From Oscillospiraceae bacterium (GTDB taxonomy: Bacteria; Bacillota; Clostridia; Oscillospirales; CAG-272), in NCBI GenBank assembly GCA_015064415.1, contig SVSG01000022.1, forward strand, positions 1 through 35,373: a DNA stretch of 35,373 bases, read 5' to 3'. The position numbers and the translations under genes were made by a program. Below the pieces are notes generated by a model, which searched no databases, was not told the origin of the DNA, and saw only the letters and a list, made by a program, of their open reading frames with translations. Of this stretch, positions 1 to 35,373 are shown piece after piece. Within the stretch, counting starts at the first letter, position 1. Each line of letters begins with the position of its first letter.

Positions 1-110
1 GTTGGCCTTCCCCAAGGAGGGGAAGTTGCCCTCGCTTCGCGAGCGCGTCGACACAACGCTCGGCGTTGGTCGCGGGGGACCGCGACAGCGGTGGATGAGG
101 ATGTCGGCAC
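1..110. repeat. Composite palindromic repeat with nested module
   Basis: A hairpin (CTTCCCC..GGGGAAG, about 8-25) is followed by a second part GGGACCGCGACAGCGGTGG and GATGAGGATGTCGGC up to about 109. A similar copy without the middle part ends the window (about 35318-35373). The extra block at about 26-74 resembles, in reverse orientation, a module found at five other places here. No gene is seen in 1-457; the open frames are repeat-derived. Confidence 0.75.
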
Positions 111-189
111 ACACATGCCGGGAAAGCACCTTGCCGTTCGCTTGTTTGTGGGTGTGCGCCATTCTTTGTGCATCGCGGATCGCGGCGGG

Positions 190-402
190 AGACTACTCTT
201 CCGTCATCCTTCGGATGCCACCTTCCCTCACAAGGGAAGGCAAACAATATCGTCACTTTTGGTCAATAGACGGCAATAAAATCTACTTTTGACGTTTTAA
301 ATAATAGCAAGCATTCCGTCTGTTGATAAGACTATGGCATTGGGCAGCCTTCCCTTGTGAGGGAAGGTGGCTTTTGCGTAGCAAAAGACGGAAGAGTAGT
401 CC
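190..402. repeat. MITE-like element with long inverted ends
   Basis: The left end (190-241) and the right end (348-402, inverted) share GACTACTCTTCCGTC and GCCACCTTCCCTCAC plus AAGGGAAGGC. Between these shared blocks the left end has a small hairpin CATCCTTCGGATG, while the right end has a different hairpin, CTTTTGCTACGCAAAAG. An inner inverted pair (TCAATAGACGG near 270, CCGTCTGTTGA near 317) is also found in the direct repeats at 23522 and 24817. The core is AT-rich and non-coding. No transposase is present, so mobility is an inference. Confidence 0.7.
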
Positions 403-457
403 CGGTGCAAACAAATTTACGCACCTCCGCTTCTGCCCTGCGGACGGGGCCCGGCGC

Positions 458-2593
<2,136 letters not shown>

Positions 2594-2684
2594 GGGTTTC
2601 CTCCGTGTTGGGTATTAGTATGTGTGTTTGCCCTCACATACCGTATGGTATTTACTTCCGTCGCGCGGGGCAACGGTCATAGTC

Positions 2685-4028
2685 TTATTGAAAAAAGAGA
2701 AGCAGCGTTTTGTCCGCGTGCTTCGCGGCTCCGTCGCGCAAGGGCCCGCCCGGTACGGCAAGCACCCCCGCCTCATCGCAAAGAAGCGGCATGCGTGCGC
2801 GCACCTCGGGGGGGAATTTTGCCATGGCAGGCAGCTTGCGCACCGTTTTGTGCATGCCGCCCGACAAAATGCGATCTCCCGCGCGGCGATTGCGCAAAAA
2901 GATCCTACCATTCATTATAGCAGAACAAAAATCCACCCGCATGGCGTATTTGTAAACATTCCTTGCGTCCGTATCATAATTCATGTCAGGATCGCCAAGC
3001 ACTGCCACGCCGATCCCGAAGGGCAACGGGTTTTCCCCCTCCCGCAACGGGATCTCGTAATCCCCCGTTGGCATTTCTTGTGGGGGTAGGATGCAAAGGC
3101 ATCCCCTCTCGATCTGCACGCGTGCCGCGGGGAGCGAGAGCGTCGCATGCGGCCGCGGCTCCCGCAAAAGCGCCGCGATCGCGTCGATATGCACGGCCTC
3201 GGGGGGCATGGGCAACAGACGCTGCAGCACGCGCACGAGGATCGGGCGCGGCAGGGCGGCCAGCGCCGCCGTTGCGGGGGTGTTCCCCTCCCGCCTCAGA
3301 AAATCCTCGGCAAGCGCGGCAAGATACGCCTCATCCTCGGCAAGCGAGGCGGCACAGCGCGCGGCGCGCGCGGCACCTGCGGGCCAAAGCTCGGCAAGCA
3401 CGGGCATCACCTCGGCGCGCAAGCGGTTGCGCGGACAGCAGGGCTCGCTGTTGGTGCTGTCCGTCACAAAATCAAGTGCGTTTTGTGCACAGTAGTCTAA
3501 AATTTGCTGCTTGGTCAGCTGTAAAAAGGGGCGCACCACAAAGCCGCTATTCAGCGGGCGCACGGCGGGAATGCCGCAAAGCCCCCTTGCCCCCGCACCG
3601 CGCAAAAGGTGCTGAAGCATGGTCTCCAGCTGGTCGTCGGCGTGATGGGCGGTGGCAAGCATCGGGATGTCGCGCGCGTGCAGAAAATCGGCAAGCGCCG
3701 CATAGCGCGCTTCGCGCGCGGCACTCTCCAGCCCCAGCCCCTTCTCTGCGGCAAGGGCGGGCACGTCAACGCATTGCACCTCGCACGGCACGCCAAGTGC
3801 CGCGCAAAGCTCGCGGCAAAAGGCCGCGTCGCGATCCGCCTCTTCACCGCGAATGCCGTGGTGCACGTGGATCGCATATAAGGGCCCCTTATGCCACGTG
3901 TGCAGCACGTGCAAAAGGGCCACGGAATCCGCACCGCCCGACAGCGCCACGGCAAGCGGCGCATCGGGGGCACACCCCGCCAGCACGTGCGGGGGCACAT
4001 AACCCGTAAGGGGCGTTTTCAGATTCAT
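2685..4028 (-). CDS. tilS: tRNA(Ile)-lysidine synthetase TilS
   Basis: TilS uses ATP and lysine to convert C34 of the CAU-anticodon tRNA-Ile to lysidine, so that it reads AUA. The PP-loop motif SGGADS is at residues 30-35. The N-terminal ATP-pyrophosphatase domain continues with HHGIRGEEAD and AHHADDQLET, both typical of the family. The C-terminal part (about 365-447) fits the TilS substrate-binding domain, with RAGDRI. At 447 residues the length is normal. The ATG overlaps the dnaB stop codon by 4 nt (ATGA), which suggests translational coupling. The stretch from 2594 to 2684 toward ftsH holds a short palindrome around 2637-2650 but no gene. Confidence 0.95.
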   Translation of the reverse strand: MNLKTPLTGYVPPHVLAGCAPDAPLAVALSGGADSVALLHVLHTWHKGPLYAIHVHHGIRGEEADRDAAFCRELCAALGVPCEVQCVDVPALAAEKGLGLESAAREARYAALADFLHARDIPMLATAHHADDQLETMLQHLLRGAGARGLCGIPAVRPLNSGFVVRPFLQLTKQQILDYCAQNALDFVTDSTNSEPCCPRNRLRAEVMPVLAELWPAGAARAARCAASLAEDEAYLAALAEDFLRREGNTPATAALAALPRPILVRVLQRLLPMPPEAVHIDAIAALLREPRPHATLSLPAARVQIERGCLCILPPQEMPTGDYEIPLREGENPLPFGIGVAVLGDPDMNYDTDARNVYKYAMRVDFCSAIMNGRIFLRNRRAGDRILSGGMHKTVRKLPAMAKFPPEVRARMPLLCDEAGVLAVPGGPLRDGAAKHADKTLLLFFQ

Positions 4029-5410
4029 TGCGGGGGCTCCTCGCGATGCTCGGTATCCAGCGTGAGGAACTTGGTGTACGCGCCGATCCAGCCCACCTCG
4101 ATGTTACCGGTCGAGCCGTGACGGTTCTTCTGAATGATGACCTCGGCGGTGTTGCCGCCCTGATCCTCGGGCGAGCGTCCTGCTTTATAGTACTCGTCAC
4201 GGTACAAAAACATAACCACGTCGGCGTCCTGCTCGATAGAGCCGGATTCACGCAGGTCGGACAGCTGCGGGCGCTTATCGGTACGTCCCTCGGTGCCACG
4301 CGACAGCTGGGCACAGCAAAGGATCGGGATGCGCAATTCCTTGGCCATCAGCTTGAGTCCGCGCGAGATCACGCCGACCTCCAGCGCGCGGTTATCGTAA
4401 TGCTGCTCACTTTCCATCAATCCCATGTAGTCGATGACCACGAAGCCGAGGTTTTCCACACGGCGCAGCTTGGATTTGATGCCCGTCACCGTCATACCCG
4501 AGGTATCGTCGATCAGAATATTGGCGGCGGAAAGACGCATGGCGGCGTCCGCGATCTTTTTCCAGTCCTCGGGGGTCAGCTGTCCCGAGCGCAACGCGCG
4601 GCTGTCCACCATCGCCTCGCTGGAAAGCAGACGGCTGACCAGCTGCTCGGCCGACATCTCAAGCGAGAAGATACAGACCGCTTTTTTACTGGAAATGGCC
4701 ACGTTGGTGGCGACGTTCAGGGCAAAGCTGGTCTTGCCCATACCGGGACGGGCACCAAGGATAATGAGGTCAGAGTCACCCATGCCGACAAGCACGCGGT
4801 CCACACCGGAAAAGCCGGTGGGCGTGCCCTGTGCCTCGCCGTCGCTGTCCGCCAGACGCTTCAGATTTTCCAGCACGTCGCGCAGCACGTCGCGGATGTG
4901 GCGCAGGTTGCGGCTGTCGCGGCCTTGCGCGATATCGTTGAGCTGTCCTTGCGCATAGTCCAGCACGTGAGAAACGCCCTCCTGCTCGGCATAGGTCATG
5001 TCCGAGACCTCCTGACAGACCGTGATGATCTGTCGGCGGGTGCTTTCCTCTTTTACGATGTGGGCATAGTCGGTGATGTTCACCGCGCTCGGCGTTGCCT
5101 CCAGAAGGGCGCGGATATACTCCTCCCCGCCGGATTTTTCATACACGCCCTTGTGCACCAGCGTGTCCACCAGTGTGACGAAGTCGATCTCACAGCTGGT
5201 CTCGAACAGCTCGCGCATGGCGTGGAAGATCTGCTGATGCTCGGTGACGTAAAAGTCCTCCGCGCGGATGAGCGTCAGCACCTCGGTGATCGAGGCGGGG
5301 TCGATCAGGATCGACCCGAGCAGGGCGCGCTCTGCCGTGAGCGAGGCGGGCATTTTCCGCACAAGCTCGGCATCCTCACCCTGCCAGTATTCGTTCGTAC
5401 GCTCTGCCAT
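4025..5410 (-). CDS. dnaB: Replicative DNA helicase DnaB
   Basis: This is the hexameric helicase that unwinds DNA at the replication fork and binds the primase. The 461-residue product has the N-terminal DnaB domain (about 20-125), a linker, and the RecA-like domain with Walker A GARPGMGKTS (219-228). Later parts SLEMSAEQL, VVIDYMGLM and QLSRGTEGR are typical DnaB motifs. No intein is seen. The start lies 3 nt after the rplI stop and the stop overlaps the tilS start, so it is expressed within the operon. The rplI-dnaB pair is conserved across Bacillota. Confidence 0.97.
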   Translation of the reverse strand: MAERTNEYWQGEDAELVRKMPASLTAERALLGSILIDPASITEVLTLIRAEDFYVTEHQQIFHAMRELFETSCEIDFVTLVDTLVHKGVYEKSGGEEYIRALLEATPSAVNITDYAHIVKEESTRRQIITVCQEVSDMTYAEQEGVSHVLDYAQGQLNDIAQGRDSRNLRHIRDVLRDVLENLKRLADSDGEAQGTPTGFSGVDRVLVGMGDSDLIILGARPGMGKTSFALNVATNVAISSKKAVCIFSLEMSAEQLVSRLLSSEAMVDSRALRSGQLTPEDWKKIADAAMRLSAANILIDDTSGMTVTGIKSKLRRVENLGFVVIDYMGLMESEQHYDNRALEVGVISRGLKLMAKELRIPILCCAQLSRGTEGRTDKRPQLSDLRESGSIEQDADVVMFLYRDEYYKAGRSPEDQGGNTAEVIIQKNRHGSTGNIEVGWIGAYTKFLTLDTEHREEPPQ

Positions 5411-5413
5411 GGC

Positions 5414-5860
5414 TTACTTTTCGGTGACGATCAGACGGATCTTGCCCGTCACGTCGGTGTAAAGGCGCACGTCCACCTCATAGCTGCCGTAGGCCTTGAT
5501 CGGCTCGGTCATGGTGATCTTGCGCTTGTCCACGGCGATGCCGTGCTCGGCGGCCAGCTTTTCGGCAATATCCTTGGAGGTGATGGCCCCGTAAAGGCGT
5601 CCGTCGGCGGATGCGCCCACGCGGAACACCGCCTGGAAGGTGGTCAGCTTTTCTGCGATCTCGCGGGCGTTGGCGCGCTCCACGTCGATCTTATGCTGGG
5701 CGGCCGCCTGCTTGTTCTTCAGCTCGGTCACGGCCTGGTTGTCTGCCTGCTTTGCCAGCTTGCGGGGGAAGAGATAGTTGCGGGCGTAACCGTCCGAAAC
5801 CTCTACCAGCTGGTCCTTTTTGCCCTGTCCTTTTACGTCTGTCAAGAGAATAACTTTCAT
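5414..5860 (-). CDS. rplI: 50S ribosomal protein bL9
   Basis: bL9 is a large-subunit protein bound to 23S rRNA near the L1 stalk base. The 148-residue product starts [17 protein letters not shown] and contains [16 protein letters not shown], the L9 signature region. A longer in-frame extension to 5953 is possible, but it has no family similarity. The ATG at 5860 has an AAAGGA site, so it was chosen. The C-terminal domain includes [12 protein letters not shown] and ends [12 protein letters not shown]. It sits between gdpP and dnaB, as in many Bacillota. Confidence 0.96.
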
Positions 5861-5885
5861 GTTCTGATCCTTTCTGTCTATCGGT

Positions 5886-8069
5886 TTACTTACCGTTGTC
5901 TTTGTTTTCTTTTTCGTCGGCATCGGGGTCGGCAAAGAAGGATGCCACAGCATTCTTCAGCGCCGCAATGGCCGCCGTCAGCTGCACGTTTTCCAGTCGT
6001 GCGCCTGCAGAGTCGAAGCGGCCGCCGCCGCCCATCTTCTCCATGATCTTCTGCACGTTGATCGAACCGTCCGAGCGGCCCGAGATGTGGACCACACCGT
6101 CCACGACCACCAGCGCAAAGGAGGCGCCGACACCGCGCACGGCAAGCAGGCGGTCTGCCTCCTTGGCGGCGGCGATACGGTCGGCCGTGCCGCGCCCCGT
6201 GCCCTCGCTCCAGGTGATGCCCACGCTATCACCCTGCATCAGCACGCAGTCCGCGAAGCTGTGCTCGCACAGATAATCCTCATAGCTCTGGTTGAAGAAG
6301 GTGTTCACGCGCTCCGCGTTCGCGCCCTTGCCGTACAGATAGCGCGCCGCGTCCAGCGTACGCGTACCCGTGTTGCGGGCAAAGCGGTCGGTATCCAGCA
6401 TGATACCCGACAGCATCACGCTGGCCACCTCGTCGTTGATCAACTGGTGAATATCGTTTTCCGAGCCGGTCTCGCTTTGCTCCAGCATCTCGCTGACCAG
6501 CTCACAGGTGGAGGAGGCACTGCCGTCGATATAGTTGATGACGGGCTCGAAATCGTACTCGCCCGATTGCAGATGGTGGTCGATGATGGCGATCTTGCCC
6601 GACACCTCCTGCACGTTCTTGGCAAGGGCCGCGTCCTCTACGTTATTGAAGTTGTTGACGTCCACCACCAGAAGCAGGGTGCCGGGGCGCACCAGATCCA
6701 TGCCCTTATGCGCGGACACGAACATGTCGGCATATACGGGAGAGGAGGCCAGACGCCGCGTGGCGATGCGGAAATTGGTGTTGGAAAGGTTGGAGATGAT
6801 CTTGGTGGGCACGCCCGCGAAAAGGCCGAACTGCGCCATGCCGACGGCGGCACCGATGCAGTCGAAATCGGGGCCGGAGTGGCCCATGATCAGGACGTTG
6901 TCCGCCTCGGAAATTTTGGAAAGCAGGAAGTTGGCCACCACGCGCGACTGCACCTTGGTGCGGCGGCGGAAGGGGGGCGTGTCACCGCCGTGATAGCGGA
7001 TGCCGTCCAGACGTCGCACAGCCACCTGGTCACCGCCGCGCTGCAGCGCCATGTCCAGGGCGTTCTCCGCCTCCAGCGCGCGCTCGGCCATCGTGCCGTT
7101 GGAAAGCGCAATGCCCACCGACAGCGTGACGGGGATGCTGTACTCACCAAGTCGGATGTCACGCACGCGACCCAGCAGGTCGCGGAATTTGTTTTCCTCG
7201 CACTCTGCCAGCTTTTCCTGCGAGAAAAGCAGGATGTAACGGTCGCGTTCGTACTCGCGCAAAAAACCGTTCACGGAGGCGGCAAAGTGGATCAGAATAT
7301 CGTCCACGCGGCGGGAAATGTCACGGTAGCTGGTGCGGGTGTACTGCGTCAGCTCCTCCAGGTTGTCCACGTCGATGTAGGCAACCACGGGCATTTCGCG
7401 CTCGGTCTTTTCCTTCAGATCAAGCAGCTCGGTGGCGTCGTTGAACACGACCATGAAGTTCTGGCGGTCGTTCAGCTCGATCTCGTAGGTGCGCACCGCG
7501 TAGCGGCCGCAGTCCTGCAGCTGTACGACCTTACTGCTTTTGGTCAGGCGGAAATCCGCCTCGGGCGGGGCCTGCGTCGGCTTTTCCGCGTCCGCCTTGA
7601 TCGCGGCCATGGAAAGATGTGTGGGCGCCTTATAGCGCTCTGCCTCGCGGATCTCCTTCAGCGTCACGCCGCCGCAAAGCTCGGACACGTTGCCGTGGAA
7701 GAAGGGGTCCTTGGCGCCGATCAGGTTCTGCAGTGCCTCGTTCATCACGCGCACGCGCCCCTCACCGTCCGTGATGGCATAAGGAAGCGGAATGCTGTAC
7801 TTGAACAGATTGTGCATCTTGTCATTGAGGGTCTGGTGCATGACGCGCTCGTTGCGTCGCATGTGCTGCCTGATCAGATACAGCGCGTAAACAAGTGCCG
7901 CAAACAGGGCGTAGGCAAGCAGGAAGATCCACGACATGACCTCGGGGGCGTCGGGATAAAAGCGCTCCATCACAAGATACGCGCCGAAGAACAGCACACC
8001 AAGCAAAATGGTGACAAGAAGCGGCATGCCGTAGTCAGACCGATAAGAATGTTCGTTTCGCTTTTGCAT
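5886..8069 (-). CDS. gdpP: Cyclic-di-AMP phosphodiesterase GdpP
   Basis: GdpP hydrolyses c-di-AMP to pApA and so controls potassium and osmotic homeostasis and cell-wall stress. The 727-residue product has two membrane helices (about 14-34 and 46-67), a PAS-like region (about 85-215), a degenerate GGDEF domain (about 225-360, with GGDQ where the catalytic GGDEF would be), then DHH and DHHA1 domains. Metal-site residues visible are H397, D401 and D403 in GHSGPDFD, D470, and D497-H498-H499. The start is ATG at 8069 with AAAGGAG 8 nt upstream; a TTG seven codons earlier overlaps that site and was rejected. The C-terminal [11 protein letters not shown] fits DHHA1. Confidence 0.95.
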
Positions 8070-8106
8070 TGTTTTTCTCCTTTGTTTCAAGAGAGTTTTG
8101 TCCTTG

Positions 8107-9285
8107 TCAGTGTTCTTTTTTCTTTCTGCGGAAGAAGAAGCCGATCAGCACGCGCACAGCGCCCACCACCGCCGCCATCGAGAAGGCGTACGTGGGATAG
8201 TTGAAGAACAGCAGCAGAAGGGCGATCAGCAGGAAAAAGGAAAGCTTGGAGGTCTTCCCTCCCGCCTCGCGACCAAGCAATGACGCAAAGCCGACAAGGA
8301 AGAGCCCCGGCTCCAGCACGATGGCGATATTTTCGCAGACCGTGCCGAACAGATCCGCCCCCGCAAACACGGAGGCAAGGTAGGCCGCAAGGAAAAGCAC
8401 GGCCGCAAAGGGAGAGATCGTCAGGGCACCGAGACGTAAGGGCACGCGTGAGATGGTCCCCATGCAAACCAGCACCCGCAAAAAGACGCGGAAGATGCCG
8501 AACGCCATTACTGCGCAGGTGGCGAAGCAAAGCCCCGGCAGGATGTTGCCGATCAGGGCCGCAAGGTTGGAAAAATCCACCTCGGAAAGACCGACGGCGG
8601 CACCCTGGGCGGCCAGCTGTGCCTCCGCATTGCGATAAAACGCGACGACGGTGCGCCGCACGATATCCGAAAACGCCACCACGGGGTTGGCCACGGGCCA
8701 GCCGATCGCGGCATACCACACAAGGAACGCCGCAATGCCGCACAGCGCCAGCACGGCGGCAAGGCGCAGGAGCGTAGGGGTCTGTGCGGTACAGCCAAGA
8801 AAGGCATGTCCAAGCACAAGGGCGAGTGCCACGGGCACAAGCACCAACAGCGCGCGCAAGGGATCAAGCAGCAGCGCGGTCATGCCGTATGCCGCCACGG
8901 GCAACAAGAGAAGCGGCAGATAGCGCGGCGCCCTGCAATGGACCAGCAAAAAGGCACCGCCAACACCGCCCATCATCACCGCCGCATAGACTGCAGGCAA
9001 CAGATAGGGGTGCGGCAGGGCGGGGATCAGCGCGGTCATGCCGTACAGAAAGACACCCGGCACGGCAACGGCCACCAGCGAGGAAAGTGCCCGCGTCAGC
9101 AGAAAATAAAACAGCGCCGCATAGATCAGATACAGCCCTGCGGCCGCCTCGATATAGGAGAACGGGATGACCGTAAGGGATAAAAAGAACAGCGCGGCCG
9201 CAGAGCCGATCTTCCCGCCGTCGGCGGGGATCAGCAGCTCGCGAAAGGCCAGGCGATCCTTTTTGGCAAGTGGGGCAAAGTGCAT
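8107..9285 (-). CDS. DUF2232 (YybS-like) polytopic membrane protein
   Basis: This 392-residue protein is mostly hydrophobic, with about eight to ten predicted membrane segments and a basic tail RRKKKEH. Its place directly upstream of gdpP and rplI matches Bacillus yybS, which encodes a DUF2232 protein of unknown function. The family call rests on synteny and topology more than on motifs. A loop around 215-245 (SDIVRRTVVAFYRNAEAQL) is soluble and resembles the family's conserved loop. It is the first gene of the operon, with AAGGAG before the ATG and a good promoter upstream. Confidence 0.75.
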   Translation of the reverse strand: MHFAPLAKKDRLAFRELLIPADGGKIGSAAALFFLSLTVIPFSYIEAAAGLYLIYAALFYFLLTRALSSLVAVAVPGVFLYGMTALIPALPHPYLLPAVYAAVMMGGVGGAFLLVHCRAPRYLPLLLLPVAAYGMTALLLDPLRALLVLVPVALALVLGHAFLGCTAQTPTLLRLAAVLALCGIAAFLVWYAAIGWPVANPVVAFSDIVRRTVVAFYRNAEAQLAAQGAAVGLSEVDFSNLAALIGNILPGLCFATCAVMAFGIFRVFLRVLVCMGTISRVPLRLGALTISPFAAVLFLAAYLASVFAGADLFGTVCENIAIVLEPGLFLVGFASLLGREAGGKTSKLSFFLLIALLLLFFNYPTYAFSMAAVVGAVRVLIGFFFRRKKKEH

Positions 9286-9339
9286 AAATAATACTCCTTA
9301 TAAGCGCAAATTACTCATTATACAATTATCTAATATAAC

Positions 9340-9368
9340 ATTATACCATTATTTTTGATGGTTGTAAA
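9340..9368 (-). promoter_or_regulatory. Sigma-A promoter of the gdpP-dnaB-ftsH operon
   Basis: On the minus strand TTTACA (9363-9368) and TATAAT (9340-9345) are separated by exactly 17 nt, about 55 nt upstream of the DUF2232 start. A second TATAAT-like hexamer lies nearer the gene but has no good -35. The surrounding DNA is AT-rich. Confidence 0.75.
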
Positions 9369-9470
9369 CCTGTTTCGTGACAGAATTGTGAAAAAACACG
9401 GAGGAAATGCCCTTTTTTTCCTTATTTTCCCGCAAAATCACAAAATTTCAAAAAAATATTGCATTTCCTA

Positions 9471-9499
9471 TTGCAATGGGGCAAAAAATATGCTATAAT
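9471..9499 (+). promoter_or_regulatory. Sigma-A promoter of the rimP-infB operon
   Basis: TTGCAA (9471-9476) and TATAAT (9494-9499) are spaced 17 nt apart, with a TG extended -10 element. The promoter diverges from the one at 9340-9368, and about 100 nt separate the two -35 boxes. Confidence 0.75.
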
Positions 9500-9520
9500 G
9501 CTATCAGCATATGATCGGGT

Positions 9521-9577
9521 GGAGCAGGCTGGCAAGTCTGCTCCCTCTTGTTTGTAGGGGCGCTTGCAAAAAGCCCC
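9521..9577 (+). promoter_or_regulatory. Structured 5' leader of rimP
   Basis: The leader has a stem GGAGCAG/CTGCTCC (9521-9544) and a second stem GGGGC/GCCCC (9557-9577) just before the AAAGGAG site of rimP. The second could control access to the ribosome site. No known riboswitch was recognised, and the role is an inference. Confidence 0.4.
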
Positions 9578-9592
9578 CCGGAAAGGAGAATT

Positions 9593-10063
9593 ATGGCAGG
9601 AAACAAAAACATCGCCGCCACCGTGCGCGAGGGGATCCTTCCCACCGCCGACGCCCTTGGCTACGTGCTCTGGGACGTGGAGTTCCTCAAGGAAGGCGCG
9701 CGCCGCATCCTGCGCGTGACCATCGACAACGAGGACGGCATCACCATCGACGACTGCGAGAAAATGCACCGCGCCATTGACCCCATTCTGGACGAGATCG
9801 ACCCCATTGACGAAGCGTATGACCTTGAGGTCAGCTCCCCCGGTATCGAGCGCGAGCTGCGCACCGACGCCCACATCGATGCCTGCATTGGTGAGCGCGT
9901 GGAGGTCCGCTTTTTCGCACCGTTTGAGGGGCAAAAGCAAATGGAGGGTATTCTCGCGGGGCGCGACGCGCAAAACGAGACCCTGCTTTTGCAACTGGCA
10001 GACGTCACCAAGGCGCTCCCCCGCAGCGCCATTTCGAAGCTGCGCACGCTCTTCGATTTCTGA
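9593..10063 (+). CDS. rimP: Ribosome maturation factor RimP
   Basis: RimP assists 30S subunit assembly. The 156-residue product has the family's N-terminal domain with GYVLWDVEFLKEGARRILRV, then TIDDCEKMHRAIDPILDEID and the conserved YDLEVSSPGIERELR, followed by the small SH3-like C-terminal domain. The ATG at 9593 has GAAAGGAG upstream; an upstream in-frame start at 9548 lies in the leader hairpin and was rejected. It is the first gene of the nusA-infB operon, as in most Bacillota. Confidence 0.95.
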   Translation: MAGNKNIAATVREGILPTADALGYVLWDVEFLKEGARRILRVTIDNEDGITIDDCEKMHRAIDPILDEIDPIDEAYDLEVSSPGIERELRTDAHIDACIGERVEVRFFAPFEGQKQMEGILAGRDAQNETLLLQLADVTKALPRSAISKLRTLFDF

Positions 10064-10114
10064 TCGTTTTTTAAGAAATATCATATAGATTTGAGTTAGG
10101 AAAGGTATTGTGCT

Positions 10115-11152
10115 ATGAGTACGAAAAACAAGGAGTCCCTTCTGAACGCGCTGGATCTTCTGGAAAAGGAAAAAGGCATCCCCAAGGCCTACATGCTGGA
10201 AAAGATCGAGGTTGCGCTCATCTCCGCCTACCATAAAGAGTACGGCGCGAACGCGCGCGTGCGCATTTTTGTGGATACGGAAAAGGATGACATCAAAATG
10301 TTCCGTCAGATGACCGTGGTGGAGGAAGTGACCGACCCCGAAAACGAAATGACCGTGGAGGAGGCCAAGACCTACAACAAGCGTTATAAGCTTGGCCAGG
10401 AGATCGAGATCAAGGTCAAGCCCGACACCTTCCGCCGTCTTTCCGCCGGCGCCGCCAAGTCCGTCATCATCCAAAGCATCCGCGAGGGATCGCGCAAGGT
10501 GATGCAGGAGGCATATGAAAATCAGCGTAACGAGATCATCACCGCCACCGTCAGCAAGGTGGACCCCCTCAACGGTAACGTGGTGCTGGAGACCGGCAAC
10601 GGTCGTGCCGTTCTGCTCAAATCCGAGCAGATCCCCGGTGAGGAGTTCTACCCCAACGATCGCGTGAAGGTCTTTGTGATGGAGGTCAACAAGGAGGCCC
10701 GCGGCCCGCTTGTTACCCTCTCCCGCTCGCACGCAGGCCTTGTGCGGCGCCTGTTTGAGCTGGAGATCCCCGAGATCACCGACGGCGTGGTCATCATCAA
10801 AAGCGTCTCTCGCGAAGCGGGCGTGCGCAGCAAGGTGGCCGTTTGCTCCCGCGACGGCGACGTGGACCCCGTGGGTGCCTGCATCGGTAACCGCGGCATG
10901 CGTATTGCCGGCATCGTCGACGAGCTGCGCGGCGAGAAGATCGACATCATCCCCTACAGCGAAAGCCCCGAGGAGTACATCGCCGCAGCGCTGGCACCCG
11001 CCAAGGTCCTTTCCGTAGAGATCACCGGCGAGCGCACCTGCCGCGTGCTGGTCGACCCCGATCAGCTCTCTCTTGCCATCGGCCGTGAGGGTCTGAACGC
11101 CCGTCTTGCGGCCCGCCTTACCGGCTTCAAGATCGACATCAAATCCGAATAA
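10115..11152 (+). CDS. nusA: Transcription termination/antitermination factor NusA
   Basis: NusA binds RNA polymerase and nascent RNA and affects pausing, termination and antitermination. The 345-residue product has the N-terminal polymerase-binding domain (1-about 130), an S1 domain (about 135-200), and two KH domains (about 230-345) with GACIGNRGMRIAGIVDEL and LSLAIGREGLNARLAARLTG. The acidic C-terminal repeats of proteobacterial NusA are absent, as is normal in Bacillota. The stop codon TAA is also the first part of the recurrent motif TAAGTGCCATAACGGTAT. Confidence 0.97.
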   Translation: MSTKNKESLLNALDLLEKEKGIPKAYMLEKIEVALISAYHKEYGANARVRIFVDTEKDDIKMFRQMTVVEEVTDPENEMTVEEAKTYNKRYKLGQEIEIKVKPDTFRRLSAGAAKSVIIQSIREGSRKVMQEAYENQRNEIITATVSKVDPLNGNVVLETGNGRAVLLKSEQIPGEEFYPNDRVKVFVMEVNKEARGPLVTLSRSHAGLVRRLFELEIPEITDGVVIIKSVSREAGVRSKVAVCSRDGDVDPVGACIGNRGMRIAGIVDELRGEKIDIIPYSESPEEYIAAALAPAKVLSVEITGERTCRVLVDPDQLSLAIGREGLNARLAARLTGFKIDIKSE

Positions 11153-11167
11153 GTGCCATAACGGTAT
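11151..11167 (+). repeat. AACGGTATGAG motif, partial copy at nusA stop
   Basis: AAGTGCCATAACGGTAT overlaps the nusA stop codon and fills most of the gap to the next gene. It matches the copy at 15433-15449 base for base and then diverges. See the finding on this motif. Confidence 0.6.
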
Positions 11168-11172
11168 CAATT

Positions 11173-11448
11173 ATGGAGCAAAAAAAGAAAAAAATCCCCG
11201 AGCGACAGTGCATGGGCTGTAACGAGCATTTCCCCAAATCACAGCTGCTTCGGGTGGTGCGCGACCCCGCGGGTGAGGTCAGTCTGGACTTCACCGGAAA
11301 GAAATCCGGGCGCGGCGCATATATTTGTAAGAATGTAGCGTGCCTGAAAAAGGCGCAAAAAACAAAGCGGCTTTCCCGCGTGCTGGAATGCGACATTCCC
11401 GACACGGTGTTCGCCGCCATGGAGGAAGAGCTGGATGCCGCCCGTTGA
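11173..11448 (+). CDS. rnpM: YlxR/RnpM family RNA-binding protein
   Basis: This small basic protein (91 residues, DUF448) has the family signatures CMGC near the start, LLRVVRDPAG, and GRGAYIC followed by a second cysteine pattern. In Bacillus the homologue binds the RNase P RNA and tunes its activity. It lies between nusA and the L7Ae gene, which is the usual place. Its end overlaps the start of the next gene by 14 nt, suggesting coupling. Confidence 0.93.
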   Translation: MEQKKKKIPERQCMGCNEHFPKSQLLRVVRDPAGEVSLDFTGKKSGRGAYICKNVACLKKAQKTKRLSRVLECDIPDTVFAAMEEELDAAR

Positions 11449-11785
11449 CACGGCCGCCAAGGTCCTGCAATATCTGGGCCTTGCCGCAAGGGCAAGGGAG
11501 CTGGTCATCGGCGTGCCGCTGATCTGCACGGCGCTCTCGCGCACGGGCAAGGGCAAAACGCCCCCGCTTGTGCTGAAGGCGACGGACTGCTCTCCAAACA
11601 CCTGTAAACGACTGTCGGATCGCACCGCCTTTTACGGCGCGACCCTCATGACTCTGCCCGTCACGTGTGCCGAGCTTGCACGCGCGATCGGAAAAAAGGA
11701 TGCCCTGGTCGCCGCCGTCGGCGTGACCGAGCCGCATCTGTGCACCGCCATTCGGGCGGCGCTGGAGCAAACGACCACCCACTGA
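11435..11785 (+). CDS. L7Ae-family RNA-binding protein (YlxQ-like)
   Basis: This 116-residue protein lies between ylxR and infB, where Bacillota encode YlxQ, an L7Ae/L30e/S12e-fold protein thought to bind kink-turn RNA. The N-terminal part [21 protein letters not shown] matches the fold's first helix region, where others read GLAxRAGKxxxG. The usual Gly-Lys of that motif is not conserved (ARELVIG), so RNA binding may differ. The C-terminal [17 protein letters not shown] is typical. The assignment rests on both sequence and synteny. Confidence 0.85.
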
Positions 11786-11859
11786 CATTTGCCCGCAAGG
11801 GCCAACATACTTTTTGGATAGCGCGCGACACGGACTGCCGCGTGCAAGGAGGAGGAAAC

Positions 11860-14820
11860 ATGGCGTTTAAAATCACCAATCTGGCAAAGGATCTCGGCAT
11901 GAAGAGTAAGGAGATCACCGAGCTGCTTGCGGCTCGCGGCGTGGAGTGCAAGACCACGCAAAAAACCTTGGAGCCCAAGGAATTTGATATGGTGTTCGAG
12001 GCACTGACCCGCGGGGCGCAGGTCAGCAATATCGACGACTATCTCTTCGGGGACACCTATATCCCCAGCGCAACGGCGGAAAAGAAAACGACCAAAAAGG
12101 CAAAGCAAGAGCCCGCCGCCGAGGTCGAAGTGAAAAAGGAAGAAAAGCCCGCCGAGCCCAAAAAGGAGGCGGCACCCAAGAAGGAAGCTGCGCCCAAAAA
12201 GGAGGCAGCACCGAAAAAGGAAGCTGCACCCAAAAAGGAGACAGCCCCCAAGAAGGGAAGCCCCAAGGCCGAGCAGTCCCCTGTCACCCCCGTGGAAAAG
12301 GCCGCAGCAACAGCGCCCAAAAAGGAGACCGCACCCGAGGTGACGGCACCCGCAAAGAAAGAAGAAAAGAAAGTGCCCGAAGCAAAGGTGGCACCGACCC
12401 CCTCCGCCCCCGTCAAGACAGAGCCCGAGGTGAAGTCCGCACCGAAGAAGGAATCTGCACCCGCACCCGCGCCCGCCCCCTCCAAAGCTCCCGAGCGCAA
12501 GCCCGTAGGTCCCCGCACCTATAACATTCCGCAAAATCTGCGCGACACGATGCAGCGCCCCGCGGCACCCGCACAAAGACCCGCGCAGCAGCGTCCCGCA
12601 GGCGCGCCCCAGCAGGGCGATCATCGCCCCGCGCAGGGCGGCTTTGGTAACCGTACGCCCCAGACGGGTGACCGTTTTGCGAACCGTCCCGCCCCCTCCT
12701 TCGGCGGAAACGACCGTCAGGGCAACAATCAGCGCCCCGCACAAAGACCCGCACAGCGTCCCGGCGGCTTCCGCGACAAGGATGACGGCGGACGCGCCCC
12801 CCGCGAGCACTTCCAGGCACAGGCCATCGTGCGCGGCCAGACCCCCAAGGGCGGCGATACCGCGCCCAAGACCCGTGGCGCCACCCGCGTGGTGGATATG
12901 AGAGGCGACGTGGTCGACCTTTCCAAATACGATGAGCGTCTTGACACCTTCGTGCCCGACGCCGTACGCGATGCACGCGGCGGCAACCAGCGCTTCAAGA
13001 AGCAGCACGTGGGCACCCATGCCATGACCGCAGGCAGAAAGGGCAAGAAGAACGCCGCACCCGCTACCAAGCAGGCGAACTCCGTCACCATCCCCGAGGA
13101 GATCACCGTGGGAGAATTCGCCTCCCGCATGAAGATCGCCCCCGGCGAGGTCGTGAAGAAGCTGATGATGATGGGTATGATGGTCACCCTTAACCAGACC
13201 ATCGACTTTGACACCGCGTTCCTCATTGCCGAGGAGCTGGGCGTCAAGGCAGAAAAAGAGGTGGTCGTCAGCATCGAAGAGAAGCTGTTCGACGAGGCCG
13301 AGGACGCCGAGGAGAACCTTGTGGAGCGCGCACCCGTCATCTGCGTGATGGGTCACGTTGACCACGGTAAGACCTCCCTCTTGGACGCCATCCGTCACAC
13401 CCGCGTGACCGCAGGTGAGGCAGGCGGCATCACCCAGCACATCGGTGCCTACCGCGTGAAGGCAGCAGGCAAGGATCTGACCTTCCTGGACACCCCCGGT
13501 CACGAGGCGTTTACCGCCATGCGTGCCCGCGGTGCCATGGCCACCGATATTGCCATTCTGGTGGTGGCGGCGGACGACGGCATCATGCCCCAGACCGTTG
13601 AGGCCATCAACCACGCCAAGGCCGCAGGCATTGATATTATCGTAGCCATCAACAAGATGGATAAGCCCACCGCAAACCCCGACAACGTCAAGCAGGCGCT
13701 GACCAATTACAGTCTCGTTCCCGAGGAATGGGGCGGTGACGTCATCTGCTGCCCCGTTTCCGCGCTCACGGGCATGGGCATTGACGAGCTGCTGGAAAAC
13801 GTGGTGCTGGTTGCCGAAATGCGCGAGCTGAAGGCCAACCCCAACCGCCGCGCCAAGGGTATTATCATTGAATCCAAGCTGGACAGAGGCGCAGGTCCTC
13901 TTGCCACCGTACTGGTACAGAACGGTACGCTGCGCACCGGTGACATCGTGATCGCCGGCACCGCCGTGGGCCGTGTGCGTACCATGCGCGACCACACCGG
14001 CCGCGTGCTCAAGGAGGCAGGCCCCTCCGTTCCCGTGGAGATCATGGGTCTTGCCGACGTGCCGGATGCCGGTGACGAATTTGCCGCCGTTGAGGACGAG
14101 CGCATGGCAAGAACGCTGGCCGATCAGCGCCGCGCCGCCGCCAAGGAAGAGGTCTTCAAGGCCAATGCAAGAGCCAACCTCAACGATCTGTTCGCACAGA
14201 TCTCCGAGGGCGTGAAGGAATTGAACATCATCGTCAAGGCAGACGTTGCGGGCTCCGCCGAGGCCGTGAAGCAGTCGCTTGAAAAGATCTCCAACGAGGA
14301 GGTCAAGGTGCGCGTCATCCACGCCGCCGTCGGTGGCATCATCGAGGGTGACGTCATGCTGGCCGCCGCCTCCAACGCCATCATCGTCGGCTTCAACGTG
14401 CGTCCCGACAAGGCCGCGCTGGAGTCCGCCGAGCGTCAGAAGGTGGAGATCCGCACCTACCGCGTCATTTACGAGTGCATCGAGGAAATCGAGGCATCCA
14501 TGAAGGGTATGCTTGCTCCCAAATACAAGGAGGCACTCCTCGGTCACGCCGAGGTGCGCCAGACCATCCGCGTGCCCGGTGTCGGCACTATCGCCGGCTC
14601 CTACGTGCAGGACGGCAAGATCACCCGTCAGTCCCAGATCCGCGTGGTCCGTGACGGCATCGTGATCTTCGAGGATAAGATCTCCTCCCTGCGCCGCTTC
14701 AAGGACGACGTCAAGGAGGTCGCAGACGGCTACGAATGCGGCATCGGTCTTGACAAGTTCAACGATATCAAGGTCGGTGACATCCTGGAGGCCTTTATCA
14801 TGGAGGAGATCGCGCAATAA
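11860..14820 (+). CDS. infB: Translation initiation factor IF-2
   Basis: IF-2 is a GTPase that brings fMet-tRNA to the 30S subunit and promotes subunit joining. The 986-residue product starts [13 protein letters not shown] (the IF2 N-terminal domain). It has a long disordered Lys/Pro/Ala/Gln region (about 65-400) with five near-tandem KKEAAP-type units, then the G domain with GHVDHGKT (498-505), DTPGHEAF and NKMD, and domains II-IV. The ATG at 11860 is preceded by AAGGAGGAGG; the open frame reaches further upstream but only into ylxQ. rbfA and truB, which usually follow, are replaced by a Nudix gene. Confidence 0.97.
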
Positions 14821-14851
14821 GCGTGAGCTCACCGTATAAAGGAGGGTTCAA

Positions 14852-15277
14852 ATGGTTTTTGAGAAATCCTGCGGCGCGCTGGTCGTGCGCCGCGAAGAGG
14901 ATAATTATTACATTCTGATGATCCGCCACAAGGCGGGCGGCAATCGCTCCTTCCCCAAAGGACACGTGGAGGAGGGCGAGACCGAGTACGAGACCGCATT
15001 GCGCGAGGTGATGGAGGAGACCTCCTCCCGCATCGCCATCGTGTCGGATTTCCGCGCAACGGTCAACTACCGCCCCTCCCCCGGCGTGATGAAGGAGGTC
15101 GTGTACTTCCTTGCCTTCACCACCAACGCCGACATCAAGGCGCGTGAGGGCGAGATCGCCGAGGTCGAATGGGTGCCGCTTTCCAAGGCCGAGCATTATC
15201 TGGCGCACGAAAATGACAAGACCGTGTTCCGCGCCGCCATGGAGCGCATGCAGCGCATGACCGTGGAGATCAAGTGA
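14852..15277 (+). CDS. Nudix hydrolase, Ap4A hydrolase-like
   Basis: This 141-residue protein has a Nudix box beginning GHVEEGETEYETALREVMEE. The final Gly of the box is a Ser here (EETSS). The start KSCGALVVRR and the FPKGHVEEGE context resemble bis(5'-nucleosyl)-tetraphosphatases, which remove Ap4A; the substrate is an inference. It starts 31 nt after infB with AAAGGAGGG and ends at a hairpin, so it is the last gene of the operon. Confidence 0.85.
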   Translation: MVFEKSCGALVVRREEDNYYILMIRHKAGGNRSFPKGHVEEGETEYETALREVMEETSSRIAIVSDFRATVNYRPSPGVMKEVVYFLAFTTNADIKAREGEIAEVEWVPLSKAEHYLAHENDKTVFRAAMERMQRMTVEIK

Positions 15278-15291
15278 ATATGGATAAGAAT

Positions 15292-15323
15292 GTGGGGAGG
15301 ACTTTTCAAAAAGTCCTCCCCAC
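15292..15323 (+). terminator. Hairpin of the GGGGGA..TCCCCC family after the Nudix gene
   Basis: A perfect stem GTGGGGAGGACTTTT/AAAAGTCCTCCCCAC starts 15 nt after the stop codon, followed by the tail ACCCCTTTCAAAAGC shared with other family members. It probably ends the rimP-infB transcript, although a run of U directly after the stem is lacking. Confidence 0.6.
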
Positions 15324-15353
15324 ACCCCTTTCAAAAGCTTTTAAGCAATGATG

Positions 15354-15392
15354 AAAAAGCGAACAATGCAAAAGACGTGTTGTTCGCTTTTT
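15354..15392 (+). terminator. Intrinsic terminator
   Basis: The arms AAAAAGCGAACAA and TTGTTCGCTTTTT form a 13-bp stem with a T-run, a stronger terminator than the hairpin before it. It may act as a back-up stop for the infB operon. Confidence 0.7.
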
Positions 15393-15432
15393 GTTTTGCT
15401 TCACACCCTGTAAAAGGCCACAAACACCGAAA

Positions 15433-15460
15433 AAGTGCCATAACGGTATGAGAAAAACGC
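15433..15460 (+). repeat. AACGGTATGAG motif, long copy
   Basis: AAGTGCCATAACGGTATGAG followed by AAAAACGC lies between two terminators and has no coding role. It shares 19 of its first 20 bases with the inverted copy at 29926-29945. Confidence 0.65.
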
Positions 15461-15472
15461 ACTTTTGACACA

Positions 15473-15505
15473 AAAGCAGCCGATGCGGGCCAGCATCGGC
15501 TGCTT
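15473..15505 (-). terminator. Terminator of the Gln/Pro-rich membrane protein gene
   Basis: The arms AAAGCAGCCGATGC and GCATCGGCTGCTTT form a 14-bp stem, followed on the minus strand by TTTTG. It lies 26 nt after the stop codon at 15532. Confidence 0.75.
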
Positions 15506-15531
15506 TGTAAGACACGTGGTGTGTCGCTGTA

Positions 15532-15999
15532 TCACTGTTGCTGTTGTTGCTCCTCTGCGGGCTTTTCCTCTGCGGGAGCGGCAGGGGCGGCGGGAGCTTG
15601 GTACTGCTGTTGCTCGTAGGTCTGCTGCTGCGGCTGACCCATGGGCTGTTGGGGCTGCTGGCCAAAGTAAGATTGCTGCGGTTGGCCGTAGGGTTGCTGC
15701 GGCTGACCATAGGGTTGCTGCGGTTGGCCATAGGGCTGCTGGGGCTGACCGTAGGGGGGCATGAAGTACGGGGGCTGCTGCTGACCTGCGGGAAATTCCT
15801 TTTCATCCACGCAAAGCATCAGAATACCGCCGATTATGTTGCAACACAGAAGCGTTGCCACCGCGATGCCCGTCAGATCGGACTTGGACTGCGCCGTGTC
15901 CAGCTTGCGGATCGCAATAATGCCGATGATGATGGGAACGATCCACCAGAAATTAAAGATCATACCGATGATAATAAATACTTTTGCCGCTGTTTTCAT
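15532..15999 (-). CDS. Small membrane protein with PYGQPQQ repeat tail
   Basis: This 155-residue protein has two predicted membrane segments (about 6-30 and 43-63), then a tail from about 70 to the end made of Gln, Pro, Tyr and Ala. Four PYGQPQQ heptads are followed by degenerate copies and an AEEKPAEEQQQQQ end. At DNA level this is a 21-nt tandem repeat, prone to length change. The tail is presumably disordered and may mediate assembly or wall contact. No enzyme motif is seen. The ATG at 15999 has AAGGAG and a strong promoter (16042-16070). It is divergent from the gene at 16176. Function unknown. Confidence 0.8.
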   Translation of the reverse strand: MKTAAKVFIIIGMIFNFWWIVPIIIGIIAIRKLDTAQSKSDLTGIAVATLLCCNIIGGILMLCVDEKEFPAGQQQPPYFMPPYGQPQQPYGQPQQPYGQPQQPYGQPQQSYFGQQPQQPMGQPQQQTYEQQQYQAPAAPAAPAEEKPAEEQQQQQ

Positions 16000-16041
16000 A
16001 GTAGTGTCTCCTTTTCGGAAATTCCGTGATACGGTAATTAT

Positions 16042-16070
16042 ATTCTAACAAATCGCGCGCAAAATGTCAA
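16042..16070 (-). promoter_or_regulatory. Sigma-A promoter of the Gln/Pro-rich membrane protein
   Basis: TTGACA (16065-16070) and TAGAAT (16042-16047) on the minus strand, with a 17-nt spacer, lie about 43 nt upstream of the ATG. Confidence 0.75.
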
Positions 16071-16127
16071 CCCTCTATATTTTACAATTTACCGTGTCGC
16101 TTTTTGTGGAATTTGCATGCGTGCAAA

Positions 16128-16156
16128 TTGACAAACAGCCCGTTTTGTGCTACAAT
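16128..16156 (+). promoter_or_regulatory. Sigma-A promoter of the Cys-tail membrane protein
   Basis: TTGACA (16128-16133) and TACAAT (16151-16156) are spaced 17 nt apart. The Shine-Dalgarno AAAGGAGGTG starts 5 nt after the -10 box, so the mRNA leader would be only about 13 nt, unusually short. Confidence 0.75.
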
Positions 16157-16175
16157 GAGCAAAGGAGGTGTTGTG

Positions 16176-16895
16176 ATGCCTGAATTTACCCAAACCAAAT
16201 ACCGCGCGCCCGTCATTTTTATCGTTGCGGTCTTTGCCACGGCGCTCTTTACCTTTTGCACCCATTTGTGCGCGTCGCACGTGGCGGAATGGTACGGCCT
16301 CCTTGTCGGGGGCGCCTTGACACTGCTTGCCATCCCCTTCCATCTGCTTGGCAACAAATTTTCGCCGGCTTATCTGCTTTCCTTCCTGCTCAATACCGTG
16401 GGAATGGGCTTTTGCGCCGGTGCCTACTATGTCACAAGCGGCGTCTGTGTCGCCTACTCTCACCTCTTCCCCGTGACCGCGATCCCTCTCGCACTTGTTC
16501 TGCTTCTCGCCCTCTTCCTTGTGGCCCTGCCACAGCACAAGGAGCCGATCGTCGCCGTTTTCATCCTCTCAGAGATCGGTCTGATCATCACCGCAGGCGT
16601 GTTTTGGGGCATACGTGGTGGCGATTTTTACGCATTTGCACTTTTTTCCCTTGCCATTTCCCTATTCTATACGGCGGTCTGCGCCCTCACGGTGAACGAG
16701 CCGGAGCGCCGCTTCGCAAGGGATATTTCCTTCGGCAGCTTCGGTGCCTTTCTGCTGGTCGGCGCGGTCGCGCTGATCGCGGTGGTCGCCGTCGCCGGCG
16801 GCGACGGCTGCGATTGTGATTGCGATTGCAGCGACGGCTGTGATTGCTCCGGCTGTGATTGCAGTGGCAGCGGCGACAAGCGCCGCAAAAAGTGA
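16176..16895 (+). CDS. Polytopic membrane protein with Cys/Asp tail
   Basis: This 239-residue protein has about six to seven hydrophobic segments (about 12 to 207) and then a hydrophilic tail with eight cysteines alternating with Asp and Gly (GCDCDCDC, GCDC, GCDC), ending GDKRRKK. The tail could bind metal or form disulphides; the basic end suggests it is cytoplasmic. The membrane part has no family motif I recognise. The start is ATG at 16176 with AAAGGAGGTG; the open frame continues upstream to 16104, but that part overlaps the promoter. Function unknown. Confidence 0.8.
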   Translation: MPEFTQTKYRAPVIFIVAVFATALFTFCTHLCASHVAEWYGLLVGGALTLLAIPFHLLGNKFSPAYLLSFLLNTVGMGFCAGAYYVTSGVCVAYSHLFPVTAIPLALVLLLALFLVALPQHKEPIVAVFILSEIGLIITAGVFWGIRGGDFYAFALFSLAISLFYTAVCALTVNEPERRFARDISFGSFGAFLLVGAVALIAVVAVAGGDGCDCDCDCSDGCDCSGCDCSGSGDKRRKK

Positions 16896-16907
16896 ACGCG
16901 GGGTTTT

Positions 16908-16939
16908 ATGGGGGAGCTTTTTGCAAAAAGCTCCCCCAT
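16908..16939 (+). terminator. Hairpin of the GGGGGA..TCCCCC family
   Basis: A perfect stem ATGGGGGAGCTTTT/AAAAGCTCCCCCAT starts 12 nt after the stop codon of the Cys-tail gene, with the family tail CCCCTCAAAAATCTTC behind it. It probably terminates that gene. The rest of 16940-17145 holds a copy of the AACGGTATGAG motif and no gene. Confidence 0.6.
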
Positions 16940-17060
16940 GCCCCCTCAAAAATCTTCAAAGTAAAATAAGGATGCGTGGCATCGCGCATCCTTTCTTGTT
17001 TGCCTTTGTGCTTTCCGTCTGTGTCATCCCATACACAAACCACTTTCCGCCATTTACCCC

Positions 17061-17080
17061 GCAAACGGTATGAGAAAACG
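17061..17080 (+). repeat. AACGGTATGAG motif
   Basis: GCAAACGGTATGAGAAAACG lies in the gap between two convergent genes. The 14 bases ACGGTATGAGAAAA also occur at 15443, 20737 and 32851. Confidence 0.65.
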
Positions 17081-17145
17081 CCTTTTTCTTGTGGAAAAGT
17101 TTTTGCAAGGAGTAGGTGAATTTGTTTTTTGCGGATGCAAAAAAC

Positions 17146-17193
17146 AAAGAGGGAGAGGAACTCTTTTTTCAAAAAGGGTTCCTCTCCCTCTTT
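17146..17193 (-). terminator. Terminator hairpin of asd
   Basis: The arms AAAGAGGGAGAGGAA and TTCCTCTCCCTCTTT pair perfectly around an inner T/A-rich stem. It lies 15 nt after the asd stop codon on the minus strand. It resembles the GGGGGA..TCCCCC family but has a different stem sequence. Confidence 0.65.
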
Positions 17194-17208
17194 CTATTTC
17201 ATTTCCAA

Positions 17209-18285
17209 TCAGTCAAAATAACCTTCTCTATACAGAAGCTCGGCGATCAGCACTGCGCCGCCTGCGGCGCCGCGCAGTGTGTTGTGGGAAAGACCCACAA
17301 ACTTCCAGTCGTACACGCTATCCTCGCGCAGTCGGCCCACGGTCACGCCCATGCCGCCATAGATATCGCGGTCAAGGTTCACCTGCGGGCGGTTGTCCTC
17401 CTCCATATAGGTGATGAACTGCGCGGGCGTGTGAGGCAGACCAAGCGCCTGCGGCTTGCCCGAAAAATTCTTCCACGCGGCAAGGATCTGCTCCTTGGTG
17501 GGGTTCTTGCGGAACTTCACAAACACGGCGGCGGTGTGGCCGTCGGTCACGGGCACGCGGATGCACTGGGTGGTGATGGTGATTCCCTTTGCCTTCACGA
17601 TCTCGCCGTTTTCCACCTTACCCCAGATGCGAAGCGGCTCTTGTTCGCTCTTCTCCTCCTCGCCACCGATGAAGGGGATGACGTTGTCAATCATTTCGGG
17701 CCACTCGTTGAAGGTCTTACCCGCGCCCGAGATCGCCTGATAGGTGGTCGCGACCACCTCGTAGGGCTCAAACTCCATCAGCGCGGTCAGCATCGGCACG
17801 TAGGACTGGATCGAGCAGTTGGGCTTGACGGCGATGAAGCCGCGCTTGGTGCCAAGGCGCGCCTTTTGCGCCTCGATCACGGCAAGGTGTGCGTCGTTGA
17901 TCTCCGGAATGACCATCGGCACGTCGGGCGTCCAGCGGTGCGCGGAGTTGTTCGAGACCACGGGGATCTCGGCCTTGGCGTATGCCTCCTCCATGGCGCG
18001 GATGTCCTCTTTTTTCATATCAACAGCGCAGAATACCATTTGGCAAAGCGCCTTCATGGCGGGAATATCGGCGGCGTCCAGCACCACCATATCGGCATAG
18101 ACCTCGGGCATCGGGGTCTTCAGCTTCCAGCGCGAGCCGACTGCCTCGCGATAGGTCTTGCCCGCAGAGCGCGCAGACGCGGCAAGCGCCACGACCTCAA
18201 AATAAGGGTGATTTTCCAGCAGAGTCAAAAAGCGCTGGCCCACCATACCGGTGGCACCGATCACGCCAACCTTACATTTGTTCAT
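17209..18285 (-). CDS. asd: Aspartate-semialdehyde dehydrogenase, archaeal/fungal-like type
   Basis: This enzyme reduces aspartyl phosphate to aspartate semialdehyde with NADPH, feeding lysine, diaminopimelate, threonine and methionine synthesis. The 358-residue product has the nucleotide-binding GATGMVG (10-16), catalytic Cys157 in KPNCSIQ, and the presumed catalytic His250 in TDGHTAAV. KPNCS, the length and TTYQAISGAGK fit the archaeal/fungal-like subgroup rather than the usual bacterial enzyme; this is from memory of the family. The ATG has GGAGG and its own promoter. It is transcribed in the same direction as rsmI but separately. Confidence 0.93.
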   Translation of the reverse strand: MNKCKVGVIGATGMVGQRFLTLLENHPYFEVVALAASARSAGKTYREAVGSRWKLKTPMPEVYADMVVLDAADIPAMKALCQMVFCAVDMKKEDIRAMEEAYAKAEIPVVSNNSAHRWTPDVPMVIPEINDAHLAVIEAQKARLGTKRGFIAVKPNCSIQSYVPMLTALMEFEPYEVVATTYQAISGAGKTFNEWPEMIDNVIPFIGGEEEKSEQEPLRIWGKVENGEIVKAKGITITTQCIRVPVTDGHTAAVFVKFRKNPTKEQILAAWKNFSGKPQALGLPHTPAQFITYMEEDNRPQVNLDRDIYGGMGVTVGRLREDSVYDWKFVGLSHNTLRGAAGGAVLIAELLYREGYFD

Positions 18286-18337
18286 CTGTATATCCTCCGT
18301 ATCTCAGTATTGAAAAAATTAATGAATATAATAGAAA

Positions 18338-18366
18338 ATTATAGCACGTTTTCGTCAAAAAATCAA
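18338..18366 (-). promoter_or_regulatory. Sigma-A promoter of asd
   Basis: TTGATT (18361-18366) and TATAAT (18338-18343) on the minus strand, spaced 17 nt, lie about 50 nt upstream of the asd start in an AT-rich gap. No T-box or lysine riboswitch was recognised in the short leader. Confidence 0.7.
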
Positions 18367-18396
18367 GAGCTTTTTGATACAAATGTAGAAAATTGC

Positions 18397-19272
18397 TTAC
18401 TTTTCTTCGCAAAGCAGGCGGTAAAGCTCGTTTTTCGGCATCCCGCGATCCTTTGCCGCGGCCTTGATCGCGTCCATGCGCTTCATGCCCTCTTTTTCAT
18501 AATATGCCACGTGGTCGGCGGGCGGGAGCAAGGCAAGCGCCTCGGTGGGGGAGGCCTCGCGCTTGGCGGTACCCCCCTCGATCACCAGCACGTACTCGCC
18601 GCGCGGCTCGTTTTCCTCATAGTATGCGATCGCCTCCGAGAGCGTGGTGCGAAAAATTTCCTCGTTGCGCTTGGTCAGCTCGCGGCAAAGCGAGATGCGG
18701 CGCGTACCGCCGAACGCCTTTTCCAGATCGGCAAGCGTGGCACGGAGCTTGTGCGGTGCCTCGTGCAGCAGCATCGTGCGCGTTTCAAAGCTAAGCTCCT
18801 CAAGACGCGCGCGGCGCTCCTTTTTGTCCATCGGTAAAAAGCCCTCAAACGTGAATCTGCCCGTTGGGAGCCCCGAGAGCGTAAGGGCGGTGATGCCCGC
18901 ACAGCAACCGGGAATCCCCGTCACCGGCACACCGCGTTCGGCGCAAAGTGCGACCAGATCCTCGCCGGGGTCGCTGATGGCGGGCGTGCCCGCGTCGCTC
19001 ACAAGAGCGCAGCTCTCCCCTGCCAGCATCCGCGCGACAAGCTGCTCGCCGCGCTCGCGCTTATTGTGCTCGTGATAAGAGACCAGCGGCTTTGAAATGC
19101 CGAAGTGTGTCAGCAATTTCAATGAATTGCGCGTGTCCTCCGCGGCGATGAAATCCACCTCGGAAAGCACCTTCACGGCGCGCTCGGAAAGATCGGCAAG
19201 GTTGCCGATCGGCGTGGAGACCAGATACAGCGTGCCGCCAAGCACGCGGTTTTTTTCTTCGATCTGAGGCAT
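18397..19272 (-). CDS. rsmI: 16S rRNA (cytidine1402-2'-O)-methyltransferase RsmI
   Basis: RsmI methylates the 2'-O of C1402 in 16S rRNA, in the ribosomal P site, with SAM. The 291-residue product has the family signatures LYLVSTPIGNLADLS, AAEDTRNS, SDAGTPAISDPG and GYxxx-type GRFTFEGFLP. The ATG at 19272 has AGGAG at a good distance; an upstream in-frame start at 19347 would overlap the amidase gene and was rejected. It belongs to the split holB-ricT-trmN6-rsmI cluster. Confidence 0.95.
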   Translation of the reverse strand: MPQIEEKNRVLGGTLYLVSTPIGNLADLSERAVKVLSEVDFIAAEDTRNSLKLLTHFGISKPLVSYHEHNKRERGEQLVARMLAGESCALVSDAGTPAISDPGEDLVALCAERGVPVTGIPGCCAGITALTLSGLPTGRFTFEGFLPMDKKERRARLEELSFETRTMLLHEAPHKLRATLADLEKAFGGTRRISLCRELTKRNEEIFRTTLSEAIAYYEENEPRGEYVLVIEGGTAKREASPTEALALLPPADHVAYYEKEGMKRMDAIKAAAKDRGMPKNELYRLLCEEK

Positions 19273-19336
19273 AGAAACTCCTATCTCCTGTCCCGCATAT
19301 ACTGAAAATAAATGCCAAGGAAAGGCAGGTTTTATT

Positions 19337-19900
19337 GTGGCGATCAAAATTTACATTGACCAAGGGCACAACCCCGTCAATCCCAACGCGGGCGCGGAGG
19401 GCAACGGCTTGCGCGAGCAAAATATCGTCTATGTGATCGGGCAGGAATTGGCAACGCTGTTGCGGGCAAACGGCAATTTTGAGGTGCGGCTCTCCCGCCC
19501 AACGCCCGAAACACAGCTCGGCACCTCGAACGCGACCAGCTTGGCGGCACGCGTGAACGATGCCAACAGCTGGGGCGCGGATTATTTCATCAGCCTGCAC
19601 AACAACGCCTCCGAGCTATCAGCCGCCACGGGCAGCGAGGCGTTTGCCTATTCGCAAAACAGCCGTGGCTTCGCCCTTGGTGAGGACATCCTTGCGGGGC
19701 TTGCTGCAGAGACGGGGCTTCCCAATCGCGGGATGTTCACGCGCCCCTCGCTTTACGTGCTGAGGCGCACGAATATGCCCGCCGTCCTCGTTGAGCTTGG
19801 ATTTATCACCAACGCCCGCGACGCGAGATTGATGAACGAGCAGCCGCAGCTGTTCGCCCGCGGCGTGTATGATGGGATTGTGGAGTATTTGGGGTTGTGA
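19337..19900 (+). CDS. N-acetylmuramoyl-L-alanine amidase (Amidase_3)
   Basis: Amidase_3 enzymes are zinc hydrolases that cut the bond between muramic acid and L-alanine in peptidoglycan. The 187-residue product is just the catalytic domain: zinc ligands H11 (DQGHN), E27 and H88 (SLHNNA), and the presumed catalytic E153 in VELGF. There is no signal peptide and no wall-binding domain, so it may act inside the mother cell or be released by lysis. The start is GTG at 19337 with AAAGGCAGG nearby. It is divergent from rsmI and sits in the split trmN6-rsmI region. Confidence 0.9.
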   Translation: MAIKIYIDQGHNPVNPNAGAEGNGLREQNIVYVIGQELATLLRANGNFEVRLSRPTPETQLGTSNATSLAARVNDANSWGADYFISLHNNASELSAATGSEAFAYSQNSRGFALGEDILAGLAAETGLPNRGMFTRPSLYVLRRTNMPAVLVELGFITNARDARLMNEQPQLFARGVYDGIVEYLGL

Positions 19901-19906
19901 GTGTTA

Positions 19907-19942
19907 GCGGGGGAGCCCTTTTGAAAAAAGGGGCTCCCCCGC
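19907..19942 (+). terminator. Hairpin of the GGGGGA..TCCCCC family after the amidase
   Basis: A stem GCGGGGGAGCCCCTT-type (left arm with one mismatch) starts 6 nt after the stop codon, followed by CTCCCAAAACCTTTTA. It probably stops amidase transcription. Confidence 0.55.
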
Positions 19943-19995
19943 CCCCCCTCCCAAAACCTTTTACACGTTTTTGGGTGAGTGCGAACAAGGATGAT

Positions 19996-20200
19996 GGACG
20001 GGAAGATATCGCGGATGCGGGTCGTCGAGGCGCCGACCCCTACGGTTTTGCACAAACAAACGTATTGTTTTTTGCAAATGCAAATATAAAAATTTGCGCT
20101 ATTGATACGACAATTCGCCTTGCTTGTGGTAGGGGACGGCGCCCTCGACGTCCCGCGCGGCACAATGCCTTTTCCACCGCCTTCACGGCTGTGCGCAACT
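19996..20200. repeat. GGATGCGGG..CCCCTACGG repeat modules
   Basis: The gap 19943-20270 has no gene. It holds a module GCGGATGCGGG, a palindromic centre GGGTCG..CGACCC, then CCCCTACGGTTTTGCAC (20007-20058), and a second, divergent part GTAGGGGACGGCG..CGTCCCG near 20130. The same modules are dense in 23.4-25.5 kb and 29.2-29.7 kb. Confidence 0.6.
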
Positions 20201-20229
20201 CCCTTTTGTGCAAAGGTTTTTGAGGGGGT

Positions 20230-20261
20230 GCGGGGGAACTTTTTGCAAAAAGCTCCCCCGC
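20230..20261 (-). terminator. Hairpin of the GGGGGA..TCCCCC family after trmN6
   Basis: GCGGGGGAACTTTTT and AAAAAGCTCCCCCGC pair with one mismatch. It is 9 nt behind the trmN6 stop codon on the minus strand and has AAAGGTTTTTGAGGGGGT on its far side, the family tail in inverted orientation. Confidence 0.6.
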
Positions 20262-20270
20262 ATCAACCCC

Positions 20271-21026
20271 CTACTCTATATACCCCGTATCGTAAACGCG
20301 CTGTGCGCGGGGGGTGAGCGGAGCGCCGTTTTGCGCGCTTTCCCGCAAAACAAGCGTGGGCATCAACGCGAGCCCCTCCTTGCCGCCAAGGCGTGCCTCG
20401 CACAGCACCATCGAGGGCGCTTTTTCGGGCGCGTCCTGCACGAAAAGCATCCGTTTTGGCGCAAATTTCGCCATACGTAGTGCCGAAAACAGTGTTTCCA
20501 GACGATCGGGGCGGTACACAAGATACAGCGTGCCGCCATAGCGCAAAACGCGCGCGGCGGCGGCGGTAAAGTCGCCAAGATCGCCCAAAATCTCGTGTCT
20601 TGCGATCTGTTTTTCCTCGTACGCGCAGGCAAAGCCACTTTCCGCGCGCATGTAGGGGGGATTGGTGAAGATCACATCCAATTCCCCTTCGAAATCAGCC
20701 GCCTTCAACTCCCTCACGTCGCGATTTAGTACCGAAACGGTATGAGAAAACCCATTTAATTCCACGTTTCGCGCGCTCAGCGCGGCAAAGCTCTCCTGCG
20801 CCTCCACGGCATAGATCTTCGCATAGCGTTCTCTTGCCGCCAAGAGCAGCGAGATCACCCCCGTGCCGCATCCGAGGTCGGCGGCACGCGCCCCCTTCGC
20901 GGGGCGGCAAAAGCAGGACAAAAGGTACGCGTCGGTGCCAAACGTGAGCCCGTTTTCGCGTTGTATGAGGCGCACGCGATCGTTGATCTCGTCCACGCGC
21001 TCGCCTTCCTGTAACAGAATATCCAT
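20271..21026 (-). CDS. trmN6: tRNA1(Val) A37 N6-methyltransferase TrmN6-like (YabB)
   Basis: The 251-residue protein is a class I SAM methyltransferase with motif I DLGCGTG (50-56) and the N6-adenine motif NPPY (122-125). The start ERVDEINDRVRLIQRENGLTFGTDAYLL is characteristic of the YabB/TrmN6 group, which methylates A37 of tRNA-Val in E. coli. In Bacillus the homologue yabB lies between ricT/yabA and rsmI, and here it is also near rsmI. The ATG at 21026 has a full AAGGAGGTG. The recurrent motif AACGGTATGAG falls inside the coding sequence, at codons for SHTVS. Confidence 0.88.
   Translation of the reverse strand: MDILLQEGERVDEINDRVRLIQRENGLTFGTDAYLLSCFCRPAKGARAADLGCGTGVISLLLAARERYAKIYAVEAQESFAALSARNVELNGFSHTVSVLNRDVRELKAADFEGELDVIFTNPPYMRAESGFACAYEEKQIARHEILGDLGDFTAAAARVLRYGGTLYLVYRPDRLETLFSALRMAKFAPKRMLFVQDAPEKAPSMVLCEARLGGKEGLALMPTLVLRESAQNGAPLTPRAQRVYDTGYIE
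20734..20750 (+). repeat. AACGGTATGAG motif inside trmN6
   Basis: GAAACGGTATGAGAAAA is on the strand opposite to trmN6. It is the only copy located within a gene, so it may be a chance match or a real site tolerated there. Confidence 0.5.
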
Positions 21027-21060
21027 TTGGCACCTCCTTGTTGGGATTTATGTTTTTTTT

Positions 21061-21096
21061 GCGGGGGAAACTTTTTGATAAAAAGCTTTTCCCCGC
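21061..21096. repeat. GGGGGA..TCCCCC hairpin before trmN6
   Basis: GCGGGGGAAACTTTTT and AAAAAGCTTTTCCCCGC pair nearly completely, with the tail ACCCCTTTCAAAAATCC. It lies just upstream of the trmN6 ribosome site, so it is not a terminator for trmN6. Confidence 0.6.
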
Positions 21097-21167
21097 ACCC
21101 CTTTCAAAAATCCTTTGATCAAAAACAGATTTATGCACAGCCGCATTGTCGGCGGAAATTTTACAGA

Positions 21168-21198
21168 AAAACAGAGGATGTAAACATCCTCTGTTTTA
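21168..21198 (-). terminator. Terminator downstream of the glycosidase-like gene
   Basis: AAAACAGAGGATG and CATCCTCTGTTTT form a 13-bp stem with TTTTTCTG following on the minus strand. It is the first plain terminator after the gene at 21406-23244. Confidence 0.65.
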
Positions 21199-21275
21199 GT
21201 TTATCATAATTCCCCTTTTTTGTCAAGGTGAGCTCTACCCGTCTGCGCACTTTGTATGCGCTTTCCTTAAAAGCG

Positions 21276-21396
21276 TTAAAAGGTTTTGGGTGGGGGTGCG
21301 GGGGAGGCCTTCGCGGTTGCCGAAGGCATACCGACGTGCTCGTATCACGCTTCGCGTGAGCGAGGACAGTTGTCTAAAAGGTCTCCCCCGCCCATT
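21276..21396. repeat. GGGGGA..TCCCCC hairpin carrying a nested module
   Basis: The outer arms GCGGGGGAGGCCTT (about 21299) and AAAAGGTCTCCCCCGC (to about 21393) belong to the common hairpin family. The loop is replaced by a block (about 21312-21374) containing CCGACGTGCTCG, an inner hairpin CACGCTTCGCGTG and GCGAGGACA. The same block is found in five other places. It lies just after the stop codon of the glycosidase-like gene. Confidence 0.7.
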
Positions 21397-21405
21397 CCTC
21401 CATCC

Positions 21406-23244
21406 TCACTCGTACTTGCAGCTGTCCAGCATCATCCAGATAAGACGCCCCATGCCGCTGGCATTGGGCATCCAGGGTGCGAACCACGGATCGTTGTCCG
21501 CGATACGCTCGCTGACGTAGCATTCCTTCGACACGGTGGTGGCAAGCAGGGTGTCCAGGATCTGTTTCGCCTTATCGTGCATACCCAGACGGCGGAAGCC
21601 GTGGTAAAATCCGAGCTCGGGCGCGGTGGTGTACCAGATGTGCGTGTTGCCGTCCGGGTACGGCATATGACCGTACAAGCCGTGCCCCGAGAGGATCCCC
21701 TCCGCCTCCATGCATCTCAGCATACGGGGCAGATCCTCGTCGGGGATGGTTTCCGACCAAAGCGCCGCGCCGTGGCCGAGGTAGGGGTAAAACTCCTCGT
21801 AAAGCATAGCGGTATCGTCACCAATGGGCATCACGGGCAAATGCACCGCATCCTTGCCCTTTTGCGCCTCGGTCGCCCTCAGATAGGCCTCCAGAAGCGT
21901 CTTGCGGTAGCTTTCGTGCTCTGCCTGCACCTTGGCCGCACGCGTATCGCCAAAATGCGCGCACGCTTCGGCAAAGCGCTTCATCGCCAGCACGTTCCAG
22001 CGGTCGGTGTTCCAGTTCTGAAAGACCTGCGGCCAGTCCGAGCCGCGCATCGGCGGGAAGAGGCCATCGATACAGCCCTCCTCACCACGGCATTCAAAGC
22101 GCGTTTCGCAGATCCAGTCATAGGCGGCAAACGCCTTTTCCACGTACTTATCCCACAGCTCGCGGTCGTCCGCGTTCAGGCACACGGCGGCAAAGCTGAG
22201 CAGACCGCAGGCGGTGTCCTGCGCCCAGACCTCGCCAAAGGTGCAGATGCGGCCGTTTTCGTGTTGCATCTGATCGAAATAGGTCGCGATCGCGCCGCGA
22301 TAGAACTCGGCAAAGTCACCAAGCTGAGAAATGCTCTCCAGCACGGGGTACTGATCCCACAGCCACACGTAGCGCTGGAGCGCGCCCTGGCGCGGCACGA
22401 GGAAATCCTTGTCTACGTAGTGCGCGTAGCACTGCATGATCTGCACGGCAAAATTTTGCAAAAGTCGGAATTTCTCGGGGTCGTTTTGCAGCTTGGCGGG
22501 CAAGCGCAAACGCTGCAGCTGGGTCTGCCAGTATGCCTCGACCTTCTTTTTCTCGGCCTCGTAATCAAAATCCACGGGCGCATATTCGCCCTTGCCAAAC
22601 GAGAGATAAAGCGTGTAGCTCTCGCCGCTTTCCAGCCACTCGCGCGTCCAGACGGTGCCGTCCGCGTCGCTGTAATCCCAGTTCACCGAGGTCTGAATGC
22701 CCACAAAAGTCATACCGTCCCGCAGGATATTGCGGCAACGGATGAAGGTGTTGGGGGTGTAACGGAACTCCGCGACCTCGGGGTAATAGGAGCAATAGCC
22801 GTCGGGCGCGCCGTAAACGAGCTTGCGCTCCTTGCCCGAGCGAATCACAAGACCGAAGCGCTCACGGGCGCGGTAAGGGGCGCGGTTGGTGATCGTCACC
22901 TTCACAAAGCAGGTGGCCTTGCGCTCGGTGTTGCAGAACGCCTCAATGTCCATTTCAAGGCCGCCGAAGGTCGCCACCACGCCGTGGACGGGGGTGCCGT
23001 CCGCGGGGGTGCGGAGCTTCGCGTTTTTGAAATCGAACACGCGCGCGTGGCGGGTGTGCACGGGCCAGATGCCGCTGCAGGGGATGTTATCGTTGATGAT
23101 GAGCGTATCGGTGTCGCGGGGATACTGATTTTCGCCCATGATGATCTTGCCCTCGGGCCAGATGGTGAAAAGTCGCTCGGACTTCGGGGGGTGGAGATAG
23201 CGCTTGTTGGTGTTGACGCGCTGCCAGGTGGTGGTATCGTACAT
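21406..23244 (-). CDS. Six-hairpin glycosidase-like protein
   Basis: The 612-residue product looks like a cytoplasmic two-domain glycoside hydrolase: a beta-rich N-terminal domain (about 1-240), then an alpha/alpha-barrel-like part (about 260-600) rich in Trp, Tyr, Asp and Glu (ALQRYVWLWDQYPVLESISQ, GEVWAQDTACGLLSF, HIWYTTAPELGFYHGF). No signal peptide is visible. The GH family, substrate and catalytic pair cannot be assigned from sequence alone; candidate acids are in WDQYPVLE and GEVWAQD. The ATG has AAGGAGG. It interrupts the ricT-trmN6 synteny and may be a later insertion. Confidence 0.65.
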   Translation of the reverse strand: MYDTTTWQRVNTNKRYLHPPKSERLFTIWPEGKIIMGENQYPRDTDTLIINDNIPCSGIWPVHTRHARVFDFKNAKLRTPADGTPVHGVVATFGGLEMDIEAFCNTERKATCFVKVTITNRAPYRARERFGLVIRSGKERKLVYGAPDGYCSYYPEVAEFRYTPNTFIRCRNILRDGMTFVGIQTSVNWDYSDADGTVWTREWLESGESYTLYLSFGKGEYAPVDFDYEAEKKKVEAYWQTQLQRLRLPAKLQNDPEKFRLLQNFAVQIMQCYAHYVDKDFLVPRQGALQRYVWLWDQYPVLESISQLGDFAEFYRGAIATYFDQMQHENGRICTFGEVWAQDTACGLLSFAAVCLNADDRELWDKYVEKAFAAYDWICETRFECRGEEGCIDGLFPPMRGSDWPQVFQNWNTDRWNVLAMKRFAEACAHFGDTRAAKVQAEHESYRKTLLEAYLRATEAQKGKDAVHLPVMPIGDDTAMLYEEFYPYLGHGAALWSETIPDEDLPRMLRCMEAEGILSGHGLYGHMPYPDGNTHIWYTTAPELGFYHGFRRLGMHDKAKQILDTLLATTVSKECYVSERIADNDPWFAPWMPNASGMGRLIWMMLDSCKYE

Positions 23245-23262
23245 AGTCGGCCTCCTTGTGTT

Positions 23263-23317
23263 GCCACAAACGTGGCGGGATTATCCCCATTTTATCACGC
23301 GCGCGCCCCACACGCAA
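23263..23317 (-). promoter_or_regulatory. Candidate promoter and operator of the glycosidase gene
   Basis: On the minus strand a weak promoter TTGCGT (23312-23317), 17 nt, TAAAAT (23289-23294) is followed by the palindrome GCCACAAACGTGGC (23263-23276) just before the ribosome site. The palindrome could be an operator or an mRNA hairpin. The evidence is only moderate. Confidence 0.4.
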
Positions 23318-23399
23318 GGGATTTTGCGAAAATGAGTGTAATTTTGTCCCCTTTGTGGAAAAGTTGGCACAGTTTTGTGAAGAAAAACGGCCGCAAATT

Positions 23400-23520
23400 G
23401 TGCGTTGCGGATGGCGGGCGAACACTGTTCGCCCCTACGGGTTTGTGTGCAGACGTTTATGCATCGCGGATGGCGGGAGGAGGATATCCTCCCCTACGGG
23501 TTTGTGCGAAGCCGTGTTGT
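23400..23520. repeat. Two tandem GCGGATGGCGGG..CCCCTACGGGTTTGTG modules
   Basis: Both units have GCGGATGGCGGG, a palindrome, then CCCCTACGGGTTTGTG. The palindromes differ: GGCGAACACTGTTCGCC in the first, GGAGGATATCCTCC in the second. No gene is present in 23245-23859; this stretch is repeats throughout. Confidence 0.65.
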
Positions 23521-23521
23521 A

Positions 23522-23672
23522 CATCGGGGATACTACTCACCCACCAACTACGTTGGTCCCCCCTCCCTCACAAGGGAGGGACTCCTAAAGCTTTCGCTTT
23601 TATCAACAGACGGTGATTTTGCATTGTTTTTGTTTGAAATTTCATCAAACATCCCGTCCGTTGTTGAAGGCG
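23522..23672 (+). repeat. Direct repeat, left copy
   Basis: A 151-bp block, nearly identical to 24817-24969; the only difference seen is two extra T in a T-run of the second copy. It contains a small hairpin CCAACTACGTTGG, the palindrome CCCTCCCTCACAAGGGAGGG, and the inverted pair ATCAACAGACGG..CCGTCCGTTGTTGA shared with the element at 190-402. Confidence 0.85.
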
Positions 23673-23679
23673 AGAATTA

Positions 23680-23800
23680 CAGCAATCCCTCCCCAATGAA
23701 GGCTGTCCTCGCCCACGCTAAGCGTGATGCGAGCACGTCGACACTCCGCTACGCGTCGGTCGCGGGAGGGTGGCACCCGCAGGGTGACGGGTGAGGATGC
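23680..23800. repeat. Composite repeat with nested module
   Basis: CCCTCCCCAATGAAGG (about 23686-23701) and GGGAGGGTGGCACCCGC with GGGTGACGGGTGAGG (about 23764-23796) look like the two parts of the repeat at the window ends. They are separated by a block (about 23704-23764) with TGTCCTCGC, an inner hairpin, GCGAGCACGTCGACAC and GGTCGCG, which is the nested module in reverse orientation. Confidence 0.65.
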
Positions 23801-23828
23801 CCCACTCGAAAATCTACTTATAAGCAAG

Positions 23829-23852
23829 AAACACCGCCCGTGGGCGGTGTTT
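23829..23852 (-). terminator. Terminator of the AT-rich island operon
   Basis: AAACACCGCC and GGCGGTGTTT pair around a short loop, 7 nt after the stop codon at 23860 on the minus strand. Confidence 0.75.
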
Positions 23853-23859
23853 TCTTAAC

Positions 23860-24153
23860 TTACTTGTTCTTGTAATCATTAATTGCATCTTGATATTTAT
23901 CATATTGACCATTGCCGTAATTGTTGTGGTACCACTCTTTTTCTTCGTCTGTCAAATCATCCCAACGATTACTACTTCCACCGCTACCGGAACTAATCTC
24001 CACACCCAAAAAAGCAATAAACAAAACAAGCGCTAATATTCCAACAACGAGCGTGATTATCTTCTCTTTTTTAGTAGAAAATTTCATGGTCGTTATCAAA
24101 TACCAAAAGCAACAAACCGAAACTATCAAACATAAACTCGCCAAAAATATCAT
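23860..24153 (-). CDS. Small two-helix membrane protein of the AT-rich island
   Basis: This 97-residue protein has two hydrophobic segments (about 2-20 and 32-51) and then a hydrophilic part with GSGGSSNRWDDLTDEEKEW and a short acidic/Tyr-rich end. The WDDLTDEEKEW stretch resembles a helix seen in small Clostridia proteins near the membrane, but I cannot name a family. It starts 15 nt after the gene at 24169, with AAGGGG before its ATG, so the two form an operon. The codon choice is AT-rich, unlike its neighbours. Function unknown. Confidence 0.7.
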   Translation of the reverse strand: MIFLASLCLIVSVCCFWYLITTMKFSTKKEKIITLVVGILALVLFIAFLGVEISSGSGGSSNRWDDLTDEEKEWYHNNYGNGQYDKYQDAINDYKNK

Positions 24154-24168
24154 AACTTATCCCCTTCC

Positions 24169-24384
24169 TTAATTCACCTTTTTCAAGCACAGTGTTTTGG
24201 CTTGCACTTCAACAATATATCCATATTTCTTTGCCATTTTCGCCAACGCTGACTTGTTTTTAAGATAATAATCACTTTTGGGCAATGTACTACCGGTGCT
24301 TTTTTCATATTGCTTCTCGGTTAACGAAAATTCCTCATTTGCCTCCAGTAAAGAAATGATTTTTTCAAAATTAGGCTTCTTCAT
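24169..24384 (-). CDS. Small basic protein of the AT-rich island
   Basis: This 71-residue protein is Lys-rich (MKKPNFEKIISLLEANEEFS, then TEKQYEKSTGSTLPKSDYYL and KNKSALAKMAKKYGYIVEV). It looks helical with a short C-terminal strand region, and may bind nucleic acid or a protein partner. I do not recognise a family. The ATG at 24384 has GAGGTGAG at a good spacing; a GTG three codons earlier overlaps that site and was rejected. It is divergent from the XRE regulator, with paired palindromes between them, which suggests it is under that regulator's control. Confidence 0.7.
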   Translation of the reverse strand: MKKPNFEKIISLLEANEEFSLTEKQYEKSTGSTLPKSDYYLKNKSALAKMAKKYGYIVEVQAKTLCLKKVN

Positions 24385-24403
24385 AGCTCTCACCTCTTAT
24401 ATC

Positions 24404-24480
24404 TAATGTATACATTATATACTGCAAAAGTCTATTTGCCAAGAGGTTTTCGATATATAATTTTTACATAATATAATGTA
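24404..24480. promoter_or_regulatory. Divergent promoter with paired palindromes
   Basis: The minus-strand promoter TTGGCA (24437-24442), 17 nt, TATAAT (24414-24419) overlaps the perfect palindrome TAATGTATACATTA (24404-24417). On the plus strand a TATAAT (24472-24477) for the XRE gene lies inside TACATAATATAATGTA (24465-24480). Both palindromes share TACAT/ATGTA halves, which suggests two binding sites of one regulator, most simply the XRE protein itself. The plus-strand -35 is weak. Confidence 0.6.
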
Positions 24481-24491
24481 GAGGTGATATA

Positions 24492-24695
24492 ATGAAGCTT
24501 CGCATCTTGGAAATTCTCGAACAAAAGGGCAAAACGAAATACTGGCTTTATATTCAACTGGGGCTCAGCTATCAGAATTTCAACAAAATGGTCAACAACC
24601 AAACAAACGGCATCAAATTTGAGAATATGCAAGCGCTTTGCGATATTCTGGAATGCACCCCAAACGATCTGTTTGAGGAATATCACGAAAAATAA
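24492..24695 (+). CDS. XRE/Cro-CI family helix-turn-helix regulator
   Basis: This 67-residue protein is a single HTH domain: KLRILEILEQKGKTKYWLY, the recognition region GLSYQNFNKMVNNQ, and the typical end LCDILECTPNDLFEEY. Such mini-regulators are common in phages and mobile islands and usually repress their own divergent promoter. The ATG has AGAGGTGAT. A strong terminator follows. DNA around it is AT-rich compared with the rest of the window. Confidence 0.88.
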   Translation: MKLRILEILEQKGKTKYWLYIQLGLSYQNFNKMVNNQTNGIKFENMQALCDILECTPNDLFEEYHEK

Positions 24696-24715
24696 AAAAG
24701 CCCCCAAACGGGGCG

Positions 24716-24750
24716 AAAAAACCGAGAGGATCATGACCTCTCGGTTTTTT
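24716..24750 (+). terminator. Intrinsic terminator of the XRE gene
   Basis: AAAAACCGAGAGG and CCTCTCGGTTTTTT form a 13-bp stem with a T-run, 20 nt after the stop codon. Confidence 0.85.
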
Positions 24751-24816
24751 GTATGATGGGTTTGTGCGCGACTTGTAGGGGGGCTTGCTCCCGCCGTTTG
24801 TACGCCGCCGTTTGCG

Positions 24817-24969
24817 CATCGGGGATACTACTCACCCACCAACTACGTTGGTCCCCCCTCCCTCACAAGGGAGGGACTCCTAAAGCTTTCGCTTTTATCA
24901 ACAGACGGTGATTTTGCATTGTTTTTTTGTTTGAAATTTCATCAAACATCCCGTCCGTTGTTGAAGGCG
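24817..24969 (+). repeat. Direct repeat, right copy
   Basis: A 153-bp block in the same orientation as 23522-23672, 1144 bp apart. Together they bracket the AT-rich island and its bordering repeat. Recombination between them would delete the island. Between 24696 and 26008 no gene other than the ferredoxin terminator region is seen. Confidence 0.85.
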
Positions 24970-25010
24970 GGCCATTCGTGAATGGCCCCTACGGGTTTGT
25001 GCGCTGTTTT
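24965..25010. repeat. Single CCCCTACGGGTTTGTGCG module
   Basis: GGGCCATTCGTGAATGGCCC, a perfect palindrome, is directly followed by CTACGGGTTTGTGCG. It abuts the right direct repeat. Confidence 0.55.
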
Positions 25011-25040
25011 CAAAAAACAAAAAGTTTTCTCTTTTTTGCG

Positions 25041-25252
25041 TCATCCTGAACGAGCGAACAAACGCGAGCCGAAGGATCTCGACCGCGCAAAGCAAGCGCG
25101 GGCGCGGTGTGTATGTGCCGAACACCTGCACAAATATTACTTTACGTGCATGGAACTGCAACGCTCTCACTTAGATCCCGCAACGGCTTCGCCTTGCGGT
25201 TTGCTCGTTTGCTTCGCTGCACCTCGCAAACTTCGACTGCGCTCAGGATGAC
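25041..25252. repeat. GTCATCCTGA inverted-repeat element
   Basis: The left end GTCATCCTGAACGAGCG and GCCGAAGGATCTCG and the right end CGCTCAGGATGACA (inverted) mark a roughly 210-bp element with a further inner hairpin (CCGCAACGGCTTCGCCTTGCGG-like, about 25178-25200). Such elements are common in gut Clostridia genomes, from general knowledge. No coding role. Confidence 0.6.
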
Positions 25253-25261
25253 ACGGACGGA

Positions 25262-25510
25262 GGAGTGTATCGTGGATGCGGGCGACCATCCACCTCGCTT
25301 TGCGAGCTAGGTCGCCCCTACGGGTTTGTGCGATTACCCACAAAACGGTGCGGCGTTCCGCGAACATTGTAGGGGGCGACGTCCTCGTAAGGAGCGTAGC
25401 GACGGAATAGCGAAGCCGTAGGCAAGCGTCCGCCCCGAAAAACATCGCGGATGCGGGCTGTCGGGGCGCCAGCCCCTACAAGGTTTGTGCGCAGTCGGTT
25501 TGCGCGTTTA
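25262..25510. repeat. GGATGCGGG..CCCCTACGGG modules, some with nested hairpins
   Basis: One unit has GGGCGACC..GGTCGCCCC with an inner CTCGCTTTGCGAG hairpin (25279-25330). A second has GTAGGGGGCGACG..CGTCCGCCCC around a further block (about 25371-25438). A third has GGGCTG..CAGCCCC (25451-25500). All end with TACGGGTTTGTGCG-like sequence. Confidence 0.6.
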
Positions 25511-25602
25511 CCCCCTAAACGGGGCGAGTTTTCGCGCATATCACGGCTGTTCACCATGTCCCTTTGATCAAAAGGCTTTTCCGCCCTCGCCTCGCGGCGG
25601 GG

Positions 25603-25638
25603 GCATGGGGGAAACTTTACAAAAAGTTTTCCCCTAAT
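25603..25638. repeat. GGGGGA..TCCCC hairpin
   Basis: ATGGGGGAAACTTT and AAAGTTTTCCCC pair around a short A-rich loop. It belongs to the common family but is not close to a gene end. Confidence 0.55.
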
Positions 25639-25659
25639 GCGTCCCCGCAAGCAGCGCGG

Positions 25660-25808
25660 CTATATCAGGCTCCCTCCGGGAGGGAGCTGTCAGCAAAGCT
25701 GACTGAGGGAGCACGCGTGCCCGATATGGCAATAGCTAAGTTTATTGTTACGCAGGCGCCTTCCACCGCAAGCGATCTCCCTCTCGGAGGGAGGCACCGG
25801 GCAAGTGC
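25660..25808. repeat. GGCTCCCTCCGGGAGGGAGC element
   Basis: The left part has GGCTCCCTCCGGGAGGGAGC, an inner hairpin GTCAGCAAAGCTGAC, then TGAGGGAGCACGCGT. The right part has CTCCCTCTCGGAGGGAGGC after AAGCGAT. The arms face each other, as in the element at 29124-29231, but the centre (about 25715-25765) is longer. No gene. Confidence 0.55.
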
Positions 25809-25844
25809 AAACAATGCGGCTGCTGTATTTCCTTTTTATGGAAG

Positions 25845-25940
25845 GGTTTTGAAGGGGTCATAGGGGGAAACTTTCCGCGACCACCGAAGGTGTGTCGACG
25901 TGCTCGCCTGCGGCGAGGACAGCAAAAGTTCCCCCTAACG
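25845..25940. repeat. GGGGGA..TCCCCC hairpin carrying a nested module
   Basis: The outer arms AGGGGGAAACTTT (about 25862) and AAAAGTTCCCCCT (about 25923-25936) belong to the common family. The inner block (about 25876-25922) has CGCGACC, TGTGTCGACGTGCTCGC and GCGAGGACA. Its organisation is the same as at 21276-21396. Confidence 0.7.
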
Positions 25941-25967
25941 CATCCTCCACGCGCCTCCCGTGCAAAC

Positions 25968-26000
25968 AAAAAACGGCGCGGTAAACCGCGCCGTTTTTTT
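25968..26000 (-). terminator. Terminator of the ferredoxin gene
   Basis: AAAAAACGGCGCGG and CCGCGCCGTTTTTT form a 14-bp stem with a TAAA loop, 8 nt after the ferredoxin stop. On the minus strand a T-run follows, so it is a good intrinsic terminator. Confidence 0.85.
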
Positions 26001-26008
26001 GATGTAAA

Positions 26009-26179
26009 TCAGGCCTCCTGGGGAGCGCCAACAGGGCAAGCGCCTGCGCATGCACCGCAGTCGATGCAAACGTCAGCGTCAATCACGAACTTATCGCCGT
26101 TCTCGCTGATAGCGCCCACGGGGCACTCGCCAGCACATGCACCGCAGCCGATGCACTCGTCGGTAATCTTGTATGCCAT
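26009..26179 (-). CDS. 2[4Fe-4S] ferredoxin
   Basis: This 56-residue clostridial-type ferredoxin, too short for simple ORF lists, has two cluster motifs: CIGCGACAGECP (9-20) and CIDCGACAGACP (38-49). It carries electrons for fermentative enzymes such as pyruvate:ferredoxin oxidoreductase or hydrogenase. The ATG at 26179 has GGAGG at 9 nt; the stop is TGA. An extended -10 (TGTGCTACAAT, about 26214-26224) lies upstream on the minus strand. It stands alone between ricT and the repeats. Anaerobic lifestyle is implied. Confidence 0.93.
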   Translation of the reverse strand: MAYKITDECIGCGACAGECPVGAISENGDKFVIDADVCIDCGACAGACPVGAPQEA

Positions 26180-26293
26180 TGTTCTGTACCTCCATATAGT
26201 TTATTGCTATTACATTGTAGCACACTTTTGTGAAAAATGGAAGACCTTTTTCACAAAAAGGTGAAAATATTTTTGTTAGTTATGCATAACAGC

Positions 26294-27787
26294 TTATGCT
26301 TCTTCGCTTGTTTCCTCGGTTTCGGGGGCCTCGGCCTTCTGCGCCGCGGCAGAATTTTCACGCGCGATCACGGTGACGTCATCGCGGTGATAGACGCGGG
26401 GCTGCTCCTCCTCGGCGCCCTCCAGCTTGACCTTGACGGTGCCCGCCAGCGGCGTGCTGTCCACCACAACGCCCTTGCCGTCGGGGGTGTTGACGCGCGC
26501 GTCCTTCTTGGGGGTCAGCTTGGCCTCTGCCTGATAGGTCTCGTGCTCGTAGCGCAGGCAACACATCAGACGCCCGCAGCAGCCCGAGATCTTGGAGGCA
26601 TTGATGGAAAGCCCCTGCTCCTTGGCCATCTTCACAGAGACCTGACCGAAATCGGAAAGGAAGGTGGAGCAGCAGAAGGGTCTGCCGCACATGCCAAGGC
26701 CGCCGATCAGACGCGACTCGTCACGGATGCCGATCTGGCGCAGCTCGATGCGGGTGTGGAAGCAGGATGCAAGATCGCGCACGAGGTCGCGGAAATCCAC
26801 GCGTCCCTCGGACGTGAAATAAAACAGCAGCTTGGTGTTATCAAAGGTGTATTGCGCGTCTACCAGACGCATATCCAGCTTGTGCGCGGCCACCTTTTCC
26901 TCACAGATCTTTAGCGCCTCGACCTCTTTTTTCAGGTTTTCGGCCTCGTGCTGCTCGTCCTCCGGGGTAGCCATGCGGATCACGGCGCGAAGGGGCTGGA
27001 TCACGTTTTTCTCGGCAATTTTGCGGTTGAGCATCACCACGTCGCCAAGCTCGTTGCCGCGCGCGGTGTCCACAATGACGCGATCGCCGATCGAAAACTT
27101 CATACCGCTCGGCTCGAAAAAGTAAATTCTGCCCGCCGAGCGGAAGCGCACGCCCACGACCTCCACGGCCTTGCCGTCCTCGGGGATCGGGAAGCCGCAG
27201 GGCACGTCCTCCACCAGATAGGAGGCGGTGGCGATGTCCACGGCGAACTCGTCGCTGTCAAGCACCGTTTCGGTGGCGCTCTTCTTTTCGCGCGAAAAGA
27301 TCGAGGTGGGCGAGGAGAGCACGGAAAGGGGAGAAAAGTCCGCATCCAGCTCGCGGCGCAGGGATTCGGAAAGCGCGGGGGCCTCCTCCTTGCGGTTTTG
27401 CGCGACCTGATCGCGGCCCCCGCGACGGTTTTTGCCGCCACGGCGGTTTTTGCCGCCCTGCGTGTTCTGGTTATTCTGATTATTCTGATTTTGCGCGGTT
27501 TTGGGCGCGGCGGGGGCGTTCTTCACCGCCTCGGTAAGGGGAGCGGTCGCCTCCTTTGGACGCTTTTCCCCGCCGTGACGGTTTCTGCCGCCGCGACGGT
27601 TGCGGTTGTGGTGCCCGCCGTTACCGCCGTTGCCACCGTTACCGCCGTTTTGCGCGGGTGCGGCACCGTTGCGCTCGATCGGCGCACCGGGAGGGGCGAA
27701 ATTGCCGGGGCGCACCGAGATGCGCTGACCGTTATTTTCCTCGCGCGAGGTATTTTCGCGCGGATAAAACTTTTTCTTTTTTTCCAT
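26294..27787 (-). CDS. ricT: RicT (YaaT) PSP1-domain protein with RGG-like N-terminal extension
   Basis: RicT is the PSP1-domain part of the Y-complex that, with RicA and RicF in Bacillus, guides RNase Y in mRNA maturation. The 497-residue product has a disordered, basic N-terminal extension (about 1-135) rich in Asn, Gly and Arg (GGNGGNGGNGG, GGKNRRGGKNRRGG), then the PSP1 core (about 180-440) with the Cys clusters CGRPFCC (367-373) and SGCCGRLMCC (401-410), probably iron-sulphur ligands, and an acidic Ala/Glu end. The ATG at 27787 has GGAG; the open frame upstream is rejected as it runs into the holB end. Confidence 0.92.
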   Translation of the reverse strand: MEKKKKFYPRENTSREENNGQRISVRPGNFAPPGAPIERNGAAPAQNGGNGGNGGNGGHHNRNRRGGRNRHGGEKRPKEATAPLTEAVKNAPAAPKTAQNQNNQNNQNTQGGKNRRGGKNRRGGRDQVAQNRKEEAPALSESLRRELDADFSPLSVLSSPTSIFSREKKSATETVLDSDEFAVDIATASYLVEDVPCGFPIPEDGKAVEVVGVRFRSAGRIYFFEPSGMKFSIGDRVIVDTARGNELGDVVMLNRKIAEKNVIQPLRAVIRMATPEDEQHEAENLKKEVEALKICEEKVAAHKLDMRLVDAQYTFDNTKLLFYFTSEGRVDFRDLVRDLASCFHTRIELRQIGIRDESRLIGGLGMCGRPFCCSTFLSDFGQVSVKMAKEQGLSINASKISGCCGRLMCCLRYEHETYQAEAKLTPKKDARVNTPDGKGVVVDSTPLAGTVKVKLEGAEEEQPRVYHRDDVTVIARENSAAAQKAEAPETEETSEEA

Positions 27788-27801
27788 AATTTCTCCGTTC
27801 G

Positions 27802-28851
27802 TTATTTCGCCGTAAGACGGCAAAGATAGTGGATCATCGTAAGCCGCGTGTTCGCGTTGATGGCAAGGGCGTCAAGGGCGGCGTCCGTGGCGTCCAGAAT
27901 GGCCTGCAAGCGGGTCGCGCTGAAGCGCGCGGAAAGCTCGATCGCGGCCTCGCGGTCGGTGAAAAAGAGCAACGGTGCCGTGTCTGTGCAACCAAGCAGC
28001 AACAGATCGCGCAACGCCTCCTTCATCAAAAGCAGGCGGGAGACAAGGTCCTCGCGACTGCTGCCAAGGGCCAGCACGCGCTCCAGCAGTGCATCCTGCC
28101 CCGTTCCCTTTCCCAGCTGCTCGCAAAGCGCCATCACCTGCGCGCGGCGGGTGAGCATGGGGGTGCGCTTTTTGTCCTCCAACAGCTCCAGCGCGCGGCC
28201 AAGACGGCCGCCTGACATTTGCAAAAGCGCGGCAAAGGCATCCGGATCGCTTGATTCCAACGCACGGGCGGCACGCGCCGTGTCACCGTGGGCGACGTCG
28301 CACAAATACGCACGCATGCACGCCTTGGAAAGCGGTTGCATCCGCAGCACGGGGGCGCGGGAGCGGATCGTTTCCAGCAGCACGTCCACCCCTTCGGTGA
28401 GCAAGAGGAACATCACGAAGGGAGGCGGCTCCTCCAGCGTCAGCAAAAAGGCGTTCTGCGCCTGCCGCGTCATGGTGTGCGCATCCTCGATGATATAGAT
28501 CTTGACGTCCAGCTCGTTGGGCAGGACGGGCACGTCCTCACGCAGGGCACGGACCACGTCCACGCCCATGGTGGCCTTGTCCTCCTCACGGCTGACGGTG
28601 ATCACGTCGGGGGATTTCCCTTCCTTGATCTTGCGGCAGGTGGGGCAGACCCCGCAGGGCAGCGGATAGCCCTCATCCCCGCGTCGCTCGCAGGAAAGGG
28701 CCATGGCGATCTCGCGCGCCAGCGTATGCTTGCCTGCGCCCGTGGCACCCTCTACGATGTAGGCGTGCGACACGGCACCGCGCGCCAGCTCGTCGCCCAG
28801 ACGCGCACGTAAGGCCTCGTTGCCCACAACGGCGGGTAAATATTCTCGCAT
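27802..28851 (-). CDS. holB: DNA polymerase III delta-prime subunit (HolB)
   Basis: Delta-prime is part of the clamp loader that puts the beta clamp on DNA. The 349-residue product has an AAA+ module with Walker A GATGAGKH near residue 35, the zinc-module cysteines ending PCGVCPTC, the sensor-like IIEDAHTMTRQAQNAFLLTLEEPP and the arginine-finger region TIRSRAP. The ATG at 28851 has GAGGTGA at a good distance; a GTG three codons earlier is too close to it. It ends 14 nt before ricT, so the two are co-transcribed. In Bacillus holB is directly followed by ricT. Confidence 0.94.
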   Translation of the reverse strand: MREYLPAVVGNEALRARLGDELARGAVSHAYIVEGATGAGKHTLAREIAMALSCERRGDEGYPLPCGVCPTCRKIKEGKSPDVITVSREEDKATMGVDVVRALREDVPVLPNELDVKIYIIEDAHTMTRQAQNAFLLTLEEPPPFVMFLLLTEGVDVLLETIRSRAPVLRMQPLSKACMRAYLCDVAHGDTARAARALESSDPDAFAALLQMSGGRLGRALELLEDKKRTPMLTRRAQVMALCEQLGKGTGQDALLERVLALGSSREDLVSRLLLMKEALRDLLLLGCTDTAPLLFFTDREAAIELSARFSATRLQAILDATDAALDALAINANTRLTMIHYLCRLTAK

Positions 28852-28883
28852 GCACGTCACCTCGCTTTCGCATTCATCTTATT

Positions 28884-28912
28884 ATTATATCAAAGAATAT
28901 ATAAAATGTCAA
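28884..28912 (-). promoter_or_regulatory. Consensus sigma-A promoter of holB-ricT
   Basis: A perfect TTGACA (28907-28912) and TATAAT (28884-28889) with a 17-nt spacer on the minus strand, about 33 nt upstream of the holB start. Confidence 0.85.
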
Positions 28913-28943
28913 GTAATATGAAACAACATTCCCGCGGCGCGCA

Positions 28944-29012
28944 GGGACGCGTTGCCGGGGACGCGTTGCTGGGGGCGCGTTGCCGGGGGAAACCTTTGCA
29001 AAGGTTTCCCCC
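28944..29012. repeat. Short tandem repeat and GGGGGA..TCCCCC hairpin
   Basis: About three units of GGGGACGCGTTGCC (28944-28984) lead into a perfect hairpin GGGGGAAACCTTT/AAAGGTTTCCCCC (28985-29012), followed by the family tail CCCCTTTCGAAAATCTT. It lies upstream of the holB promoter, not at a gene end. The rest of 28913-29941 is repeats; no gene is seen. Confidence 0.6.
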
Positions 29013-29123
29013 ATACCCCTTTCGAAAATCTTAAAGCAAAAAGGGTTGTGCGCGGACGGCTATGCATCGGGGATTGCGACGGGTTTGTGCGTTGAATTTT
29101 TGCTGAAGCGCGTGGCTACATTT

Positions 29124-29231
29124 GGCTCCCTTGTGCAAAGGGAGCTCCCGCGTAAGCGGGTGAAGGATTGTCTGCGATTTACAATCCCTCCGTCTTGCTA
29201 CGCAAGCCACCTCCCTTTACACAAGGGAGGC
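29124..29231. repeat. Palindromic element with hairpins in both arms
   Basis: The left arm has GGCTCCCTTGTGCAAAGGGAGC, cut here as GGCTCCCTTGTG + CAAAGGGAGC, a hairpin CCCGCGTAAGCGGG and TGAAGGATTGT. The right arm has ACAATCCCTCCGTC, a different hairpin TTGCTACGCAA, and GCCACCTCCC..GGGAGGC. The outer sequences are inverted copies; the inner hairpins differ but both are palindromes. It is related to the element at 190-402. Confidence 0.65.
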
Positions 29232-29267
29232 GTTTTGTAAGTGCGAACAATGCGACATTCCGCGAAC

Positions 29268-29690
29268 AACACGGCACCCGCGAACATTGTAGGGACCGGC
29301 CTCCCGGACGGTCCGAAAAACCCCCGCAAATATGGTAGGGGCGGACAGCCGAGGACTTGTGACCGCGAAGCGTGTCACGTGCTCGCCGCAAGGCGAGGAC
29401 AACGGTCCCTACGGGTTTGTGCGCAGCCGTTTTATGCGTCGGGGATGCGGGACGCCGAGGATGTCGTCCCCTACAGGTTTGTGCGTTTCCCCGCCGAACG
29501 GTGCGGCGTTTCGCATACATTGTAGGGGGCGACCTCCGGACGCCCCGTTTGTGTGTTTTACTGCCAAACGGTGCGACATCCCACGAACATTGTAGAGACA
29601 GGACCGTCGGGGACTTGAGACCGCGAAGCGTGTCACGTGCTCGCCGCAAGGCGAGGACAACCGCCCTACAGGTTTGTGCGGTTACCCACC
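29268..29690. repeat. Dense field of GTAGGG/CCCTAC modules with two nested modules
   Basis: Units with CGAACATTGTAGGG, a variable centre, then CCCTACGGGTTTGTGCG repeat about five times. Two of them hold the identical block GACCGCGAAGCGTGTCACGT plus GCTCGCCGCAAGGCGAGGAC (29361-29403 and 29619-29661), which is the nested module in its shortest form. No gene in this stretch. Confidence 0.65.
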
Positions 29691-29878
29691 AAACAAAAAA
29701 GGACGCACGACGGCGTGCATCGTTAGCGGTAAATTGAAAGTTCATTTACGCCGCCCGAAATATTCCTCGCGGTTTGAACAACCGCGCTCCGCAAGCGGAA
29801 ACGGAATATTTCCAAAACAAAATACAGACCGGATATTCGCGCATCCTTATCCTTGTGTAAAGGTTTTTGAAAAGGGGT

Positions 29879-29912
29879 ACGGGGGAGGACTTTTGCAAAA
29901 GTCCTCCCCCGT
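29879..29912 (-). terminator. GGGGGA..TCCCCC hairpin after the SGNH hydrolase gene
   Basis: ACGGGGGAGGACTTTT and AAAAGTCCTCCCCCGT pair perfectly, 29 nt behind the SGNH stop codon on the minus strand, with the family tail (AAAGGTTTTTGAAAAGGGGT) on the far side. It probably ends the operon. Confidence 0.6.
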
Positions 29913-29919
29913 TTTGGCA

Positions 29920-29945
29920 AAAACTCATACCGTTACGGCACTTAT
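29920..29945 (-). repeat. AACGGTATGAG motif at the SGNH stop codon
   Basis: On the minus strand TAAGTGCCGTAACGGTATGA starts with the stop codon of the SGNH gene. It is the same arrangement as at the nusA stop (TAAGTGCCATAACGGTAT). Confidence 0.65.
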
Positions 29946-30754
29946 GACCATTTTTCGTCCTCGTTATGATGGGGTGTGCCCACGAAGGCGATCTGGCGGA
30001 AATCGTCGGGATTGTGGCGGATGATATAGTCGATATAGCTTTCCACCATCAGCGCCGTGAGGCGATACCCTGCGGCGCTCAGATGGCCGCCGAGATAAAA
30101 ATTCTTTTTGAATTCGTCATTGTAATCGGGCGCGTATTTGCGGAAATCCAGCACGTAGCAGTTTTCAAACAGCGCCGCCATCTCATAGAGCAGAGCCGCG
30201 TGGCGGTCGTACAGGATGCCGCGCTCGTCCCGCTCGTGGTGCGAGGGCATCGTCATGAAGAAAAACTTGGCATGGGGCTGCAGCTGCTTGTAGCGCGAGA
30301 CGATCGCGCCGTAAGCGCCCGCGAAGCTGTGCGGATTTTGCTCCGGCGCATCGGGGTGCACGTCGGCGATACTGCCGAGCTCCATATTCCCCTCCATGAT
30401 GCGGGAAACGTCGTTGACGCCAAGCGCGATGATATAGCCCTTGGCCGCAAGCTCGGGGCTCCAGAAGCCGCGCTCCTCGGCAAAGCTTTCCAGATAGTCC
30501 TTGGCGGTCATGCCGCCCTTGGAGAAGTTGTAGACGGTGATGCCCGCATCACGCGCGAAAAACTGCCCCCAGGAATACTCCATCATGTCATGGAAGCTTT
30601 TTTGCCCATTTTGCTTGCCCTCCATCTCGCCGGAGGAAAGACTGTCACCGATGCAGGCGATCCTTTGAAGGATGCCGCAAAAACCGCCGTTCGTCACCAT
30701 CTGCTCGAGAGGCAGCTCGCCCTCTTTTTTCAAGAATGCGCGAATATCCATCAT
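29942..30754 (-). CDS. SGNH/GDSL-family hydrolase
   Basis: This 270-residue protein has the SGNH blocks: GDS with Ser38 (CIGDSLSSG), block III GVND (112-115), and a C-terminal His224 in GGHLSAAGY. The Asp normally three residues before the His is Leu here (YLGGH), so the Ser-His pair may lack the third triad member. No signal peptide is seen, so it is probably cytoplasmic. It could be an esterase or lipase; the substrate is unknown. The start ATG at 30754 (or the next codon, 30751) follows AGGGGGGAC; the open frame upstream overlaps the previous gene. It is 22 nt behind the Gly-rich membrane protein. Confidence 0.85.
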   Translation of the reverse strand: MMDIRAFLKKEGELPLEQMVTNGGFCGILQRIACIGDSLSSGEMEGKQNGQKSFHDMMEYSWGQFFARDAGITVYNFSKGGMTAKDYLESFAEERGFWSPELAAKGYIIALGVNDVSRIMEGNMELGSIADVHPDAPEQNPHSFAGAYGAIVSRYKQLQPHAKFFFMTMPSHHERDERGILYDRHAALLYEMAALFENCYVLDFRKYAPDYNDEFKKNFYLGGHLSAAGYRLTALMVESYIDYIIRHNPDDFRQIAFVGTPHHNEDEKWS

Positions 30755-30776
30755 ACGTCCCCCCCTTTTGCTGTCA

Positions 30777-31685
30777 TCAGTCGCGGTAATAGTCGCTGTA
30801 GAAGTTGCGCGGGCGCGAGCGCTCCTGCTCGGCACGCTTTTCCTTTCTGCTTGCCTTCACGCCCTTGACGATCAGCACAACCGCCAGAACAAGCATGCCG
30901 CCCGCAATGATAAGTCCCATGATCATCGGCACGTAGCTGGTCTCCAGCACGTCGGTGGCATCCTCTACCACCACGGCAATATTGATGCCCGTTTCGGCAC
31001 GAAATTCCGCAATCTCCTTTTCCACGGTGGCGGGCGTGATCAGCATGGCACTCAAATTGCGGAAGCTCTTCCCCTGCTCGGGCGCAGGCGCGCTCGGCTC
31101 GGTAACGTAGCCGCCCCGCACGATCTCGTCTGCCATGATATCCAGCACGTCTGCTATACCGCGCGCAAGCTGATTTTTATAGCTTTCCTTATTGATCGAC
31201 TGTTGCATTGCAGCGTCCAGCTCGGCACCGTTGCCGCCGAACATCATATAGACCTCGCGCTCCACGTCATCGCCGACCAGCGCAAAATACTCGCCGTTGT
31301 CATATTCCTCGGTCACAAGAAAGACAAGCAGGATGTTGCTCTCGTACCCCTCCTCGGCAAAGATCTCCTCATATTGCGCATAGGCAAAGGTCTCGGTCCG
31401 TTCGCTGTCATGCATGATGACGCCGCCCTGCGCGATCGCGCCGAAGGCACCCGCCAACGTGGTAAAGATCAGCAAAGCCGCAAACAAAATGAGAATGATG
31501 GGGAAAAGCAGAATGCCCAAAAGTCCCCCGCCGAAAAACGGGAAAAAGCCAAAGCCGTAGCCAAAGCGCGGGCCGCGCGGGCCATGATGAAATCCGCCGC
31601 CATGATTGAAATTGTTACCGCGAAAACCGCCGCCTCCGCCGAAACCACCGCCGCCTCCGCGGCCTCCTCCTCCGGGTGATGGCAT
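30777..31685 (-). CDS. Gly-rich membrane protein, TPM-domain-like
   Basis: The 302-residue product has an N-terminal, Gly/Phe/His-rich, low-complexity part (about 1-50), a membrane helix (about 52-88), a soluble domain (about 90-245) and a second helix (about 248-272) with a basic end. Its layout resembles TPM-domain proteins of the membrane but in reversed order, with the Gly-rich part first; the TPM call is tentative. YDNGEYFALVGDDVEREVYM may be the domain core. It is the first gene of an operon with the SGNH hydrolase and has its own promoter. Confidence 0.65.
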   Translation of the reverse strand: MPSPGGGGRGGGGGFGGGGGFRGNNFNHGGGFHHGPRGPRFGYGFGFFPFFGGGLLGILLFPIILILFAALLIFTTLAGAFGAIAQGGVIMHDSERTETFAYAQYEEIFAEEGYESNILLVFLVTEEYDNGEYFALVGDDVEREVYMMFGGNGAELDAAMQQSINKESYKNQLARGIADVLDIMADEIVRGGYVTEPSAPAPEQGKSFRNLSAMLITPATVEKEIAEFRAETGINIAVVVEDATDVLETSYVPMIMGLIIAGGMLVLAVVLIVKGVKASRKEKRAEQERSRPRNFYSDYYRD

Positions 31686-31723
31686 AACCGTGTCCTCCTT
31701 TAAGGTAAATTTAAGTTAATCTT

Positions 31724-31751
31724 ATTGTATCACATTTTTCTTGTTTGTAAA
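31724..31751 (-). promoter_or_regulatory. Sigma-A promoter of the Gly-rich protein/SGNH operon
   Basis: TTTACA (31746-31751), 16 nt, TACAAT (31724-31729) on the minus strand, about 40 nt upstream of the ATG with AAAGGAGG. Confidence 0.65.
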
Positions 31752-31792
31752 TGCATTTTGGGTGATTTTTTTGTGAAAAAACGTTCAAAAAG

Positions 31793-31824
31793 CCAAAAAG
31801 CCCCCCAACGGGGGGACTTTTTGG
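31793..31824 (-). terminator. Terminator of the lipoprotein operon
   Basis: CCAAAAAGCCCCCC and GGGGGGACTTTTTGG pair nearly perfectly, 13 nt after the lipoprotein stop. It separates this operon from the next promoter. Confidence 0.75.
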
Positions 31825-31837
31825 CCGCTTGAGTGCG

Positions 31838-32821
31838 TTACTTGCTGTAAACGTAGGCGCGCGCGGGGAGCTCCTCCAGCGTGCTTTGCGTGACGAAAAG
31901 GCAGATCGTGCGGGCAAACACGTACAGCTCGCCGGAAAACGCCTCGCCCTCGAAGGTGTAACCGCCGCCCTCCTTTGCCGTGGCGGTCAGCGTCTCACTG
32001 CAAAGCGTAAATTTCACCAGTGCGGACGTCACGCTTTCGGTCACCATCGCGGTTCCGTTTCCCCCAATGATGCCAGACCGCTCCCAGGGGCCGATGCGAA
32101 ACTGCGCATTGACGTCCTCGGGGAAAAGCGGCACGTACACAAGCCGTGCATATTGCAGGGTATATTCGTTCCCCATATACCCACGCGGGCGTTGCAGATA
32201 CGCTGCCTTGTACTGCGCGTTCATTTCCTCCCACGTGCACTCCTTGCGCTCGCCGTTCTCGTACAGATAATAGGTGGAGGGGCCGCGATCGTCACCGTCA
32301 AGAAAGGCGCGAAAGCCCTCCTGCAGCGTGCCGTCCTCGCCCCAGCGATAGGTGCAATACTCCACGTCAAGTCCGCCGTCGCCGTAGGTCTCCACGTAAA
32401 TATTGCCCTTCTCGTCAAGCACGGCATCGCTCTTGATATCGCTGCAATCCACCAGCAGCACGGGCGCACCGTCGCGGTAGCCAATGAGCGCCAGCACGCG
32501 ATAGTTCTCCTGCATCAAAAGCAGCTCCTTCTGCCCGTCGGCGTTCAAGTCGGGCTCGGCGTAGCCGTACATCTCGGTTTTTTCTGCCCGCTCGGCCAGT
32601 CTGTGCAGCACTTGCATGATGGCAAGATCCGCCTCGTTACCGTACTTTTCGGTGTCAAGCGCGGGAATCTCCTCGCCGTTTTTCTTTTTCAAAAGCAAAT
32701 TCTGATATTCGGTAAGGATCGCATCGTACTCGTTCAGCACGCGGCTGCTGCAGCCGCCGAAAAGTACAAGCATTCCTGCGCAAAGCGCCAGGCACAAAAA
32801 CAAGCTGAAAATTCGTTTCAT
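31838..32821 (-). CDS. Putative lipoprotein of unknown function
   Basis: The 327-residue product has a lipoprotein signal: MKRIFSLFLCLAL, hydrophobic core, and the lipobox LFGGC with Cys24. The mature part is acidic and beta-rich, with short Gly-Asp turns such as DLNADGQKELLLM, reminiscent of VCBS/FG-GAP-like calcium loops, but no family can be named. The start is ATG at 32821 with AGGAGG; a TTG two codons upstream was rejected. It is the last gene of a three-gene operon with the cyclase and a membrane protein. Confidence 0.8.
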   Translation of the reverse strand: MKRIFSLFLCLALCAGMLVLFGGCSSRVLNEYDAILTEYQNLLLKKKNGEEIPALDTEKYGNEADLAIMQVLHRLAERAEKTEMYGYAEPDLNADGQKELLLMQENYRVLALIGYRDGAPVLLVDCSDIKSDAVLDEKGNIYVETYGDGGLDVEYCTYRWGEDGTLQEGFRAFLDGDDRGPSTYYLYENGERKECTWEEMNAQYKAAYLQRPRGYMGNEYTLQYARLVYVPLFPEDVNAQFRIGPWERSGIIGGNGTAMVTESVTSALVKFTLCSETLTATAKEGGGYTFEGEAFSGELYVFARTICLFVTQSTLEELPARAYVYSK

Positions 32822-32847
32822 TTTCAAATCCTCCTAAAAAAAGTAGT

Positions 32848-32867
32848 CAAACGGTATGAGAAAACGC
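32848..32867 (+). repeat. AACGGTATGAG motif between cyclase and lipoprotein
   Basis: CAAACGGTATGAGAAAACGC lies in the short gap between two co-directional genes, 7 nt after the cyclase stop codon. It is on the plus strand while the genes are on the minus strand. Confidence 0.65.
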
Positions 32868-32873
32868 GGGTTT

Positions 32874-33518
32874 TTAGTCCAGAATGGCGACCGCCCTTGC
32901 GGGCGCGCCGTCCGCGTGTGCGACCTTGATGGGCAGGCACGCAAACAGGAAAAGATCCGTGCCGCACGCGTCCAAATGGCAAAGATTTTCGACGTTGATG
33001 ATCTCCTTGCCCGAAAACAGCTGCTTGTGGCGCTTCAGCTGATCGTAATGCACGGGATCAAGCCCCATCACGTCAAAGCCGATGCCCTTATACTCACCCG
33101 CAAGGATCAACGCCATCACATCCTCGCCAAGGCACGGATAGTCATCAAAATAGGCACCCGTTCCCCACTTTTCGTCCCATCCAAGGCAGAAAAGCAGAAA
33201 ATCGGCGGCGTAAATTTTATCCCCGTAAGGGGCGAGCTGTGCCATGGTGATCGCCTCGCCCTTGGCGAGTGCGCGGCAGTCGATCACCAGCGCCTTGCCC
33301 ACGAATTGCGCGGCGGGAAAGGCATCCAGCGTGCGCCCTTCCGAAAACAGATGCGCGGGCGCGTCCACGTGCGTGCCCGTGTGGCTGAACATGGAAAGCC
33401 GCGTCTCCTTGAAGCCGTCCTGCTCGTAGCTATTCACCGTTTTCAGCGTCGGCGGCTCGGTGCCGGGGTAGACCGGCATATCCGTTGTGATCGTGTGCGT
33501 CAGATCGATAATTCTCAC
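32874..33518 (-). CDS. Cyclase family protein (kynurenine formamidase-like)
   Basis: This 214-residue metal-dependent hydrolase has the family signature HTGTHVDAPAH (46-56), with H46, H50, D52 and H56 as metal ligands, and the start RIIDLTHTITTDMPVYPG. Family members open amide or ester bonds in small cyclic compounds, for example N-formylkynurenine; the substrate here is unknown. The start is a GTG with AAGAGGAG at a good distance. It is 33 nt after the membrane protein gene and 52 nt before the lipoprotein gene. Confidence 0.9.
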   Translation of the reverse strand: MRIIDLTHTITTDMPVYPGTEPPTLKTVNSYEQDGFKETRLSMFSHTGTHVDAPAHLFSEGRTLDAFPAAQFVGKALVIDCRALAKGEAITMAQLAPYGDKIYAADFLLFCLGWDEKWGTGAYFDDYPCLGEDVMALILAGEYKGIGFDVMGLDPVHYDQLKRHKQLFSGKEIINVENLCHLDACGTDLFLFACLPIKVAHADGAPARAVAILD

Positions 33519-33551
33519 GTTTTGCTCCTCTTTTTTGATATTTCCGATGGC

Positions 33552-34073
33552 TTATCGCCATTTTCCCTCTTCCTCGCGGCGTTGCTGCTCCAAAAGCTCC
33601 TTTTCCTGCCGTGCGCGCGCCTCTTTTCGCTCTCTTGCCTCTTGCAACGTCTCGCGGATGCCTTTAGAAAGAAAGATCGCATCCGGCACGCTGAATATCA
33701 ACACGGAAAGCAGCGCCGGCAACGGATCGTCACCCACGAAAAAGACGAACGGAAGCTGAAACGGAATGGCCGCAAGATAGATATGCAAGCCACGGAAGAA
33801 GCGCTTGGTGTACGCCTCCTCATAGGTATAGCCCTTGTCCTCGGCAAAAAGCGCCAGTATAAAAAGCGAGGGAACGCCGTGAAAATGCAGATAATCTCCC
33901 TTATGCCGAAAGACGTAGCAGACCGCGGCCTTGAGGATCATATACCCCATCAGCACCGTTGGCAAAATGGAAAACGAGGTGAACTGTGCCTTTTCCCAAA
34001 ACAGCACAACGGGCAGCACGTTCAGCGCCAGAATGGCAAGGTATAGCCCCGCAAGCGCCAATTTCTTTTTCAT
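33552..34073 (-). CDS. Small membrane protein with Arg/Glu coiled tail
   Basis: The 173-residue product has about three to four hydrophobic segments (about 5-25, 32-55, 92-112, 115-135) and a charged, helical C-terminal end (QEARERKEARARQEKELLEQ, then QRREEEGKWR). No family was recognised. The start ATG at 34073 has GGGGGGAG and a strong promoter (34098-34127). It is the first gene of the cyclase-lipoprotein operon. A longer open frame upstream is only a shadow of the divergent hydrolase gene. Confidence 0.75.
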   Translation of the reverse strand: MKKKLALAGLYLAILALNVLPVVLFWEKAQFTSFSILPTVLMGYMILKAAVCYVFRHKGDYLHFHGVPSLFILALFAEDKGYTYEEAYTKRFFRGLHIYLAAIPFQLPFVFFVGDDPLPALLSVLIFSVPDAIFLSKGIRETLQEARERKEARARQEKELLEQQRREEEGKWR

Positions 34074-34097
34074 ACGCGCTCCCCCCTTTTCGCATTT

Positions 34098-34127
34098 ATT
34101 ATAGCACGCGGCAAGCAAAAATGTCAA
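34098..34127 (-). promoter_or_regulatory. Sigma-A promoter of the cyclase operon
   Basis: TTGACA (34122-34127), 18 nt, TATAAT (34098-34103) on the minus strand, about 25 nt upstream of the ATG. Confidence 0.8.
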
Positions 34128-34222
34128 GCGACGTGGCACGCAACGGCGGGCAGCCGTGGCAAAAGAGACGGCGTTTGTCGGCATTACCGCCCCGCCAACT
34201 CTTTTTTCGCGCGCAAAGCTCC

Positions 34223-34248
34223 TTTTTCCTGCGTTTTGGCAGGAAAAA
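34223..34248. promoter_or_regulatory. Perfect inverted repeat before the hydrolase promoter
   Basis: TTTTTCCTGC and GCAGGAAAAA form a 10-bp inverted repeat with a 6-nt spacer, ending 3 nt before the -35 box at 34252. It might be a repressor or activator site, or a remnant terminator. Confidence 0.45.
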
Positions 34249-34251
34249 GAA

Positions 34252-34280
34252 TTGATTTCGGGGGCAAACTGTGCTATAAT
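34252..34280 (+). promoter_or_regulatory. Sigma-A promoter of the metallo-hydrolase gene
   Basis: TTGATT (34252-34257), 17 nt, TATAAT (34275-34280), with TG before the -10; 33 nt upstream of the ATG. Confidence 0.8.
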
Positions 34281-34313
34281 GGTAAAAAAACACGTCCGCA
34301 GGAGGATCTTGAA

Positions 34314-35102
34314 ATGGGAAAGTATAACGTAGACATCAAGTGGCTGGCGGTCACGTCCTTTGAGATGAAATTCGATGACCTGACCGTGGTCAGTGACCCC
34401 TACATCACCGAGTGCGTCGGCACCGACGTCACGTACGAGGCGGTGGAAAACTGCGACATCATCACGCTCGGTCACGCGCACTGGGATCACATCACGGACA
34501 TCCCGCGCCTTTGCGAAAAGTTCAAGCCCCTCATCCTTTGCGGCGACATGACCGCGACCCCCTTGGCCAAGTGGCTCAACTACACGCCCTCCTACATTTA
34601 TCCGATGTACCCCAACCTGGAGCTGGATTTTGACAGCGTGAAGATCCGCGCGCTGTTCGGCAGACACAAGGTGGCGCGCGGCGGCATGGGCTTCAACGAT
34701 CTTTGTGATGTAATCTGCACCAATGAACTTTGTCAGGCGGACGCGGGCATCGCCTCGATGCAGGAGGTGGGCACGATGGAGTATCGCAACTACCTCTTTA
34801 CCACGCGTAATGGCACCAAGATCCTGCTGTGGGGCAACGACGTGACCCCCGAGCAGATCAATATGTGCCGCGCTCTGCAGCCCGATATTGCGATTCTGCA
34901 GCGCGCCAAGGGAGAGAAGGAGCTTGCACAAACGGTAGAGTTTGCCGCGCAGATCGGCTGTAAGGTGGTCATCCCGCACCACCACGATTTCACGAAGGTG
35001 GACGACCCCGCCGTCGTGGAGGAGTTCAAAAAGGCGTTCCTTGCGCGCGTGCCCGACGGCACGTTCATCACACCCAAGCACGGCGAGTGGATCCATCTGT
35101 GA
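34314..35102 (+). CDS. Metallo-beta-lactamase-fold hydrolase
   Basis: This 262-residue protein has the metal-binding HAHWDH (54-59), a D/H pattern with GDMTATPL, and PHHHDFTKVDD near the end, which fits the MBL superfamily (UlaG-like or YycJ-like subgroup). It may hydrolyse a lactone, phosphodiester or cyclic compound; the substrate is unknown. The ATG has GGAGG at a good spacing; upstream in-frame codons have none. It is a single gene with its own promoter and terminator, divergent from the cyclase operon. Confidence 0.88.
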   Translation: MGKYNVDIKWLAVTSFEMKFDDLTVVSDPYITECVGTDVTYEAVENCDIITLGHAHWDHITDIPRLCEKFKPLILCGDMTATPLAKWLNYTPSYIYPMYPNLELDFDSVKIRALFGRHKVARGGMGFNDLCDVICTNELCQADAGIASMQEVGTMEYRNYLFTTRNGTKILLWGNDVTPEQINMCRALQPDIAILQRAKGEKELAQTVEFAAQIGCKVVIPHHHDFTKVDDPAVVEEFKKAFLARVPDGTFITPKHGEWIHL

Positions 35103-35196
35103 TAGACGGAAGCGTTTTATGGACGCCTTATTGACTATGCTCAAAAACGTGATCCTGATTCTGTGTTGCTTCGGCGCGACTGCGCCAAACACAATG

Positions 35197-35227
35197 AAAA
35201 AAGCCATCCGGTTGGATGGCTTTTTTT
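35197..35227 (+). terminator. Intrinsic terminator of the hydrolase gene
   Basis: AAAAAAGCCATCC and GGATGGCTTTTTTT form a strong stem and T-run, 94 nt after the stop codon. Confidence 0.85.
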
Positions 35228-35263
35228 ATTTTAGTACCTTTAGGCAGCCCCGCACGAAGTGCG

Positions 35264-35373
35264 AAACAAGAAACCACCCGCTATGCGGGTGGGCAACAGA
35301 GGTTATACCTTGAAAAAGGCCTTCCCCAAGCGGGGGAAGGGGGACCGCGATAGCGGTGGATGAGGATGTCGGC
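35264..35373. repeat. Composite repeat matching the window start, without nested module
   Basis: A hairpin CCACCCGC..GCGGGTGG (about 35275-35292) is followed by GGCCTTCCCCAAGCGGGGGAAGG, cut here as GGCCTTCCCC and AAGCGGGGGAAGG, and GGGACCGCGATAGCGGTGG plus GATGAGGATGTCGGC. This is the same repeat as at 1-110, in the same orientation and without the extra block. Confidence 0.75.

Follow-up and report, generated by a model that had tools for sequence, protein, structure and literature searches.

At the two ends of the contig studied here stands the same repeat, interrupted at one end by 49 nucleotides that it lacks at the other. The question raised by this locus is whether the interrupting segment is a mobile unit in its own right and, if so, by what it is moved. 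The contig (SVSG01000022.1, Oscillospiraceae bacterium) was analysed over its whole length of 35,373 nucleotides, called the window below, and is contig 21 of a draft genome, G000, of 2,246,943 bases in 43 contigs and 81.3% completeness. A preliminary description, made from the letters of the window, had listed six such blocks and had interpreted them as copies of a very small, mobile and palindromic unit for which no transposase was in sight. All six blocks were recovered, with closely agreeing coordinates in our covariance model R1 (Table 1). The repeat devoid of the insert at the window end is likewise present and is the same repeat that copy A occupies at the window start, and no transposase is found within the window. 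Read on the minus strand, the empty host is CGCGGTCCCC/CTTCCCCCGC, and the occupied one consists of CGCGGTCCCC, 49 nt and CTTCCCCTCC; a second empty copy of the A-type host lies at G000:C9:21272.

Table 1. Module copies, module-free hosts, occupied and empty pairs, and RAYT-like genes. A slash marks the junction of two flanks; positions given as plain numbers are those of the window.
Feature	Position	Strand	Size and host	Remarks
Module copy A	26..74	-	49 nt	R1 match 25-74, 54 bits; last model position is flank
Module copy B	21312..21369	+	58 nt, GGGGGAGGCCTTTTGTC..-type palindrome	R1 61.2 bits
Module copy C	23703..23764	-	62 nt, CCCTCCCC..GGGGAGGG composite repeat	R1 56.1 bits
Module copy D	25876..25922	+	47 nt, apex of GGGGGAAACTTT..AAAGTTCCCCC palindrome	R1 67.2 bits; two-hairpin fold
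Module copy E	29358..29402	+	45 nt, GTAG-tagged REP	R1; CCTAC ends 10 nt downstream
Module copy F	29616..29660	+	45 nt, GTAG-tagged REP	R1; CCTAC ends 9 nt downstream
Empty host repeat for copy A	about 35318..35352	+		2-3 mismatches/26 vs joined flanks of A-type copies
Module-free GTAG REP	29289..29315	+		2 mismatches/26 vs host of copy G000:C13:39393
Module-free palindrome GGGGGAACTTTTTGCAAAAAGCTCCCCC	20232..20259	+		Host type of copies G000:C28:22004 and C35:11859
Module-free palindrome, host type of GGGGGAACTTTTTGCAAAAAGCTCCCCC	16910..16937	+		Repeat family D7
Pair GGGACCGGCCTCC/CGGACGGTCCGCG, G000	occupied C13:39393; empty C10:47951			
Pair CGGGAGCAAGCCC/CCGCCCTACGGGT, G000	occupied C10:11967, C41:13672; empty C10:14153, C28:22330			
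Pair CGGCACCAAGGCA/CCGCCCTACGGGT, G000	occupied C35:14062; empty C13:39093			
RAYT-like gene L236	G000:C10:50853-51377	-		RAYT profile
RAYT-like gene L251	G000:C41:62029-62529	-		RAYT profile
RAYT fragment	G000:C2			RAYT profile

R1 was built from 13 module copies, and its search of G000 gave 45 matches at E ≤ 0.1, including the six window copies; 13 of the 45 match by construction because they seeded the model. The cores of the 45 copies measure 40-62 nt, those of the window copies 45-62 nt, and the shortest cores belong to weak or truncated copies. The pattern ACGTGCTCGCN{3,22}GCGAGGACA is matched 24 times in G000, versus 0 times by its reversed control, and has no match in any of 294 other genomes from the same order. 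The family is thus more than a chance similarity of GC-rich hairpins, a doubt that the preliminary description had itself raised.

Among 59 relatives, R1 matched 11 genomes at E ≤ 0.01, all of them in the window's genus (21 genomes including G000), and none of the 38 relatives outside it. The module is therefore present in 10 of the 20 other genus genomes, in some weakly (best E values 0.0076 in G296, 9e-4 in G308 and 1.5e-4 in G302). Of 196 genomes sampled from the family, three match at E ≤ 1e-4, all of them again in the window's genus, one of the 71 genera sampled. In unrelated high-GC genomes (257 billion bases scanned for the exact motif), single matches occurred among those listed, and R1, run on 100 of the 109 listed loci, scored up to 38.6 bits; because such a score is reached in unrelated genomes, single matches of 26-38 bits prove little, and the single weak matches found there were treated as chance rather than as family members. 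These scores, the GC-richness of the repeats, and the location of copy A and its empty partner at contig ends are what could be said for a chance likeness of GC-rich hairpins or an assembly artefact. We consider either extremely unlikely in view of the pattern counts given above, the position of most copies inside contigs and the recurrence of the family in 10 other genomes of the genus.

The module was found to be composed of two adjacent imperfect hairpins, P1 and P2, in place of the one small inner hairpin proposed earlier. The layout of the unit is 5'-CGCG, hairpin P1, A-C, G-T, mismatch G, CTCGC, loop, GCGAG, mismatch G, A-C, A-R-3'. The stem of P1 is variable but co-varying (sub-types CGAC/GTCG, CGGT/ACCG, CGCTT/AAGCG and GTGAC/GTCAC) and carries a bulged base, which is T in 41 of the 56 rows having a letter there. 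P2 is near-invariant, with a G/G mismatch and the module end GAGGACAR; in the 66 distinct rows that a model-fitted alignment of 87 matches comprises, the two Gs of the mismatch are kept in 63 and 59, and the foot is nearly constant.

Pairing in P1 was examined in two alignments. In a free alignment of the 13 copies, 95.9% of P1 cells pair, and double changes appear in 6 of 15 pairs (shuffle mean 3.4, reached in 1/500) and in 25 cells (shuffle mean 7.2, 0/500), while further pair types, 11 against 11.6 in shuffles, are not in excess. In the model-fitted alignment there are 126 double-change cells, versus 34.8 in shuffles (0/500), with a covariation score of 0.352, versus 0.157 (0/500), and sliding the P1 partners abolishes the signal. 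Such co-variation, together with good RNA folds (two adjacent hairpins in each of five copies, z -2.1 to -4.8), would suit a transcribed structural RNA cassette residing in 3' regions, scattered by recombination and co-varying for the sake of its RNA function. Several copies, however, fold equally well as DNA, both hairpins forming in three of the same five copies and P2 alone in two, and besides selection, template-directed (quasi-palindrome) correction may be a source of hairpin co-variation in DNA. A search against Rfam, carried out for the window, gave 15 matches at E up to 1, none of them over a module copy. The precise module-free hosts described below and the narrow range within one genus are also unlike a housekeeping RNA, and we regard the RNA cassette as very improbable.

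Evidence of movement was sought in module-free versions of the hosts. For this, 13 + 13 nt around each of the 45 copies in G000 were joined and looked for in 122,493 distinct bases of this genome (the contigs listed and two RAYT loci). Over 26 nt, 4 of 45 joined flanks were matched exactly and 10 of 45 when up to two mismatches were allowed, whereas only 2 of 87 flanks with swapped right sides reached the latter level. Both of these stem from one pair, where the swap gives a chimeric copy, C28:15729, its own REP's right flank back. Shifting the right boundary lowered the matches to 3/45 (-1), 2/45 (+1) and 1/45 (+2), and to 0/45 for other shifts of up to 6 nt. No target duplication was seen at the matching sites, with one C ambiguous in GC-rich hosts. 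As an illustration, the REP types CGGGAGCAAGCCC/CCGCCCTACGGGT and CGGCACCAAGGCA/CCGCCCTACGGGT are represented in the whole genome by six empty copies beside four occupied ones, and an identical 59-nt core is found in both hosts, both of which occur in the empty state as well. The sites lacking the module are paralogous and lie in the same genome, and the pairs are what a unit with fixed ends would leave on clean insertion, or on clean loss. The exact and near-exact hosts bear out the earlier view of a very small mobile palindromic unit, and we hold with high confidence that the module is mobile, although the clean pairs could also represent precise deletions.

An orthologous comparison was possible at the gap between a ferredoxin and a methyltransferase gene (window 21026-26017), which in G000 is about 5 kb long and holds copies B, C and D. 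It also contains a glycosidase-like gene and many repeats; a direct repeat of 115 bp with 98% identity is located at 23517-23631 and 24812-24926 of the window, 1295 bp apart. The gap is short in 18 readable relatives, and at this one orthologous gap R1 found the module in 0 of 20 relatives. Since the host palindromes are missing from the 18 readable gaps too, the relatives record absence of the module rather than a precise empty site.

Insertion targets were surveyed at 72 sites of the genus, with tandem arrays left out. In 25 of them CCTAC follows within 16 nt of the module 3' end, at a distance of 9 nt (13 sites), 10 nt (10), 8 nt (1) or 11 nt (1); G000 contributes twelve of these sites, and five other genomes the remaining 13. 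On the left side, GTAGG within 22 nt was observed at 2/72 sites. From this imbalance it follows that in GTAG REPs the module has a single orientation and lies immediately beyond the basal stem. Palindromes of other types also serve as hosts, among them GGGGAACTTTTTG/CAAAAAGTTCCCC, an empty copy of which (C28:30231) is itself bounded by GTAG and CTAC, and the module is also found in or beside AT-rich palindromes that share no sequence with REP stems. Joined flanks fold clearly (z < -2, mononucleotide shuffles) at 17 of 46 non-redundant sites, out of 70, so that a location at the hairpin apex holds for part of the sites only. In general, no strong target word was detected beyond C at -1 (29/46) and +1 (28/46 non-redundant sites).

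Some copies have multiplied together with their surroundings. Copy A lies inside a composite repeat, and a module core identical to its own is present at six places in the genome; composite repeats have spread with the module inside, in six A-type copies that share their flanks and in four C-type copies. The chimeric copy (C28:15729-15788) has the left flank of one REP and the right flank of the C-type composite repeat and, to judge from these flanks, shows probable recombination between module copies. It could accordingly be argued that the module does not transpose by itself and rides passively in GTAG REPs and composites copied by RAYT enzymes, switching hosts by recombination or template switching. 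The recurrence of one core within long shared flanks and the mixed flanks of the chimera both agree with this; the fixed register in REPs could descend from one ancestral insertion, and the word CGAGGAC is common to module and REP. Recombination from copy to copy, however, creates no empty site, hosts of different types are found in an exact module-free form, and the AT-rich palindromes are hosts with no sequence in common with REP stems. Passive spread therefore appears possible but rather unlikely.

Candidate enzymes were searched for in the same genomes, as the preliminary description had proposed for G000, with a divided outcome: two RAYT-like genes and a fragment were found in G000, and Pfam Y1_Tnp has no match there. 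The weight of this missing match is weak because the draft is 81.3% complete. Elsewhere in the genus, Y1_Tnp matches 10 of 21 genomes, strongly in G304, G305, G295, G236 and G307, and through its weak hits we arrived at a family of RAYT-like proteins about 170-240 aa long. In G306, G311, G303 and G312 the gene of this family is located between a radical-SAM/DUF512-type gene and der (names read from translations), and at L226:1-1842 (G311:C22) the upstream DUF512-type gene reads through into the RAYT frame, and the two could be taken for a single fused protein. A RAYT profile built from five sequences finds 15 of the 21 genus genomes and matches the solved E. coli TnpA_REP (4er8) with E=9.4e-9.

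Association of these genes with the module is loose. Among the 25 RAYT loci searched, no module was found at a distance of up to about 1.5 kb from an intact gene; one of the 25, L253, has module matches and is a RAYT interrupted by a module array. In G236:C49, G306:C17 and G311:C22, copies lie about 1.5-2 kb from a RAYT gene, and the REPs inside both G000 RAYT genes are of the plain GTAG type, devoid of the module. Because the RAYT loci are not flanked by the module, we have downgraded the notion that it is the REP of a RAYT. At the level of genomes, module and RAYT occur together in 10, the module alone in 1, RAYT alone in 5 and neither in 5 (Fisher p=0.063, kinship uncorrected).

Two further features of these loci were observed. 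Head-to-tail module arrays with a period of about 48-50 nt are present in G305:C58 (L212:3200-3460 and 6850-7200) and G311:C22 (L195:1-125), starting and ending inside the unit. In G305:C58 the RAYT frame (L212:1261-1659, minus strand) is broken by a three-unit module array, at the position that the upstream internal REP takes in other RAYT genes. RAYT genes carry an in-frame inverted pair of GTAG REPs, one before and one after the HUH codons, at similar distances from these. We examined 51 RAYT frames (22 of the genus and 29 of other genera of the order, best-scoring loci only; L229-L251 and L279-L307), including two pairs of identical or nearly identical genes and a few CCTAC strings that are not obviously REPs: GTAGG lies upstream of the HUH codons at about -96 to -156 nt in 47/51, CCTAC downstream at about +35 to +73 in 47/51, and both flanks are present in 45/51. 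An inverted match of at least 12 nt, up to 29, was detected in 42/51, and the REP sequences differ widely between genes. REPs overlapping the ends of RAYT genes are described by Di Nocera et al. (PMC3733652). An internal REP pair around the HUH codons was not found mentioned in the portions of the literature available to us, which does not prove that no description exists, and the arrangement is possibly undescribed.

Comparison with known systems places the module near two of them. IS200/IS605 elements have a fixed target tetranucleotide 5' of the insertion, and their miniature derivatives have subterminal hairpins, no terminal inverted repeats and no target duplication, the last three being features of the module as well. 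The P1 bulged base, four pairs above the foot, may resemble that of the IS608 hairpin. A derivative of this type, whose canonical TnpA is now missing from the draft genome, would also be in keeping with the strong Y1_Tnp matches in the genus. Against it stand the left flank, in which no constant tetranucleotide is found, the lack of Y1_Tnp matches in G000, two genomes (G304 and G307) with the enzyme but no module, and the failure to find any longer parent element with module ends. Taken together, we judge this origin improbable. Two other classes were considered and rejected. Insertions of IS110 type share a core dinucleotide, and the last two bases of the module, AA or AG, are not repeated at its left flank; a DDE-type MITE does not agree with ends, CGCG and GACAR, that are non-complementary, or with the lack of target duplication.

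Like the REPs and REPINs of TnpA_REP (RAYT), the module is a short, extragenic, non-coding, multi-copy imperfect hairpin element with a conserved irregularity (here the P2 G/G mismatch and the P1 bulge) and a conserved unpaired foot, in a genome that has RAYT genes (on G000:C10 and C41). It differs from them in carrying no GTAG tag, its foot being ACGTG..GACAR and GTAG belonging to the host repeat; in having two dissimilar hairpins and no inverted REP pair; and in its location, inside GTAG REPs and not beside a RAYT gene. CGTC-tagged REPs (PMC3733652) are likewise a palindromic family with no dedicated transposase. On the reverse strand the module has YTGTC before the P2 stem, and TGTC is a frequent CGTC variant according to the same source, while GAC/GTC is also predicted to be paired. 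Unlike those REPs (8-9 bp stem starting with AT pairs, CCA tail), P2 starts with C-G/T-A and no CCA is present; the module furthermore has the second hairpin P1, is inserted in hairpins and is confined to one genus here. A fixed entry point in REPs is shared with the REP-targeting insertion sequences ISPsy8, ISPpu9/10 and ISRm22, which encode a transposase, with a 3-base direct repeat in ISPsy8 (PMC1525189), whereas the module is 45-62 nt long, non-coding and free of duplication. In general, the module works like a REP-type or an IS200/IS605-type non-autonomous element, yet fails a tested feature of each.

The explanation we put forward is that the module, 5'-CGCG..P1..A C-GTG-CTCGC(loop)GCGAG-GACAR-3' and about 45-62 nt long, is a mobile DNA that is not autonomous. 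It would insert precisely and with no target duplication into other palindromic repeats, at their apex or where stem and loop meet. Its hosts would most often be GTAG-tagged REPs or GTAG..CTAC palindromes related to them, entered in fixed orientation at about 9-10 nt from the tag end. The unit would move as folded single-stranded DNA, and its mover may be a HUH-type tyrosine transposase of the TnpA_REP (RAYT) kind encoded by the genome, which would read the P2 foot ACGTG..GACAR as REP enzymes read the GTAG tag. RAYT action is suggested by the ssDNA-hairpin anatomy, the clean insertion and the tie to GTAG REPs. The E. coli TnpA_REP depends on an irregular zone in the hairpin and on a foot motif that is conserved (PMC8266576). 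We give a HUH/RAYT enzyme as the moving agent an even chance of being right, and regard the explanation as a whole, non-autonomous mobile DNA inserting into hairpins by such an enzyme, as evenly poised.

A narrower version, which we advance tentatively and consider somewhat doubtful, is that of a REP hyperparasite: a two-hairpin module targeting the apex of a folded single-stranded hairpin, with orientation and register fixed by the GTAG tag of the host REP, would be moved by the very TnpA_REP enzymes that maintain its host REPs. The mechanisms of REP dissemination are described as poorly understood in PMC8266576, and the portions of the literature on REP spread available to us contained no REP insertion with a clean before and after. 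G000 brings together clean occupied and empty pairs, a fixed host register, a co-varying stem and candidate enzymes, and because it offers these pairs, this register and these enzymes, insertion of a folded ssDNA into another hairpin by TnpA_REP is directly testable. If the hyperparasite version is true, two nested levels of parasitic repeats would depend on one domesticated transposase. The module, if the explanation holds, would be a very small natural mobile DNA and part of a simple two-level parasite system.
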